Below, piece after piece: positions 1 through 64,000 of a stretch of DNA of 64,000 nt. The position numbers and the translations under genes are program-made. The first letter of the stretch is position 1. Each line of letters begins with the position of its first letter. This DNA is from Demequina globuliformis (GTDB lineage: Bacteria; Actinomycetota; Actinomycetes; Actinomycetales; Demequinaceae): positions 1 through 64,000 of the forward strand of contig NZ_BBRG01000004.1 of assembly GCF_000975155.1 (NCBI RefSeq), in the 5' to 3' direction. Under the pieces are notes generated by a model. It worked only from the letters and a program-made list of their open reading frames with translations, had not been told where the DNA came from and did no database searches.

Positions 1-108
1 GGCCAGACTCTGTCAAATCCGCTCGTTGGCGTGTTTGGCAGTGCCTGTGACCTCTCACTGCAGCACTATCAGCAGGCGCTTGAGCGTCTGCTTCTTCGGC
101 TGAGGTGA
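1..108 (+). CDS. C-terminal end of an unknown protein (partial)
   Basis: Frame 1 is open from the window edge and stops with TGA at 106-108, encoding 35 residues that end in a leucine/arginine/glutamine-rich helix-like tail (HYQQALERLLLRLR). The start lies outside the window. The composition is plausible for a protein terminus, but 35 residues are too few to assign a family. It could be a chance open frame. Confidence 0.3.
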   Translation, partial: GQTLSNPLVGVFGSACDLSLQHYQQALERLLLRLR

Positions 109-376
109 GCTGTCGTCGGTGCCGCTTGCGGGCCTTATCTGTGGCCCTCCGCGGCGCTTCCGTCCTTGGCAGCGAGGAATACATTACGGGCCGGTGAACC
201 CCGCGTCAAATCGAGGTTTCGCGGCCCTCCCGGGCACTATCGTGCCTGGTAAAACGCATGACGCGGGCCTCTGGAACTCCTGTTTGGCCGCATACTCCTC
301 AAAAAAACTTTCAGCAATTTTTTGGCGTTGGCTGGCACGCCGATGTGGTAGTGCACAACGGCTCGCGAGTGGACGC
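109..376. other. Intergenic stretch with less biased composition
   Basis: No convincing gene is seen. The stretch has lower G/C and homopolymer runs (seven A at 301-307, six T at 318-323) that are rare elsewhere in the window. A 40-codon frame from ATG 258 to TAG 380 ends in FGVGWHADVVVHNGSRVDA and overlaps the stop codon of ligA. I cannot match it to a family. A weak hairpin (gggcac/gtgcct) lies near 233-247. Confidence 0.3.
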
Positions 377-2482
<2,106 letters not shown>

Positions 2483-2503
2483 TCACCATGAACCGGTGAC
2501 ACG

Positions 2504-2518
2504 GGGCCGATGCCGGGG
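2504..2518 (+). repeat. Copy of GGGCCGATGC junction motif
   Basis: The 15-mer gggccgatgccgggg lies between ligA and the divergent peptidase gene and overlaps the peptidase ATG at 2510. The same motif recurs at other junctions (22841, 26320, 41725, 45559, 53161). Confidence 0.5.
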
Positions 2519-3199
2519 CAAGTGCCGCTCGAGATTGGCGCATACGACCTGGGCGTGCGCGCGGACACCCCGGAGGAACTGCAGGACCGGCAGTTTGAAC
2601 CGCGCGAATGGCTACCTGATCCCGAGACGGATGAGTGGTTCGTTGACATTGGGGCCGTGCCTGACGACGTTGCCGAGCGGTCCTCCTGGGTCGAGGGCTG
2701 CCCGGCGCCGTTGAGCGACTTGGCCTACGTGGTGATGCCCTACTGGGGCTTTGACGGCGAGGTCCACACGGGCGAGATGATCACGAACGCAAAGCACGCT
2801 GAGGACGTCGCGGGTGCGTTCGAGAAGATCTTTGCCGCACAGTTCCCGATCGAAGAGATGCGCGTGATCTCTCTCGAGGAGCACTTGTCGCCCACCACCG
2901 GCGACCACAACATCACGTCTTCCTTCACGTGCCGGCGCGTGGTCGCGGCGCCAACCTACTGGTCGGAACACGCGTACGGTCTCGCGATCGACATCAATCC
3001 CTTCCACAACCCGTTCGTGAAGGACGACGCTCTGTTCCCAGAGCTCTCGGAGGCCTACTTGGACCGTGACTGGGACCGACCGGGCATGATCCACGACCCG
3101 TCCGTGGTGTACGACGCCTTTGCCACCATTGGCTGGGCGTGGGGCGGGCACTGGGCGGGTCGCGAAGACTGGATGCACTTCTCTGTCACGGGCGGCTGA
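2510..3199 (+). CDS. M15-family D-Ala-D-Ala carboxypeptidase-like peptidase
   Basis: This 229-residue protein has the zinc-binding layout of family M15 peptidases, which cut peptidoglycan stem peptides. The motif SEHAYGLAIDINP near residues 158-170 supplies the first His and Asp ligands, and EDWMHFSV near the C-terminus supplies the last His. The N-terminal 60 residues are acidic, and no signal peptide or membrane segment is visible, which is odd for a wall enzyme. The frame opens at 2492 and the first ATG (2510) lies inside a repeated motif with no clear ribosome site, so the start is uncertain; GTG 2522 is an alternative. It is transcribed divergently from ligA. Confidence 0.75.
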   Translation: MPGQVPLEIGAYDLGVRADTPEELQDRQFEPREWLPDPETDEWFVDIGAVPDDVAERSSWVEGCPAPLSDLAYVVMPYWGFDGEVHTGEMITNAKHAEDVAGAFEKIFAAQFPIEEMRVISLEEHLSPTTGDHNITSSFTCRRVVAAPTYWSEHAYGLAIDINPFHNPFVKDDALFPELSEAYLDRDWDRPGMIHDPSVVYDAFATIGWAWGGHWAGREDWMHFSVTGG

Positions 3200-3244
3200 T
3201 TCGCGGGTTCGCTCTAGGGCCACGCGCTGGCGCACTATAGAGGG

Positions 3245-4207
3245 GTGACTGCTGTGACCCCTGACCAGATCGACGCCGCCGCGCGGGCCATCGCGCCGCA
3301 CGTGCGCCGCACCCCCATCATCGAAGTTCCGGGCGACACCCTCGGCATCGACGCCACGTTGGTGTTCAAACTTGAGTATCTGCAAGTCACGGGCGCGTTC
3401 AAGGCGCGTGGCGCGGTGCACTACGTCGCGACGCAACCAGTGTCTGCCGCGGGCGTCGTAGCGGCCTCGGGAGGCAATCACGGTGCAGCGGTGGCGTACG
3501 CCGCGCACAGGTTCGGGCATGAGGCACACATCTTTGTACCCACGACCGCGAACCCCGCGAAAGTCGAGCGGCTGGTGAGCCTTGAAGCCAACGTTCACAG
3601 CATCGGCCACACCTACGGGGATGCCGCAGACGCGGCCCAGGAGTACCTCGCTGAACACGACGCCACCTCCATTGCCGCCTTTGACGACCCGGTCGTGATG
3701 GCCGGCGCTGGCACGGTGGCGCGCGAGTTCGAGGCCGACGCTGGGGAGCTCGACGCGATGTTGCTCGCGGTGGGTGGCGGTGGCCTCGCCGGTGGCGCGG
3801 CCGCGTGGTGTGGGGACCGCATCCCGATCGTGGGGTGCGAGACCGTGGGCACCGCCTCATACGCGGCGGCAGTCGAGGCCGGCGAGCCTGTGACTGTGCC
3901 CGTCAGCGGGGTGGCGGCCGATCATCTGGGCGCACGCCGCGTGGGGCAGACGCCTTGGGAGGCGCTCCAGCATGCGCACGCCGAATCCGTGGTGGTCACC
4001 GACGACGAGGTGCTCGATGCACAGGCACGGCTGTGGCGCTTGTTGCGGGTCGTCGTGGAGCCAGGCGTCGCCGCGCCCTTCGCCGCCCTCTACACGGGCC
4101 GCTGGAAGCCCCGCCCCGGTGGGCGAGTGGGCGTAGTGCTGTGCGGCGCGAACGTCGTGGTCCCTGGCCTGGGCAGAGCCGAGCCCGTGAGCGCAGGCGA
4201 CGCGTGA
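3245..4207 (+). CDS. Serine/threonine dehydratase (PLP fold type II)
   Basis: This is a 320-residue pyridoxal-phosphate enzyme of the threonine/serine dehydratase group, which deaminates Thr or Ser to a 2-oxoacid. The PLP lysine is in YLQVTGAFKARGA (about residues 42-54). SGGNHGAAVAYAA is the substrate loop and AVGGGGLAGG (about residues 178-187) is the glycine-rich phosphate clamp. There is no C-terminal ACT regulatory domain, so it resembles the short catabolic forms rather than biosynthetic IlvA. It starts with GTG at 3245; a second GTG follows at 3254. It is probably a stand-alone gene. Serine or threonine racemase activity, known in some relatives, cannot be excluded. Confidence 0.85.
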   Translation: MTAVTPDQIDAAARAIAPHVRRTPIIEVPGDTLGIDATLVFKLEYLQVTGAFKARGAVHYVATQPVSAAGVVAASGGNHGAAVAYAAHRFGHEAHIFVPTTANPAKVERLVSLEANVHSIGHTYGDAADAAQEYLAEHDATSIAAFDDPVVMAGAGTVAREFEADAGELDAMLLAVGGGGLAGGAAAWCGDRIPIVGCETVGTASYAAAVEAGEPVTVPVSGVAADHLGARRVGQTPWEALQHAHAESVVVTDDEVLDAQARLWRLLRVVVEPGVAAPFAALYTGRWKPRPGGRVGVVLCGANVVVPGLGRAEPVSAGDA

Positions 4208-4236
4208 CCAGCACCGCACCGTGAGAGGATCGCGCC

Positions 4237-4515
4237 ATGCCATTGGTGAGTGACCGCGTCAGGGAGCGCCTTGTCGACCAGTTCGGCGCCTCCTCCACGC
4301 GCATGGTGAGTGCGCTTGAGCGGCTGCCGGTTCCCGGGCAGGTGGATCCTGAGCGGGTTCACGCCGCCGTGGTGATCGCGTCCCGCGCGCACCAAGGACT
4401 GTTCGAGGACGCCATGGAGCACGCCGCTGACGACTGGCGGGACTTGCTCGAACGTGCCGGGCTCGATCGCGCGGACTGGCGCGACAACGTTCTGGAGACC
4501 TTCGGGCCGGAGTAG
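4237..4515 (+). CDS. Small protein of unknown function (92 aa)
   Basis: A 92-residue soluble, mostly helical and acidic protein beginning MPLVSDRVRERLVDQFG. There is no signal peptide, cysteine pair or recognisable motif. The sequence has coherent actinobacterial codon bias and sits 29 bp after the dehydratase in the same direction, so it may share its transcript. I do not recognise the family; function is unknown. Confidence 0.6.
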   Translation: MPLVSDRVRERLVDQFGASSTRMVSALERLPVPGQVDPERVHAAVVIASRAHQGLFEDAMEHAADDWRDLLERAGLDRADWRDNVLETFGPE

Positions 4516-4596
4516 CTCTCCGCTGTGCGCACAACGTTGCGTGAGCGCTACAGGCCCGTCACACGCCGGCAACACGCCTTCTCTACTGTCAAGCGC

Positions 4597-4920
4597 ATGA
4601 GCCTGATTGATGTGGTGGTGCGCGCCCCCTTCGCCCTCATTGACGGAGACCTCCGCCCGGCTGCCGTGGCCGTATGCGGAGACCTGATCGTGGATATTGC
4701 CGGTTTCAACGACGAGTTCGACGCCGAGCACGACATCACCTTGCCCGACTGCGAAGTGCTGGTGTTGGCCGATGCCGGTGACACGGCGCACGCACGCCCC
4801 GGCCGCGGCATTCGCGTGGGCGTGCGGGCCGACCTGATCGCATGGGGAGGGCACGACGTCGAGGCGGCCACAGTGCGTCCCATGCCAGCGCGCGACTTTT
4901 TGCCGGTTCCGGCCACATAA
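4597..4920 (+). CDS. Amidohydrolase composite-domain-like fragment (107 aa)
   Basis: The 107-residue product starts MSLIDVVVRAPFALIDGD and reads like the N-terminal beta-sandwich strands of allantoinase/dihydropyrimidinase-type amidohydrolases (a D-V-V-V-R start, then a VAVCGDLIVDIAGF turn). It then passes straight to a segment, GIRVGVRADLIAWG, that resembles the C-terminal strand where these enzymes read G-x-I-x-V-G-x-x-A-D-L-V. The metal-binding TIM barrel between the two parts is absent. It is therefore either a remnant after internal deletion or a stand-alone beta-sandwich domain. There is no HxH metal motif, so hydrolase activity is not expected. The family link is by pattern only. Confidence 0.45.
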   Translation: MSLIDVVVRAPFALIDGDLRPAAVAVCGDLIVDIAGFNDEFDAEHDITLPDCEVLVLADAGDTAHARPGRGIRVGVRADLIAWGGHDVEAATVRPMPARDFLPVPAT

Positions 4921-4960
4921 TCCCTAAGTCCTAGAGACGCAGGCCCGCAGGACCACTAAC

Positions 4961-6649
<1,689 letters not shown>

Positions 6650-6692
6650 GAAGCGGCACCTCCGGCTCCTCTGCGCGGGCTCACGACACACG

Positions 6693-6725
6693 TCGGCCCC
6701 CTCACCACTGCGGTGAGGGGGCCGA
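6693..6725. terminator. Bidirectional hairpin terminator after pgi
   Basis: A 14-bp perfect inverted repeat (tcggccccctcacc / ggtgagggggccga) with a 5-nt loop sits between the convergent pgi and aldo/keto reductase genes. There is no long T run, as is common in high-GC terminators. The right arm runs into a GGCCGATGCC motif copy. Confidence 0.8.
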
Positions 6726-6733
6726 TGCCGTTG

Positions 6734-7570
6734 CTACGCGCGATCGAACGTGTCAGGGTCAGGTCCCTGCCGGCCCGCCGCGCCCTTGTCGAGTGCGTCG
6801 ATGCGCTCCATCTGCTCCTCGCTCAAGCCAAAGTCAAAGATCGCGAAGTTCTCCTCCATGCGCTCGCGGTGCATGGACTTGGGGAACACAATGTCGCCGC
6901 GTTGGACATGCCAGCGCAGCGCAACCTGCGACGGTTGCCGCGCGGTCTCAGCAGCAATCTCCCGGATGACGGGGTCCTTCACCGCTTCACCTCTTGCGAG
7001 CGGCCCCCATGCCTCGACCGCAATGCCGTGCTCATGGGACGCGATGCGCGCAGCCTCATTTCGGAAGAACGGGTGAACCTCGATTTGGTTCACGACCGGG
7101 GCGACCCCGGTCGCGTCAATAATCTGAGCGAGGTGATCGGGCTGAAAGTTCGACACACCTGCGGAGCGGACCCGCCCCTGCTCAACGAACTCAAGCATGA
7201 CCTTCCACGTGGACACAAAGTCACCGTCGTACAGGGTCGGCAGTGGCCAGTGGATCAAGAAGAGATCAAGCTCGTCGAGACCCAACTTGTCCATGGTGTC
7301 GTCGAAAGAACGCAAAGCGTCATCGCGTCGGTGCATGGAGTTGGTCAGCTTCGAGGTGACGTAGATGTCGTCTCGAGCGATGCCGGATTCCGCGATGGCC
7401 TGCCCCACACCAGCCTCATTGCCGTATCCCTGAGCGGTGTCGATGTGCCGGTAGCCGACGGAGAGCGCCTCGCCCACCGTCGCGGCAGTGTCCTCGGGCG
7501 GCACTTTGAAGGTGCCGAAGCCCAATTGCGGAATGGTTGTGCCGTCGTGAAGCGTGATGGATGCAGTCAT
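6734..7570 (-). CDS. Aldo/keto reductase
   Basis: This 278-residue NADPH-dependent oxidoreductase resembles the 2,5-diketo-D-gluconate reductase group. The catalytic tetrad is visible: Asp and Tyr in YRHIDTAQGYGNE, Lys in VTSKLTNS and His in LFLIHWPLP. The C-terminal half has the cofactor loop (VFPKSMHRERMEENF). I chose ATG 7570 (MTASITLHDG) over the longer frame because family members start just before the first beta-hairpin. It is convergent with pgi and lies upstream of, and co-directional with, no obvious partner except the TetR gene behind it. The physiological substrate cannot be told from sequence. Confidence 0.93.
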   Translation of the reverse strand: MTASITLHDGTTIPQLGFGTFKVPPEDTAATVGEALSVGYRHIDTAQGYGNEAGVGQAIAESGIARDDIYVTSKLTNSMHRRDDALRSFDDTMDKLGLDELDLFLIHWPLPTLYDGDFVSTWKVMLEFVEQGRVRSAGVSNFQPDHLAQIIDATGVAPVVNQIEVHPFFRNEAARIASHEHGIAVEAWGPLARGEAVKDPVIREIAAETARQPSQVALRWHVQRGDIVFPKSMHRERMEENFAIFDFGLSEEQMERIDALDKGAAGRQGPDPDTFDRA

Positions 7571-7617
7571 GTCTGAGTCAACGCGTCCTGCCCGAACGCC
7601 ATTCCATGCCACCAGGC

Positions 7618-8217
7618 TCAGCGGGCCGCGCTCCCGAGGTAGGCGTCGAGCACTGGGCCAAGGCTGTCGAGGAGCACCTCCCGAGGCATGGAGACCATAA
7701 AGGGAAGTTGCACCACGTACCGTGCAAGCGCCACGCCGAGCATGTGGGAGCCGACGAGCGCGATGCCCGCCTCATCCGGGGAGTCGCTATAGGTGCGATC
7801 CATCACCCCGCCGCCCATCACCCGCCGCAGGGCGGCAGGTACCGCCGCACCTTGCACGCTGGAACGCACCAGTGCCATGAGCAGTGCGCCGCTCTCGGGG
7901 TCCTCCCAGAGGTCGAGATACGCCGAGGCGAGCCTGCGCCCGCGCCCGGGGGCGGAATCCATGAGAGCAGCCTGCACCTGCGACACGAGTGGCGTGCGGT
8001 CGGCGATCGTCCTCGCGAACAGTCCCTCTTTATTGCCGAACCAGTGGCGGATCATGCCGGGATCCACTCCTGCGTCTGCGGCAATTGCGCGCACGGTCGC
8101 GCGCTCGAAGCCGTGCCGCGCGAAGTGCGTGAGGGCCGCGTCCAGGATCGCCTCTCGCGAGGTCTCCTCGCCTGGCCGACGCCCGCGTGGCGCACGTCTG
8201 GTCTCATTCACTCCCAT
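7618..8217 (-). CDS. TetR-family regulator of the adjacent ABC exporter
   Basis: A 199-residue repressor. Residues about 16-60 form the TetR helix-turn-helix (ILDAALTHFARHGFERATVRAIAADAGVD, split here as helix 1-3, then PGMIRHWFGNKEGLF). The C-terminal part is the ligand and dimer domain. ATG 8217 (MGVNETRRAP) is chosen because upstream residues look like translated promoter DNA. It is divergent from an ABC exporter pair across a 97-bp gap that contains a palindrome, a standard arrangement for drug- or toxin-responsive exporter control. Confidence 0.88.
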   Translation of the reverse strand: MGVNETRRAPRGRRPGEETSREAILDAALTHFARHGFERATVRAIAADAGVDPGMIRHWFGNKEGLFARTIADRTPLVSQVQAALMDSAPGRGRRLASAYLDLWEDPESGALLMALVRSSVQGAAVPAALRRVMGGGVMDRTYSDSPDEAGIALVGSHMLGVALARYVVQLPFMVSMPREVLLDSLGPVLDAYLGSAAR

Positions 8218-8248
8218 GCCGCGATGGTATGCGTTCGGGTTGCACAAT

Positions 8249-8262
8249 TCCACACTTGTGGA
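8249..8262. promoter_or_regulatory. Candidate TetR operator
   Basis: The sequence tccacacttgtgga has 6-bp arms around a 2-bp centre and lies midway between the divergent TetR and ABC exporter genes. Position and symmetry fit a TetR-family operator; binding is inferred. Confidence 0.5.
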
Positions 8263-8314
8263 GTTAACTGATCGCGTACTACCCGGTTCTCCCCGAGACG
8301 AGGTCACCCTTCAC

Positions 8315-9214
8315 ATGAATGACTCCACGCCAGTCATCGAGGTCGCTGACCTCACCAAATCGTTCGGCAAGTTCGAAGCGCTGCGCGGCCTCACGCTGAA
8401 CGTGGCGCGCGGCGAGGTTCACGGCTTCCTCGGCCCCAACGGGGCGGGTAAATCCACCACGATCCGCGTGCTGCTCGGGCTACTCAGAGCCGACTCAGGA
8501 ACCGTGCGGCTACTCGGCGGCGATCCATGGCGAGACGTGGTGGCGCTGCACCGCCGCCTTGCCTACGTACCCGGCGATGTCTCGCTGTGGCCGGGCATGA
8601 CCGGAGGCGAAGCCATCGACCTCCTCGGGCACCTGCGTGGCAGTCTCGACGAGGCCCGCCGCGAGGAGCTGGTCGAGCGTTTCGAGCTCGACACCTCCAA
8701 GCGCGGGCGGCAGTACTCGAAAGGCAATCGCCAGAAAGTTGCCCTTGTTGCGGCGCTGGCGTCCGACGCCGAGCTGCTCATCCTGGACGAGCCGACATCG
8801 GGCCTCGACCCCCTGATGGAACAAGTGTTCCAAGAGACCATCCAAGAGGCGAAGGATCGCGGCGTCTCGGTACTGCTCAGCAGCCACATCATGTCCGAGG
8901 TCGAGACGCTCACTGACCGCCTCAGCATCATTCGTGAGGGGCGGATCGTGCAAAGCGGCACCCTGGATGATCTGCGCACGGACACCCGTTCGACCGTGAC
9001 CGCGACCCTCGCCCGTCTACCGGAGCCCGGCGCGCTCGCTCCCGTGCTGCACGACGTCGCCATGGACGGCCACCGTCTGACGGCGACGGTCGATCCCGAC
9101 AAGGTCGGCGACGCCATGGCCATACTTGCGGCGCACGGCCTCAGCGACCTCACTGTCGAGCCCCCAAGCCTCGAAAGCCTGTTCCTCCAGTTGTACGCGG
9201 AGGCTCGCTCGTGA
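8315..9214 (+). CDS. ABC exporter ATP-binding protein
   Basis: This is a 299-residue ATPase subunit. Walker A is GPNGAGKST, Walker B is LLILDEPTSGLD and the H-loop is SSHIMSEVE. The signature segment is YSKGNRQKV instead of LSGGQ, a form typical of ATPases paired with the two-fold ABC-2 permeases often annotated as antibiotic exporters. A C-terminal extension of about 70 residues is also typical. The ATG at 8315 is the first with a sensible N-terminus (MNDSTPVIEVADLTKSFG). The stop overlaps the next start (GTGA), so the two genes are translationally coupled. Confidence 0.93.
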   Translation: MNDSTPVIEVADLTKSFGKFEALRGLTLNVARGEVHGFLGPNGAGKSTTIRVLLGLLRADSGTVRLLGGDPWRDVVALHRRLAYVPGDVSLWPGMTGGEAIDLLGHLRGSLDEARREELVERFELDTSKRGRQYSKGNRQKVALVAALASDAELLILDEPTSGLDPLMEQVFQETIQEAKDRGVSVLLSSHIMSEVETLTDRLSIIREGRIVQSGTLDDLRTDTRSTVTATLARLPEPGALAPVLHDVAMDGHRLTATVDPDKVGDAMAILAAHGLSDLTVEPPSLESLFLQLYAEARS

Positions 9215-10836
9215 GCACGGCCACAGCAACCCTGCCCGCTTCCCGCGGGGCAACCACGGGCACCGCGACCCTGCTGCGCACCTCGCTCCACCATGACGGC
9301 CGCACCTTCGCGCCATGGCTGGCGATCGTCACCCTGCTGTCCGTGTCATCGGTCCTGATCTACGACTGGATCTTTCCCGACCAGGCCGACCGCGAGGCAC
9401 TGCAACAAGCCATTGACTCCAACCCCGCCATCGGGCTCATCTTTGGCCCGGCGAACGACCTCCTCACCACAGACGGCTTCAACGCATGGAGGTCACTCGC
9501 GCTCGGCGGCTTCCTGACCGCCATGGGTGCCATCTTCATGGTGATCCGCGCGACGCGCCGTCAAGAAGACTCCGGGCAAGCAGAACTCCTGGCATCCGGG
9601 GTCATGGGTCGCGCGACTCGCCTCCTTACCGGAGTTGCCATGGCGATGATTGGCTCACTTGCCGTGGGTGTTGTCGCCGGTGGATTGACGGTCCTGTGCG
9701 GTGGTGGGGCCGAGGCATCGTGGCTCCTCGCATGCACGTGGACCGTGACCGGGTGGATGTTCACGGCGATCGCCGCGGTCGCGGCACAGATCGGCGCGGA
9801 CTCACGCACGTCGAGCGCCATCGCCATCGGAACCTTGGGTGCGTTGTTCATTCTGCGCGGCTTCGCGTACTCCATTGAGGCCCCTGAATGGACCATCTGG
9901 GTCAACCCATTGGGATGGATGCAGGAGACCTCACCCGCCGGAGACAACATCTGGTGGCCGCTCAGCCTGGGAGTAGGACTGACCGCAGTGCTCCTCGCCA
10001 TCGCTTTCGCCCTCGAGGGCCGGCGAGACTTTGGCCAGGGACTCATCAAGCCAGGCCCGGGACCCAACCGCGGTCGCGCCCGCAGCCCGTGGGGTCTTGC
10101 ATGGCGCCTCAATCGCGGATCCGCCATCACCTGGACCGTGGCGTTCGTCCTCCTCGGCTTCGTCTTTGGCTTCTTCGCCACGTCCATTACTGACCTCATC
10201 GAAGAAGGCAGCCCACTCGCCGCTGCCCTTGCCTCCGGCGCGGCCGACCCAGAGGAGATCGTCGGCGCGTTCCTTGTCTCCGTGCTGTCGCTCGTGAGCA
10301 TCTTCGCCGCAATTCCCAGTGTGCAAGTGATCCAGAGGGTACGGAGCGAAGAGATGGACGACCGCGTCGAACCCATCATGGCGACAGCGACGGCGCGAGC
10401 CCGCTACTACGCCGCGAACATCGCAGTCGCCCTCGTGTTGCCGGTCCTCTACATGGCGGTTGCTGGCGCGGTGGTCGCGGGGCTCGCCGCGGGAAGCGAC
10501 CTGGGAGTGGACTTTGGCGAGGTGTGGTTCCAGGCACTCGTCATGGTGCCGGCCATCTGGACCATCATCGGCGTCGCCTCCATGGTCGTGGGCGCGCGCC
10601 CGAAGGTCGCCGTGGCGGCATGGGGCGGTGTCGCCGCGACCTTCGTCATCACACTCCTTGGCCCGTCGTTCAAGTTTCCCGACTGGGCCCTGGGCATCAG
10701 CCCACTGTGGCACGCACCGCAGGTCATCGGCCCCGACACAGACTGGACCGGACTGGGCTGGGTGTCGCTCTTCACGCTGGGATTCGTGGTGGTCGGCTTC
10801 GCTGGCTTCCGACGTCGTGACCTCGCCGTCGAATAG
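9211..10836 (+). CDS. ABC exporter permease, duplicated ABC-2 type
   Basis: A 541-residue integral membrane protein with two similar sets of about six hydrophobic segments separated near residue 290 by a cytoplasmic linker (EGRRDFGQGLIKPGPGPNRGR). It has the build of the polyketide-antibiotic exporter permease group, where one polypeptide supplies both permease halves. It overlaps the ATPase gene by 4 bp and starts with GTG. With the divergent TetR regulator it probably forms an inducible efflux unit; the substrate is unknown. Confidence 0.88.
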   Translation: MSTATATLPASRGATTGTATLLRTSLHHDGRTFAPWLAIVTLLSVSSVLIYDWIFPDQADREALQQAIDSNPAIGLIFGPANDLLTTDGFNAWRSLALGGFLTAMGAIFMVIRATRRQEDSGQAELLASGVMGRATRLLTGVAMAMIGSLAVGVVAGGLTVLCGGGAEASWLLACTWTVTGWMFTAIAAVAAQIGADSRTSSAIAIGTLGALFILRGFAYSIEAPEWTIWVNPLGWMQETSPAGDNIWWPLSLGVGLTAVLLAIAFALEGRRDFGQGLIKPGPGPNRGRARSPWGLAWRLNRGSAITWTVAFVLLGFVFGFFATSITDLIEEGSPLAAALASGAADPEEIVGAFLVSVLSLVSIFAAIPSVQVIQRVRSEEMDDRVEPIMATATARARYYAANIAVALVLPVLYMAVAGAVVAGLAAGSDLGVDFGEVWFQALVMVPAIWTIIGVASMVVGARPKVAVAAWGGVAATFVITLLGPSFKFPDWALGISPLWHAPQVIGPDTDWTGLGWVSLFTLGFVVVGFAGFRRRDLAVE

Positions 10837-10859
10837 GCCGACGGTACGACCCCGGGTGA

Positions 10860-11813
10860 CTACTGCTGCGGGCTGCGTACCCGCAGGGCCTCAGGCTGCA
10901 CCGAGAACTCCACCCGAACGCACTCCCCCACGTCGTCGCCATCCAGTTCGAGCACCCGAGGTTCACTGAGCTCGACTGAAACGGACCGCACACGGCGGTG
11001 ATCGACTGAGGCGCTGCTCTCGGCCTCATCGGTGGCGCCAACGACACGCTTGAGACCGTTGTCCCACACCATCGAGCGCAGCGTGTCCAGCCACCCCCCG
11101 ACGCCGTCCGCACTGAGGATCAGCATGTCGAGCTCACCATCCGCGGGGTCCGCATCTGGAAGCAGCACCACGCCACCGGTGAGGATCCCGCAATTGCCCA
11201 CAATGATGGTGTGAGCACGCTCGGACTCTGGCTGACCGCCGTCGGTCACCACCTGGAGGTCAACCACGTCGCTCGCTGCGACCGCTCGCCCCAATGACTC
11301 GACATAGGCGAGCCACCCGACCTTGCCCTTCAGGTCCTCGTCAGTCTCCGTGATCATATGGGCGTCGATCCCCATGCCGGCCATCACGGTAAACGCCAAG
11401 CGCACGTCGTCGCCGTCGATGTGCGTGTGCGCCCACGCCAAATCAACCGAACGCTCGTGCCCTGACAGCGCGATTCCGAGCGCTTCCGCCGCCGGCAACG
11501 GGACTTCAAGATTGCGGGCGAGCAGGTTGCCCGTTCCCATCGGCACAATCGCAAGAGAGACGGGGCGGTCGGCCTCCGCGAGCACCTCAGCCACCGCACG
11601 CACGGTGCCGTCTCCGCCAGCGGCAATCACGACATCGACCCCCGCCGCGAGCGCAGAGCGCGCTTGGCCACGCCCCGGGTCCTCAACGGTCGTTTCAAAC
11701 CAGGACACGCGCGGCGGGGCGGCACCGTCGAGCGCGTCCTCAAGGGCGGCCGCGAGGTCGTCCTTGCTCGTCTTCGACGGATTCCACACTATGCCGAGAT
11801 ACTCTGCGCTCAC
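10860..11813 (-). CDS. Diacylglycerol/sphingosine-kinase-family lipid kinase
   Basis: A 317-residue protein of the DagK/YegS fold. The nucleotide-binding motif GGDGTVRAV is near residue 66 and the second conserved segment, PMGTGNLLARNL, is near residue 92. The C-terminal beta-sandwich domain ends in a short strand-rich tail. Family members phosphorylate diacylglycerol or related lipids at the membrane surface. It is convergent with the ABC exporter and 57 bp downstream of the phzF-like gene, so it may be co-transcribed with it. The substrate is not deducible from sequence. Confidence 0.9.
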   Translation of the reverse strand: MSAEYLGIVWNPSKTSKDDLAAALEDALDGAAPPRVSWFETTVEDPGRGQARSALAAGVDVVIAAGGDGTVRAVAEVLAEADRPVSLAIVPMGTGNLLARNLEVPLPAAEALGIALSGHERSVDLAWAHTHIDGDDVRLAFTVMAGMGIDAHMITETDEDLKGKVGWLAYVESLGRAVAASDVVDLQVVTDGGQPESERAHTIIVGNCGILTGGVVLLPDADPADGELDMLILSADGVGGWLDTLRSMVWDNGLKRVVGATDEAESSASVDHRRVRSVSVELSEPRVLELDGDDVGECVRVEFSVQPEALRVRSPQQ

Positions 11814-11870
11814 ATCAGGCTCCTCATCGCCGCTGGGTCGCAGCCATCGTCGCCTGGGTGGGTCGCCGCG

Positions 11871-12744
11871 TCAATACGGGCGCGCCAGATCGGCCACGTT
11901 GATGCTGCCGCTCAGCAGGATGTGGGCGCTGCCGCCGATCCACAGGTCCGACCCTTCGGCAGTGACGCTGACCCGGCCGTCCCGGCCCATCGCCGTTCCC
12001 TGTCGAGCAACGTAGGGAGCGGTAAGGCGGCCGGACTCGGTGAGCCACTGGCCCAGTGCCGCGTTGAGAGAGCCTGTCACCGGGTCCTCTCTCACAGCGG
12101 TACCAGGGTCATAAATGAACGCCCGCACCTCGACCGCGACCCCGTCGGGTCCGCCCGCGCCATATGGGCCGACCACCCCGTAGTGCCCAGCCTCATCGGT
12201 GGGACTGGGATCCGGGTCTATCGCAAGAACGCGGTCGGCGTTGGCGAGGACAATGCCGAGCCACCCGGGGCCGTTGTCGACCCAGGCCGTCGCCACGACC
12301 TCCTCGCGCGTGAGGCGCAAGCGCTCGCATGCGCGGTCGAGGTCAGCGTCCGCAGGCGTGCCGGACCTCACACGTGGCGGCGCCGCGAATGAGAGTCGAT
12401 CTCCATCGACGCGCACAGGCACCAGTCCCACCCCGCATTGCTGGATGACGGTGCCGGGCGTGCGCGGCGCATTCCCCGCGTCGAGCCATGCCCGAGCCGT
12501 ACCAAGCGTGGGGTGGCCCGCGAACGGCAACTCCTGCACCGGCGTGAAGATGCGCACGTGGTAGTCCGCGCCAGGATCCGTGGGGGCCGTCACAAAGGTC
12601 GTCTCCGACAGGTTGGTCCACTGCGCGATGGTCTGCATCTGCGTCGCCGTGAGGTCCTCGGCGTCGAGCACAACGGCCACGGGGTTTCCCCCAGAAGGCG
12701 CGCGCACCAAAGACATCCACTTGGCGAAAGGGAAGGGCCGTCAT
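11871..12744 (-). pseudogene. PhzF-family isomerase-like gene with a one-base frameshift
   Basis: The main frame encodes a PhzF-like protein (about 280 residues) with SETTFV holding the catalytic-type Glu, PFAGHPTLGTA and the C-terminal half EDPVTGSLNAALGQW. Its conserved N-terminus is in another frame: ATG 12744 gives MTALPFRQVDVFGARAF, which should continue into GNPVAVVLDAEDL. The two frames meet at a run of five C (five G on the coding strand) at 12688-12692; removing one base restores a normal protein. The apparent in-frame start (MSLVRAPSGGNP at 12716) would lack the first beta-strand. It is a recent pseudogene, slippage-prone phase variation, or a sequencing error. Confidence 0.8.
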
Positions 12745-12878
12745 GGGTTCACCGTACGGGCCCTTGTCCGGGCCAGTCGAGCCTCGCGTGGCCTCACGTT
12801 TGGCCGCTGACCGTGGCATACGCTGATCCGGAGATACCAGGGCGGCTGCGCCCCGGCCACATCAGGCAAGGAGGTCAC

Positions 12879-13559
12879 GTGACCCATACCGCTCGGGGCG
12901 ACGTGGCTCGCACCCACCTGCTGCTCATGCTCGCGCTGACGTTCTCAACGGGGGTGATCGATGCCGTGGGCTACCTGGGGCTTGATCGCGTCTTCACCGG
13001 CAATATGACCGGTAACGTGGTGATCCTCGGGATGGGTCTGACCGGCGTGGATGGCCTGCCCGTCCTTGGCCCGGTCCTCGCGCTTGCAGGATTCATGGCC
13101 GGTGCGGCCGTAGGCGGCCGCACCCTGCGCAGCTTCGACGCCGGCTGGTCGGACAAGACCACCGCGCTGTTCGGCGTGGTGGCTGCGACCCTCGCTGCGT
13201 GCTCGATCGTGGCCCTCGTGGTCCACGACCCGCCGCAACTCGTCGCCCTGGCGGTGACGACGGCGCTCGGCCTCGCCATGGGCATGCAGGCCGCAGTGGC
13301 TCGTCACATTGCGGTGAAGGACATCACGACGGTCGTGGTCACCTCCACAATTACCGGGCTGGCGGCGGATTCAGCCGCAGGAGGCGAGGGCCTAAGTTTC
13401 TGGAAGCGACGCATGGGTGCCATTGGGCTCATTGGAGCGGGCGCTTGCGTGGGCGCCTTATTGGTTCAGTGGCACCTCGCGGCAGGCATGGTGCTTGCGA
13501 TGGCCATCACCCTCACGGTCACCATCGTGGGCCACCGGACGCGTAGCACTGCGGCCTGA
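12879..13559 (+). CDS. DUF1275 (YoaK-type) membrane protein
   Basis: A 226-residue polytopic membrane protein of the DUF1275/YoaK family. It has about six hydrophobic segments and the family motif pattern ...GVIDAVGYLGLDRVFTGNMTGN near residues 20-42. The GTG start at 12879 is supported by a strong ribosome site (AAGGAGG at 12868-12874) and the sharp onset of coding-like sequence. The family's function is not established; transport has been suggested from topology only. It is divergent from the frameshifted phzF-like gene and followed by hairpins. Confidence 0.85.
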   Translation: MTHTARGDVARTHLLLMLALTFSTGVIDAVGYLGLDRVFTGNMTGNVVILGMGLTGVDGLPVLGPVLALAGFMAGAAVGGRTLRSFDAGWSDKTTALFGVVAATLAACSIVALVVHDPPQLVALAVTTALGLAMGMQAAVARHIAVKDITTVVVTSTITGLAADSAAGGEGLSFWKRRMGAIGLIGAGACVGALLVQWHLAAGMVLAMAITLTVTIVGHRTRSTAA

Positions 13560-13572
13560 CCAGTACTGCGCT

Positions 13573-13593
13573 GCGGCACCTTCAAAGTGCCGC
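13573..13593. terminator. Small hairpin after DUF1275 gene
   Basis: Arms gcggcac/gtgccgc with a 7-nt loop lie just past the DUF1275 stop. It probably contributes to termination together with the larger hairpin downstream. Confidence 0.5.
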
Positions 13594-13624
13594 GGCCTGA
13601 CACCTTTGCGGCGGACCCGACGAT

Positions 13625-13671
13625 GCCAGCGGGGCTGGGCTCACCCCTCAGATGGTCCCGGCCCCGCTGGC
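13625..13671. terminator. Hairpin between convergent genes
   Basis: An 11-bp perfect arm (gccagcggggc/gccccgctggc) extends by four more pairs (one wobble) around a 17-nt loop. It sits 12 bp from the stop codon of the convergent SDR gene, consistent with a shared terminator. Confidence 0.65.
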
Positions 13672-13682
13672 GTTAGGACGTG

Positions 13683-14807
13683 TCAGACGGCCGACCACCC
13701 GCCGTCTGAGGGCAGGATCACGCCGTTGAGGTTGTGGGCGTCGTCCGACAACAAGAACGTGATCGACGCCGCGAGGGAGTCCGCTCCCACCGGGGTGGGC
13801 AGGACCGCCATGGCCCGCTGGATGCGCTTGGCTCCCAACTCGGAGTCAAAGTTCGCCTCGATCCCGGTGATGGTTGGCCCCGGCGCCACCGCATTGACGC
13901 GGATGCCCTGCGGCCAGTACATGAATGCGCTGGACTTCGTGATCCCCACCACCGCATGCTTGGACGCCGTGTAGGCCAGTCCGGCAGCCGAGCCACGCAA
14001 GCCGGCCTCTGACGTAATGTTCACGATCGATCCCGCGTTCACTGCGAGCATTGCAGGCAACACAGCACGCGTGAGTTTGAACAGGCCGGTGACGTTCACG
14101 GCCATGACCTTCTCCCATACGTCGTCGCCGACCTCATGCAGCGGCGTCATGTTGTCCATGATTCCTGCAATGTTCGCGAGGCCGTCGATGCGCTGTCCGG
14201 CGGCTTGGACCACAGCGTCGATGTCGTCCTGCTTGGTGACGTTGGCCACGACCTTCACGATGTCGGCGCCAGCGTGCTCGCCGAGAAAGGCATCGAGGCC
14301 GGCCTCGTTGAGGTCAACCGCGATCACGCGCCCACCTTCGCGGGCAATGCGTGACGCCGTGGCGCGGCCAATTCCCGAGCCAGCGCCGGTCACGATGACG
14401 GTCTTGCCTGCGAAGCGACCCTCGGTGATCTTCTCCTCGAACTCCGGCAGGTCGACCTCGTCCTCGGGCGCGGCCTCCTGAGCAGCGGCACCTTCGGGCG
14501 CGGCCGGCGGCGCGGGCGCCGTCGACGGATCGTAGGCCTCTGCCTTGGCGATCAACTCCGCGATCTTCTCCTCAGAGAACTGGCCCTTGCTCATGGGGAT
14601 CAGGCGCTTCATTGAGAAGTTGCGCACGGGCTTGAGTTGCGACTCGTCCGCGCCGCCCTCGGCGAGCATCTCGCGGAGCACTGGCCCGCCCTGGGGGTGT
14701 GCCAGCCAGTCCTTGAGCTTGGTGTCGGCAGTCAGCCCAGTCGAACCGGCGGCGCCGGCAGCGGGCTGTACCCCGGCATCGGCCGTCTTGTCCTTCTTTC
14801 CAAACAT
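13683..14807 (-). CDS. Short-chain dehydrogenase/reductase with N-terminal extension
   Basis: This 374-residue protein has a normal SDR domain from about residue 128: the TGAGSGIGRA cofactor loop, NIAGIM (variant of NAG), the catalytic Ser in VNITSEAG and YTASK. Residues 1-125 are an extra region: a charged start, a predicted helical segment (LKDWLAHPQGGPVLREMLAE, then MKRLIPMSKGQFSEEKIAELI) and an Ala/Pro/Glu-rich linker. The gene begins 1 bp after the stop of the FAD-dehydrogenase gene, preceded by GGAGG, so the two form an operon. An oxidoreductase pair acting on a shared steroid- or lipid-like substrate is plausible. The true start is taken as ATG 14807. Confidence 0.88.
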   Translation of the reverse strand: MFGKKDKTADAGVQPAAGAAGSTGLTADTKLKDWLAHPQGGPVLREMLAEGGADESQLKPVRNFSMKRLIPMSKGQFSEEKIAELIAKAEAYDPSTAPAPPAAPEGAAAQEAAPEDEVDLPEFEEKITEGRFAGKTVIVTGAGSGIGRATASRIAREGGRVIAVDLNEAGLDAFLGEHAGADIVKVVANVTKQDDIDAVVQAAGQRIDGLANIAGIMDNMTPLHEVGDDVWEKVMAVNVTGLFKLTRAVLPAMLAVNAGSIVNITSEAGLRGSAAGLAYTASKHAVVGITKSSAFMYWPQGIRVNAVAPGPTITGIEANFDSELGAKRIQRAMAVLPTPVGADSLAASITFLLSDDAHNLNGVILPSDGGWSAV

Positions 14808-14808
14808 G

Positions 14809-16491
14809 TCAATCCTCCATCGATGTGACGGTCGCGCCTTTGCGCGCCGCTGCGTGCTTCCCTGCCCGGTAACCAAAGACCAGTGCCGGGCCCAACGTGG
14901 ATCCGGCGCCCGGGTACGTGCGACCCATCACCGAGGCCGAGCAGTTGCCTGCGGCGTAGAGGCCCTCGATGACCACGCCATTGGTGTCGAGGACGCGCGA
15001 GTCCTCATCCGTCAGCAGCCCGCCTTTGGTTCCGAGGTCACCCAGCACCACCTTGAGGGCAATGAATGGGCCGCGGGCAATCTCGCCCAGGTTCGGGTTA
15101 GGGCCGTGCGTGGGGTCGCCGTAATAGTTGTCGTAGGCGTCGTGGCCGCGGTTGAAATCCTCGTCCGTACCGGTGCGCGCGAATCGGTTGAAACGCTGCA
15201 CCGTGGCCTTGAATGTTTCCTTGTCGACACCGATTTTCTCGGCGAGCTCCTTCAAGGTGTCCGCCTTGACGGCGACGCCTTCCGCGAACAGCGCTTTCTT
15301 GCCTGCCAGGAACGCATTGTTGAGGTACTTGCGGCCAAACCGCGCGTCCGCGATCATCCACGAGTGGTTGGTACGTTCCAACCCGTGCTCAAGCATGGCG
15401 TGCCCAAAGTCCACGTATGAGGTGGACTCGTTGACGTACCTGTTGCCCTCTTGGTCCACGATCATGGTGTGCGGCATTGACCGCTCGGACACCATGAAGA
15501 GGGCTGGGGAGGACGAGGTGGGCGCGACCGACGGCCCCCACCACGCGTCATCCATCAGCGCGACCTGCGCGCCGTGACGCATGCCGATCTCGATGGCGGA
15601 GCCCAGGTTCGCGGGGTTGCCAGAGGAGTATTCGACGTCGATTCCTTGGTATTTCTCGCGCCACTGCAGGTTGTGGTCGAAGCCACCGGCACCCAGGTGA
15701 ACGCCGCGACGCGTTTTGATCCGGCGCTCGCCGTCGGGGCCTGAAACGACCGCTCCCACGCACACGCCGTCGTCAATGACGAGGTCCGTGACGGGGGTGC
15801 TGAGCCGCACCTGGGTGCCCTGCTCTTCGCGGGCGATCCACATGAGGCGAGAGGACAACGAGGCGCCTAGTCCGGTGAGCCTGCGCCCCGTGACGACGCC
15901 CCCGAGCGCGCGGAAGACCAAGCGGGCGCCGCCCACGAAGCCGCTCGGGGTCGACCACGCGCGCGCCAGCAGATACGTGTCCCCGGCGAACAAAGGCAGG
16001 CCGGGCGGCATAGCAAAGCGGGCGTGATCCCACCAGTCACCAAACCTCTTGACGTTGAAGGGCGCCGGCTCGACCGTGCGGCCCCCCGTCCGCCCGCCAG
16101 GTAGGTCCGGGTAGTAGTCGGGATACTTCTTTGCGGTCTTCCACTCCAGGCCGTGGCCCTCCAGCCATGAGTGCACGACGGGCGCGGTCCGTACAAAAGC
16201 GCGGCGGCGGTCCATGGAGGAAGCCGGCCCGACCTCATCGGCGGTGCCCACGCACCCGTCCAAGTACGTGAGGACATCCTCCTCTGAGTCCGCCACGCCA
16301 ATCTTCTTCATCCCTGGGTGCGTCGGCAGCCAACATCCGCCGCCGCTCATGCCCGTCGAGCCGCCCCACTTGTCTGAGCCCTCGACCACGACCACGGAGA
16401 GTCCTTCGTCTGCGGCGGCGATGGCGGCGCTCATGGCTGCCGCGCCAGTGCCGGCGACCAGCAGGTCGACTTCCTCGTCCCAATCCTGCAT
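14809..16491 (-). CDS. FAD-dependent dehydrogenase, 3-ketosteroid dehydrogenase/fumarate reductase type
   Basis: This 560-residue flavoprotein starts MQDWDEEVDLLVAGTGAAA, a dinucleotide-binding fold with the second signature VVVVEGSDKWGGSTGMSGGG. The C-terminal part (YAAGNCSASVMGRTYPGAGSTLGPALVFGYRAG) closes the FAD site as in KstD and fumarate-reductase flavoproteins. Length matches that group (500-570). It is the first gene of an operon with the SDR and divergent from a TetR regulator, across a perfect palindrome. Ketosteroid or fatty-acyl desaturation is possible; the substrate is not proven. The longer upstream frame is rejected because it runs through the operator. Confidence 0.9.
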   Translation of the reverse strand: MQDWDEEVDLLVAGTGAAAMSAAIAAADEGLSVVVVEGSDKWGGSTGMSGGGCWLPTHPGMKKIGVADSEEDVLTYLDGCVGTADEVGPASSMDRRRAFVRTAPVVHSWLEGHGLEWKTAKKYPDYYPDLPGGRTGGRTVEPAPFNVKRFGDWWDHARFAMPPGLPLFAGDTYLLARAWSTPSGFVGGARLVFRALGGVVTGRRLTGLGASLSSRLMWIAREEQGTQVRLSTPVTDLVIDDGVCVGAVVSGPDGERRIKTRRGVHLGAGGFDHNLQWREKYQGIDVEYSSGNPANLGSAIEIGMRHGAQVALMDDAWWGPSVAPTSSSPALFMVSERSMPHTMIVDQEGNRYVNESTSYVDFGHAMLEHGLERTNHSWMIADARFGRKYLNNAFLAGKKALFAEGVAVKADTLKELAEKIGVDKETFKATVQRFNRFARTGTDEDFNRGHDAYDNYYGDPTHGPNPNLGEIARGPFIALKVVLGDLGTKGGLLTDEDSRVLDTNGVVIEGLYAAGNCSASVMGRTYPGAGSTLGPALVFGYRAGKHAAARKGATVTSMED

Positions 16492-16516
16492 GTCGAATCC
16501 CTTCCTCCACGTAAAT

Positions 16517-16536
16517 ACCGGACAACGTTGTCCGGT
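16517..16536. promoter_or_regulatory. Perfect 20-bp palindrome, TetR operator
   Basis: ACCGGACAACGTTGTCCGGT is its own reverse complement and lies in the 60-bp gap between the divergent FAD-dehydrogenase and TetR genes. Its size and position fit a TetR-family operator overlapping both promoters. Confidence 0.8.
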
Positions 16537-16551
16537 CTCTATCCTAAAGGA

Positions 16552-17118
16552 ATGACGTCGGGGCCAAAAACAAATCGCGGACCGAGCGCGGGGCCGCACA
16601 ACCGCGCCGCTCTGATCGCCGCAGCACGGGCGGTCTTTGACGAGCGCGGGATCGACGCTCCGCTGTCGGCAGTCGCCAAACGCGCGGGCGTCGGTCAGGG
16701 CAGCCTGTACCGCCACTTCCCCGATCGCACCTCACTCGCCGTCGCCGTGTTCGACGAGAACCTGCTGGAGATTGAGGAGTTGGGGGCGCAGCCCGGCTCA
16801 ACCCTGCGCGAGGTCGTCGACCTCGTCACCTACCAGGCGGAAGCCGCCGCGGCGCTCATTGAGACCATCGCGCAGTCCAGGGACGATGCTCGCGTGGCAC
16901 AGTTCGATGCGCGGCTCAGGACGGTGTTGGCCCACAAGTGGGCCCAGGCAGAGAAGGCGGGAGAGGTGGCACCTGGCACGAGCGCCGACGACCTCATGCT
17001 TGCCGTCGGCATGGTCGCCATGAGCGTGAGCCACGCGCCGCGCGAGACCCGGCACCAGATCGCCGAGCGGGCCTGGGAACTCCTCGGTCCCGGACTGGGG
17101 CGTATCGCCCAGCGCTAG
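16552..17118 (+). CDS. TetR-family regulator of the SDR/FAD operon
   Basis: A 188-residue repressor. The helix-turn-helix lies at about residues 14-58 (ALIAAARAVFDERG, then LSAVAKRAGVGQGSLYRHFPDRTSL). The C-terminal helices form the ligand pocket. ATG 16552 follows AAAGG closely. The gene is divergent from the FAD-dehydrogenase/SDR operon with a 20-bp palindrome between them, so it most likely represses both itself and that operon. Its stop codon abuts the stop of the convergent LacI gene with no gap. Confidence 0.9.
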   Translation: MTSGPKTNRGPSAGPHNRAALIAAARAVFDERGIDAPLSAVAKRAGVGQGSLYRHFPDRTSLAVAVFDENLLEIEELGAQPGSTLREVVDLVTYQAEAAAALIETIAQSRDDARVAQFDARLRTVLAHKWAQAEKAGEVAPGTSADDLMLAVGMVAMSVSHAPRETRHQIAERAWELLGPGLGRIAQR

Positions 17119-18231
17119 CTAGGCCGACTCGCGCACGATCAGTTCGGTGGGCATCAGGGTCTCGCGCGGCTTGGAGTCATCCCCCGCAAGAACGGCGAGC
17201 AGGATGTCCGCCATCTCCTCCCCCATACGCTCGGAAGGCTGGCGGATCGTCGTCAAAGGAACCTCGGTCGCGACGGCGCTGGGCGAGTCGTCGTAGCCCA
17301 CCATCGCGACATCGGCCGGGACAGAAATTCCGCGGTCGATGAAGACCGGCTGCGCACCAGAGGCCATGAGGTCAGATGCGACGAAAACCCCGTCGATTGA
17401 CGAGTCGAGCGCCAGAAGTTCGCGCGCAGCCCGCGTACCACTGGGCAGGGTGTAATCCCCGTGAACCATGGGACCGGGCTCTAGACCCGCCTGTTCCAAC
17501 GCCTGACGCCAGCCTGCGACGCGATCCAGGCCGCTTTGCATGGTCATGGGGCCCGTGATGGTAGCGATGCGGGTTCTGCCAATGTCGATGAGCCGCTGAG
17601 TGGCCTTTGCGGCGCCGGCAACATTGTCGACATCCACCACGTAGCCATCGATATCGCTAAACGCGGGGCGACCGCCAAAGACCATAGGGAGCATGTCCGC
17701 GATCTGGTGCACAAAGCGATCCGAGGTGTGGTGGGAGACCACGGCCACGCCGTCAACCACGCCGCCCGCCAGGTAGCGGAGCATCTTTCCCTCTGGGGCG
17801 CTCGAGGCGACCATCAGGTTCAGGAGGTAGTCGGAGCGCTCGAGCCTGCGATTGATGCCGGACACGATCGACGCGAAGTACACGTCGCCAAAGAAGCGGG
17901 TGGTGTCCTCCGGCACGACGAGTGCGATGGCGTGCGACTGTTGCGAGGCCAGCGAGCGTGCCGCTCGGTTGGGCACGTACCCGAGTTCAGCAATGGCGCG
18001 CTTGACTGCGTCCGCGCTGTCGGGGTTGACCGTGGAGGATCCGTTGACGACCCGTGACACGGTCGCCCGCGAGACCCCCGCCATCGCGGCCACCGCCTCC
18101 AACGTGGGGGCGGTGGGCCGCGCGGCGTGAGACTTACCGGAGACAGCTGCCGAGCGGCGCGAGGAGGACACCGCGAGGGTGTGATACTCGCGCCGACCCT
18201 CCGTTGCGCCGGCGCTCGACGTCGTTGTCAT
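17119..18231 (-). CDS. LacI-family regulator at the end of a sugar ABC operon
   Basis: A 370-residue transcription factor. After a non-conserved N-terminal tail of about 40 residues, the LacI DNA-binding domain appears (TLEAVAAMAGVSRATVSRVVNGSSTVNP), including the hinge region ARSLASQQSHAI. A periplasmic-binding-type effector domain follows. The start at 18231 lies 4 bp after the MalG-like stop codon, so the regulator is the last gene of the transporter operon it presumably controls. Its likely operators are the palindromes upstream of the binding-protein gene. Confidence 0.9.
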   Translation of the reverse strand: MTTTSSAGATEGRREYHTLAVSSSRRSAAVSGKSHAARPTAPTLEAVAAMAGVSRATVSRVVNGSSTVNPDSADAVKRAIAELGYVPNRAARSLASQQSHAIALVVPEDTTRFFGDVYFASIVSGINRRLERSDYLLNLMVASSAPEGKMLRYLAGGVVDGVAVVSHHTSDRFVHQIADMLPMVFGGRPAFSDIDGYVVDVDNVAGAAKATQRLIDIGRTRIATITGPMTMQSGLDRVAGWRQALEQAGLEPGPMVHGDYTLPSGTRAARELLALDSSIDGVFVASDLMASGAQPVFIDRGISVPADVAMVGYDDSPSAVATEVPLTTIRQPSERMGEEMADILLAVLAGDDSKPRETLMPTELIVRESA

Positions 18232-18235
18232 GGTG

Positions 18236-19090
18236 TTACCCCTTGACGGCACCAGCCATGATGCCCGCGACCAGCTGACGTCCAGTGAAGATGAACATGA
18301 TCAGCAGCGGCACGGTGGCGAGCAGAGCGCCTGCCAGCACCAGCGAGTAGTCGACGAAGTAGTTCGCCTGGAGCAGCGACAGTGCGACCGGCAGCGTGGG
18401 GTTGGACTGATCGAGCACGATCAGCGGCCACAGGAAGTTGTTCCACGCGGTCACAAAGGTGAACAGGAACAGCATCGCGGCAGCGGGGCGCGCGGCAGGA
18501 ATTGCCACATGCCAGAAGGTTCGCAACATGTTGCACCCGTCGACTCTAGCTGCCTCGATGAGTTCGGTCGGCAAGGACTGCTGCAGGTACTGCGTCATCC
18601 AGAACACGCCGAACGCGGTGACCAGCGCGGGCAAGATCACGGCACCAAGGGAGCCGGTCCATCCGAACTGCGCCATCAGGATGTACAGCGGAACAATGCC
18701 CAGCTGAACCGGGACGGCCATGGTCGCAATCACCGCGACAAACAGCGGCCCGTTGCCCTTGAAGCGCAGCTTCGCGAACGCGAATCCGGCAAGGGTAGAC
18801 AGCACCACCGTGGAGATCGACACCGTGGTGGACACGATGATCGAGTTCCACAGCGCCTTCCAGAAGTTGACGGCGGGGTTTTGGATGACCGTCATGGCAT
18901 TGTCAAAGAAGTTTCCTCCCGGCAGCCACGACATATTGGGGTCGCGCACCGTGGTGGCGTCGCCAGAGCCGATCAGGAAGGACCAATAGAACGGGAAGAA
19001 CGATGCCAGGAGCACCACGGCGAGTGCCGTGTAGGTGAACCAGGTGGGACGGTTGAGGTGCACCATCGAAGTGCGCTTGAAGACGGCCAT
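18236..19090 (-). CDS. Carbohydrate ABC permease, MalG type
   Basis: A 284-residue inner-membrane permease with six hydrophobic segments and the EAA loop that docks the ATPase (EAARVDGCNMLRTFWHVAIPAARP). It is the third gene of the binding protein-MalF-MalG-LacI operon. No ATPase gene is present in the operon; in actinobacteria these importers usually share a common MsiK-type ATPase encoded elsewhere. Confidence 0.92.
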   Translation of the reverse strand: MAVFKRTSMVHLNRPTWFTYTALAVVLLASFFPFYWSFLIGSGDATTVRDPNMSWLPGGNFFDNAMTVIQNPAVNFWKALWNSIIVSTTVSISTVVLSTLAGFAFAKLRFKGNGPLFVAVIATMAVPVQLGIVPLYILMAQFGWTGSLGAVILPALVTAFGVFWMTQYLQQSLPTELIEAARVDGCNMLRTFWHVAIPAARPAAAMLFLFTFVTAWNNFLWPLIVLDQSNPTLPVALSLLQANYFVDYSLVLAGALLATVPLLIMFIFTGRQLVAGIMAGAVKG

Positions 19091-19093
19091 GAG

Positions 19094-20044
19094 TTACTCC
19101 CCGCCCTTGTCGGAAGAAATGAACTTGCGCGTGAGCCAGAAGTTGAGCAGGCCGAACACGAGAATGATGAGGAACAACAACCAGGCGATCGCGGAGGCAC
19201 GACCAAAGTTCAGTTCGCCCCAACCGGTGTTGTACATGTACATCGTGATCGTCAGCCACTGCTGGTCAGCGCCGCCGTTACCGGCAGAGTCGAACATGCG
19301 GGGCTCGTCGAAGATCTGGAGACCACCAATGGTCGACGTGATGATCACGAAGATCGCGGTGGGGCGGATCTGCGGCAGCGTTACGGAGAAGAAGCGGCGC
19401 GACTTACCAGCCCCGTCAAGGGCGGCTGCCTCGTACAGCTCACGCGGAATTGCCTGCATGGCTGCGAGCAAGATCAGGGTGTTGTATCCGATCCACCGGA
19501 AGTTCACCATCGACGCGATGGCCACGTGGGACGGAATGACGTCCTTGTGCCACTGGATGGGATCGATGCCGATCATGCCGAGCCAGTGGTTCACCAGTCC
19601 GTAGGAGTCTGCGTACAGCTGCGAGAAGATCAGCGCGACTGCGACGGGCATCATCACGTAGGGAACCAGCACACCCATACGCCAGAAGGTGCGGGCCTTG
19701 AGGTGGTGGTCGAGCATCGCAGCCACGAACGTAGCGATCACGATCTGCGGAATCGACGACAGGATGAAGATGGAGAAGGTGTTGCGGAGCGAGACCCAGA
19801 ACTTGCGGTCATTGAGCACGTACTCGAAGTTGCCAAAACCGATGTACTCACCGGAGTTGCGAATGGTGTCCCAGTCCATCAGCGAGATCACCGCGGTGTA
19901 GATGATGGGGAACAGCCCAAAGAGGGCGAAGACTATGAAGAACGGCGCGATGTACAGGTACGGCGATGCCTTGACGTCCCAGCGGCTGAGGCGCTGGCGC
20001 CATACCGAATCAGCCCGTGAGGTTTCGAGTTCCGTGGTTGCCAT
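19094..20044 (-). CDS. Carbohydrate ABC permease, MalF type
   Basis: A 316-residue permease with six predicted membrane segments and an EAA loop (YEAAALDGAGKSRRFFSVTLPQIRP). It lies 3 bp upstream of the MalG-type gene and 95 bp downstream of the binding-protein gene, with a strong hairpin in that gap. It lacks the large extracytoplasmic loop found in the MalF homologue at 46509. The sugar is unknown, because the operon has no glycoside hydrolase. Confidence 0.92.
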   Translation of the reverse strand: MATTELETSRADSVWRQRLSRWDVKASPYLYIAPFFIVFALFGLFPIIYTAVISLMDWDTIRNSGEYIGFGNFEYVLNDRKFWVSLRNTFSIFILSSIPQIVIATFVAAMLDHHLKARTFWRMGVLVPYVMMPVAVALIFSQLYADSYGLVNHWLGMIGIDPIQWHKDVIPSHVAIASMVNFRWIGYNTLILLAAMQAIPRELYEAAALDGAGKSRRFFSVTLPQIRPTAIFVIITSTIGGLQIFDEPRMFDSAGNGGADQQWLTITMYMYNTGWGELNFGRASAIAWLLFLIILVFGLLNFWLTRKFISSDKGGE

Positions 20045-20089
20045 GAGGTTCCTTCTAACGACTGAGATGCCGAGTGTGGGGCCAGTGAA

Positions 20090-20123
20090 CCCGGGCCACC
20101 CTCCGCGAGGAGGGTGGCCCGGG
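20090..20123 (-). terminator. Intra-operon hairpin after the binding-protein gene
   Basis: A 15-bp perfect inverted repeat (cccgggccaccctcc/ggagggtggcccggg, loop gcga) lies between the binding protein and its permeases. Such hairpins stabilise or partly terminate the transcript so that binding protein exceeds permease; this role is inferred. Confidence 0.75.
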
Positions 20124-20139
20124 GCTCACTTAAGCGGCT

Positions 20140-21495
20140 TTAGCCAATCGACTCGATGTCGGCGACTGCCTTGTCCCACGATGCCGCGGGGTCGTCGGTG
20201 CCGTCTTCGACGCGGGTCAGCGCGTTGTTGATGGCGTCGTTGACCTGGAAGTAGTACTCACCCTTGTAGGGGCTCGGAACCACGGCCTGGGCGCGCTCGG
20301 CGAAGATCTCACCGATGGGTGCGTCATTGAAGTAAGCGTTGACGGCGCCGGTCACGGCCGGGTCGTCGTACGCAGCAACCTGCGAGGGGTAGGTACCAGC
20401 GTTAGCGAACGCCTTGGCCTGCTGCTCGGGAGCGGTCAGCCAGTTGGCGAATGCAGTAGCGGCCTCGACGTTCTCGCCGTTGGCGGGAACGGTCAGCCAC
20501 GATCCACCCCAGTTACCGCCACCGTTCGGGTAGACGTTGGCCAGGTTCCAGTCGGTGGTGTCAGTGGCGTTGCCCTCGATCACACCGAGCATCCACGGCG
20601 GGCACAGCATCGTGGCGTAAGCGCCGTTCGACAGACCTGCGAACCAGTCCTCGGTCCACTGTCCGAAGTGCGACGACTGCGTCTCGGATGCCGCCATCAG
20701 CTGGTCGTAGTTTGCCTTGACGGCCTCGTTGTCCAGGACGATCAGTTCGCCGGACTCGGGGTCTTCGTAGGCCACGTCGAGCTGGTTGGTCATGCCCTGC
20801 CAGATGCCGGAGGCCGAGTCGAAGAACGCGCTGCCGCCGGAACCGTCAACGTAGTCGTCACCGACTGCGAAGAAGTTGTCCCAGTCGCCGTCGAGCAGAG
20901 TGGCGACCTCGTCAGGCGAGCTGGGCAGGCCAGCGGCCTCGAACAGGTCGGCGCGGTAGCAGACGCCCTGGGGGCCGGTGTCCGTGCCGTAGCCGATCAG
21001 ACGGCCGTCAGCGTCGGTGGCGCCAGCCTCGACGTAGTCAACCCAGCGGCCCTCGACCTCGGGGTCGGAGAGGTCCGCGAGGAGGTCCGAGTACTGCATG
21101 ACCTCGGGCATCCAGTCAACCTCGACCATCTCGACGTCGGCGAGACCGCCGGGGCCGAGCTTGGTGAAGAAGTTCTCGCGGGCGTCACCGGACTCGGCCT
21201 TGCGGTCGTAGGTGATGGTGACGTTGGGGTTGAGCTCCATGTACTCCTCGATGAGGTCGTACTGGTAGTCGGCGTCGTTCTCGGAGTTCGAGAAGCCGGG
21301 GGTGTTGAAGGTCGCGAGGGTCAGCGAGACCGGGTCGCCGCTGCCTTCCGCCTCATCGGTGGCCTCGGCGGTTGCGCCGCCGGTGGCCTCATCGGTGGTG
21401 TCGCCGTCGTCTGACGAGCAGGCCGCCAAGGTGAGGGCAAAGATTGCAGTGCCGGCAACTGCGCCGAGCATCTTCTTGCGTCGCGTGAAGCTCAC
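20140..21495 (-). CDS. Sugar ABC transporter solute-binding lipoprotein
   Basis: A 451-residue extracellular binding protein (family 1). The signal peptide ends in lipobox LAAC with Cys26, followed by an acidic, Thr-rich linker. GTG 21495 is chosen because AAGGAG sits 5 bp upstream and it gives a normal lipoprotein signal. The mature part has the family's hinge and aromatic-rich segments (EWTEDWFAGLSNGAYATMLCPPWMLG). It is the first gene of the operon, downstream of three palindromic LacI-type sites. The ligand is unknown; sequence alone does not separate cellobiose, xylose or other sugars. Confidence 0.93.
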   Translation of the reverse strand: MSFTRRKKMLGAVAGTAIFALTLAACSSDDGDTTDEATGGATAEATDEAEGSGDPVSLTLATFNTPGFSNSENDADYQYDLIEEYMELNPNVTITYDRKAESGDARENFFTKLGPGGLADVEMVEVDWMPEVMQYSDLLADLSDPEVEGRWVDYVEAGATDADGRLIGYGTDTGPQGVCYRADLFEAAGLPSSPDEVATLLDGDWDNFFAVGDDYVDGSGGSAFFDSASGIWQGMTNQLDVAYEDPESGELIVLDNEAVKANYDQLMAASETQSSHFGQWTEDWFAGLSNGAYATMLCPPWMLGVIEGNATDTTDWNLANVYPNGGGNWGGSWLTVPANGENVEAATAFANWLTAPEQQAKAFANAGTYPSQVAAYDDPAVTGAVNAYFNDAPIGEIFAERAQAVVPSPYKGEYYFQVNDAINNALTRVEDGTDDPAASWDKAVADIESIG

Positions 21496-21531
21496 GTTCA
21501 CTCCTTTGTGAGAAGGGTTGTCATGCCCGGC

Positions 21532-21543
21532 GAGAGCGCTCTC
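21532..21543. promoter_or_regulatory. LacI-type operator 1
   Basis: A perfect 12-bp palindrome, gagagcgctctc, with the central CG of LacI-family sites lies 37 bp upstream of the binding-protein start. Confidence 0.7.
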
Positions 21544-21550
21544 TCCAACG

Positions 21551-21566
21551 GTGAGAGCGCTTTCAC
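21551..21566. promoter_or_regulatory. LacI-type operator 2
   Basis: gtgagagcgctttcac is a near-perfect palindrome (one mismatched pair) of the same family as operator 1, about two helical turns further upstream. The pair suits a dimer-of-dimers or cooperative binding by the operon's own LacI protein. Confidence 0.7.
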
Positions 21567-21623
21567 GAGCTGGCTTCACCGTAGGTCTGCGCAAATGTGG
21601 CTGTCAACGCGAAATGGGCTGTA

Positions 21624-21633
21624 GAAACGTTTC
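21624..21633. promoter_or_regulatory. Additional LacI/catabolite-type palindrome
   Basis: gaaacgtttc is a perfect 10-bp palindrome with a different half-site from the two operators nearer the gene. It may bind a second LacI-family regulator. Confidence 0.45.
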
Positions 21634-21706
21634 GATACCGAACCGTTACCGACCGCGATGTTCCGTAATCGAAACGATGCGAAAACCCCGCCGTAACGCG
21701 CCGAGG

Positions 21707-22792
21707 CTAGATGTCGCGCTTGGCGAGCGTGGCTTGGCCCAAGACGCGCGTTCCCGCGTAGACCACGAGCGACTGCCCGGCTGCGACGCCGCGCATGGGG
21801 CTGTCCAGCTCGACGCTGAGGCGATCCCCGCGCAGGACAACCCGGCCCGGCGTGGTCGAGCCGTGAGCGCGCACCTGTGCCTCGCACGGCGTGGGCTCGG
21901 TCGCGGGCACGTCTGGCGCCAGCCACACGGCATCCTCGCCCTCGAGGGTCGTGACGGACAGCAAGGTCTCGGGCCCCACCGTCACCACATTGCGCGCGGT
22001 ATCCACATCGGTCACGTAGCGCGGTGCACCATCCGCTGCCGGCCGGCCAATTCCCAGCCCACGGCGCTGACCCACGGTGTACGCGTACGCACCCCCGTGG
22101 GAACCGACGACTTCGCCTGACTCATCGCGAATCTCGCCGGGCTTCTCCCCCAGTTCCCGCTGCAGGAAGCCCTTGGTGTCGCCGTCTGCCACAAAGCAGA
22201 TGTCGTAGGAGTCTGGCTTGTTGGACACACCCAGTCCACGGGCGGCCGCTTCCGCACGCACCTCCGCCTTCGACGCCATGTCTCCCAGCGGGAACATGGA
22301 CTGCGCGACTTTGTCAGGCCCCATCACCGCGAGGACATAGGACTGGTCCTTCAGAGGGTCGCGAGCGCGATGCAGCTCGCGCACTCCGTCATCGCGAATC
22401 TCGATGCGCGCGTAGTGGCCGGTCGCCACCGCGTCAAAGCCAAGGGCGTCCGCCCTCTCGAGCAGGGTGTCGAACTTGATGTGCTCGTTGCAGCGCACGC
22501 ACGGGTTCGGAGTGCGGCCGGCGGCATATTCCGACAGGAAGTCCTTGACGACCAGGTCGTGAAACTCGTCGGACAGGTCCCATACGTAGTACGGAATGCC
22601 CAGCTTGTCGGCAGCCCGGCGGGCGTCGTTGGAGTCCTCAATCGAGCAACATCCGCGCGAGCCAGAGCGGAACTGGTCGCGGTTGCGGCTGAGTGCCATG
22701 TGAACGCCAACCACGTCGTGGCCGGCGTCGACGGCACGCGCCGCAGCGACGGCGGAGTCGACTCCACCTGACAGGGCAGCTAGGACACGCAT
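21707..22792 (-). CDS. mnmA: tRNA-specific 2-thiouridylase MnmA
   Basis: A 361-residue enzyme that thiolates U34 of Lys, Glu and Gln tRNAs. The N-terminal ATP-binding P-loop is [12 protein letters not shown]. The catalytic cysteines are in [12 protein letters not shown] and [12 protein letters not shown]. The C-terminal region is the beta-barrel pair. ATG 22792 is chosen because GGAGGT lies 5 bp upstream and it directly precedes the P-loop; the longer frame adds ten unrelated residues. The sulfur donor is probably supplied by the cysteine desulfurase encoded at 24672 on the same strand. Confidence 0.97.
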
Positions 22793-22840
22793 GGGGGACC
22801 TCCAGAACGATTGCCCATCCATGGTACGCGGCCCGGCGAC

Positions 22841-22855
22841 GGGCCGATGCTGGGG
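22841..22855 (+). repeat. Copy of GGGCCGATGC junction motif
   Basis: gggccgatgctgggg lies in the 63-bp gap between the phosphatase stop and the mnmA start. Confidence 0.5.
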
Positions 22856-23569
22856 CTAAGCCGCCATCAGTCGCGCCGTCAGAGCGGCGAGGGTCTCGGG
22901 GTCGCCGCCGTGGTCGAGGTACCAGCGCTGCGCTCCCCCGGCCTCTTCCCAGCGGTCGAGCACGGCCTCGATGGCATGAGCCGGCGCCTCGAACACCTCG
23001 GGCGGCACCGAGCCCAATGCGGCCTGGGCGAACTCGGCGGGGACGCCCCGCATCATGCGCGCGATGACCGCCTCCATGTGGGGGCCAGTGGCGCAGTAGT
23101 CCGCGACGATGCGCTCACGCGCCACGCCCACCAGCGACAGCACGAGCGCGGCGAGCACACCGGTGCGGTCCTTCCCCACGGAGCAGTGAAACAGCACGGG
23201 GGCGTCTGCCACGGCCAGCTCTCTCGTGGCGCGGGTCAACGCTCGCGCCGCGGCTCCCTCCGTCATGTGTGCGTAGAGAGCCTCGAGTGAGGTGAGTGTC
23301 TGATGTGCAGCGTCGCCAGTGAGGTTGGCCTCGTCGAGCACCTCGAGGTCGATGATCGTGCTCGTGCGCGCGAGCCCGTGGGGCCGACCCTTCTCCTGGG
23401 CGCCCCTTAGGTCGATGACAGTAGCGGGCGGCCATGGCTCGAGGCCCTCCGGGACGCCGTCCCCTTCGGCTGGCGCATCCGCGCGGAAGAGGACTCCGCG
23501 GCGCAGCCCGGCAGCGGCATCGGCGAGATCCCTGGCATTGGCGAGGGCGGGAGGGGCGTCAGGTGTCAC
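22856..23569 (-). CDS. Tyrosine-type protein phosphatase
   Basis: A 237-residue protein with the C(X)5R signature of cysteine phosphatases in HCSVGKDRTG (the P-loop cysteine is followed by SVGKDR). The preceding region has VIDLRGAQEKGRP, typical of the Y_phosphatase3 group, which in mycobacteria includes secreted PtpB. No signal peptide is visible here. I prefer GTG 23569 (TPDAPPALANARDLADAAAG follows) over ATG 23593, because AAAGGAT lies just upstream of the GTG. The substrate may be a phosphoprotein or phosphoinositide. It is probably co-transcribed with mnmA. Confidence 0.85.
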   Translation of the reverse strand: MTPDAPPALANARDLADAAAGLRRGVLFRADAPAEGDGVPEGLEPWPPATVIDLRGAQEKGRPHGLARTSTIIDLEVLDEANLTGDAAHQTLTSLEALYAHMTEGAAARALTRATRELAVADAPVLFHCSVGKDRTGVLAALVLSLVGVARERIVADYCATGPHMEAVIARMMRGVPAEFAQAALGSVPPEVFEAPAHAIEAVLDRWEEAGGAQRWYLDHGGDPETLAALTARLMAA

Positions 23570-23668
23570 GGGCGATCCTTTCCACCACTTCACCGTAGCT
23601 GCCGCCCGTTGCGCTGCGCGCCTTTCCCGGTAGTGGCGGCGGACCGGCCAACCTGGAAGAATTCCCCC

Positions 23669-24655
23669 ATGCCCCCACGCGTCCTCGCAGCCACCCTTGC
23701 CGCTGGCCTGGTCCTGACCACCGCAGCGTGCTCATCCGACATCGACCCCACGACGGCGAAGGACCCCTTGCGGGAGAGCCAGTGGGGCCTGGACGCCATC
23801 GGTGTTCCCGCCGTCTGGGCTCAGGGATACACGGGCGAAGGAATCGTCATTGCGGTCGTCGACACCGGGGTCGACGACACGCACCCCGACCTCCGTGGCC
23901 GCACTGTCGACGGTCGGGACTTCGTCGACGACGACCGTAGGCCCAAGGATGAGAACGGGCACGGCACGCACGTCGCGGGGATCGCGGCCGCGGCGGCCAA
24001 CGACAAGGGCATCATTGGCGCGGCGCCGGGAGCGAAGATCATGCCTTTGCGTGTCCTCGACGCCTCGGGCGCCGGCGGCAACCAGGACATTGCCGATGCG
24101 ATCGATTGGGCCGTCGACAATGGGGCGGACGTGATCAACCTGTCGTTGGACGAGACGGGCCTGCTGGGCCGCATCGAGAAGGGCGGCGTGATCAATGAGT
24201 CCATTAGCGCCGCCTATGAGGCGGGCGTCGCAGTCGTTGCCGCCTCCGGAAACTCCGCCGAAACTGGGCAGCAGTACCAGCTCGATACTGAGGTGCTGGT
24301 CGTCAATGCCTCGAACGAACTCGAGCTCCCGGCGGTCTACACCAACTCGGGTGACGTGCGCGCCGTCTCAGCCCCGGGCTCGCGCATCTTGTCCACGGTA
24401 CCCACGTACGCGACCACGATCTTCCCCGACGGCTCCGACGGCTACGAGACCCTGTCAGGCACGTCCATGGCGTCTCCGCTGGTGGCCGGCGCCACGGCCC
24501 TCCTGATGTCCGCGGGACTCACAGTCGACCAGGTCTTTGGCTTGTTGACGGATACCGCGGAAAATCACTGGGAAGCGGAGCGACTTGACGCGGGCATCAT
24601 CAATGTCGAGGCGGCCCTCAACGAGGCGATCGCTCAGGGCCTCACCGACAGTTGA
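23669..24655 (+). CDS. Subtilisin-family serine protease lipoprotein
   Basis: A 328-residue S8 protease anchored outside the membrane. The signal peptide ends at a lipobox (TTAAC, Cys at about residue 20). All catalytic residues are present: Asp in VVDTGVDDTHPD, His in NGHGTHVAG, the oxyanion Asn in AASGNSAE and Ser in LSGTSMASP. There is almost no propeptide, only about 20 residues between the lipid cysteine and the catalytic domain, which is short for a subtilisin. ATG 23669 fits the signal peptide. It sits alone between the divergent phosphatase and the convergent desulfurase. Confidence 0.92.
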   Translation: MPPRVLAATLAAGLVLTTAACSSDIDPTTAKDPLRESQWGLDAIGVPAVWAQGYTGEGIVIAVVDTGVDDTHPDLRGRTVDGRDFVDDDRRPKDENGHGTHVAGIAAAAANDKGIIGAAPGAKIMPLRVLDASGAGGNQDIADAIDWAVDNGADVINLSLDETGLLGRIEKGGVINESISAAYEAGVAVVAASGNSAETGQQYQLDTEVLVVNASNELELPAVYTNSGDVRAVSAPGSRILSTVPTYATTIFPDGSDGYETLSGTSMASPLVAGATALLMSAGLTVDQVFGLLTDTAENHWEAERLDAGIINVEAALNEAIAQGLTDS

Positions 24656-24671
24656 CAAGCGGGCGCCAGCC

Positions 24672-25838
24672 TCACCGAATACGCCGCGCACGCTCCACTG
24701 CCTCCGGCAAGGCCCCCATCAGCGCATCAATGTCGCCGCTGGTCGTGGTGTGGCCAAGCGAGAACCTCATGGTTGAAGACGCGTCTGCGGCGCTGTAGCC
24801 CATCGCCATGAGGACGTGACTGGACTGATGCACGCCCGCCGAGCAGGCAGCACCGTTGGACGCGAGGATCCCCTGACTGTCGAGCATGAACATGAGGGCG
24901 TCGGGGTCGGCCCCTGGGAAGCACACGTGGACGTTGCCCGGCAACCGGCCAGGCCCCAGTCCTGTGCCCGTCAGCGCCGCATCCGGGATCGTGGCAAGGA
25001 TGCGTTCGACGGCATGCGCCTGGAGCTCACGTAGGCGCGCGGCCTCGCCCTCCAGGTGATCGACCGCCCAATCGAGAGCGGCCGCGGTGGCCGCAAAGCC
25101 AGCCGCGTCCAGCGTGCCCGAACGGATCTGCCGCTCCTGACCGCCGCCGTGCGTCACGGGCATCAGCCGCTCGGTCCGGGTCACGACGAGCGCGCCCACC
25201 CCTACGGGCCCGCCCACCTTGTGCGCGCTGAGAGATAGAGCTGTCGCGCCGGAATGAGCAAAGTCCACCGGAACGTGCCCGACGGCCTGCACCGCGTCGG
25301 TGTGGAACGGCACCCCGTGGGCCGCCGCGAGCGCGGCCACCTCGGCAACCGGCTGCACCGTCCCGACCTCGTTGTTGGCCCACATGACGGAGATGAGGGC
25401 GGTCGACTCGGCGTGGGCAGCGAGTTCATTCTTCACGGCGTCCAGGTCCACGCGCCCATGGGCGTCGACCGGCAGCAGGACCAGCTGTGCGCCATGCTCC
25501 GCGGCGAGCCATTCCGCGGGCTCAAGCACCGCGTGGTGCTCAACTGCGCTGATCACAATGCGAGTTCGGCGGGCATCAGCCTGTCGCCGCGCCCAATACA
25601 GGCCCTTGATGGCCAGATTGTCCGCCTCCGTGCCGCCAGAGGTCCAGATCACCTCGCTTGGATGCGCGCCAACGGCAGCCGCGACGCGCTCGCGAGCGTC
25701 GTCGACAACTGCGCGCGCCCGCCGTCCCCCTGCATGCGAGGCGGAGGGGTTGCCCACCAGTCCCGCATGCGCGGCGAGCGCCTCTGCGGCGACGTCCACC
25801 ATGGGCGTGGTCGCGGCATGATCAAGGTAGTGGGCCAT
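24672..25838 (-). CDS. Cysteine desulfurase (NifS/IscS type)
   Basis: A 388-residue PLP enzyme that takes sulfur from cysteine for Fe-S clusters and tRNA thiolation. The PLP lysine is in LSAHKVGGPVGVGALV. The catalytic cysteine is in the SNGAACSAGVHQSSHVL loop, the short-loop group I type. The N-terminus MAHYLDHAATTPM is typical. In actinobacteria this gene is usually next to mnmA; here a phosphatase and a lipoprotein protease lie between them. Confidence 0.96.
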   Translation of the reverse strand: MAHYLDHAATTPMVDVAAEALAAHAGLVGNPSASHAGGRRARAVVDDARERVAAAVGAHPSEVIWTSGGTEADNLAIKGLYWARRQADARRTRIVISAVEHHAVLEPAEWLAAEHGAQLVLLPVDAHGRVDLDAVKNELAAHAESTALISVMWANNEVGTVQPVAEVAALAAAHGVPFHTDAVQAVGHVPVDFAHSGATALSLSAHKVGGPVGVGALVVTRTERLMPVTHGGGQERQIRSGTLDAAGFAATAAALDWAVDHLEGEAARLRELQAHAVERILATIPDAALTGTGLGPGRLPGNVHVCFPGADPDALMFMLDSQGILASNGAACSAGVHQSSHVLMAMGYSAADASSTMRFSLGHTTTSGDIDALMGALPEAVERARRIR

Positions 25839-25878
25839 GCGTCGTCATTGTACGGAGCGCGGCGCTAGCGTGGTGGGC

Positions 25879-26304
25879 ATGGAGATACCTGGCTCGCCCC
25901 GCTTGCACGACCTCGCGCTCATGGCGCTCGACCACGGCACGGCGTCCGCGGAAGACGGGCCTGTGATTCCGTTTGTGGTCGCCGAGGATGCCTCGGGCAA
26001 GCGCAGTCTCGCCCGGTTCTCCGCAGGCACACTCGAAGCCAGCGTGCAGTTCGCTTTCGATCACGCGAAGACTTCTGACGCTACCCGCATCGCCGTGTGC
26101 TTTGACGGCTTCATCACGCTCGAAGACGGGCGCTTTGATGCCGTGTGGGTCGTCGCGCAAGAGCGCTCGGACGAGGCCGCCATCACGTTTTACCAGCGCT
26201 ACCGCACGGCCCACTCGGCGCTGGGGTTCGCGCCGATCGGCAACGCCGGCTTCGCGGGTGATAACGATCCACTCTTTGCCGCCGACGAGCACCACGAGGG
26301 CTGA
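25879..26304 (+). CDS. Conserved-looking protein of unknown function (141 aa)
   Basis: A 141-residue acidic soluble protein without a signal peptide. It alternates predicted beta strands and helices (VIPFVVAEDASGKRSLARF, then TRIAVCFDGFITLEDGRFDAVWVVA). I do not recognise the family. ATG 25879 is chosen over the longer frame because the upstream part overlaps the divergent desulfurase start region. It ends 11 bp before a strong terminator shared with the convergent nuclease gene. Confidence 0.65.
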   Translation: MEIPGSPRLHDLALMALDHGTASAEDGPVIPFVVAEDASGKRSLARFSAGTLEASVQFAFDHAKTSDATRIAVCFDGFITLEDGRFDAVWVVAQERSDEAAITFYQRYRTAHSALGFAPIGNAGFAGDNDPLFAADEHHEG

Positions 26305-26314
26305 TGCGCCCATA

Positions 26315-26357
26315 GGTGAGGGCCGATGCCAGGGTGACCCTAGCATCGGCCCTCACC
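26315..26357. terminator. Bidirectional terminator built on the GGCCGATGC motif
   Basis: Arms ggtgagggccgatgc/gcatcggccctcacc (15 bp, perfect) enclose a second small stem (aggg/ccct). It lies between convergent genes and contains the repeated motif in both arms. Confidence 0.8.
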
Positions 26358-26369
26358 GCGTCGGGGGTG

Positions 26370-29108
26370 CTACCCGAGGGTGCACGCCTCGCCATTGAGG
26401 GTGACGTTCTCCACGCCCTCCGCCCCGGCTGGCGCGCTACCGACGAAGCCGACCGTCACGGACCTCCCTGGCGCGAGCGCACCGTTCCACGACATCGACG
26501 CGACGCCCACGCGGTCTCCCTCCTGCCGCCAGGTCCCGGACCAGCCATTGGTGACGACTTCACCTGCGGTGAAGTCGAACCCAAGGTCCCACCCATTCAC
26601 GGGCTCGTCACCCGTGTTGGTGATCCACAGTTGAGAGATGAACCCACCGGGCCATTGGCCATGGATCTCGTAGGACACCTGGCACGTGGGCTCCGGCGTC
26701 ACCAGGTCCAGTCCAATCAGCACGGGGTCGTGGTCGGAGGTGCGGTACATGTCCGGCGCGTAGAGCGACTCGACCTGCGCCGCGCTCTTGAACTCCGTGT
26801 TGTAGTCAAGCACCCCGGGCTCGTCCGCGTTGATGTGGAGGTGCGCGGAATCCGTCACCTGCTGCGCAAGTGTCGCCGATCCGAACACGTAGTCGAGCGA
26901 CCCCCACTGGCCGTCGAAGACGTAGGAGTAGTCCTCCGCGAGGTCCACGTAGCCCGCCTCGCGCAGAACATCGATGGGATCCTCCTGGGCATAGGAGTTG
27001 AGGTCGCCCATGATGAGGACATCGCCCTCCTCCACCCCCGTGGGGTGCGTCGTGAGCCAGTCGACAAGAGCCTCAGCCCCCAGGCGGCGCGTCTCGTTCC
27101 AGCACGCCGCACCGTCGCCCTGATCGGCATCAGGCCCCACCTCGGGGCAAGAACCCTTCGACTTCCAGTGATTCGTGACAACCGTGAAAGTCTCTCCCGT
27201 GGCGTTGTCTTCAAATGTTTGCGCAAGCGACGGACGGTTGCGGTCGTCATCGAACCGTTCGTCGACACGTGAGTCGAGGACTGCATGGTCCCCGGCCTCG
27301 GATACGGCTTCGGCGTCGTAGAGCAGTCCCACGCGGATCACGTCGGTGCCAATCACCCCCGTGTCCACGTAGGTCCACGTCGTTGTCCCGGTCGCGGTGT
27401 TCATCGCATCTGCGAGCGCGGCAAGCGGCTCGACACCTGGGGTGTTTTCCATCTCCATGATTCCCACCACGTCAGCGTCGAGCTCACTCAGGGCCGCGAC
27501 CAGTTTCGCGGTCTGACGCTCTAACTCCTGCGCACTATCAGCGCCGCGGCAGTACTGTTCGGCTCCGACGGGACCGCACACCGGTCCGTTGCCGTCGACA
27601 GTCGTGAAGAAGTTGAGCACGTTGAAGCTCGCCACCTGAAGGTCACCCCCCACGTCCGGGGCGGAGGTGGGACGTTCGTTCGCGGCGACAAAATTCGGTG
27701 ACGCGGCGTCGACGCTCGGGGGCCTCACCCGCCAGGCGTTGCCGCTGGCGGCATTGCCCGCCCAGGTGTACGTCATCACACCGGTCAGCCCAGTGACGGT
27801 GTCCCCACCGCGCAGGGTGTTCGCGGCGCTGAGGGGCTGTCCTCCACGACCCATGGGGTCAACGTTTTGGAGGTTTCGAGCATCGTCGACCTTGATGCGA
27901 GCGAGGTCGTTGGTGGCCTGCAAGGCCACGGCGTCAGCACCGGGCTCGGCCACCGCGGTCGGCTGATCCAACTTGCCGGTACCCGAGACCGTCACTTCGT
28001 TGAAACGACCAAGCAGATAGATCTCGGTCACCGTCAACTCATCTGCGAAGGTCACTTGCATGCCCTCGTAGCGCTCAGCATAAGAGGCATCGGGAAACGG
28101 CAACTCCACCGGCACAGAGGTCACGGAGGCTCCAGAGCGGAGCGTCGACACCGCAGCGTTCGTTAGCTGCGTCTGCCCCTGAAACTCTGAGACGGTGCCG
28201 GTCACGGAGACGTCGTCGCCCAGCGCGACCTCGTTTGCACCCCCGTTGAAGACGAAGAGGGCTTCCGACGTGGCGGGGTCGTCGTCATGCTCGCCGTCGC
28301 GGGACTGCACGTAAAAACCGCGCAACGCACCCTCGGCTGAGGGGCCCTCGTAGTCACCCACCACGATGCCTTCAACAGTCACGTCGGTTCCCACATACGG
28401 CGAGGCATCGGAGGCGCCCTGCACGGTGCCGATGGGCAAGGCGCTGGCGTCACCTCCATCGCCGCCATCACCAGGGTCCCCTCCGTCGCCCCCGTCTCCT
28501 GGATCCGTGGAGCCACCCGGACCGCAGGTGGACTCGTGAGTTCCCAAGCCGTCGACCGTGTTCGAGGCGAACGCCTCCCACTCGGACGCGTCGTAGGTCA
28601 CCGTGCCGTCACAGACCGCGGCATCGCGCCTCAGCGTGACGTTTTCTCCCCACGTGGGCCGCTCCCCCACGACCCCAAGCACGTCGATCACGTTCCCGGC
28701 GCTCACAAGCGTGACCGCGTCGTCTCCGTTCCACTGCACGGACCCCGACACTTGGTCTGCGAGCGCAGCCACATCGTTGGTGCCGGACGTGGTCGAACTC
28801 GCCAACACGTACACGTCGCCCGGCGCCAAGGTTCCCTCGAGACCAATACGTGAACTTGGGCTCGCCGCCCCGTTCTGGTACGGCTCGACCGCGTAGTCAG
28901 ACAGGTCGACCGGCGCGCTGGTGCCGTTATAGATTTCGATCGCCTTGTTGAAGCCAGATCCCTCGACGTACTCGGAGACAACGAGGTCGTCGGCGTAGAC
29001 GGCCGCGGTGGCCGCACTGTCCTCGTCGTGTGCGCTGGCAGGCGCGGCGGCAAGCCCGCCTGCCCCGATCAGCGACACCGTTGTCACCATTGCAGTCAGC
29101 ATGCGCAT
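26370..29108 (-). CDS. Secreted ExeM/NucH-like nuclease with cellulose-binding module
   Basis: This is a 912-residue exported protein. A signal peptide (MRMLTAMVTTVSLIGAGG, then AAPASA) is followed by a lamin-tail domain (DLVVSEYVEGSGFNKAIEIYNG), a Gly/Asp-rich linker and an OB-like domain of the ExeM type. An endonuclease/exonuclease/phosphatase domain follows, with MEMENTPG, GDLNSYAQEDPI and SDHDPVLI carrying metal and catalytic residues. The last 104 residues (809-912) are a family 2 carbohydrate-binding module: terminal cysteines C809 and C909, and aromatic residues in FISQLWITN, NGWSGTW and SMSWNG. The module normally binds cellulose, so the nuclease may be held on plant debris. ATG 29108 has GGGAG upstream. 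Confidence 0.92.
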   Translation of the reverse strand: MRMLTAMVTTVSLIGAGGLAAAPASAHDEDSAATAAVYADDLVVSEYVEGSGFNKAIEIYNGTSAPVDLSDYAVEPYQNGAASPSSRIGLEGTLAPGDVYVLASSTTSGTNDVAALADQVSGSVQWNGDDAVTLVSAGNVIDVLGVVGERPTWGENVTLRRDAAVCDGTVTYDASEWEAFASNTVDGLGTHESTCGPGGSTDPGDGGDGGDPGDGGDGGDASALPIGTVQGASDASPYVGTDVTVEGIVVGDYEGPSAEGALRGFYVQSRDGEHDDDPATSEALFVFNGGANEVALGDDVSVTGTVSEFQGQTQLTNAAVSTLRSGASVTSVPVELPFPDASYAERYEGMQVTFADELTVTEIYLLGRFNEVTVSGTGKLDQPTAVAEPGADAVALQATNDLARIKVDDARNLQNVDPMGRGGQPLSAANTLRGGDTVTGLTGVMTYTWAGNAASGNAWRVRPPSVDAASPNFVAANERPTSAPDVGGDLQVASFNVLNFFTTVDGNGPVCGPVGAEQYCRGADSAQELERQTAKLVAALSELDADVVGIMEMENTPGVEPLAALADAMNTATGTTTWTYVDTGVIGTDVIRVGLLYDAEAVSEAGDHAVLDSRVDERFDDDRNRPSLAQTFEDNATGETFTVVTNHWKSKGSCPEVGPDADQGDGAACWNETRRLGAEALVDWLTTHPTGVEEGDVLIMGDLNSYAQEDPIDVLREAGYVDLAEDYSYVFDGQWGSLDYVFGSATLAQQVTDSAHLHINADEPGVLDYNTEFKSAAQVESLYAPDMYRTSDHDPVLIGLDLVTPEPTCQVSYEIHGQWPGGFISQLWITNTGDEPVNGWDLGFDFTAGEVVTNGWSGTWRQEGDRVGVASMSWNGALAPGRSVTVGFVGSAPAGAEGVENVTLNGEACTLG

Positions 29109-29255
29109 GAAAACTCCCTGGTAGTTAATGTTCCTCCACGCTAACGGCATTCGCCCTCAGATTCCCGGCAAACAGGACAAACCTCTCGTGAACGCTCCAT
29201 GACCGACACGTGGCCGGCCACGTAGGCTGGACGGACCTCGAGGTAAGGAGACCCC

Positions 29256-30080
29256 ATGGCGACCTGGTTCATTTCCGGCTGTTCCACAGGGATTGGACGG
29301 GCGACCGCGCATACAGCGGCTGCGGCCGGGCATCGCGTGTTTGCCACCGCGAGGCAACCGGAAACGCTGTCCGGCCTGGCCGAGGAGTACCCCGAGCTGG
29401 TCGTGCCGCTCGCGCTGGACGTGACTGATCCTGCCAGCATCCGCTACGCGGTGACGCAGGCGGTGGGTACCGGACCCATCGATGTGGTGGTCAACAATGC
29501 CGGGATTGGCTACTTCTCGACCATCGAGGAGTCCGACCCCCAGGAGGCACGCCGCGTCATGGACACCAACTTCTGGGGATCGGCAGACCTCACGACGGCG
29601 CTGCTTCCTCACATGCGCGAGCACCGGCAGGGCCACATCATCACGATTTCCTCGATCGCCGGCGTGCGCGGGTCCGCCGGGATGGGCTACTACTGCGCGT
29701 CGAAGTGGGCGATCTCAGGATTCATGGAGTCGCTCGCCAAGGAGGTGGCCCACCTTGGCATCAAGGTCACGCTGGTGGAACCCGGCCCGGTCCTGTCGCA
29801 GTGGATTCCCTCGGGAGCGAAGGTTCGCGACATTCATCCGGACTACGCAGAAGTGATGGAGCCCTACTGGGAGCGCATCGACGCACTTCCCGGAAACCAG
29901 CCAGGCGACCCACACGCTTTGGCGCGCGCCCTGCTCCAGGTGGCGGCTCACGACGCGCCGCCGCTGCACCTCCTGGCCGGCCGCCACGCGATCGTGCAGG
30001 GAGCGGCGAAGGCAGCGGGTCTGGCCGAGGAGATTCGGCAGTGGGAGCAACTGGGCCTGTCCATCGACACGCGCGCCTGA
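29256..30080 (+). CDS. Short-chain dehydrogenase/reductase
   Basis: A 274-residue classical SDR. The cofactor loop is SGCSTGIGRA (first Gly replaced by Ser), NNAG is present, the catalytic Ser is in ISSIAGVRG and YYCASKWA gives Tyr and Lys. The start MATWFISG lies directly at the first beta strand, as usual, with AAGGAG upstream. It stands alone, and its substrate cannot be inferred. Confidence 0.92.
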   Translation: MATWFISGCSTGIGRATAHTAAAAGHRVFATARQPETLSGLAEEYPELVVPLALDVTDPASIRYAVTQAVGTGPIDVVVNNAGIGYFSTIEESDPQEARRVMDTNFWGSADLTTALLPHMREHRQGHIITISSIAGVRGSAGMGYYCASKWAISGFMESLAKEVAHLGIKVTLVEPGPVLSQWIPSGAKVRDIHPDYAEVMEPYWERIDALPGNQPGDPHALARALLQVAAHDAPPLHLLAGRHAIVQGAAKAAGLAEEIRQWEQLGLSIDTRA

Positions 30081-30111
30081 CGTGGTCGGCGCACTCACTC
30101 CACCAGCGTCG

Positions 30112-31830
30112 CTAGCGCGACCGCGCGATCTCGTCGAGGGCGTCTGACACTGCCTCGCGCGTGGCGCGCCCCAGCCACTCTCCGCCACGGTAAACATTGC
30201 TCTCGCCCACGAGCGACACCAGCCGCTCACGCTCGAACTGGTCACGGACGGCCTGACTGGTCACGATGAACTTCACCGTGCCTCCCTGGCCGATGACCCG
30301 TGAACTGAAGCGCCTCAGGACCTCCACGTGGGACAACCCCACCTGATCAATCCCGCGCATACGGAAAATGACGATTGCTCCAGCGCTGTGTGCGTCCACC
30401 GTCGGCAACTGTTTCTCGAAAATGGGCGCCGAGGCAAAGAACATGCTGCCGTACGGCTGAAGCACCTGAACGTCAGCGCCAGCGAGGTGCGCGGGTGGCT
30501 TAGTCTCGCGGATCTCTCCACTGGCATCCACGTCGAGGCCTTTGAGTACAAGCGTGTTCGAGGCCTGCGACACGAAGAGCAAGAAGCCGAGCGCCACGCC
30601 CACCAACACCGCGAGGTGGAGCGGAATGAGGAGCGTGAGCACAAACGTCACGGCCATCAGCGAGGTCTGGAAGGCGCCGGTCTTGATGACCGAGCGGACC
30701 TTTCCGGGCTTAATGGCCGCGTACCCGACGGTGATGAGCAAGGCCGCCAGCGCAGGCATCGCCACGGCGCTTACGACGTCACCCAGCAGGACGACAATCA
30801 GCATCAGGGTCAGCGAAGCGATCAGCAGCGCGGTGCGGCTGCGAGCGCCTGCCTGAGCGACCAGAGTCGACCCGGACATGGACGCACCAACGGGCATTCC
30901 CGCGAAGATGCCGGACGCGATGTTACCCGCACCTTGCGCTACGAAGTCCTGGGAGTTGTTGGCGGGCCCTTTGTCTGGGTCGGCGACGCTCGTCGTCACG
31001 GCTGCTCCCTGGATGAGGCCCACAAAGGCCAAAGAGAGGGCGGGAACGACGAGTGCGGGGATGAGGCTGAGGTCAGGGAGCGCGAGCGGCGGGAAGCCGG
31101 ATTCAATGTCGGCCACATCACCAACGACGGCGATGGTCTCCGACTGCCATGCGTTGACGCCCAAGGCCGCCAGTGTTGCCACCACGACCGCGAGGACCAT
31201 GCCCAAGGGACCGAGCTTGGTCGTACTCAGCCACACGATGAGCGCGATCGACACCAGCCCCAACGCGGTCGACCACCAGTTGAGTTGGAAAGGGTGGGTG
31301 AGGATCCAGATGGCGTTGAGAATGCGGTTGCCTTCATCCGGTTCCGTGCCGGTGAGATTCCCGAGCTGCCCCAGGATGATGTTCACGCCGACAGCGGCGA
31401 CGAATCCCGTCATGACGGCTGTGGGCACAAAGCGCACGAGCTTGCCCAAGCGCGCCGCACCCGCCACGATCATCACCACGCCGGTCAAGAGGCTGAGCGT
31501 GACGAGCGCTGCGGTGGGGTCGTCGAATGACGACAGGTTGACGTCTGCCACCACGAGCGCCATGGCCCCAGTGACGCCTACCGCCATCATCGCGGTCCCC
31601 GTGAACAGGGCGCCGCCGGTCAGGCCCAGCATGTAGGCGTACAGGCCAGCCATGGGGTTCACCCCGGCAAGGATGGCGTTGGCGAGGCCGTCGGGTACCG
31701 ACTCGATGCCAAGCACCGCACCTGCCGAGGCGTCCTCCTTGAGATTCCGGCGAGAGAAACGCCTCCCCATGGAGCGCCTGGCAGCGGCCACAGCGCGCCT
31801 GAAGCCGGGTGGCGCTTCAGGCGAGTTCAT
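30112..31830 (-). CDS. SulP-family anion transporter with STAS domain
   Basis: A 572-residue transporter of the SLC26/SulP family for sulfate, bicarbonate or other anions. It has about 12-14 hydrophobic segments, including the signature region SVPDGLANAILAGVNPMAGLYAYMLG (interrupted here to stay short) near residues 45-70. The C-terminal 130 residues form a STAS domain (GAIVIFRMRGIDQVGLSHVEVLRRF). It is convergent with the SDR gene and lies 25 bp downstream of etfA, so it may share the etf transcript. The substrate is not determined. Confidence 0.93.
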   Translation of the reverse strand: MNSPEAPPGFRRAVAAARRSMGRRFSRRNLKEDASAGAVLGIESVPDGLANAILAGVNPMAGLYAYMLGLTGGALFTGTAMMAVGVTGAMALVVADVNLSSFDDPTAALVTLSLLTGVVMIVAGAARLGKLVRFVPTAVMTGFVAAVGVNIILGQLGNLTGTEPDEGNRILNAIWILTHPFQLNWWSTALGLVSIALIVWLSTTKLGPLGMVLAVVVATLAALGVNAWQSETIAVVGDVADIESGFPPLALPDLSLIPALVVPALSLAFVGLIQGAAVTTSVADPDKGPANNSQDFVAQGAGNIASGIFAGMPVGASMSGSTLVAQAGARSRTALLIASLTLMLIVVLLGDVVSAVAMPALAALLITVGYAAIKPGKVRSVIKTGAFQTSLMAVTFVLTLLIPLHLAVLVGVALGFLLFVSQASNTLVLKGLDVDASGEIRETKPPAHLAGADVQVLQPYGSMFFASAPIFEKQLPTVDAHSAGAIVIFRMRGIDQVGLSHVEVLRRFSSRVIGQGGTVKFIVTSQAVRDQFERERLVSLVGESNVYRGGEWLGRATREAVSDALDEIARSR

Positions 31831-31855
31831 GAGGGCCTGCCGTCGTCGCGGGCCG

Positions 31856-32806
31856 CTAGGCGCCGCGGTGTTCCTTGATGCGCTCGATCGCCTGCGGGAT
31901 CACGTCGAAGAGGTTGCCCACCACGCCAAAGTCGGAAATCTCGAAGATGGGGGCCTCGGGGTCCATGTTGATACACACGATGGTGCCGGAGGCTTGCATG
32001 CCGCCGCGGTGGTGAACGGCGCCGGAGATGCCACACGCGACATAGAGCGCGGGCGTCACGGTGGTGCCGGTCTGGCCGACCATGTGTTCGTGGCTAATCC
32101 AACCCTCGTCGGTGGCGTCGCGAGAGGCCCCCACTGCACCGCCGAGTAGTTCAGCGAAGTCGCTGACCAGCGAGTAATCGCCTGAAGTCCCACGGCCACC
32201 CGACACTACGACGGGAGCCTCCGCGAGTGGCACGCTGTCGCCCTGCTCGACGGGCTCGACGGACACGATCCGCTCCCGCGCTTCGGGCAACTCAGCGTCG
32301 ACGACAACCACCGTCGCCGCTGCGGGCGAGTCGGCCGGAGTGGCGTGCGTCGTGTTGGGGCGCACGCCCACGATCGCCTTGTCGGCGTTAATGCGGGTAC
32401 GCACGTCCCAGGTCGCGGCGAACACGGTCTGGAAGGTCTCGACCTTGCCGTCAACGAGCTCGGCGCCCGCGGCGTCCACGACCACACCCGCGCCGGTGGC
32501 GAGGGCCAGTCGCGTCGCGATTTCCTTGGTGACGAACGTGGAGATCATGACGACCACGTCGGCATCCCCGGACGCCGCACCGACTGCAGCGGCAGCACGC
32601 GACGCAACCCTGGCGTCGGCCGCGTCGACCACCCGGACCTCGGTGGCGCCGTACTCGCCCAACTGAGCCGCGGCGTCGGCGCTGGGAGCCTCGCCCAACC
32701 AGACGGCGACGGGGGTGCCGAGCGAACGGGCCAACGTGAGGGCCTCGAGCGCGGGCCGCGTGACCGCCCCGTGGCGGTGGTCAATGAGAACTGCGGCGAT
32801 GGTCAT
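31856..32806 (-). CDS. etfA: Electron transfer flavoprotein alpha subunit (FixB)
   Basis: A 316-residue subunit that binds FAD. The C-terminal FAD domain has the family signature YVACGISGAVHHRGGMQ, with INMDPEAPIFEISDFGVVGN after it. It starts with ATGA overlapping the etfB stop by 4 bp, so the two are coupled. EtfAB passes electrons from acyl-CoA and similar dehydrogenases to the quinone pool. The FAD-dehydrogenase at 14809 is not close enough to be called a partner. Confidence 0.96.
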   Translation of the reverse strand: MTIAAVLIDHRHGAVTRPALEALTLARSLGTPVAVWLGEAPSADAAAQLGEYGATEVRVVDAADARVASRAAAAVGAASGDADVVVMISTFVTKEIATRLALATGAGVVVDAAGAELVDGKVETFQTVFAATWDVRTRINADKAIVGVRPNTTHATPADSPAAATVVVVDAELPEARERIVSVEPVEQGDSVPLAEAPVVVSGGRGTSGDYSLVSDFAELLGGAVGASRDATDEGWISHEHMVGQTGTTVTPALYVACGISGAVHHRGGMQASGTIVCINMDPEAPIFEISDFGVVGNLFDVIPQAIERIKEHRGA

Positions 32807-33591
32807 GCCAGTCCCTTCTCGATGAGGAAGTTCGCGAGTTGCGTGCCGGCGTCGCCGGTGTCCGTGACCTTGATGCGGTCGGCGCGCGGAGGCCGCGGGG
32901 AGGCGTCAATGACGGTGGTGCGGGCGGCTCCCGCGCCTACCTGGGCGGGATCGAGTGCCAGGTCACTGAGGGTCCACACGGTCACCGGGGCCTTGCGGGC
33001 CGCCATGATGAGTTTGAAGTTGGGAAAGCGCGGCTTGTTCGCCTCGTCCGTCACGGAGACGACCGCCGGCAGTGGCGCGCTCACGGTCTCGTGCGAGTCC
33101 GGCAGGTGACGCTCGATGGTCACCTCGCCGCCGTCCACAGAGAGCGCCGATGCCAGGGTCAACTGCGACCAGTCAAGCTCGGCAGCAAGCGCGGTGGGCA
33201 GCATCGACGTCAGCCCGTCGAGGGCGGCCATGCCCGTCACGACCAGGTCCAGCGGCGCCTCGTCGTGCACCTTGCGCACTGCCGCGGCGATGACCTTGGC
33301 GGTGCCGAACACGTCAGAGCCCGCGATGGCCTCGTCGGACACGTGCAGGGCGTGGTGAACGCCCAATTGCAGGGCCTTGCGTACCGCGGCAACCGCGTCG
33401 GGCCCGCCCACGGTGAGGGCATAAACCTCGCCCTCGCCGGCCGCCTCAACGAGCTGGAGAGCAGCCTCGACGGCGTTCTCGTCCAACTCGTTCATGGTGC
33501 CGTCCTCCGCGGTTCGCGTGACGCGACCGTCAGTGAAGGAACGCTGGGACTGCAGGTCGGGAGTGTGCTTGACCGTGACCAGAATGCGCAT
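32803..33591 (-). CDS. etfB: Electron transfer flavoprotein beta subunit (FixA)
   Basis: A 262-residue beta subunit beginning MRILVTVKHTPDLQSQR. It has the AMP-binding segment of the family (ALTVGGPDAVAAVRKALQLG) and the conserved LVVTGMAALDGLTSMLPTAL region. ATG 33591 is chosen since the family starts with this K-x-V-P-like strand. First gene of the etfBA operon. Its promoter lies in the same gap as the divergent secreted-peptide cassette. Confidence 0.96.
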   Translation of the reverse strand: MRILVTVKHTPDLQSQRSFTDGRVTRTAEDGTMNELDENAVEAALQLVEAAGEGEVYALTVGGPDAVAAVRKALQLGVHHALHVSDEAIAGSDVFGTAKVIAAAVRKVHDEAPLDLVVTGMAALDGLTSMLPTALAAELDWSQLTLASALSVDGGEVTIERHLPDSHETVSAPLPAVVSVTDEANKPRFPNFKLIMAARKAPVTVWTLSDLALDPAQVGAGAARTTVIDASPRPPRADRIKVTDTGDAGTQLANFLIEKGLA

Positions 33592-33635
33592 GCTCGCCAG
33601 CCTAGCGGGAACTCGCGGCGGCGCTACGCGATTCC

Positions 33636-33709
33636 TGCCCACATAAGTAATGGCTTGGCGCACTTACCAACCATCGGTACTGTCCAGTTTGCGGGCCTGC
33701 TGAGGCCCG
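33636..33709 (+). promoter_or_regulatory. Conserved regulatory block of cassette A
   Basis: The block has three elements: TGCCCACATAA (33636-33646), the inverted repeat TACC-N7-GGTA (33665-33679), and a hairpin cgggcct-gctg-aggcccg (33692-33709) 20 bp before the start codon. All three recur before cassette B: boxes 29 bp apart in both, and hairpin position the same within 1 bp. Regulator binding and an RNA-level role are inferred. Confidence 0.7.
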
Positions 33710-33729
33710 GCCACCAGCAAAGGGAAAAG

Positions 33730-34038
33730 ATGAAAAAGCTCACGTCAATGCTCGTCAAGGGGGGGGTTGTGGCAGTTGTCGCAGCCAGCCTGACCGCGCC
33801 CATCGCACCGACCGCCCCGGCAAGCGCCGGATGCGGCTCTAAGCTCAGCTTCAACAACTACGACCGTGTCAACCATTGGGCGATGTACTGCGACAAGGTC
33901 GGGGTGCGGCACCAATACGTCCCGGTTGGCGCGCCCTCTCACTGGCTTTACTGGACGCCGTGGTCAGAGTCGACCCGAATGGCCGAGTCCGGCCCGAAGG
34001 CAAAGTATGTCAAGTTCCAGAGCTGGTCCGAGGGATGA
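33730..34038 (+). CDS. Small secreted two-cysteine protein A
   Basis: A 102-residue precursor. A signal peptide (MKKLTSMLVKGG, a hydrophobic stretch, then PASA) is followed by a mature part of about 68 residues starting near GCGSKLSFNN. The mature part has two cysteines 19 residues apart, then VGVRHQYVPVG and an aromatic tail with several Trp and Tyr. It is homologous to the product at 34811: both share G-C-x18-C and V-G-x-R-x-x-Y-x-x-x-G. The stop overlaps the start of the next gene (ATGA). The lactococcin 972 pattern is absent. It could be a bacteriocin-like toxin or a signal; I recognise no known family. Confidence 0.75.
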   Translation: MKKLTSMLVKGGVVAVVAASLTAPIAPTAPASAGCGSKLSFNNYDRVNHWAMYCDKVGVRHQYVPVGAPSHWLYWTPWSESTRMAESGPKAKYVKFQSWSEG

Positions 34039-34640
34039 GCCGACGAAGTGCTCCCAGACGGGCCGCCCAAGGGATCGCAGCAGTCGCAATCGTGACTGCG
34101 GCACCAGGGTGCGCCGGCACGACTGACTCGTTAGACGCTGCGCCGACTCAGTTCGCCGCCACAATCGAGAGGGCCCAACAAGATGGCGCAAGTGAGGATC
34201 AGATTGCCCTCATGACGGACGGCGAGTTGACCTTTGAAGAGGTCAGCAGTGCAGTCGACCGGTCCTTGGAATGCATGCGGGAGCTCGGCTTTCACATCAT
34301 CGACGAGGGCATAGACGACTCAGCCGGCTACCCCAAGCGCATGTACACCTACTCAGGATCGCCAGCCGGCTTTGCGGATGGCGGCGGAGATGAGGGCCAA
34401 GCGTGCCTCGAAGAGCACAGCTTCTTCGTCGAGAGCGCGTGGTACGACGCACCGCAATCAGTGGCCGGACGTCACCAGAAGCTGGAGTCTGTCAGGCCCC
34501 AGGTGATCGCGTGCCTATCTGACATTGGCATCGACGTCCCGGACACGGCGACCTACGACGAGCTCCTCGACCTCAACCTCGATGGCTACGTCAACAGCGG
34601 CACCGACTGCGTCGTCGACGCTGGGATCCCCTCGTATTGA
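34035..34640 (+). CDS. Exported protein, putative lipoprotein, partner of secreted protein A
   Basis: A 201-residue protein with an N-terminal Arg-rich start, a hydrophobic segment and Cys26 in TAAPGC, a non-canonical lipobox (Ala at -3, Pro at -2). The mature part is acidic and has four cysteines (near LECMREL, GQACLEE, VIACLSD and GTDCVVD) that line up with the protein at 35131. Shared features are a GAS..Q.AL segment, GELTFE/GEVTYE, a C-L-S-x-x-G-x-D motif and a final SY. It overlaps the gene for protein A by 4 bp, so synthesis is coupled. A role as immunity or receptor protein is inference. Confidence 0.75.
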   Translation: MSRRSAPRRAAQGIAAVAIVTAAPGCAGTTDSLDAAPTQFAATIERAQQDGASEDQIALMTDGELTFEEVSSAVDRSLECMRELGFHIIDEGIDDSAGYPKRMYTYSGSPAGFADGGGDEGQACLEEHSFFVESAWYDAPQSVAGRHQKLESVRPQVIACLSDIGIDVPDTATYDELLDLNLDGYVNSGTDCVVDAGIPSY

Positions 34641-34717
34641 CCTACCGGCCACGCGCAACGCCACCCTCAACGCACCTTGGCGGCGGGCCGCGGCTGTGTT
34701 CCCTCGACCCGCACGTA

Positions 34718-34791
34718 TGCCCACATAAATGCGGGCTTTGCAGGCATACCAACGGACGGTATTTTACCTTGACGGCGCCATGGTGGCGCCG
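34718..34791 (+). promoter_or_regulatory. Conserved regulatory block of cassette B
   Basis: TGCCCACATAA (34718-34728), TACC-N7-GGTA (34747-34761) and the hairpin cggcgcca-tgg-tggcgccg (34773-34791) lie 19 bp before the start codon. The hairpin differs in sequence from that of cassette A but pairs fully, which suggests the structure itself is conserved. Confidence 0.7.
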
Positions 34792-34810
34792 CACCAAAGG
34801 AGGGCACGAC

Positions 34811-35128
34811 ATGAGACGGTTCAGCACTACACTCGCCGCGAGCGCGGCGGTCGCACTATTGGCACTGTCCGCTGGGCCAGCAAGTGGAGCGGAGACGTCT
34901 TCGTACCGCTCATATTCCGGCTCACAGTATGTCGACGGCTGCCGAGTGACGAGCACCATCAACAGTGGTGTCTCCGCTCAGAGCCACGACAACGGCTGCG
35001 CGGGCTCAGTCGGGCAGCGGATCTGGTACATCGACGAGGGCTCACATCGCTACACGCCGACCGTCTGGCACAAGCACCAAGTGACGCACTTTGTTCTCGG
35101 TGCGTGGGCGTACCGGGTGTCTCACTAG
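34811..35128 (+). CDS. Small secreted two-cysteine protein B
   Basis: A 105-residue precursor with a clear signal peptide (MRRFSTTLAASAAVALLALS, then AGPASG). The mature part has GCRVTSTINS with the second cysteine 19 residues on (NGC), then VGQRIWYIDEG and an aromatic, His-rich end. It is a diverged paralogue of the product at 33730 and carries a strong AAAGGAGGG ribosome site. The stop is 2 bp before the next start. Signal-peptide, cysteine spacing and gene order argue for a processed extracellular protein with a disulfide. Function unknown. Confidence 0.75.
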   Translation: MRRFSTTLAASAAVALLALSAGPASGAETSSYRSYSGSQYVDGCRVTSTINSGVSAQSHDNGCAGSVGQRIWYIDEGSHRYTPTVWHKHQVTHFVLGAWAYRVSH

Positions 35129-35130
35129 TG

Positions 35131-35751
35131 ATGACCTCCCGCGCCGGTGGTGTCGCGTCACTGAGCGTTGCTTGCGCGGTCACGACCATTGCTCTAGTCG
35201 GCTGCACGACCTCACCAGAAGCGACTCCCCACGCCGAGTCCAGCGACGAGGGATTTGCCGCCATCGTGGAATCCGCAGTGAGGGACGCGGTCGATTCAGG
35301 GGCATCCCCGGCGCAACTCGCGTTGCTTGAAGATGCACGCGAAGCAGGAGAGGTCACTTACGAGGCCGCCGCGCGGGCGCGCGACGCGACTGTCGCTTGC
35401 CTCACCGAACTCGGACTTGATGCACGCGCCGAGGACCACGAAAACGAATGGGGCTACGTGCTCCCGTTCTGGTCCGTGGCAGCTGACAGCTCAGCACCTG
35501 TCGACACGTGCGAAAACCAAGAGTCAATGTGGATAAGTCAGGTCTATCAGACCCAGCCGGCGGCACTATCTGCCCGCGATGTGTGGATCCAGGAGCGTTC
35601 CCCACAGCTGCGCGCCTGTCTGAGCGAGCAAGGCGTCGACCTCGACCCTGACACCACAGTCGCAGAACTGCTCTCCGCAACCTCTGATCTGTGGAACGAG
35701 ACCGAGGGGAGCATTGACTGTGCCGGTGAGATCGGCCTGCATTCGTACTAG
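35131..35751 (+). CDS. Putative lipoprotein, partner of secreted protein B
   Basis: A 206-residue lipoprotein with a canonical lipobox LVGC (Cys25). It aligns along its length with the product at 34035: FAAIVESA, GASPAQLALL, GEVTYE, CLTELG, DTCENQ, LRACLSEQGVDLDPDTTVAELL, DCAGEIG and final SY. Four cysteines are conserved between the two. It is the second gene of cassette B. A short match to the cassette regulatory block (ttaccgaacgatcg at 35771) and seven T at 35832-35838 lie downstream. Confidence 0.75.
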   Translation: MTSRAGGVASLSVACAVTTIALVGCTTSPEATPHAESSDEGFAAIVESAVRDAVDSGASPAQLALLEDAREAGEVTYEAAARARDATVACLTELGLDARAEDHENEWGYVLPFWSVAADSSAPVDTCENQESMWISQVYQTQPAALSARDVWIQERSPQLRACLSEQGVDLDPDTTVAELLSATSDLWNETEGSIDCAGEIGLHSY

Positions 35752-35954
35752 CAGCCCTCGCGCGCAGAACTTACCGAACGATCGCACTCGTGACAGGTCA
35801 CCCGCTCCGGCCAAGTGGCCCCGCTGGGAAGTTTTTTTGACGCGACCACAGGGACGCCCCGTGAGCCGCGCAGATGATCGAGCACCGGCTCGCAACGGGC
35901 CATGACTGTTCGGACGAGGTTGCTCTTGGCAGCTACGAGGAGATGGGATTCACA

Positions 35955-36983
35955 ATGACGCGTGTTCGTTCGGCCGGCGTGACTGTGGCGCTGGTGGCTG
36001 CGATTGGGGCTCCGCTGTTGGCGGCCGGAGTGTGGGTGTTTGCGGCATCGGAGGAGTCACCGCTCCAGGCGGCGACACCAGCGGCGCCGCTGATGGGCAC
36101 AGTGGAGACTGCGCAGCGCTCGGGTGAAACCAATGTGAGTGTCAAGGTTCAGTACGCCACGGCGCTGTCCCCCACCACCCAGGCGAGTGGGACCGTCACG
36201 GCCATGCACGCATCGGCCGGAAGCGACGTCACCCACGGCGACCTCCTTATGGTCGTCGATGCCGCCGAAGTCTTCGCTTACGCCGCAGACGCGCCACTGT
36301 TCAGGGACGTATCCCGCGGAAGTGACGGCGCGGACGTCGCCATCGCCCAGCAACTCCTCATTGACCTGGGCTACCTCGATGGCGAGCCCGATGGCGATGC
36401 CGGGTACGTCACCGAGCAAGCGATCAAGGAGTTCAACGAGGAACACGGCTATGGCAAGAACAACACAGTCTTGTCACGCGCTGCAGTGGTGTGGGTTGGA
36501 CCGTCCGCCGCCACTGTTGACGAGATGAGCGTCGCCGTGGGCGACAGTGTCTCCCCCGGCACCGCGGTGTTTAGCACGACTGCATCGATGAGCGCTATCG
36601 AGGTGACCGAGCCACCGACCATGAGCGCAGACGGCCCGCTGGTGTTGGACGTGGGTGGCGCCGTGGTCGACTACGAGGCCGGTTCCGGATACGTCACGGA
36701 ACCTGAGTCGGTCGCGCTCATCGCGGATGCGCTCGGGGATCTGGGCGAAGGCGTCGGTCTCACGCGCCTGGCGACACCGACCGAGATCGCATCCGTTCCG
36801 GCACCGGCGGTCGTCACTGACGACGCCGGCCGCACCTGCATCTTCCCTGACCTCACGGGAGACGCGGTGCCGATCACCCCGCTAGGCGGGACCCTCGGAA
36901 CCGTGGACGTGGACCTCGCGCTCGCGGGTGAGCCGCTGTTGCTGAACCCACGGGAGGTCCGGGAGAACATCGCATGCGACTAG
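35955..36983 (+). CDS. ABC exporter adaptor with peptidoglycan-binding domain
   Basis: A 342-residue membrane-anchored adaptor. One transmembrane segment lies at residues 8-31. A barrel-sandwich-like part (VKVQYATALSPTTQASGTV, then DVTHGDLLMVVD) is followed by a peptidoglycan-binding_1 domain at about 118-168 (SDGADVAIAQQLLIDLGYLD). A second half of beta structure follows. This is the build of actinobacterial periplasmic adaptors that serve MacB-like ABC systems. ATG 35955 is chosen; ATG 35943 is an alternative four codons upstream with GAGGAG too close. It overlaps the ATPase gene by 10 bp. Its place behind the two peptide cassettes suggests it handles their products. Confidence 0.85.
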   Translation: MTRVRSAGVTVALVAAIGAPLLAAGVWVFAASEESPLQAATPAAPLMGTVETAQRSGETNVSVKVQYATALSPTTQASGTVTAMHASAGSDVTHGDLLMVVDAAEVFAYAADAPLFRDVSRGSDGADVAIAQQLLIDLGYLDGEPDGDAGYVTEQAIKEFNEEHGYGKNNTVLSRAAVVWVGPSAATVDEMSVAVGDSVSPGTAVFSTTASMSAIEVTEPPTMSADGPLVLDVGGAVVDYEAGSGYVTEPESVALIADALGDLGEGVGLTRLATPTEIASVPAPAVVTDDAGRTCIFPDLTGDAVPITPLGGTLGTVDVDLALAGEPLLLNPREVRENIACD

Positions 36984-37627
36984 CGGCGCGCGACGTGTCC
37001 TTCACGTACCCGCGCGGCGACCACCAGGTGCTGTCCGGCGTGACCTTCGACATCCCCGACGGCGCATCCGCCGCGATCATCGGCCCATCCGGCTCAGGTA
37101 AGACCACCCTGCTGTCCCTGATGGGCCACCTGCTGCCCTTGAAGTCCGGCGCCATCCAGGCAGTCGACACAGATGGTGCTGACCACTCGCTCGCGGACAC
37201 CGCGTCGTGGGTGCTGCAAACCGTGTCACTCCTACCCGACCGCACCGCGGCAGACAACGTCATGGTTGGCGCCTACTCCGACGGCGCGAGCCGGGCCGAT
37301 GCTCGGGCCAGGGCACGCGACTACCTCGCCCAGGTGGGGCTCGTCGGCCGCGAAGACGAGCCGGCACGCATCCTGTCAGGCGGAGAAGCTCAGCGGGTGG
37401 CCATCGCGCGCGCCTTGGCGTCCCACCGACCCATCATCTTGGCCGACGAACCCACCGGGCAGCTCGACGCGACAACGTCGGCGACCGTGCTTGAAGCAAT
37501 GATCGGTGCACACGGCGAGCGCACCGTGGTCATCGTCACCCACGACCCGGCGGTGGCGCAGCGGTGCGACGTGGTCCTGGAACTGCGCGACGGAAGCATC
37601 ATGGACCACGCGGGAGCACCTGCATGA
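36974..37627 (+). CDS. ABC exporter ATP-binding protein (MacB/LolD type)
   Basis: A 217-residue ATPase with all motifs: Walker A GPSGSGKTT, signature LSGGEAQR, Walker B IILADEPTGQLD and the H-loop His in VIVTHDP. Its size is typical of LolD/FtsE/MacB-like subunits that power FtsX-fold permeases. It starts inside the adaptor gene (10-bp overlap) and overlaps the permease gene by 4 bp (ATGA), so the three are made together. Confidence 0.94.
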   Translation: MRLAARDVSFTYPRGDHQVLSGVTFDIPDGASAAIIGPSGSGKTTLLSLMGHLLPLKSGAIQAVDTDGADHSLADTASWVLQTVSLLPDRTAADNVMVGAYSDGASRADARARARDYLAQVGLVGREDEPARILSGGEAQRVAIARALASHRPIILADEPTGQLDATTSATVLEAMIGAHGERTVVIVTHDPAVAQRCDVVLELRDGSIMDHAGAPA

Positions 37628-38754
37628 GCGAAGCGTCCCACCGTCGCCGCACCTGGCCGCTGTCCCTCGCAGCTCGCGAGGGCCTCGCCACGGCACGCAC
37701 CGGACGGTGGACCTCTGCCATCGTCATCGTGGCTACCGCGTGGCTGATCGCCGCCCCCGCTATTGCCGACGCCCTGGGCGTGACCCGGCTCATGGAAGCC
37801 GAGCAAGACTGGATCGACGCCGGCGGTCACGTCTACGTCGTCACGGGCGCCACCGTGGACGGAGACCAGTTCCCCATCCCCACGTCCACATGCGAATCAT
37901 TGGCGGGCTACGACGGGGTCGAGGCCTCCTTCGCTTTGGAACGCTCGGGCGCCACCGGCGCACTCACGTCGGTCCCCGGAGGACGGGCGAGCGTCTACTC
38001 CGTCACCTCCGGGGCCCTGCCGTTCCTCGGAATCGAGGGGGACCCCCGCGGCGTCGCGATCCTGTCGAGCGGCTTCAGCGAACGCACCGGCGTCCTCGGC
38101 GGCGAAACCATTGAGGTGGTCCGCCAAGCCAGCGACTCCGAGCCCGCCGCACGCACCGGCCTGGTCGCTTCGCGCGTCGCGGACACGGCGCCCATGGGAG
38201 ACGAATATGACGGCGCCTTGCTCGTGCCGTCACTGCTCGGCGCCACCGCGGACGCGTGCTACGTCGCGACCGACGCCGCACGCCACGACGCGGTCGCCGA
38301 GATTCTTCCCGGGGCCCTCGCGCACGAGGGCCGCGCCGCGGTGGTAGCGGACCGTCTGTACTCCAACGAGTTCACCGTCGACTACACCACCGCATACGAA
38401 GACCGCCCACTGAGGTGGCTGTGGATCGCGTCCGCACTCGCCTTAGGACTGATGTGGGCACTGGTCCAATGGTTCCGCCGCTCCCATACAGCCATTTACG
38501 CCACCTTCGGAGTCCATGCCCCCGCACGCCTCACCATGCAGGTGAGTGAATGGGCCCTGCTCGTTGCCGCCGGAGCCGCGGGCGGTTGGGCGATCGGCAT
38601 CACGGGGGCCCTGGCGTTCGGAGCCCGCACCGCTCCCACCCTCACCATCGTCAGCACCCACACCGCGCTCACCCTCATCGGCGCCACCCTCATCGTCATT
38701 GCAGTCGCACTCACACCCACCGGCACATTGCTCAACGCACTCAAAGACCGCTAG
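37624..38754 (+). CDS. ABC exporter permease, FtsX/MacB-like
   Basis: A 376-residue permease. One membrane segment lies near residues 30-50, followed by a large extracytoplasmic domain of about 210 residues with one or two cysteines and three more membrane segments near the end (WIASALALGLMWALV, WALLVAAGAAGGWAIG and LIGATLIVIAVAL). This is the topology of MacB/FtsX permeases, which push substrates from the outer face of the membrane by mechanotransmission rather than importing them. With the adaptor and ATPase it forms a complete exporter at the end of the peptide cassettes. Confidence 0.88.
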   Translation: MSEASHRRRTWPLSLAAREGLATARTGRWTSAIVIVATAWLIAAPAIADALGVTRLMEAEQDWIDAGGHVYVVTGATVDGDQFPIPTSTCESLAGYDGVEASFALERSGATGALTSVPGGRASVYSVTSGALPFLGIEGDPRGVAILSSGFSERTGVLGGETIEVVRQASDSEPAARTGLVASRVADTAPMGDEYDGALLVPSLLGATADACYVATDAARHDAVAEILPGALAHEGRAAVVADRLYSNEFTVDYTTAYEDRPLRWLWIASALALGLMWALVQWFRRSHTAIYATFGVHAPARLTMQVSEWALLVAAGAAGGWAIGITGALAFGARTAPTLTIVSTHTALTLIGATLIVIAVALTPTGTLLNALKDR

Positions 38755-38834
38755 CCGCGCGCGTCAACCCGCCAGGGAACATCGGGCACGCGTTGCGCGT
38801 TAGGGCTGAGCCACTTCGAGATGGGAGCCCTGCC

Positions 38835-39476
38835 ATGACCAGCCTTTTGCTCGACGACCAGGTAGACGCGTACATCACCGCCGGCCTGCACCGGCTCGCG
38901 GCACTCTCGGAGGGAGACTTCCGCGAAGTCTTCGATCCACTGAGAGGCGCGGCCGCGGAGCTACCTCAGGATGCGTTCCCCGCGGACGGGGTGCTGCCGT
39001 ACGTCGCCGTCGTCGCGGATGCCCTCATCGATCCCGCTGCACGCGTGCCCGGCCTGCGCTTGCCCGGCTCCGCCAACGAGGGGATTCTGGACCGTAATCA
39101 CGGCGAGGAGGGCCTGGCGCCGTACCGCGACCGTCCGGAACTCGAGGTGCCCCAGGCACCCGCCTACCTGCTGGTCAACGTGCAGCGTGGCGACGAGTTC
39201 AGGGACGTCGCGCCCCTGGATGCCTGCGCGCAGATCGCGGACCGCGGTCGCTCGCCGTTAACGATCGCGGAGGGACTGTCCATCACTGCCGCGCACCCTG
39301 GATTCCTCAAGAAGAACCACTGCTTCATGCTGGCGGGGTCATCGCGCGGCGACAAGCGCGTCCCCGCGATCTGGATCTCCCAGAAGGCACCCAAGTTGGG
39401 ATGGTGCTTTGACAAGGTGCCGCACTCGTGGCTGGGCATTGCATCAGCAGCTGCGCGCCGCCCAGTGAGCGCGTAG
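38835..39476 (+). CDS. DUF5701-like protein
   Basis: A 213-residue soluble protein starting MTSLLLDDQVDAYITAGLH. The C-terminal half has a distinctive conserved-looking motif series: LTIAEGLSITAAHPGFLKK, then CFMLAGSSRGDKRVPAIWIS and APKLGWCFDKVPHSWLG. I associate this with the actinobacterial DUF5701 family from memory, without a search. No catalytic motif is recognisable. It follows the exporter genes by 80 bp but has its own probable start region, so co-transcription is uncertain. Confidence 0.65.
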   Translation: MTSLLLDDQVDAYITAGLHRLAALSEGDFREVFDPLRGAAAELPQDAFPADGVLPYVAVVADALIDPAARVPGLRLPGSANEGILDRNHGEEGLAPYRDRPELEVPQAPAYLLVNVQRGDEFRDVAPLDACAQIADRGRSPLTIAEGLSITAAHPGFLKKNHCFMLAGSSRGDKRVPAIWISQKAPKLGWCFDKVPHSWLGIASAAARRPVSA

Positions 39477-39586
39477 GCGCCCGGGCAGCTCACCCCGTTG
39501 CCGGAATCTCCCCTCTGTACACGCGGACACTCCCGCACGCGCACCGAAACGTTCCAATCACCCTCAAGATCGGCACAATAGAGACC

Positions 39587-41722
39587 ATGACCATTGATGG
39601 AGTCATCCCGTCCCCCACTCCCCACCGCCTGGGGGTCCACCTCACCGATGGCGGCGCCGTCGTGGGCGTCTACTCAGGCCACGCCACCGGAGTAGACCTT
39701 TGCCTGTTCGACGACGCCGGCACGGAGACCCGCGTCCCCCTGCACGGCCCCACGGCAGGCGTGTGGCACGCGTTCGTCCCCGGGATCGGTGAGGGTCAGC
39801 ACTACGGCTTCCGCGCCCACGGCCCCTGGGCTCCCAAGAAGGGACACCGCTACAACGCGAACAAACTCCTCCTCGACCCGTATGGCCGCGGCATCGAGGG
39901 CGACCTGATCCCCATGACGCACGAGCGTGCGGCGCAGCTGCTGTCCAATAAGGACGAGGCGGACACGGCAGAACTGATGCCGCGCTCGGTGGTCACCGCG
40001 GAACCCGGAGGCTCGTGGCAGACGCCGCACCCGCGCATCCCGTGGGAGGACACCGTCATCTACGAGCTGCATGTTAAGGGCTTCACCCAGCAGATGATGG
40101 ATGTGCCCGAGCACCTACGCGGCACCTATGCAGGCCTTGCGCACCCCGCCGCCATTGAGTACCTCACGAGCCTGGGTGTCACGACCGTTGAACTATTGCC
40201 GGTGCACGCCTTCGCGTCCGAGCCGCACCTGGACCACGCGGGCCTCAGCAACTATTGGGGCTATTCGACGATGGGCTTCTTCGCCCCGCACGCGCCCTAC
40301 GCGACGCAAGAGGCACAGGCCAAGGGGGCGCAAGGCGTCCTCGACGAGTTCGTCGGGATGGTGGACCTCCTGCACCAGGCCGGCCTCGAGGTCATCCTGG
40401 ACGTGGTGTACAACCACACCGCAGAGGCGGGCTGGGGCGACCGTGTCCTGTCGTGGCGCGGCCTCGACAACCACGACTACTACCGCAGCCAGCCCAACTC
40501 CCCGGGTCACTACGACGACACCACGGGCACGGGCAACACCCTCGACTTCACCCACTCACGTGTAGTGCAGATGGCCATGGATTCGCTGCGCTACTGGACC
40601 GAAGAAGTGGGGGTCGACGGATTCCGGTTCGACTTGGCCGCCACGCTGGGGCGCACCGGGCACGGCTTCTCGACACGCCACCCGTTCCTGGTCGGCATCA
40701 CCATGGACCCGCTCATTGGCGGCACCAAGTTGATCGCAGAGCCGTGGGACACCGGTATGGGCGGCTGGCAGGTCGGCAACTTCCCCGCTCCCATGGCCGA
40801 GTGGAACGACCGCTTCCGCGACAAGTTGCGATCCTTCTGGCTCACCGACACGGCGCGCGGTGGACGCAACCACCCGACCGCGCCCGAGCTCGCAACGCGC
40901 CTGGCCGGCTCAACGGACCTCTTTGGCCATACGGAGCCGCCATTGATGCGCGGCCCCGTCGCGTCGGTCAACTTCATTACCTGCCATGACGGCTTCACGA
41001 TGGCTGACCTCACCGCCTACAACGGCAAGCACAACGAGGCCAATGGCGAAGACAACCGCGACGGCACGGACAACAACCGCTCATGGAACCACGGCTACGA
41101 GGGAGAGACGGATGAGGTCGAGATCAACGCCTACCGCAGGCGGTCGATCCGCAACCTTTTGGGCTCTCTCCTCCTGAGCGCGGGAACGCCCATGCTGTTG
41201 GCTGGCGACGAGTTCGGCAACACACAGAAGGGCAACAACAACGCGTACTGCCAAGACAACGAGATCTCGTGGCTGGACTGGTCCTTCCACCCCTGGCAGG
41301 CAGACATCCGTTCCACCGTGCAGCACTTGATTGCTCTGCGCCGCGAGAACCGCGTGCTGCGACCCAGCGAGTTCTACGACGGTCACGATCCGCGCCCGGA
41401 TGACGACCGCCACCGCGCAGACTCGGCCTGGTTCAGGGCTGACGGCCAGCCCGAGTCGGAGGACTGGTGGGAGGACCCTGCCACTCGCGTGGTGCAGTTC
41501 ATGCGCTCGCTGTCGGAGGACGGCGAAGCTGATGCCCTGCTCGTCATCAACGGCACTCGCACCCCGGTAGAGGTCACTCTTCCAGCGGACGAAGGCGGCG
41601 CCTGGGAGCTGGTGTGGGACTCCGCGTGGGAGTCGCCCGTGGGCGTGGCGGTCGAGACCGTCCAGCCCGGCGACGTGCAAGTAGTCGAGGACCTCACGGT
41701 CCAGCTGTACTTGTCCCGATAA
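39587..41722 (+). CDS. glgX: Glycogen debranching enzyme GlgX
   Basis: A 711-residue GH13 isoamylase-type enzyme that removes alpha-1,6 branches from glycogen. An N-terminal CBM48 domain (VDLCLFDDAGTETRVPLHG, then GVWHAFVPGIGEG) precedes the catalytic barrel. The barrel carries VYNHTAEAG, the nucleophile Asp in VDGFRFDLAATLG, the acid/base Glu in LIAEPWDTGMGGWQVG and NFITCHDGFTMADL. Length matches the family (about 700). ATG 39587 is preferred to the longer frame, whose first 53 residues overlap the end of the upstream gene. With GlgE and GlgB it completes an alpha-glucan cycle in this window. Confidence 0.96.
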   Translation: MTIDGVIPSPTPHRLGVHLTDGGAVVGVYSGHATGVDLCLFDDAGTETRVPLHGPTAGVWHAFVPGIGEGQHYGFRAHGPWAPKKGHRYNANKLLLDPYGRGIEGDLIPMTHERAAQLLSNKDEADTAELMPRSVVTAEPGGSWQTPHPRIPWEDTVIYELHVKGFTQQMMDVPEHLRGTYAGLAHPAAIEYLTSLGVTTVELLPVHAFASEPHLDHAGLSNYWGYSTMGFFAPHAPYATQEAQAKGAQGVLDEFVGMVDLLHQAGLEVILDVVYNHTAEAGWGDRVLSWRGLDNHDYYRSQPNSPGHYDDTTGTGNTLDFTHSRVVQMAMDSLRYWTEEVGVDGFRFDLAATLGRTGHGFSTRHPFLVGITMDPLIGGTKLIAEPWDTGMGGWQVGNFPAPMAEWNDRFRDKLRSFWLTDTARGGRNHPTAPELATRLAGSTDLFGHTEPPLMRGPVASVNFITCHDGFTMADLTAYNGKHNEANGEDNRDGTDNNRSWNHGYEGETDEVEINAYRRRSIRNLLGSLLLSAGTPMLLAGDEFGNTQKGNNNAYCQDNEISWLDWSFHPWQADIRSTVQHLIALRRENRVLRPSEFYDGHDPRPDDDRHRADSAWFRADGQPESEDWWEDPATRVVQFMRSLSEDGEADALLVINGTRTPVEVTLPADEGGAWELVWDSAWESPVGVAVETVQPGDVQVVEDLTVQLYLSR

Positions 41723-41727
41723 ACGGG

Positions 41728-41772
41728 CCGATGCCCGGGTGAGGTGCCGTACGCACCTCACCCGGGCATCGG
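41728..41772. terminator. Bidirectional terminator after glgX
   Basis: A 20-bp perfect inverted repeat with a 5-nt loop lies between the convergent glgX and galactanase genes. The outer end of the left arm is gggccgatgc, a copy of the junction motif. Confidence 0.85.
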
Positions 41773-41785
41773 GCTGTACAGGGGT

Positions 41786-44700
41786 CTAGCTCCGGCGACG
41801 CACCACCAGGGCCGTACCCGCGGCCGCGAACGCAATCGCGACCAGTAGCAGGCCGGCGAGCCGACCGCCATCGGCGCCCGTGACGGGCAGCGCCTCTCCG
41901 GTCGCGTCGTCGCCACTGGCGACGGCGTCCTGGGCGGGAGCCTCGACCGTGATGGCGTACTCGGCAAGGATCGCACCGCTCGCGTCACGCACTTGCAGGT
42001 GGTGGCGCCCCGGCTCGAGGTCCGCCGGGATCGTCACGGTGACGATCGCGGATCCATCAACGACGTCCACCTGCGCGAGGCGCTGGTAAACGCTAGCGAT
42101 GCCCACCTCAACCTGGCCGTCGGGAAGACCGGTCAGGCGTAGCGTGATGGTGTCCCCTGCCGTCACCGTTGTCAGGCCACCGCCCACCTCGATGGTGGGG
42201 GTACCCGTGGGCTCGGGCGTGGGCTCCTCGGTGGGGACCGGCGTGGGTTCGGCCGTCGGCCCAGTGGTGGGTTCCTCGGTCGGTTCCGGCGTGGTGTCCG
42301 TGCTTGGTTCGGGAGTGGGCTCCGGCGTGGGCTCGACGGGGTCCTCGCGCTCCACCAGTGCATCGAGTGCTGACCGCACCCCGGCGGTGGCCCTGGCGAT
42401 CGCGTCCTGTGCCGGGGCATCAGCCCCCAGCACCACGTGGGCCCGCTCCACGGCGAGGTCCAGGGCTGCGACCGACTCCGTGGTGTACGACTCACGGTCG
42501 ACCGCAGCAGCCTCGTCAAGCACGGCCGTCAGAGCGGTCGTGTCTGCAGGGTCTGCATCGCTGATCCGCTCGAGCACCACGTTGTCTGCGTAAGACCAGT
42601 CACCGCGCACAATCTCTGCCGACAACGAGATGTCAACGGCAGCGGGCTGTGCGAGCGTGAACTCCACGGACTGCGTGTCCTGGTCCGGCCACCCTAGGAG
42701 TCCGAGGTCAACGGAATGGTACGCGGCACCATCCCACACACCCAGCTCGTAGGTAGTCGAGGAAGCGCTGTTGTCCAGGCCGAGAACGTTGTTCCCTCCG
42801 GCCACCGTGGCCGACACACGGTACGTGCCGGCCTGGAGCTCATCCGTCGTCTGCTTGGCGCTGAGCCAGAAGTCGGGCCCCTCAGAGTCGTCCGACCATC
42901 CATTGAGCGCGAAGCTGCCCTCGATCTCGCTGTACTCGGATACCCATGCGGTGCCAACCTCGGCGGCCGGCCACTCGTCGCCTGCGGTGATCTCCCACGG
43001 CGACGCGTCCTGCGTGCCATTCTCGAATCCTCCGTTCGCGAGCAACAGCGCCGGTCGCACGGTGATGGTGGCGGTGGCGGTCCACCCGTTTTCCGTCAGG
43101 CCGGTCACGGTGTACACGCCGGGTCCGGAAATCCACTCGTACGAGTCGTTCCAGGTCACGGCCTCCGTGCTGGTGGAATCGTCGAAAGCCGTCACGGTGA
43201 CGGTCTCCGGCAAAACGACGGTGGCGCCGTCCACGATGTCGAGCGACACCGGCACCACGGTCGGGTCGGGAGTGGTGGCGTCACCCGTCTCGAGTCCGTC
43301 GATGGCGGCCTGGAGTGCAGCGGTAGCACCGTCGACCGTCGCTTGGCTGGGGTTTCCTGCGCCGAGCGCGAAGTCCGCACGCTGGAGGGCGCGCTCAAGT
43401 GCCAGCACCGAGACCGCCGTGTAACCCTCGGTATCGATGTCACGCGCTTGAGCCGCCAGGTCGGCGAGCTCAGTGGTGTGGGCGACGGGCAGTTCAGAAC
43501 CGAGAGCAAACGTGACGTCGTCGAGGGTTCCCCACGCACCGGGGCCCATGTCCCACTCGATCCAAATATCCACCGTGCCGCCCGCCGAGACGCTGAGGAG
43601 GTCCGTGGTGGGGTTCTGCCACACCTCATATCCCTGGAGCGTCGCGGAAGCGCTCACCGTGCTGATCCCGTGCTGCGCGTAGACGGTGACAGACGCATCA
43701 GGTGAGGCTCCGTCGCCCTGCGCAAATGCCGACAACCGGTACGTGCCCGCTGGCACGCCCGTGAGAGTCTGCGCGATCTCGAAGGAGTTGGCGTTGGTGC
43801 TGTACCAGTGCGTGGCACGGGCGCCGGAGCGCGGGTCTTCCTCGCGGCCAATCGTGAAGCCGGTGCCAGTGCCGGTCCACCCAGCGGCAACATCCTCAAA
43901 CCCGGGGTTGACGACGAGGTTGTCGCCCGTCGAGTTGGAGTCGAGGACCTCGACCGTCGCCGTGACGTCGATGCCCCCTGCGGTCGTACCGGTGATCGTG
44001 TACCGACCTGGCCCGTCGATCCACTCTGTGCGCGCGTTCCACGTCACCGTCGCTTGCTCGCTGGTGCCGTCGGTGTAGCGGACCTCGACGCTTGAGGGCA
44101 GCGAGATCGTGGCACCATCCGTCACGGTCAGCGATGGCGATGCGACTCCGTCGACCTCGCGGGGTGCGACGGATCCGGTGACCGCGTACTCGTACACATT
44201 CAGTGACTCGAGAGGGTGGCCGTCAAAGTCGAACAGCGCCTGGTTGTCCCACGATGTACCGCCGTAGTAGACGCCCGCGTCGTCGGGCTCATACTCGCCC
44301 GCGAAACTTGAGGCCCACCCCGACCCGTGGGCTTCCCACAGTTCCTTGTTGGACTCGAGCGCGCTGGGCGGCCCGACGGGAAGCCACGCGGGCTCCCAGT
44401 AGAAGGTGCCGATGCCGCGCCCGCCGTCCACGTCTGCGACGGCCTGCATGACGTCGCGGATCGCGAGGGCCTGGCCCTGGACAGAGATGGAGTACTGGTC
44501 GTACGCCGTCTTGATGGTGTTCTCATGCCCATCGCCGTCCGCGAGCGTGTACGCCCAGGACACCTCCGCGACAGCCACGTCCTTGTGATGCTCGTTCGCA
44601 ATCTCGTTCAGGCTCGCGGTGAGGTCATCGAGATCACCGTGCCAGAACGGGTAGTACGAGCTCAGAAACACGTCGTAGTCGACATTCTGTGCGGCAAGCT

Positions 44701-45448
44701 GGTCGGCAAAGTCCGGGTGGTTGCCGCGCTCAGGGTTCGTGAAGTGCACTGCGACCTTGGCATCAGGCACCACCTCCCGCACCGCAGAGGCGCCCGCGTC
44801 AACCACGGTTGCGAAGTCCGACCAGCCGCCTACTTCCACAATCTGTTCGGAAGAGTTGGGGGTGTTCTCGTTGCCGATCTGCACCATGCCGACGTCGACG
44901 CCGGCATCCTTCATAGTCTGGAGGGTCTCGCGGGTGTAGTCCTCAACCGCCTGCGCCCGCTGCTCCACAGTGTCGAGGTCCTTCCACGCCTTGGGCAGTT
45001 GCTGCTGGCCAGGGTGCGCCCAGAAGTCCGAATAGTGGAAGTTCACGAGGACCTGCATGCCGGCCGCGGTAGCGCGCTTGCCGATCTCGGTCGCACGGTC
45101 CGCGTCCACGTTGCCGCCGCCGTAGCCGTTGCCATCGGCCGTCCACGGGTCGTTCCAGACACGGACGCGAACCCAGTTCACGCCGTGGTCGGCGAGCACC
45201 GTGAAGAGGTCCTCTTCCTGGCCCGCCTCGTTGTAGAAGGTGACGCCTGACTCCTCCAGCGAGAGGATCGACGAGATGTCGACGCCGTTGATCCAGTCAT
45301 CCCCCATCCCCTCAACTTTGGGGACGGTGATGCCGGCCTCGACGGGGCCGTCGTCGGCTGCGACAGCGGCTGTCGACAGCCCGCCTATCGCGAGAGCGGA
45401 GGCGGCGAGTCCCGCCGTGACCGCTCCCAATTGCGAACGCCATGTCAT
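41786..45448 (-). CDS. Cell-wall-anchored endo-beta-1,4-galactanase (GH53)
   Basis: A 1220-residue exported enzyme. After the signal peptide (1-30) comes a GH53 domain to about residue 400, with acid/base E194 in VQIGNENTPN and nucleophile E295 in VAVAEVSWAY. Bacterial Ig-like repeats (GRYTITGTTAGGID type) alternate with CBM61-like galactan-binding and FIVAR modules. A Pro/Thr/Glu linker of about 55 residues and another Ig-like domain precede the sorting signal: LPVTG at 1187-1191, a hydrophobic segment and RRRS. It should be attached to peptidoglycan by a sortase (none encoded here). It heads the galactan locus and would supply oligosaccharides to the adjacent importer. Confidence 0.93.
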   Translation of the reverse strand: MTWRSQLGAVTAGLAASALAIGGLSTAAVAADDGPVEAGITVPKVEGMGDDWINGVDISSILSLEESGVTFYNEAGQEEDLFTVLADHGVNWVRVRVWNDPWTADGNGYGGGNVDADRATEIGKRATAAGMQVLVNFHYSDFWAHPGQQQLPKAWKDLDTVEQRAQAVEDYTRETLQTMKDAGVDVGMVQIGNENTPNSSEQIVEVGGWSDFATVVDAGASAVREVVPDAKVAVHFTNPERGNHPDFADQLAAQNVDYDVFLSSYYPFWHGDLDDLTASLNEIANEHHKDVAVAEVSWAYTLADGDGHENTIKTAYDQYSISVQGQALAIRDVMQAVADVDGGRGIGTFYWEPAWLPVGPPSALESNKELWEAHGSGWASSFAGEYEPDDAGVYYGGTSWDNQALFDFDGHPLESLNVYEYAVTGSVAPREVDGVASPSLTVTDGATISLPSSVEVRYTDGTSEQATVTWNARTEWIDGPGRYTITGTTAGGIDVTATVEVLDSNSTGDNLVVNPGFEDVAAGWTGTGTGFTIGREEDPRSGARATHWYSTNANSFEIAQTLTGVPAGTYRLSAFAQGDGASPDASVTVYAQHGISTVSASATLQGYEVWQNPTTDLLSVSAGGTVDIWIEWDMGPGAWGTLDDVTFALGSELPVAHTTELADLAAQARDIDTEGYTAVSVLALERALQRADFALGAGNPSQATVDGATAALQAAIDGLETGDATTPDPTVVPVSLDIVDGATVVLPETVTVTAFDDSTSTEAVTWNDSYEWISGPGVYTVTGLTENGWTATATITVRPALLLANGGFENGTQDASPWEITAGDEWPAAEVGTAWVSEYSEIEGSFALNGWSDDSEGPDFWLSAKQTTDELQAGTYRVSATVAGGNNVLGLDNSASSTTYELGVWDGAAYHSVDLGLLGWPDQDTQSVEFTLAQPAAVDISLSAEIVRGDWSYADNVVLERISDADPADTTALTAVLDEAAAVDRESYTTESVAALDLAVERAHVVLGADAPAQDAIARATAGVRSALDALVEREDPVEPTPEPTPEPSTDTTPEPTEEPTTGPTAEPTPVPTEEPTPEPTGTPTIEVGGGLTTVTAGDTITLRLTGLPDGQVEVGIASVYQRLAQVDVVDGSAIVTVTIPADLEPGRHHLQVRDASGAILAEYAITVEAPAQDAVASGDDATGEALPVTGADGGRLAGLLLVAIAFAAAGTALVVRRRS

Positions 45449-45549
45449 GGGGTGATTCCTTTCGATCGTCGTTGATTCGAGTCCACGTCATCCGTGTAGG
45501 TCGCCCGGGCTGCCTGCTCGGGATCCCTACATTCAGGGACCGGCGCAAT

Positions 45550-45561
45550 GGGACCGGTCCC
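45550..45561. promoter_or_regulatory. Perfect palindrome upstream of the galactanase gene
   Basis: gggaccggtccc is a perfect 12-bp palindrome about 100 bp upstream of the galactanase start. gaccggtcccag, covering most of it, also occurs at 51741 upstream of the GH42 gene. A shared regulatory site is possible; the centre differs from the LacI-type sites near GH42. Confidence 0.4.
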
Positions 45562-45572
45562 AGCATCGGCCC
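45559..45572 (-). repeat. Copy of GGGCCGATGC junction motif
   Basis: cccagcatcggccc on the plus strand (motif on the minus strand) lies between the transporter terminator and the galactanase promoter. Confidence 0.5.
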
Positions 45573-45578
45573 GAAGAG

Positions 45579-45604
45579 AGGGGCGCCTCCACAGAGGCGC
45601 CCCT
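45579..45604 (-). terminator. Terminator of the galactan importer operon
   Basis: Arms aggggcgcctc/gaggcgcccct with a 4-nt loop lie 12 bp past the MalG-type stop codon (at 45616). It separates the importer from the downstream galactanase transcript. Confidence 0.75.
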
Positions 45605-45615
45605 ACTCTCGGGAC

Positions 45616-46506
45616 TTAACCCTTCACCGAGCCGGCCGTGAGGCCGCCCACGATGTACTTCTGCAGCGACAGGAAGATGATCAACACCGGCACTGCGGCG
45701 ATCACGGCTCCTGCAGCGAACAATCCCCAGTTGGCACTGAGCTGGTTCGAAACCCACTGGTACATGCCGACCGCGAGCGTCCACTGATCCTCAGATACCA
45801 GCACAATCTTCGCCAAGATGAAGTCACCGAACGCGGAGATGAAGGCGAGCAGGCCCACCACCGCAAGGATGGGCGTCACCAGCGGCATGATCAGCTTCCA
45901 GAAGATCTGCGCGTGCGTGGCGCCGTCCACCTTCGCGGACTCGTCGATGTCTGTCGGAATGGTGTTGAAGAACCCGTACATGAGGAACGTGTTCGCGCCC
46001 AGCGCGCCGCCAAGGTACACGCAGATGAGGGCGATCTTGGAGTTGATCCCCAGCGCGGGGAACACGTCACCCAGCGCCGTCAGCAACAAGAACACTGAGA
46101 CGAAGGCCACGGTCTGCGGGAACATCTGCACGATCAGCAGGGTCGTCAGACCCGCACGGCGGCCCTTGAAGCGGAAGCGAGAGAATGCGTACGCAGCGCA
46201 CGCGCCCATGAAGACCGCGCCCAGGGCGGAGGACACTCCCACGATGAGAGTGTTGCCCACCCACGTCCAGTACGAGGTGTCGTTCAGGGCCGCATAGTTG
46301 CTCAGCGAGATGTCTGAAAACAGCGCGCCACCGGACGACAATGTTCCTGATGCCGACAATGACGCCGACAGCACGTAGACCAGCGGGAATGCGGCATAGA
46401 AAATGATGACCGCAGCCACGGGATACTTCCAGCCGATCTCCGCCCACCAGCGCCCGCGGCGCGAGGGGGAACGACGGACGGGAGCCTGAGTAGTCGTCGC
46501 AGTCAT
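45616..46506 (-). CDS. Galacto-oligosaccharide ABC permease, MalG/GanQ type
   Basis: A 296-residue permease with six membrane segments and the EAA loop (ESAKVDGATHAQIFWKLIMP). It lies 2 bp after the MalF-type gene with GGAGGAG upstream of ATG 46506. Context between a galactanase and a GH42 beta-galactosidase indicates uptake of galacto-oligosaccharides, as for Bacillus GanQ; the symbol is withheld since specificity is inferred from context only. No ATPase gene is present in the locus. Confidence 0.92.
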   Translation of the reverse strand: MTATTTQAPVRRSPSRRGRWWAEIGWKYPVAAVIIFYAAFPLVYVLSASLSASGTLSSGGALFSDISLSNYAALNDTSYWTWVGNTLIVGVSSALGAVFMGACAAYAFSRFRFKGRRAGLTTLLIVQMFPQTVAFVSVFLLLTALGDVFPALGINSKIALICVYLGGALGANTFLMYGFFNTIPTDIDESAKVDGATHAQIFWKLIMPLVTPILAVVGLLAFISAFGDFILAKIVLVSEDQWTLAVGMYQWVSNQLSANWGLFAAGAVIAAVPVLIIFLSLQKYIVGGLTAGSVKG

Positions 46507-46508
46507 GA

Positions 46509-48119
46509 CTAGATCTCCTCCAGCTTGCGGGTCTGACGGAAGGCAATCGCGGAGATGATTCCGACGAAGATGAACACCAGGATCGACAACGCCGAGGCCA
46601 GACCGTAGTCAGCCGAGCCGCCGGAGACTCCCGAGATGTTGTAGATCGCTGAGATCAAAATGTCCGTCGATCCCAGCCCGGATGTGCCGGGGAATGGCGG
46701 ACCGCCCTCGGTCAACATGTAGATAATCGTGAAGTTGTTGAAGTTGAACGCGAACGAAGAGATCGCCAGCGGCGCGGTCGACACCAGCAGGAGCGGCAGC
46801 GTGATGGATCGGAACTGGCGCCAGCGCCCAGCGCCGTCAATCTTCGACGCCTCCATGGTCTCGCTGGGGAGTGCCTGCAGCGCGCCGGTGCAGACCAAGA
46901 ACCAGTAGGGGTAGCTCAGCCACAGGTTCACCCACAGCACGGCGAACTTGGCGAGCCATGGGTCTCCCAACCAGTTGATGTCCGCACCAAAGAAGAACCA
47001 GTCGTTGATGATTCCGAACTCGCGGTTCAGCATGCCTCGCCACAACAGCGCGGACATGAAGGCAGGGAACGCGTACGGCAGGATGAACACCGTGCGCATC
47101 CACTTGCGGCCGCGAATGCGGGGGTCGTTGTAGATCAGCGCGAACAGCAGGCCCAAGCCAAAGCTCGTCAGCACCGTGAGGATTGCGAAGGCGAACGTCC
47201 ACAGGGTGACCTTGGCCAATGGGCCGGCCAGCGCGTCGTCAGTGACTGCTCGCACAAAGTTGTCGAAGCCCACGGTGACGTACCAACCGGTGGGGAGGCT
47301 GTCGCCGTTGTCGGCAACAAAGTTTCCGGTCTCCTGGTCCGCGTAGTAGACCGTGCCGGTTTCCTTGTCCGTGAAGGTCTGCGCCTCGTCGTCCCAGTCA
47401 ATGGACGACTGGTACACGGCACCGGAGGCGCCGTCGCGCGAGCGCATCGATCCGTCCTCGGGATCGTCGGAGACGGGCACGCGCAGGTCGATGACCTCGG
47501 CCTGCAAGTCCGCGTCTGCAAAGAGGTCGGCGCGGCTGACAACCTCCCAGCCGGGCACCTCGGTGGGAACACCGGAGTCGCTCACGGCACCACCGTCGAC
47601 GGGCTCAAGCGGCTGCTCCTCAGAGCCCACGCGCACAAAGCCTTCCTCATCGGTGACAGCGAAGCCGACGGTGTCGCCATCGCGCACCACGGCGAGCGGG
47701 TACGTGGGCGAGCCCTCGACTCGGCGCTCGTTCTGGATCAGCGTGGCCTCGACGGCCTGTTCCTGCGAGCCAGCGTGACCGGTGCCGTAGTTCGTGAAAG
47801 CGACGTAGCCAGTGTACGCGAGGGTGAAAAGCTGGAAGATGGCCAGGAAGATCAGGCCGGGAAAGAGGTACTTGAGCGGCAGCGTTCGCTTCGCGAAGTA
47901 GATGATGTTGGCGGCGATCAGCAGGATCACGGAGCACGCGAGAATTGCCCACGCCTCCGAGTTGACCGCTGAGAAAACGATCGCGAGGCCGAGCGCGTTG
48001 ACCAGGGCCATCATGATGAGCTTCGCAATGAAGCCCCATCCGAGTCCCGCCCAGCGGCGTGCATGCGATTCCTGAGGTGCCGGCGTACCGTTCACCGTCA
48101 CCGCGGCGTCCTTGGCCAT
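46509..48119 (-). CDS. Galacto-oligosaccharide ABC permease, MalF/GanP type
   Basis: A 536-residue permease, much longer than the 316-residue MalF homologue at 19094. Three N-terminal membrane segments are followed by an extracytoplasmic insertion of roughly 180 residues (from NYGTGHAGSQEQ to DNGDSLPTGWYVTVG), comparable with the P2 loop of enterobacterial MalF, which contacts the binding protein. The C-terminal core has the EAA loop (METMEASKIDGAGRWRQFRSITLP is the region). ATG 48119 is chosen because AGGAGAG lies 4 bp upstream. It is operonic with the MalG-type gene. Confidence 0.92.
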   Translation of the reverse strand: MAKDAAVTVNGTPAPQESHARRWAGLGWGFIAKLIMMALVNALGLAIVFSAVNSEAWAILACSVILLIAANIIYFAKRTLPLKYLFPGLIFLAIFQLFTLAYTGYVAFTNYGTGHAGSQEQAVEATLIQNERRVEGSPTYPLAVVRDGDTVGFAVTDEEGFVRVGSEEQPLEPVDGGAVSDSGVPTEVPGWEVVSRADLFADADLQAEVIDLRVPVSDDPEDGSMRSRDGASGAVYQSSIDWDDEAQTFTDKETGTVYYADQETGNFVADNGDSLPTGWYVTVGFDNFVRAVTDDALAGPLAKVTLWTFAFAILTVLTSFGLGLLFALIYNDPRIRGRKWMRTVFILPYAFPAFMSALLWRGMLNREFGIINDWFFFGADINWLGDPWLAKFAVLWVNLWLSYPYWFLVCTGALQALPSETMEASKIDGAGRWRQFRSITLPLLLVSTAPLAISSFAFNFNNFTIIYMLTEGGPPFPGTSGLGSTDILISAIYNISGVSGGSADYGLASALSILVFIFVGIISAIAFRQTRKLEEI

Positions 48120-48180
48120 GAATCTCTCCTGCTGAATGTCGTCGTTGCCAATCAGGGGACGGGCCGTCCCCGGGGGTGGA

Positions 48181-48215
48181 GAGTGAGGCGGGCCAGCATG
48201 CAACCCGCCTCACTC
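48181..48215 (-). terminator. Intra-operon hairpin after the galactan binding-protein gene
   Basis: Arms gagtgaggcggg/cccgcctcactc (12 bp) with an 11-nt loop lie between the binding-protein stop and the permease start. It is the same layout as at 20090, suggesting differential expression of binding protein over permeases. Confidence 0.7.
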
Positions 48216-48221
48216 CTCACG

Positions 48222-49499
48222 TTAGCCGATGGAAGCTTCGAGCTCCGCGACCATGTCGTCCCAGGTGCCGGCAGGGTCGTCAGACGCGCCGGTGATGAGC
48301 TGGATTTCAGCGGCGTTCCACAGGTCCCACACGTTGCCCATCTCGGGGATGGACGGCATCGGCACACCCTGCGAGGCAGAGGCCACGAAGCCGGCGGTGA
48401 TGGGGTCAGCGGAGAACTCCTCGGCCAGCGCGGTCAGCGCGGGCAGGCGGGGGTCAGCCTCGTACAGCGCGCGCTGCGCGTCCTCGGTGGCCAGGTAGCC
48501 GGTGAGGAACTCGTTGGCCAGCAAGGCGTTGTCCGACTGAGCGGAGATGTAGAAGCCCTGCACGCCCACGAACGGAGCTGCAGTCTCGCCGCCAGCAGAG
48601 ACCATCGGGGACACAACGAGGTTCATCGAGTCGTCATCGAAGAACGGCATCCAGGGGCCCTGCAGGATGAAGGGAACTTCACCGTTCGCGAAGAGGGTGT
48701 TCGACGTGTCGTAGTCGATGGTGTCGGAGAAGTAGCCGTTGCCTGCCTGGCCGTTCTCGTAGAGGAACTCGGCGAAGGCCTGTCCGGCCTCGCCGCCCAT
48801 GCCGACCTCGGAGGTGTACGAACCCGACTCGTCCTGGACGAAGACGGGAGCGCCAAAGGAGGTCTGCAGCGGGTACGCCGAGTAGCCGTCGCCTGCGGTG
48901 CCGTTCGTGAACAGCAGGAAGGGACGGTCCTCGAAGCCGGCGTCAACCGACATCTGGATCATCTCGTCCCACGTGGTGGGTGCGGTGTCACCCACGAGGT
49001 CAGCGTTCTGGATGAGCGCGATGGCCTCGGTGGCGTACGGGAGGCCGTAGAGCTGGCCGTCGTAGGTGAAGGCGTCGACAGCGACCTCTTCGAAGTCGCC
49101 AGCCACGTCGCCGAGGTCGACGGTGTTCACGACACCGGCCTCAACGAGCGCGCCCAGCCAGTCGTGTGCGCCGACGGTGATGTCGGGGCCCTCGCCGGTG
49201 GGAACCTGTGCGATGAAGTCGTTGCGCAGGTCTTCGAAGTTCTTCTGGACGATCTCGACGGTGGCGCCGGTGTCAGCCTCGAAGGTGTCGGCCACGGCCT
49301 GGATCGCGCCCTCACGCTCGGCGTCGGTCCAGATGGTCAGCGTCTGGCCCGATGCGTCGATCGAGTCCGTAGTCTCCGAGGCCGAGGTCTCGGGCTCAGC
49401 ACTCGTCGCGGTCTCGGCCGGCTCGGGGTCCGAGCTGCACGCTGCCAGGAGAGCGGCGGTCGCGACGAACGCGGCTCCCATTCCGATCTGCTTACGCAT
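48222..49499 (-). CDS. Galacto-oligosaccharide-binding lipoprotein
   Basis: A 425-residue family 1 solute-binding protein related to maltose-binding and GanS/CycB proteins. The signal peptide (MRKQIGMGAAFVATAALLAAC) has lipobox LAAC with Cys21, followed by a Thr/Ser/Glu linker. Mature sequence features include LTIWTDAEREGAIQAVADTF and VAFT-like segments such as YGLPYATEAIALIQN typical of MalE-like folds. ATG 49499 has AAAGGA upstream; the longer frame has no signal peptide. First gene of the importer operon, downstream of the GH42 gene. Confidence 0.93.
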   Translation of the reverse strand: MRKQIGMGAAFVATAALLAACSSDPEPAETATSAEPETSASETTDSIDASGQTLTIWTDAEREGAIQAVADTFEADTGATVEIVQKNFEDLRNDFIAQVPTGEGPDITVGAHDWLGALVEAGVVNTVDLGDVAGDFEEVAVDAFTYDGQLYGLPYATEAIALIQNADLVGDTAPTTWDEMIQMSVDAGFEDRPFLLFTNGTAGDGYSAYPLQTSFGAPVFVQDESGSYTSEVGMGGEAGQAFAEFLYENGQAGNGYFSDTIDYDTSNTLFANGEVPFILQGPWMPFFDDDSMNLVVSPMVSAGGETAAPFVGVQGFYISAQSDNALLANEFLTGYLATEDAQRALYEADPRLPALTALAEEFSADPITAGFVASASQGVPMPSIPEMGNVWDLWNAAEIQLITGASDDPAGTWDDMVAELEASIG

Positions 49500-49657
49500 G
49501 GTCTGTCCTTTCGGTTGTCGTGGCGCCTGGACTCTTCGGTGAGACCTGTGATCGACGCCTGACATGGTGTTGTGGGTGGGTGAAGACGGGGTTAGCCGTC
49601 GTGGTGGTTGGTGGTCGTTGCAGGTGGTCGCACCACCGGCATGGAAGGCTGGCGCAA

Positions 49658-51679
49658 CTAGCGACCACCTCCCCACTCACCTGCGGCGGTACGGACGACG
49701 GCTACGTCGCCGCCTGCCACAGTGAGTTGTCCGTCGACCTGGGCGCCGGTGAGGGCGTTTGTTCCCGTGATCGACAGGTCTGCTGCGTCGTCGGTGTGGT
49801 TGCACACCACGACGAAATCTTCTGCACCGCTGGTGCGCACCATGACCTCGACGCCCTCGGGGGCCGATGCCGGGGTCAGTCCCGCATCCGCGTATGCGTC
49901 CGCGAAGACATGGGCGAGGGCAGAGACGCTCAAGCGGGTGCCGACGTACCAGGACACGCCCGTGCCGTGTTGGTGGCGGGTGATGGCGGGAAGTCCAGCG
50001 CCGGGACCGTCGGTGAACGTGCCGCGGACCTCGGCGCCAGCGAGCGCCATGTCCTCTGCCCACACGTCGGTCTCGATGCTCTCTGCGCCGTAGGCAACGT
50101 GGCACGTCTCGCCGGCGCGCAGGGGCAGGAACTCCTCGATGGTGAGCCCCAGTGCGTTCTTCAGGGGCGCTCCAAAGCCGCCGGCGTGGACCGCATCGTG
50201 CTCGTCGACAATCCCAGAGAACGCGCCAACGACGAGCGTGCCGCCTGCCTCGACGTAGGCCTCGAGGTTGCGCCCGGCCTCAGCGGTGAGCAGGTAGGAA
50301 CTGGGGGCCACCACCATGCGGTAGCCGCTGAGGTCAGCCTCGGGGTGAGCGAAGTCGACCTGCACGCCATCGCGCCACAGGCGCTCGTAGTACGCACGCA
50401 TGCGCTCGCGGAACTGAAGGTCGTCCGACGGGCGCCATTCCAGGTCGTGCGCCCACAGCGACTCCCAGTCGTACAGGACTGCCACGGCTGCCGTGGTGCG
50501 GGCGCCGCGGATGTCCGCGAGGGCCTTGAGGTCCTGGCCCAACCCGGCGACCTCGCGGAACACGCGAGACCGCGGGCCGGCGTGGGGCACCATCGCGGAG
50601 TGGAACTTCTCCGCGCCGGAGCGGGACGCGCGCCATTGGAAGAACGCGATGCCGTCAGCGCCGCGGCCCAGGTGGGTCAGCGCGTTGCGGCGCATCTCCC
50701 CCGGGCGCTTGGCAACGTTGTGCCCCTGCCAGTTGACGGCGGAGGTGGAGTGCTCCATCAAAATCCAGGGGTTGCCACCTGCGACCGACCGCGTGAGGTC
50801 GGCAGACAGCGCGAGGCCGACGTGTGCGTCGGGGTCGGGCGCCCACAGGTAGTGGTCGTCAGAGACGACGTCGACCTCGCGTGCCCACTTCCACAGGTCC
50901 GTGTTCCACGACTGGTGAGCCATGAAGTTCGTGGTGATCGGCTGCGAGGCCCGCTCGCGGATCACGTCGCGCTCAATGCGGAAGCACTCGCGCAGCTGGT
51001 CGTCCGTGAAGCGCGCCCAATCCAACTTCATCGCGGGGTTCGCGATGGTGGGGGTAGCGGCCGGGGCAACCACGTGCTCCCAGTCTCCATAACGCTGACC
51101 CCAGAAGGCGGTGCCCCAGGCATCGTTGAGCGCATCCAGCGTCTCGTAGCGCGCCTGCAGCCAGCGCCGCCATGACGCGACCGCTCGCGGACCAAAGTCC
51201 TCTGCGACGGGCACGCCGTACTCATTGTGAATGTGCCACATCACCACTGCGGGATGGCTCGCGTACCGGTCCGCGAGGGCCCCGGCCATACGTGCGATCG
51301 CCTCGCGGTATTCCGGCGCGGCGTGCGAGGCCATACCGCGTGAGCCGAACCCCATGACGGTGCCGTCCTTGAGGGTGACGCGCGCCTCGGGGTACTGGTG
51401 AAAGAACCATGCGGGCGGAGAGACCGAGGGGGTGCCCAGGTCAGCGGAGATGCCGTTGGCGTGCAGGAGGTCGAGCAAGTCGTCGAGCCAACCGAACTCG
51501 TAGAGGCCTTCCTTGGGCTCCAAGAGCGCCCACGAAAAGATGCCGACCGAGACGAAGTTCACCCCCGCCTCGCGCATCAGCGCGACGTCCTCATCCCAGA
51601 CCTCACGGGGCCACTGCTCGGGGTTGTAGTCCCCGCCGTAGGCGATCCCGTCGAGATCCGGCCAAGTGTTCGACGTCAT
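49658..51679 (-). CDS. Beta-galactosidase, GH42
   Basis: A 673-residue cytoplasmic enzyme of family GH42. The acid/base E153 is in WHIHNEYG and the nucleophile E309 in WILMEHSTSA. The N-terminus (GIAYGGDYNPEQWP) is typical, and the C-terminal part contains the trimerisation and beta-sandwich domains. No signal peptide is present. ATG 51679 is supported by GGAGAG upstream and by family length (about 670-690); the longer open frame covers the operator region. It cleaves galacto-oligosaccharides imported by the adjacent transporter. It is divergent from the LacI gene, with two LacI-type operators between. Confidence 0.94.
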   Translation of the reverse strand: MTSNTWPDLDGIAYGGDYNPEQWPREVWDEDVALMREAGVNFVSVGIFSWALLEPKEGLYEFGWLDDLLDLLHANGISADLGTPSVSPPAWFFHQYPEARVTLKDGTVMGFGSRGMASHAAPEYREAIARMAGALADRYASHPAVVMWHIHNEYGVPVAEDFGPRAVASWRRWLQARYETLDALNDAWGTAFWGQRYGDWEHVVAPAATPTIANPAMKLDWARFTDDQLRECFRIERDVIRERASQPITTNFMAHQSWNTDLWKWAREVDVVSDDHYLWAPDPDAHVGLALSADLTRSVAGGNPWILMEHSTSAVNWQGHNVAKRPGEMRRNALTHLGRGADGIAFFQWRASRSGAEKFHSAMVPHAGPRSRVFREVAGLGQDLKALADIRGARTTAAVAVLYDWESLWAHDLEWRPSDDLQFRERMRAYYERLWRDGVQVDFAHPEADLSGYRMVVAPSSYLLTAEAGRNLEAYVEAGGTLVVGAFSGIVDEHDAVHAGGFGAPLKNALGLTIEEFLPLRAGETCHVAYGAESIETDVWAEDMALAGAEVRGTFTDGPGAGLPAITRHQHGTGVSWYVGTRLSVSALAHVFADAYADAGLTPASAPEGVEVMVRTSGAEDFVVVCNHTDDAADLSITGTNALTGAQVDGQLTVAGGDVAVVRTAAGEWGGGR

Positions 51680-51842
51680 GACTCTCCATCGTGTCCAGGC
51701 CCTGGGTGGGCCAACTGCGGTGCCGGTCACCGTGCAACTGTGACCGGTCCCAGTTTCACTCGCCCCCGTCGCGTTCACCAACCGAAATCGGTGATCGTGA
51801 CGAAACCGTGATGAAACATCCGGGCGACCGCTGCCGCACCAT

Positions 51843-51854
51843 GCAAGCGCTTGC
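51843..51854. promoter_or_regulatory. LacI-type operator, galactan locus site 1
   Basis: A perfect palindrome, gcaagcgcttgc, with the flanking bases at/tt. The central CG and AAGCGCTT core are typical of LacI-family regulators of sugar loci. Confidence 0.8.
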
Positions 51855-51875
51855 TTCTTGGGCGATCCCCGTCGA

Positions 51876-51889
51876 TGCAAGCGCTTACA
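51876..51889. promoter_or_regulatory. LacI-type operator, galactan locus site 2
   Basis: tgcaagcgcttaca shares the core of site 1 with one mismatched pair. The centres of the two sites are 34 bp apart, about three helical turns, which would allow binding on one face of the DNA. Confidence 0.75.
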
Positions 51890-52110
51890 TCGTGCGTCAT
51901 GCAGGTCGGTTCCTGCAAATGCAGGGCGCCGTCGTAACCGAATCGTGACGAGAAACTCACAGCCGTCGCCCGCCCCACGAGACCTTCGGCCTCCTGCCCA
52001 GCCACAGCGTCGTCCCTGATCAGGAGCCCACCCGCCGGCCACGGGAGCCCTCATCCCGTACCGCGCGGAGGCCTCACCGCCAGGTCGCGCCCGGAAGGCG
52101 GCTAGAGTCT

Positions 52111-53127
52111 GTGATCGTGAGCAACACCGCCAAACGCAAACCCACCATCCGCGACGTCGCGGCCGCCGCCGGGGTCTCCCGTGGCACGGTGTCGCGCGTC
52201 CTCAACGGTGGGCATTGGGTGTCGCCCGACGCGCGCGACAAGGTGGAGGCAGCGATCGCCGCGACCGGCTATCACGCGAATCACCACGCCCGCTCACTCG
52301 CCACTGGCCGCGCGGACTCCGTCGCGTTCCTACTCACCGAGCCCCAGCACCTCCTGTTTGCGGACCCCACCTTCGCGATCTTGTTGCGAGGCGCCGCAGA
52401 AGCGCTTGCCAAGCACAACAAGACCCTGGTCCTGCTCGTTGCGGGCACGCCCCAGGAACGCGACAACGTCGCGCAGTTCGTCGCCGCCGGCCACGTGGAT
52501 GGCGTGCTGCTGATCTCCTCACATGAGTCGGACCCGCTCATCGACACCCTGATCGACACAGGCGTGCCCACCGTCGCCTGCGGCATCCCGCTTGGACACG
52601 AGAACCAGATTCCGACGGTGTCCGTGGACGAGGCAGTGTCCGCCCGCACCGCCACTGCGCACCTGCGCGCACTCGGCCGCGAGCGCATCGCGCACATCGC
52701 CGGTCCAGAAGACACCCCCGGCGGACGCTTCCGCCGCGTGGGCTACCGCGAGGCGTTGGGCGACCTCTACGACCCTGCGCTCGTGGAAGCCGGAGACTTT
52801 TCCCGGGATTCGGGTGCGGAGGCGATGGCAAATCTGCTGGCTCGCGAGCCTCACATCGACGCCGTGTTCGCCGCGTCTGACCGGATGGCTGCAGGTGCCA
52901 TTCTTGCCCTCCAGCAGGCCGGCAAGACGGTCCCCGGCGATGTCGCGGTGGTCGGGTTCGACGACTCAGGACTCGCTGCCAGCTTTGACCCGCCGCTGAC
53001 GACCATGCACCAGCCATTCGACGAGATTTCCGAGGCCATGGTGGACCTCGTCCTGCGCGCGGCAGCTGGCAAGGACGCCCCCTCCGTGACCATGCCAGCC
53101 GCGCTCGTGGTGCGCGCGAGCGCCTAG
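52111..53127 (+). CDS. LacI-family regulator of the galactan locus
   Basis: A 338-residue repressor. The DNA-binding domain starts at about residue 10 (KPTIRDVAAAAGVSRGTVSRV), and the hinge ARSLATGRADSVAFLL leads to a sugar-binding-type effector domain ending in MHQPFDEISEAMVDLVL. It starts with GTG 52111 (a second GTG is at 52117). It is divergent from GH42, and the two palindromes between them are its likely operators. By analogy with GanR, galacto-oligosaccharides or galactobiose would relieve repression; that is inference. Confidence 0.92.
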   Translation: MIVSNTAKRKPTIRDVAAAAGVSRGTVSRVLNGGHWVSPDARDKVEAAIAATGYHANHHARSLATGRADSVAFLLTEPQHLLFADPTFAILLRGAAEALAKHNKTLVLLVAGTPQERDNVAQFVAAGHVDGVLLISSHESDPLIDTLIDTGVPTVACGIPLGHENQIPTVSVDEAVSARTATAHLRALGRERIAHIAGPEDTPGGRFRRVGYREALGDLYDPALVEAGDFSRDSGAEAMANLLAREPHIDAVFAASDRMAAGAILALQQAGKTVPGDVAVVGFDDSGLAASFDPPLTTMHQPFDEISEAMVDLVLRAAAGKDAPSVTMPAALVVRASA

Positions 53128-53160
53128 CTCACAGCCAGCAGGCGGCCGAGTACAACGCGG

Positions 53161-53175
53161 CCCCGGCATCGGCCC
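53161..53175 (-). repeat. Copy of GGGCCGATGC junction motif
   Basis: ccccggcatcggccc (motif on the minus strand) lies between the LacI gene and glgE. The 104-bp gap otherwise shows no strong hairpin. Confidence 0.5.
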
Positions 53176-53231
53176 TGTTCCCAGGCGCGCCGCAGGTACA
53201 CAGCACGCGCCAAGCCCTGTAGGTTCGACCT

Positions 53232-55229
53232 ATGGCCTTCCCAGGAGAACTGTCGGTCGGACGCATCCCCGTTGTAGGCGTGGGCCCCTCCCTCGAAGAG
53301 GGACGGTGGGCCGCTCGCGCCGTGATCGGAGAAGCGGTGCCCATCTGGGCAACCATCTTTCGCGAGGGGCACGATGCCGAGGGCGCGACCGTCGTGGTCA
53401 CGCGGCCGGACGGCAAGCGTGATTCCGTCCCCATGCCCCTTCGCGACTTCGGCAACTCGCTGTACCAAACGACCTATGTCCCCCACCTCGAAGGCATGCA
53501 CACCTTCCGCGTCGAGGCATGGTCAGACCCCTACGCAACCTGGGCGCACGCGGCCGACGTCAAGGTGCAGGCTGGCGTCGACGTGCAACTCATGCTCGAT
53601 GAGGGCGTTGAGGTCCTCACCCGCGCGCTCGCTGTCCGCCGCAAGGCCGCGCGCAAGGACCTACTCAACGCCGCGCTGACCGCACTGCGGAACACCAAGC
53701 TCAGCCCCGACAAGCGCCTGGCCCCTGCCATCAGCGCAGACGTCAAGCAGGAGATGACCGAGCGCCCTCTGCGCGAGTGGGTCAGCCCCTCCCGGGAGTA
53801 TCCGCTGCTCGTTCAGCGCGAGAAGGCGCTGGTGAGCGCCTGGTACGAGATCTTCCCCCGTTCCGAGGGCGCCAAGTACAACAAGCGCACCGGCCAGTGG
53901 AAGTCCGGGACCTTCACCACCGCCGCCAAGCGCCTGCCGGCCATCGCGGAGATGGGCTTTGACGTTGTCTACCTCACGCCCATTCACCCGATCGGGATGA
54001 CCCACCGCAAGGGGCGCAACAACTCCCTCCAAGCGGAGCCCACTGACCCCGGGAGCCCGTACGCAATCGGCGGGCCCGAGGGCGGCCACGACGCACTCCA
54101 CCCGGAACTGGGCACCATGCGCCAGTTCACATCCTTCGTGAAGGCCGCTGCCGACCAGGGCCTTGAGGTCGCGCTCGACCTCGCTCTCCAGTGCTCGCCC
54201 GACCACCCCTGGGTGCACGAACACCCCGAGTGGTTCACCCAGCGACTCGACGGCACCATCGCGTACGCGGAGAACCCGCCCAAGAAGTACCAAGACATCT
54301 ACCCCCTCAACTTCGACAATGATCCAGAGGGGATCTACCAGGCCATCCGCGAGGTGCTCCAAGTCTGGATTGACGCTGGCGTGACGCTGTTCCGGGTGGA
54401 TAACCCCCACACCAAGCCGCTGACCTTCTGGGAGCGCCTGCTCGCGGACGTTGCCCGCACCCACCCCGAGGTGATCTTCCTCGCCGAGGCATTCACGCGA
54501 CCGGCCATGATGCACACCCTCGCGCGCATTGGCTTCCACCAGTCGTACACGTACTTCACGTGGCGTCCCACGGCAGAAGAGATGGCGGAGTACCTCGAGG
54601 AGGTCTCCGGAAAGTCCAGCTTCTACATGCGCCCCAACTTTTGGCCCACCACCCACGACATCCTCACTCCGGACATGCAGGCCGGTGGCGCGCCGCTCTA
54701 CCAGGCACGCGCCGTCCTGGCCGGAACCGGGTCGCCGTCCTACGGCATCTACACCGGCTACGAGCTCGTCGAGAACGTGCCCAGGCCGGGCGTCGAGGAG
54801 CAGATCGACAACGAGAAGTACGAGTTCAAGCAGCGCGACTGGACGCAAGCGGATGCGCTCGGCGTCAAAGACGTGATCACCAAGGTCAATGCGGCACGCA
54901 AGCGGCACGTCGCCCTGCGTCGCCTGCGCGGCCTCACGGTGCACACCTCATCCAACCCCCAGATCCTCGTGTACTCGCGCCACGTGCCGGCCGACGAGTC
55001 GCCGACGGGCAAGGCGGACACCGTCATCATGGTCGTCAGCTTTGCCCCGCACGACGTCCACGACGCCATCATTCGGCTCGACATGGAAGCGCTCGATCTC
55101 ACCGACGACGCTCGTATCGTGGTTGATGATGCGCTCACGGGGCAGACCTTCACGTGGGGCCGCGAGTTCTACGTCAAACTGGACCCGACCGACACCATGG
55201 CGCACATTGCGCAGGTGCGAATTCCATGA
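53232..55229 (+). CDS. glgE: Maltose-1-phosphate maltosyltransferase GlgE
   Basis: A 665-residue GH13 subfamily 3 enzyme that extends alpha-1,4-glucans with maltosyl units from maltose-1-phosphate. The N-terminal beta-sandwich domain (RIPVVGVGPSLEEGRWAARA) and helical insert are followed by WYEIFPRSEGA, the family hallmark. The catalytic barrel has the nucleophile Asp in TLFRVDNPHTKP, the Glu in IFLAEAFTRPAMM and WWPTTHDI-like NFWPTTHDILT. Its length and motifs match actinobacterial GlgE (650-700). It is followed at 41 bp by glgB, a usual pair. TreS and Pep2, which make the donor from trehalose, are not in the window. Confidence 0.96.
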   Translation: MAFPGELSVGRIPVVGVGPSLEEGRWAARAVIGEAVPIWATIFREGHDAEGATVVVTRPDGKRDSVPMPLRDFGNSLYQTTYVPHLEGMHTFRVEAWSDPYATWAHAADVKVQAGVDVQLMLDEGVEVLTRALAVRRKAARKDLLNAALTALRNTKLSPDKRLAPAISADVKQEMTERPLREWVSPSREYPLLVQREKALVSAWYEIFPRSEGAKYNKRTGQWKSGTFTTAAKRLPAIAEMGFDVVYLTPIHPIGMTHRKGRNNSLQAEPTDPGSPYAIGGPEGGHDALHPELGTMRQFTSFVKAAADQGLEVALDLALQCSPDHPWVHEHPEWFTQRLDGTIAYAENPPKKYQDIYPLNFDNDPEGIYQAIREVLQVWIDAGVTLFRVDNPHTKPLTFWERLLADVARTHPEVIFLAEAFTRPAMMHTLARIGFHQSYTYFTWRPTAEEMAEYLEEVSGKSSFYMRPNFWPTTHDILTPDMQAGGAPLYQARAVLAGTGSPSYGIYTGYELVENVPRPGVEEQIDNEKYEFKQRDWTQADALGVKDVITKVNAARKRHVALRRLRGLTVHTSSNPQILVYSRHVPADESPTGKADTVIMVVSFAPHDVHDAIIRLDMEALDLTDDARIVVDDALTGQTFTWGREFYVKLDPTDTMAHIAQVRIP

Positions 55230-55270
55230 TCGCGCTCCACCACCACGACACGACTGAGAGGCGGTAGCGC

Positions 55271-57442
55271 ATGGCTGCCAGGGACTTTGACCCGGGAGTA
55301 CTCGCCGAAGTAGCGGCGGGGACGCACCACGAACCGCACGCGGTCCTCGGCCCGCACGCCGGCACCGAGGGCCAGACCATCCGCGTGTTGCGGCCGCTCG
55401 CCTCCCGAGTGCGCATCGAGACGCTCGACGGCACCTTCGAGGCGGAGCACGAGCAAGAAGGCGTCTGGCGTGCTGACGTCCCAGGCGAGGACGCACCGGA
55501 CTACCGCGTGCACGTCACCTATGACGGCGACGAGACCGTGCAGGACGACCCCTACCGCTTTATGCCAACCCTGGGCGAACTTGACCTCCACCTCATTCGC
55601 GAAGGCCGCCACGAACGCCTGTGGGGTGTGCTCGGCGCCAACGTTCGCACTTACCCGTCGGTCCTAGGCGAGGTACACGGCACCTCTTTCGCCGTCTGGG
55701 CCCCCAACGCACGCTCCGTGCGGATTGTGGGCGACTTCAACCACTGGAACGGAGTGGGCCACGCCATGCGCTCGCTGGGCGCGTCCGGCGTGTGGGAACT
55801 GTTCATCCCTGGGGTGGCCGCGGGCGCTCGCTATAAGTACGAAATCCTCGGCAAGGACGGCGCATGGCGCCAGAAGGCCGACCCCATGGCCCGCGCCACG
55901 GAGATTCCTCCGCAGACGGCATCCGTCGTGGCCGAGTCCTCCTACACCTGGAACGATGACCGGTGGATGACCCGCCGCGGCCAGGCAGAGGCACACCGCG
56001 CTCCCATGAGCGTCTACGAGGTTCACCTCGGCTCGTGGAAGCAGGGCCTGGGCTACCGCGAACTCGCGCAGGAACTCGTCGCGTACGTCAAGGAACTGAA
56101 CTTCACCCATGTGGAGTTCTTGCCGGTGATGGAACACCCCTTTGGCGGCTCCTGGGGATACCAGGTCACCGGCTACTACGCGCCCACGTCTCGATTCGGC
56201 ACGCCGGACGAGCTGCGCTACCTGATCGACACCCTTCACCAGGCAGGCATTGGCGTCATCTTGGATTGGGTCCCCGGCCACTTCCCCAAGGACGAGTGGG
56301 CGCTAGGACGCTTTGACGGCACGCCGTTGTACGAGCACCCCGACCCGTTGCGCGGGGAACAGCCCGACTGGGGCACCTACATCTTTGACTTTGGCCGGCC
56401 AGAGGTCCGCAACTTCCTTGTCGCCAATGCCGTGTACTGGCTGCAAGAGTTCCACGCGGACGGGCTCCGCGTGGACGCCGTGGCGTCGATGCTTTACCTC
56501 GACTACTCGCGCCAAGCAGGTCAGTGGCGCCCCAACGTGCACGGCGGTCGCGAGAACCTCGACGCCATCGCGTTCCTGCAGGAGGCGAACGCGACCGCGT
56601 ACCGCACCAACGCCGGGATCGTGATGATCGCGGAGGAATCCACGGCATGGCCAGGCGTCACCCAGCCCACCTCTGCCGGTGGCCTTGGGTTTGGGCTCAA
56701 GTGGAACATGGGCTGGATGAACGACACCCTGCGCTACCTGCGCGAGGAGACCATCAGCCGCTCTCACCATCACCACACCGCGACGTTCTCCCTGATGTAC
56801 GCCTTCTCCGAGCAGTTCATGCTGCCCCTGAGTCACGATGAGGTCGTCCACGGCAAGGGCTCTCTCATGGAGCGCATGCCTGGAGACCACTGGCAAAAGG
56901 TCGCCGGACTCCGGGCGCTCTTCGCGTATCAGTGGGCCCACCCCGGCAAGCAGTTGCTGTTCATGGGCTGCGAGATTGGTCAGGAGGCGGAGTGGTCAGA
57001 GGGCCGCTCGCTGGACTGGTGGCACCTGGAGGACTCGCTGCATGGCGGCCTCAAGGACCTCATCCGTGACCTCAACGCGATGTACGTTGCCACCCCCGCC
57101 CTGTGGGAGCGCGATTCCGATCCCCAGGGCTTTACGTGGATCGACGCGGACGATGCTGACCGCAATGTATTGACGTTCCTGCGCTGGGATTCACGCGGCG
57201 AGCCTGTCGCGGTGGCGATCAACTTCGCGGGCGTGCCCCACGAGAACTATCGCCTGGGCCTGCCCTCAGGAGGAATGTGGGACGAGATCCTCAATACCGA
57301 CGCTGAGCACTACGGTGGCTCCGGCGTGGGCAATCTGGGCCGCGTCGCTTCTGAGGACCGGAAGGTCGGGTCGTGGGAGCACTCCGCGACAGTCCGTCTG
57401 CCCCCGCTAGGGGCAGTGTTCTTCCGTCCGAGCAAGGACTAG
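55271..57442 (+). CDS. glgB: 1,4-alpha-glucan branching enzyme GlgB
   Basis: A 723-residue GH13 enzyme that introduces alpha-1,6 branches. Two N-terminal CBM48-like domains (residues about 10-220, e.g. [21 protein letters not shown]) precede the barrel. The catalytic Asp is in [19 protein letters not shown], the Glu in [15 protein letters not shown] and [12 protein letters not shown] follows. Length matches the long N-terminal form of family members. GlgE-GlgB adjacency implies coordinated synthesis of branched alpha-glucan. Confidence 0.97.
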
Positions 57443-57460
57443 CCGCCTCTTCCGTCCCCC

Positions 57461-57520
57461 GCCAAATGGCTCCATTTCGCTGTTATGCGTAGCTAAAACA
57501 GCGAAATGGAGCCATTTGGC
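57461..57520. terminator. 24-bp perfect inverted repeat after glgB
   Basis: Arms at 57461-57484 and 57497-57520 are perfectly complementary over 24 bp, with a 12-nt loop (atgcgtagctaa). Each arm contains its own palindrome (aaatggctccattt in the left arm), so a cruciform could form. Its A/T content is well above its surroundings. It lies between convergent genes, so it may act as a bidirectional terminator, but the length and nested symmetry are unusual. Confidence 0.75.
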
Positions 57521-57569
57521 AAGGTGGGGGCGGGTGGCGAGGAGCCGGGCAGGCCCGGCCAGCCGCTCG

Positions 57570-58532
57570 TTAGAAGAGCGCTGCCGAGAGAGCCCGGCGC
57601 GCGTCCGCCACACGTGGATCCGCGGCGCCCACGACATCGAAGAGCTCCACGAGGCGCAGGCGTACCCGGTCGCGGTCATCCCCGGCGGTCACCTTCACGG
57701 CGTCGATGAGGCGAGCGAAGGCGTCCTCGACCTGGCCGCCAAGCACGTCCATGTCCGCGACAGCCATCTGCGCATCGATGTCCTGCGGGTTGTCCGCCGC
57801 AGCCGTGCGCACCGCACCCAGGTCCGCACCCTTGGTCCGCTCCATGAGCGAGACCTGAGCGCGTCCGGCCTTGGCATCAGCGTCCTTGGGGTTTTCACGC
57901 AGTGCCCGGTCGTAGGCGTCGATCGCCGCCGCGTAGTCCTCACGCTCGATCGCGTCGTAGGCCTCCTGATGCAACGGAGGCAAAGGCTCGGGCTCGGGCT
58001 CGGCGGCCGGCTCGCCGTCGGCCGGTCCCTGGGCGGCACGGCCGGTGACGCCGTTCTGAGCGGCGATCTCGAGCACCTGGTCCAGGACGCCAGTGATCTG
58101 GTCGTCCTCGGGGGCACCCTGGAACAGCGGCGCAGGCCGGGCGGCAATGAGGGCCATCACCGTCGGCACCGCGCTGATCTGGAGAGCTTGCGCGATCTGC
58201 CCGTTCGTGTCGATGTCGCACTGTCCAAGCAGCAGCCGCCCGTCGTAGCGGGCGATCAGCGTCTGCATGCGCGTCACCAGTTCCTTCGACGCCGGAGAGG
58301 CGGAGGACAGGAACACGATGACCACGGGGACCTCGGTGGAGGTCTGCGCGAGGTCATTGAGGTTGGCGTCAGTGACGTCGATCACGGATCCGGCCGATGC
58401 TGCAGCCGCCTGGGGCACGCCACCAGCGGCAGGAGCGGCGGGAGCGGCGGGAGCGGAAGGCGCTGAGGCAGCCAACTGGGACAGGTCGGGGGCGCCGCGC
58501 AGCGGCACCTCGGGGTTCTGAGAAGTCATCAT
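57570..58532 (-). CDS. YbbN-like thioredoxin-domain/TPR protein
   Basis: A 320-residue soluble protein. An Ala/Pro-rich N-terminal stretch (about residues 1-45) is followed by a thioredoxin fold (NLNDLAQTSTEVPVVIVFLSS). The redox CxxC is replaced by S-P-A-S, and the cis-proline segment ISAVPTVMALI is kept. The C-terminal half consists of tetratricopeptide-like helices (YDAIEREDYAAAIDAYDRALRENP). E. coli YbbN/CnoX is a chaperone-like holdase rather than a reductase, and loss of the cysteines agrees with that. It is the last gene of a three-gene operon with a membrane protein and a lipoprotein. Confidence 0.88.
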   Translation of the reverse strand: MMTSQNPEVPLRGAPDLSQLAASAPSAPAAPAAPAAGGVPQAAAASAGSVIDVTDANLNDLAQTSTEVPVVIVFLSSASPASKELVTRMQTLIARYDGRLLLGQCDIDTNGQIAQALQISAVPTVMALIAARPAPLFQGAPEDDQITGVLDQVLEIAAQNGVTGRAAQGPADGEPAAEPEPEPLPPLHQEAYDAIEREDYAAAIDAYDRALRENPKDADAKAGRAQVSLMERTKGADLGAVRTAAADNPQDIDAQMAVADMDVLGGQVEDAFARLIDAVKVTAGDDRDRVRLRLVELFDVVGAADPRVADARRALSAALF

Positions 58533-58555
58533 TCCTCGGGAATCGGGGGCTCGGG

Positions 58556-59539
58556 TCAGTCTTCAGAGATGGAGATGAGGTTGTGGTCGGCCGCGACGAT
58601 CGCGGGCTGGTCCTCGGAATCCGCGGCAGGCACGTACATCACCACGAGGTCGCGGTACTCGTATACCGCCACGTCCTCGATGTCACCATCCACCAACGGC
58701 TGCTGGTCTGCGGAAATTTCCACGATGCCGTCGTCGACGGAGAACGATGACTCGATGGTGACGGGCGCAAACACCAAGGCGCCGCCCTCTGCGGTCCCCA
58801 TCACATATGTGTCGTCGATGTCCGACTGAATGGTGTCGACGTACTCGCCGTCAGCATCCTCAGCCGCCTCGGTGAGCGTCTCGCGCGATGCGAAGATCTG
58901 CTCGCGGTAAGCGTCAGGCGCGAACGTCTCCTCGAACTCGGAGTCGGTGCCGCTGCGCAAGAGGTCAAGGTAGTTGCTGATCGCGTCCTCGGGGGTCATC
59001 TGCAGACCCTCGGCCGTCACGTCGAGTTGTGGGGCTCCCGTGGTGGTACCGGCCATCGCGGGGATCGTGGCGCCCGGGATCATGTGGGACCACTGGCGCA
59101 GCTGGTACTCATCGTCAATGCTGTCCTGAACCCACATCATGACCACGGGCGTCGAGTCGTCGCTCGCGGGTTCGGTCACGACGGCCATGGAGCGCGGGAA
59201 GGTCTCTGCTCCGGACGAGTACACCGCTTGGACGCCCTCGGGGATCGCCACTGGGTCCGGGCCGTCCTCCTCATCGGCGAGCGTGTACTGCGCGTCACGG
59301 ATGGGCACCACGTCGCCGCCCACGCGCTCGCTGAGCAGTTCGACATCGAGCTCCGAATCTGCCTCAGCCAACTCTGCGTGCGTCTCCTCCACGATGCGGG
59401 TGGACTGCGGTTCCAACAGCGCGGCCTTGAGCGGCAGCTCCGGATCTTCCGTCACGGGCTCAGGGACGTCCGCGACGCAGCCGGTCAACAGGAGAAGGGC
59501 CGATGCCCCGGTCACCGTGGCAATAAAGCGGCGGTTCAT
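58556..59539 (-). CDS. Lipoprotein of unknown function
   Basis: A 327-residue protein with signal peptide MNRRFIATVTGASALLLLTGC; the lipobox LTGC puts the lipid on Cys21. The mature part is acidic and mixed alpha/beta (e.g. MAVVTEPASDDSTPVVMMWV and QLRQWSHMIPGATIPAM). I recognise no enzyme motif. It starts within 4 bp of the stop of the upstream membrane-protein gene (ATGA), so they are translated together. A cell-envelope role with that partner is likely but unproven. Confidence 0.8.
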   Translation of the reverse strand: MNRRFIATVTGASALLLLTGCVADVPEPVTEDPELPLKAALLEPQSTRIVEETHAELAEADSELDVELLSERVGGDVVPIRDAQYTLADEEDGPDPVAIPEGVQAVYSSGAETFPRSMAVVTEPASDDSTPVVMMWVQDSIDDEYQLRQWSHMIPGATIPAMAGTTTGAPQLDVTAEGLQMTPEDAISNYLDLLRSGTDSEFEETFAPDAYREQIFASRETLTEAAEDADGEYVDTIQSDIDDTYVMGTAEGGALVFAPVTIESSFSVDDGIVEISADQQPLVDGDIEDVAVYEYRDLVVMYVPAADSEDQPAIVAADHNLISISED

Positions 59540-60528
59540 GCGCGGCCCCCTTCGCTGTCGGTCGGGCGGTCGTCGTCACCGGAGGCGGAGGGGTCATCCT
59601 CAGTGGGCTGGTCGCCCCCGGCTTGCTCGGCGCTGGACGCTACGGGGGCGTCGGCGGGCGTGGCTGCGGGTTCTTCGTCGAGCGAGGCCTCAGGCAGGTG
59701 CTCGCCGGAGGCACGCCGCGCACGACGAGTGCCAGGCTCGCTGCCGTCCTCAGTGATGCTCCGGCCGGCGCGCCAGGACTCCACCTTGGCCTGCGCGGGG
59801 CGCAAATCGATGAAGCGCAGGAGCAACGCGATGAGGCCAATCAGGGTCAGGGCCGCGCCCCACCAGATCAGCGGAGTAATCCAGCCGTCGTTGACCTCGC
59901 GCGTGAGGCGTAGGTCGGCCTGCTCGAGCGGCGAGCCATCGCGGCTGGTCACGATCAGGGTCTCGCCCTCGGGGACGTCGGAGGCGAGCACCGCAACGCG
60001 GTCAGCGCCGTTCCATTGCTCCCGCCAGTGGTCCGTCGAGACCTCTTCCAGGACATCGGCCTGCTCGGCTTCCGCGTCCGCCGAGGGGGAGGCCGACGGG
60101 CTCGCCTCGGCCGAGGGGCTCGCTGACTCGGAGGGGCTGGCCGACGCGCTGGCCGACGCGCTCGCCGACGGCGAGGCGGATGCACTGGGGCTGGCGCTTG
60201 TGTCTGGCTCCGCAGGCTCATACGGGGCGGTGGACAGGGTCTCCCACTCGGGCAGGCCCGTGATAGCGGTGGCGTCGCGCTCGGCAAGCCATGCGTCGGC
60301 GTCTGCGGGGCGCGCGGTGAGAGCAACGATGTCGCCGCTACCGCTTACTCCCAGGCGAGACTGCGCGGCAAATTCGATCATTGCCGGCGAATACACCACC
60401 ACAGACGTGTCGACGTCAGCTGTGGCCACGACATCGCGTGGCGGACGCTGCGCATCAGCAATCAGGCCCGTGATCAACAGGAGCACTCCCAGCACTCCCG
60501 CTGCCAGGGCAGCCGTCCTCAAGGTCAC
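59536..60528 (-). CDS. Membrane protein with Ser-rich repeat linker
   Basis: A 330-residue protein with a membrane segment at residues about 8-26 and another near 222-245 (WITPLIWWGAALTLIGLIALLL). Between them lies an extracytoplasmic domain interrupted by about 45 residues of Ser/Ala/Pro repeats (SPSASASPSASA type, near nt 60060-60190). A disordered acidic cytoplasmic tail follows. First gene of the operon with the lipoprotein and the YbbN-like protein. No enzymatic motif; the family is not recognised. Confidence 0.8.
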   Translation of the reverse strand: MTLRTAALAAGVLGVLLLITGLIADAQRPPRDVVATADVDTSVVVYSPAMIEFAAQSRLGVSGSGDIVALTARPADADAWLAERDATAITGLPEWETLSTAPYEPAEPDTSASPSASASPSASASASASASPSESASPSAEASPSASPSADAEAEQADVLEEVSTDHWREQWNGADRVAVLASDVPEGETLIVTSRDGSPLEQADLRLTREVNDGWITPLIWWGAALTLIGLIALLLRFIDLRPAQAKVESWRAGRSITEDGSEPGTRRARRASGEHLPEASLDEEPAATPADAPVASSAEQAGGDQPTEDDPSASGDDDRPTDSEGGRA

Positions 60529-60668
60529 TCGATCCTCCTAGGGTTCTGCCTTCACTTTAGGAGACTTCTGCCGATTGGGACACTTCGCGGCTTTGTCGGG
60601 GTCCGTCAGGCGCACTACCCTGGGACCGACTGCGCGGGCCGCAACCCAGCCGCGCGGGAGGAGAAATA

Positions 60669-63383
60669 ATGCCCGAAGACAGCTTGGCCTTCCCCGTCGC
60701 GATGCGCGGCTACGACCGTGAAGCGGTCGCCGCTCACATCGCCCGCCTGGAGGATTCCCTCAAGGAGGCGCGGGAAGCAGCGCAGAACGCCCAACAGGAA
60801 GCGTCGACAACGCGTGGCGCCCTGGAGGAGGCTCAGAAGTCGCTGCGGGAGTCCGAGCAGCCCACGTACAAGGGTCTGGGAGCCCGCGTTGAGCAGCTAC
60901 TGCGCTCAGCGGAGGAGCAGTCGTCCGACGTGATCCAGCGCGCCAACACGCACGCCCAGGACACGGTTGCGCGGGCCAACGTCTCCGCACAACAGTTGCG
61001 AGCGCGTGCTGACAACGAGGTCGCCGAGATCCTGGCCCAGTCCCGACGCGAAGCGGAAGAGATCCGCACCGCAGCGGAGTCAGAGGCCGCCGGCACTCGC
61101 GAGTCCGCTGAGCGGCAAGCTGCCGAGACCGTCGAGCGCGCTCGCCGCGACGCCGAGCGTGTCAAGGCCGGCATCGACACGGAGATCGCTGAACTCAAGG
61201 CAGGTGCTGACCGCGAGGTTCACACCATGCGGGCCACCGCGGAGCGCGAGACCACCGAACTCAAGGTCACCACTCAGCGTGAAGCAACCGAGGCGCTCGA
61301 CACTGCCCGCGCTGAGGCGGAGCAGACGGTTGCGGCAGCCAAGGAAGAGGCCGAGGGCCTGCGGGCCGAGGCCGCGAAGGCCCTCGAAGACGCCAGGGTC
61401 GAGGCCAAGCGTATGGCGGCCGAGGCTCAGGAGGTGCGCAACGCTGCGGACGCCGAGGCGGCGGACATTCGCATCTCTGCGGATTCCGATGCGGCCTCGA
61501 TGCGCAACGACGCCCAGCAGTTCCTGTCCCAGGCAGGGCGCGAGGCGGAGGCCATGCGCCGCGAAGCGGAAACGGAAGCGCGCGACCTGCGCACAGAGGT
61601 CCAGCGCGAGGTGGACTCGCTGCGCGCAGACACCGACGAGTACGACGAGGCGACCCGCGCAGACGCGGAACAGTACGCCCACACCACGCACGCCGAGGCA
61701 GACGACTACAAGGCGACGACGCAGACAGCCGCGGATGAGTACAGCGCGCGCTTGCGGGCAGACGCCGACGCGGCATTGGCTGCCGCGCACGCCGCCGCAG
61801 CCGAGCACCGCGCGCAGGTGGAGCGTGAGGCGGACGCTTACGATCACGACACCCGCACGGCTGCCGACGACTACAGCACACAAACCCGCACGGAGGCCGA
61901 CGACTACGACTCCGCGACCAGGGCGGACGCCGATCAGTACACCGTCGACACCCGCGCCGAGGCCGATGACTACAAGGCGTCGACGCACGCCGCGGCGGAC
62001 GAGTACAGCGCGACAACGCGTGGCGAGGCCGACGACTACAGCGCCGCGACGCGCACGGAGGCGGACGAGTACAAGTCGGCCGTTCAGGCGGAAGCGGACG
62101 ACTACAGCGCCGCGACCCGTCGCGAGGCCGACAACTACGCCGAGGCGACCAGGACCGACGCCGACTCCTACTCCACCCAGACGCGGGCGGACGCGGATAC
62201 CTACTCCGAGCACACCCGCGCTCAGGCCGACGCTGACGCTGCCGAGGTCCGCCAGGAGGCTGACGCCTACGACGAGGCTCAGCGGTCGCAGGCAGACGAG
62301 TACCGTCGCGTCACCATCGCGGACGCCGACGGCTACGAAACCACCACGCGCGAGGCCGCTGATCAATACAGCGACACCACTCGTGCCGAGGCAGACGAGT
62401 ACAAGGCGGCGACTGAGGCAGCCGGCGACGAGTACAGCGCGACGACCCGCAAGGACGCCGACGACTACGCAGTGGCGACCAAGGAAGCGGCCGAGACCGC
62501 GTCTCGCCAGGTGCGCAAGGAAGCCGACCTCTACGACCAGGCCACCCGCAAGGAAGCCGACGAGTACGCGCAGACCACGCGTACAGCAGCCGACGACGAC
62601 GCGTCGCAGGTGCGGCTCGAGGCAGACGACTACGACGCGGCGACTCGCCACGAGACGGACACCTACGCCGAGACGACCCGTCGCGAAGCGGACACCTACG
62701 CGCAGTCCACGCGCGACACCGCCGACCGCGATGCCGCGAAGAAGGCCCAGGACGCCGCCGACGAGGCGGAGGAGCGCATCGCGGCCGCTCGCCAAGAGGC
62801 CAACCACATCGTCACGACGGCTCAGCGCGACGCTGACCAGGCGCGCGCCGAGGGCCACGCCGACGCTGAGGCCGCCCACGAGGAGGCACGCCGGGCCCGC
62901 GAGGATCTTCAAATCGAGATCGCACAGCGCCGCGAGAACGCCGAGAAGGAGCTCACGGCCCGTCACGAAGAGGCCAAGGCGGAGACCGCCGCGATGGTTG
63001 AGGACGCTCGAGTGCGGGCGGACGAGGCCGAGCAGCGCCTGTCCGATGCCCTGGAACGTGCGGAGACAGTGCGTCGGGATGCCGAGGTACATTCGCAGAG
63101 CCTGCTGTCGAACGCGCGCAACAACGCCGACGAGATTGTCTCCGACGCGCGCGAGCACGCCGAGGGCATCATCTCCGAGGCCGTGTCCGATGCCGAGCGC
63201 GAGCGCTCCAACGCGCAGCAGGAGGTCGATGAACTCAACCGCCAGCGCGAGTCGATCACGACCTACCTCGACGACCTACGCGGTCTGCTGAGCGCCGACC
63301 CCGTGGCGGGCCTGGCGAAGGCGACCGCGCTCAAGGAGCAGCACGAGGCTGAAGAGGCCGACGACACCTCGGTCCAGCGCTAG
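60669..63383 (+). CDS. DivIVA-like giant hendecad coiled-coil protein
   Basis: A 904-residue cytoplasmic coiled-coil protein. The N-terminus (SLAFPVAMRGYDREAVAAHIARLED) resembles the DivIVA membrane-curvature domain. After a spacer, the sequence follows an 11-residue period almost to the end. From residue 322 to about 690, at least 33 consecutive repeats of A-D-x-Y-x-x-x-T-R-x-E run without a break in phase. Such hendecad rods occur in actinobacterial polarity and growth organisers such as Scy/FilP; assignment to that group is by resemblance. GGAGG lies 5 bp before ATG 60669. A 138-residue unknown protein follows by 11 bp. Confidence 0.88.
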   Translation: MPEDSLAFPVAMRGYDREAVAAHIARLEDSLKEAREAAQNAQQEASTTRGALEEAQKSLRESEQPTYKGLGARVEQLLRSAEEQSSDVIQRANTHAQDTVARANVSAQQLRARADNEVAEILAQSRREAEEIRTAAESEAAGTRESAERQAAETVERARRDAERVKAGIDTEIAELKAGADREVHTMRATAERETTELKVTTQREATEALDTARAEAEQTVAAAKEEAEGLRAEAAKALEDARVEAKRMAAEAQEVRNAADAEAADIRISADSDAASMRNDAQQFLSQAGREAEAMRREAETEARDLRTEVQREVDSLRADTDEYDEATRADAEQYAHTTHAEADDYKATTQTAADEYSARLRADADAALAAAHAAAAEHRAQVEREADAYDHDTRTAADDYSTQTRTEADDYDSATRADADQYTVDTRAEADDYKASTHAAADEYSATTRGEADDYSAATRTEADEYKSAVQAEADDYSAATRREADNYAEATRTDADSYSTQTRADADTYSEHTRAQADADAAEVRQEADAYDEAQRSQADEYRRVTIADADGYETTTREAADQYSDTTRAEADEYKAATEAAGDEYSATTRKDADDYAVATKEAAETASRQVRKEADLYDQATRKEADEYAQTTRTAADDDASQVRLEADDYDAATRHETDTYAETTRREADTYAQSTRDTADRDAAKKAQDAADEAEERIAAARQEANHIVTTAQRDADQARAEGHADAEAAHEEARRAREDLQIEIAQRRENAEKELTARHEEAKAETAAMVEDARVRADEAEQRLSDALERAETVRRDAEVHSQSLLSNARNNADEIVSDAREHAEGIISEAVSDAERERSNAQQEVDELNRQRESITTYLDDLRGLLSADPVAGLAKATALKEQHEAEEADDTSVQR
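61632..62740 (+). repeat. 33-bp in-phase coding repeat array (hendecads)
   Basis: About 33 consecutive 33-bp units encode the A-D-x-Y-x-x-x-T-R-x-E hendecads. The nucleotide units are diverged, with no identical spacers, so this is an internal protein repeat and not a CRISPR array. Confidence 0.9.
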
Positions 63384-63394
63384 GGGCCCCGAGC

Positions 63395-63811
63395 ATGACG
63401 GACAGTAGCGACGCTCGGGTGCGCAGGGCCGAGGCCCTGGAGCGCGCCCAGGCGGCGCAGGCCCGTCAGGCGGGCGCCCTGGTCGCTTCGTTTGTGGACG
63501 ATGCCGTCGCGGCGGGAATCACCCCCACCGCACTCACGGCGCGCTCCTACGACGGGTCCCATCGCTACCGCACTAACGTGCGCGGCTGGTACCTGAAGCG
63601 GGACCGCACCGTGGGCGTTGGCACGGATGCACAGTTCTACATCCTGAGCGCCCCCACGTCACTGAAGGGACGTCTGCGCGGGGTGGAGCTCGATCCTTCC
63701 CCCGCCCCGCTCGAACTGGGCAAAGGGGGTCGCGACGGCGAATCCATGCCCATCGCGGATGCGCTTGCCAAGCGCCTTGCAGGCGGAAACGAGTGGGGTC
63801 AGGGGTCCTAG
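63395..63811 (+). CDS. Protein of unknown function (138 aa)
   Basis: A 138-residue soluble protein: an N-terminal helical stretch (VRRAEALERAQAAQARQAG) followed by a beta-rich part (SYDGSHRYRTNVRGWYLKRDRTVGVG). It follows the coiled-coil gene by 11 bp in the same direction and ends overlapping the stop of the convergent hydrolase gene. It looks like a conserved actinobacterial protein but I cannot name the family. Confidence 0.7.
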   Translation: MTDSSDARVRRAEALERAQAAQARQAGALVASFVDDAVAAGITPTALTARSYDGSHRYRTNVRGWYLKRDRTVGVGTDAQFYILSAPTSLKGRLRGVELDPSPAPLELGKGGRDGESMPIADALAKRLAGGNEWGQGS

Positions 63812-64000
63812 CGCAGGAGCGGCGCTAAGGCGTCCGCCACGGCAGCGGGGGCCTCGAGCGCCGCAAGGTGACCCACTCCCCCGATGACGACCGGGGTGAC
63901 GCCGAGCGCGGCCGCCATGGCCTCGATGTCTTCGCGCGGCACCATCCCATCGTGCTCACCCGCGACCACCACAGCGGGGCCGTCGACGTTGCGCAAGACC
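63808..64000 (-). CDS. Alpha/beta hydrolase, C-terminal part (partial)
   Basis: The 63 residues present are the end of an alpha/beta-fold hydrolase: GPAVVVAGEHDGMVPRED carries the acidic triad residue and GGVGHLAALEAP carries the catalytic His. The nucleophile region and start lie beyond the window edge. The substrate cannot be inferred. Confidence 0.8.
   Translation of the reverse strand, partial: VLRNVDGPAVVVAGEHDGMVPREDIEAMAAALGVTPVVIGGVGHLAALEAPAAVADALAPLLR

Follow-up and report, generated by a model that had tools for sequence, protein, structure and literature searches.

Tandem peptide-lipoprotein cassettes beside a MacB-like pump in Demequina: a candidate antagonism system recurring in actinobacteria

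The window, which is the whole stretch of 64,000 nucleotides analysed, contains two peptide-lipoprotein units, P1-L1 and P2-L2, followed by an adaptor (AD), an ATPase (ATP) and a permease (PERM), all in the forward strand (Table 1). This arrangement had been described in a previous sequence-only reading, and the gene coordinates bear it out: P1 and L1 overlap by 4 bp (ATGA), P2 and L2 are separated by 2 bp, AD and ATP overlap by 10 bp, and ATP and PERM by 4 bp. EtfAB genes and DUF5701 adjoin the cassettes and exporter. No dedicated regulator gene is found beside the locus.

Table 1. Features of the peptide-lipoprotein-exporter locus. The -35 and -10 assignments were read from the sequence and are putative.
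Feature	Position	Strand	Description
Cassette 1 promoter-region element	33638..33683	+	CCCACATAAGT...; -35 TTGGCG-like (33655-33660); TACCAACCATCGGTA (33665-33679); -10-like TACTGT (33678-33683)
P1	33730..34038	+	ORF, 102 aa, mature ~69 aa; Shine-Dalgarno-like AAAGGGAAA; Sec-type signal peptide, end ASA
L1	34035..34640	+	four-Cys lipoprotein; candidate immunity protein cognate to P1
Cassette 2 promoter-region element	34720..34765	+	CCCACATAAATGCGGGC; TTGCAG-like -35; TACCAACGGACGGTA (34747-34761); -10-like TATTTT
P2	34811..35128	+	exported peptide of 105 aa (~77 aa mature) with two Cys; beta-rich prediction
L2	35131..35751	+	four-Cys lipoprotein; candidate immunity protein cognate to P2
AD	35943..36983	+	membrane-anchored HlyD/MacA-like adaptor with peptidoglycan-binding domain
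ATP	36974..37627	+	ABC ATPase, MacB/LolD/FtsE type
PERM	37624..38754	+	single FtsX/MacB-type permease, 4 TM, extracellular domain

A promoter-region element is common to both cassettes and absent elsewhere in the genome: TACCAACNNNCGGTA has only two copies in the entire genome, one upstream of each peptide gene, and both sites are aligned. CCCNCATAAATNNGGG is restricted to the cassette 2 element among the loci compared. A consensus promoter scan detected no -35/-10 pair.

Both peptides have two cysteines after a Sec-type signal, C35 and C54 in P1, C44 and C63 in P2. The two units had been considered homologous to each other. This is true for the lipoproteins, since L1 and L2 align with z=25 versus shuffled sequences, but not for the peptides: the P1-P2 alignment score equals the shuffled score, and they cannot be aligned. 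Judging from their sequences, P1 and P2 are different peptide subfamilies with the same Sec-signal two-cysteine layout. The signals are of the AxA Sec type, not double-glycine leaders, and RiPP features (modification enzymes, double-glycine leader/C39 protease exporter) are absent beside the peptides at this locus. Secretion of the peptides by the ABC complex is unsupported; since they bear Sec signals, extrusion or immunity is a likelier role for the pump.

P1, P2, L1 and L2 have no credible match, with either sequences or profiles, in Pfam, NCBIfam, PHROGs, PADLOC or PDB. None of these four small proteins was assigned to a known enzyme or wall-protein family in the searches run, in agreement with the sequence-only reading. 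The AlphaFold2 model of P2 is weak (mean pLDDT 67), and Foldseek gave only beta-rich matches of low confidence for it. One of these, "Formosin D" (9hkj, E 0.16), was discarded; papers found under that name were all unrelated.

The lipobox cysteine is weak in L1 (AAPGC) and good in L2 (LVGC), with four further cysteines in each protein. C25 is nearly invariant across the family. AlphaFold2 predicts a confident alpha-helical fold with a beta-hairpin for L2. Despite this confident core, Foldseek gave no match below E 0.1. PDB sequences gave no match either, and no solved structural relative was found, so the immunity role of these lipoproteins rests on genomic logic. From the model, the family appears to have no known fold.

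The exporter has the make-up of YknXYZ/MacAB-type tripartite systems: a HlyD/MacA-like adaptor, as suggested by weak matches, a strong ATPase, and a 4-TM permease with a large extracellular domain. The adaptor has one N-terminal TM, a peptidoglycan-binding domain (PG_binding_1, PF01471, 3.5e-8) and weak HlyD/biotinyl-lipoyl matches in Pfam. The ATPase corresponds to PF00005 (5.7e-28), and its second-best NCBIfam model is TIGR03608 (L_ocin_972_ABC, 2.2e-42, below that model's cut-off). The permease shows the FtsX/MacB layout, with 1+3 TM around the extracellular domain, which contains two invariant cysteines (90 and 212). It matches no permease model of Pfam or NCBIfam and no PDB sequence; a distant relative has a weak FtsX match (PF02687, 8.6e-4, below cut-off). 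Relatives of the adaptor on Streptomyces plasmids lie in an operon associated with a sigma factor and were not considered further.

Genome contigs were searched with the permease alignment. Of 396 genomes in the order, 41 have permease homologues. The comparison covered 53 exporter loci, which belong to Demequina, Actinotalea and further actinomycetes. All 53 contain the adaptor, and in 51 a lipoprotein homologue lies within 6 kb. A secreted small peptide is present in at least 28 loci; about half of the loci have no recognisable peptide. Within Demequina, the permease is present in 9 of 44 genomes. The lipoprotein is found in all nine, versus only one of the 35 genomes without permease (Fisher P=1.4e-8). 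The whole five-gene module, or most of it, is also present in G276 and G232, whose lipoprotein matches had initially seemed weak. The cassettes recur beside the exporter with variable copy number, which the sequence-only reading had named as support. Since the arrangement recurs in dozens of genomes, that of the window is not due to chance. Peptides without a lipoprotein were looked for as evidence against that reading: none was seen in the searches run. Several loci (L104/L074, L112, L114, L117 and L119) are bordered by two-component system genes, and transposases neighbour some cassettes.

The exporter is conserved between species, while the cassettes diverge. At the syntenic locus, identity is 87-96% for the exporter proteins but only 29-58% for peptides and lipoproteins, where these have not been replaced. 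Comparing the window with D. sediminicola and D. flava, identity is 94-96% for the adaptor, 90-93% for the ATPase and 87-89% for the permease. In the same comparison, P1 shares 51% identity with the D. sediminicola peptide and L1 58% with its partner lipoprotein, L2 shows 34% identity, and in other cases the peptides are replaced outright. Over 26 pairs, similarity between peptides varies together with similarity between lipoproteins (Mantel r=0.43, P=1e-4). The covariation is partly due to orthology, and is still found after thinning orthologues (21 pairs, Mantel r=0.21, P=0.006). Lipoproteins are more numerous than peptides, and some are retained after peptide loss. In genomes G008 and G009 there are 12-13 lipoprotein matches, with far fewer peptides. 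Peptide-less lipoproteins in D. sediminicola and NBRC 110055 are 60-71% identical to peptide-paired lipoproteins of D. flava and B12, and D. flava contains a decayed copy of cassette 2 (remnant with 53% identity, 6.8e-12). This pattern, a conserved exporter with hypervariable peptide-lipoprotein pairs, looks like that of antagonism systems.

The gene set recurs in many actinobacteria and corresponds to no named system; a search of non-subscription literature found no description of it. Lactococcin 972 and streptococcin B (lclAB, scbABC; PF09683) are among the closest known systems. In these, too, a small protein with a Sec-type signal lies next to an ABC transporter of the MacB type, TIGR03608 is their ABC subfamily, and their loci are found both with and without a toxin gene. 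Their cluster make-up, a secreted peptide gene followed by genes for a MacB-type permease and ATPase, is also found in the window, where an adaptor and a lipoprotein are added and the permease is smaller. In contrast, the classical lactococcin-972 loci read have a permease of ~440-700 aa and an ATPase, with no adaptor or lipoprotein match. By sequence, P1 and P2 do not belong to the lactococcin 972 family: they have no Pfam match, and hhalign of the peptide profile against the lactococcin-972 profile gives a probability of ~0. PF09683 was compared with P1, P2, 18 relatives and further exporter-locus peptides, and the only match is the peptide of locus L121 in genome G604. There, a bacteriocin that matches Pfam Lactococcin_972 at 5.6e-8, above cut-off, occupies the peptide slot in the same architecture; it is the sole true lactococcin-972 peptide among the exporter loci read.

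Other systems show a partial agreement. YknWXYZ, which protects Bacillus against the disulfide-bonded secreted peptide SDP (PMC4887032), is likewise a Gram-positive system in which adaptor, ATPase and MacB-like permease are separate proteins, but it includes the Yip1-family protein YknW, absent from the Demequina locus. That locus also differs in the peptidoglycan-binding domain of its adaptor, in having toxin candidates and a lipoprotein within the cluster, and in its permease, for which PDB sequences gave no match. In lantibiotics, the lipoprotein NisI and the ABC exporter LanFEG provide double self-immunity, and LanI proteins (NisI, SpaI, MlbQ) are highly dissimilar among lantibiotics (PMC4828448). 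A surface lipoprotein plus an ABC exporter is also found here, with a LanI-type lipobox cysteine in L2 and, weakly, in L1. However, the lipoproteins have no sequence or fold match to solved NisI, SpaI or MlbQ, no modification enzymes adjoin the peptides, and the pump is MacB-like, not LanFEG-like. MacAB shares the adaptor and MacB-type transporter, but in Demequina ATPase and permease are separate proteins, and a Gram-positive has no outer-membrane channel.

We think it fairly probable that the cassettes code for bacteriocin-like peptides and lipoprotein immunity proteins, served by a MacB/YknXYZ-like extrusion pump. P would be a small, Sec-secreted, disulfide-stabilised peptide with a presumed toxic activity. 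L would be anchored to the producer's own membrane, on its outer side, and would bind its cognate P or shield against it. The adaptor-ATPase-permease complex would act as a mechanical pump, tethered to the wall by the peptidoglycan-binding domain of the adaptor, which strips P from the membrane or drives it outward through the wall. One exporter might serve every cassette in the genome, including those in other loci. If lactococcin 972 is a guide, the target may be cell-wall synthesis. Cassettes would duplicate, swap peptides and lose them; we propose that lipoproteins are kept after peptide loss because immunity remains useful against neighbours. An antagonism-type role, as suggested in the sequence-only reading, appears well supported from genome comparison by syntenic co-occurrence, variable copy number, hypervariable pairs, peptide-less lipoproteins, decayed cassettes and a lactococcin-972 peptide in a like architecture.

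Some of these features might also be expected in cell-cell signalling, with P as extracellular signal, L as surface receptor and the MacB-like complex as a sensor or exporter feeding a regulator. Several loci are flanked by two-component genes, the promoter element found in both cassettes shows co-regulation, and ligand-receptor pairs could also diversify together. We consider signalling unlikely: the window locus has no adjoining dedicated regulator gene, and the peptides are folded disulfide proteins of ~70-90 aa, not short signals. The many peptide-less lipoproteins, the decay of cassettes and the true bacteriocin that takes the place of the peptide at one locus also argue against it. A resistance or defence module would explain the many lipoproteins without peptide and the loci without recognisable peptide. 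In such a module, pump and lipoproteins would guard against envelope-active peptides of foreign origin, with P serving as decoy or sensor instead of as a toxin. Yet peptides are tightly coupled upstream of the lipoproteins, diversify together with them, and keep their signal peptide and cysteine layout, while toxin-less loci also occur in lactococcin-972-type systems (27.5% of pneumococcal scb loci, PMC11796350). We consider a resistance role slightly less likely still.

The least likely possibility is envelope maintenance, where an FtsEX- or LolCDE-like ABC machine would act on lipoproteins or wall enzymes by moving or activating them, and P would take part in wall turnover as a substrate or regulator. 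Patchy presence in Demequina, extreme divergence of P and L beside a conserved pump, and pseudogene cassettes with nearby transposases are atypical of housekeeping, even though a single operon holds a peptidoglycan-binding adaptor, an FtsX/MacB-type permease and a lipoprotein.

If the bacteriocin-immunity-pump reading is correct, there is a large pool of unrecognised actinobacterial bacteriocin-like proteins and immunity proteins, unnamed in any profile library. The lipoprotein together with the adaptor-ATPase-permease trio would then be a marker for mining such peptides, and the lactococcin-972 type would be one toxin kind among several using a common lipoprotein-and-pump module. Cassettes diverged at one locus make cognate-pair specificity directly testable. 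A broader suggestion, which we make tentatively and rate at somewhat less than an even chance, is a widespread, undescribed actinobacterial antagonism platform. A lipoprotein family without recognised fold and a peptidoglycan-anchored MacB-like pump would form its general immunity and extrusion chassis. The exchanged toxins would include lactococcin 972 and several two-cysteine or cysteine-free beta-rich peptide families, and scattered peptide-less lipoproteins would be an immunity reservoir.

Seven co-directional genes make up the module: Two peptide-lipoprotein cassettes, P1-L1 and P2-L2, followed by the adaptor, ATPase and MacB/FtsX-type permease of an ABC exporter. The sequence-only reading had described this order and the tight coupling of the frames, and both are as it reported: P1 and L1 share an ATGA overlap, P2 and L2 are separated by a 2-bp gap, and the exporter frames overlap by 10 bp (adaptor/ATPase) and 4 bp (ATPase/permease). 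Each of P1 and P2 carries a Sec signal that terminates in an AxA-type site, and each contains exactly two cysteines. L1 and L2 both contain four cysteines besides that of the lipobox. In the permease, a large extracellular part with two invariant cysteines lies between one N-terminal transmembrane segment and three C-terminal ones. The host genome (2.62 Mb, 8 contigs) belongs to Demequina; among its named relatives in which the locus occurs, D. flava, D. sediminicola and Demequina sp. B12 are the closest. The DUF5701 gene adjoins the module in three Demequina species and is probably just a conserved flank.

Genes flanking the module in the window
Feature	Position	Strand	Pfam match	Side of module
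EtfAB-type genes	31856-33591	minus		P1
DUF5701 gene	38835-39476		PF18959, 3.4e-49	permease

The two cassettes had been considered homologous. This holds for L1 and L2 (alignment z=25 against shuffles), not for P1 and P2, which cannot be aligned above shuffles. P1 has relatives in D. sediminicola and in genomes G001 and G156; P2 has them in B12, at a second locus of its own genome, in G003, D. sediminicola and G013. A third peptide subfamily, which lacks the cysteine pair, is found in D. flava, G009 and Actinotalea. Signal peptide, size and general layout are common to all three, whose common descent is likely, if unproven. A four-cysteine secreted peptide of 133–135 amino acids is found at two other loci (L115:9733-10134, and L123 as a 135-amino acid ORF upstream of the lipoprotein), together with a shorter, divergent lipoprotein; it is possibly a further toxin subfamily. 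AlphaFold2 models of L2 and P2 were built from the window sequences plus those of relatives' loci. The confident L2 model (core pLDDT above 90) has helices and one beta-hairpin after a flexible linker, with no structural match in the PDB below E 0.1. The P2 model is beta-rich, of modest confidence (67), and the structural search gave no significant match.

The same element precedes both cassettes, some 50 bp upstream of the P1 and P2 start codons: CCCACATAA-(about 18 bp)-TACCAAC-N3-CGGTA. The string TACCAACNNNCGGTA occurs exactly twice in the genome, before P1 and before P2, and once each in D. sediminicola (before a P1-type cassette) and D. flava (before a decayed one). By its sequence, the element seems to be placed between a TTGNNN -35 and a TANNNT -10; a promoter consensus scan of this region reported no promoter. 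Since the element is kept while P1 and P2 are unalignable, the two cassettes are probably co-regulated.

A lipoprotein profile was built from ten Demequina lipoproteins. Profile searches find the lipoprotein family in 10 of the 44 Demequina genomes and the permease in nine, all among those ten (Fisher P=1.4e-8). In a sample of the order, 41 of 396 genomes have the permease; named hosts outside Demequina are Actinotalea ferrariae and a Demequinaceae MAG. The adaptor is present at all 53 exporter loci, and a lipoprotein homologue lies within 6 kb at 51 of them (35/37 without the 16 loci whose lipoproteins trained the profile; 36/53 in total with Demequina-only training). Only two lipoprotein matches are found elsewhere across 144 kb of the same loci. 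From reading the loci, a secreted small peptide is recognisable at 28 of the 53 at least, in most cases encoded immediately upstream of the lipoprotein; this count is a lower bound, as it depends on an improvised rule for signal peptides. In other actinomycetes, genes of two-component systems (a sensor kinase, a response regulator or both) lie right beside several of the exporter modules (L104, L112, L114, L117, L119 and L176), which suggests envelope-stress or peptide-responsive control.

Neither the window peptides nor their relatives match PF09683 in a Pfam scan. Profile-profile comparison against true lactococcin-972 peptides was negative too, and on both grounds the assignment of P1 and P2 to the lactococcin-972 family was rejected. 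Genome G604 combines, at separate loci, a two-cysteine cassette accompanied by an exporter (L105) and a true lactococcin-972 peptide (L121; 5.6e-8, above the Pfam cut-off). At L121 this peptide is followed by a four-cysteine lipoprotein, adaptor, ATPase and permease of the window-module family; permease (6.6e-14) and lipoprotein were each matched by a profile built without them. The remaining lactococcin-972 loci examined differ: They have a classical large permease and ATPase, or no exporter in view. In a Brevibacterium study (PMC5719810), two membrane proteins and an ATPase are reported alongside weak lactococcin-972 homologues. A published pneumococcal lactococcin-972 locus lacks the toxin gene in 27.5% of genomes (PMC11796350), and loci with no recognised peptide are also found in the window-module family.

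Between the window and the same locus in D. sediminicola and D. flava, adaptor, ATPase and permease are 87–96% identical and flanking proteins mostly 59–93%. For P1, L1 and L2 the values are 51%, 58% and 34%, or the peptide is of another type altogether. Genomes contain from none to several cassettes. G008 and G009 have 12–13 lipoprotein matches, most without a recognised peptide. In G009, a complete 2.5-Mb genome, one exporter and only a few peptides accompany about a dozen scattered lipoprotein copies (L054-L062); upstream of at least one of these copies (L060) lies a divergent peptide that gene calling had missed. D. sediminicola and NBRC 110055 have lipoproteins that lack a peptide but share 60%, 71% and 65% identity with lipoproteins that are paired with one. 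Upstream of the adaptor in D. flava, a truncated lipoprotein adjoins what is left of a peptide (53% identity to P2). Peptide and lipoprotein similarities covary (Mantel r=0.43, P=1e-4, 26 pairs), more weakly yet still so once orthologous pairs are thinned (r=0.21, P=0.006, 21 pairs). Divergence and turnover of this kind suggest an arms race. Several cassettes have transposase-like genes beside or within them (L015:5813-8255 and 13675-14810; L054; L063), as would fit mobility and turnover.

This conserved and diversified module most likely encodes a bacteriocin-like toxin, an immunity lipoprotein and a pump, from protein families unnamed in the libraries searched. The peptides would exit via Sec, fold outside and presumably target the envelope of related bacteria. 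Sitting on the membrane of the producer, the lipoprotein would intercept or block its cognate peptide, and the peptidoglycan-anchored MacB-like pump would clear peptide from where membrane and wall meet. The module, its conservation and diversification and the upstream element common to both cassettes are observed, and toxicity, protection, cognate binding and the direction of the pump belong to the proposal. NisI plus LanFEG (PMC4828448) and YknWXYZ against SDP (PMC4887032) follow the same logic with other proteins. The sequence-only reading had proposed antagonism or signalling: This is supported in part and sharpened towards the former, and signalling is left at a lower probability, as are roles in envelope maintenance or in resistance only.

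One pump probably serves several cassettes, since further cassettes are found at a second, exporter-less locus in the host genome (C8, L014) and in B12 (L012). Next to this locus are a small exported protein and a multi-membrane protein of about 480 amino acids with EEPLK-type motifs (L014:9481-10923, orthologues in L012 and L053), which looks like a PrsW-type intramembrane protease; the arrangement is conserved in three Demequina species.
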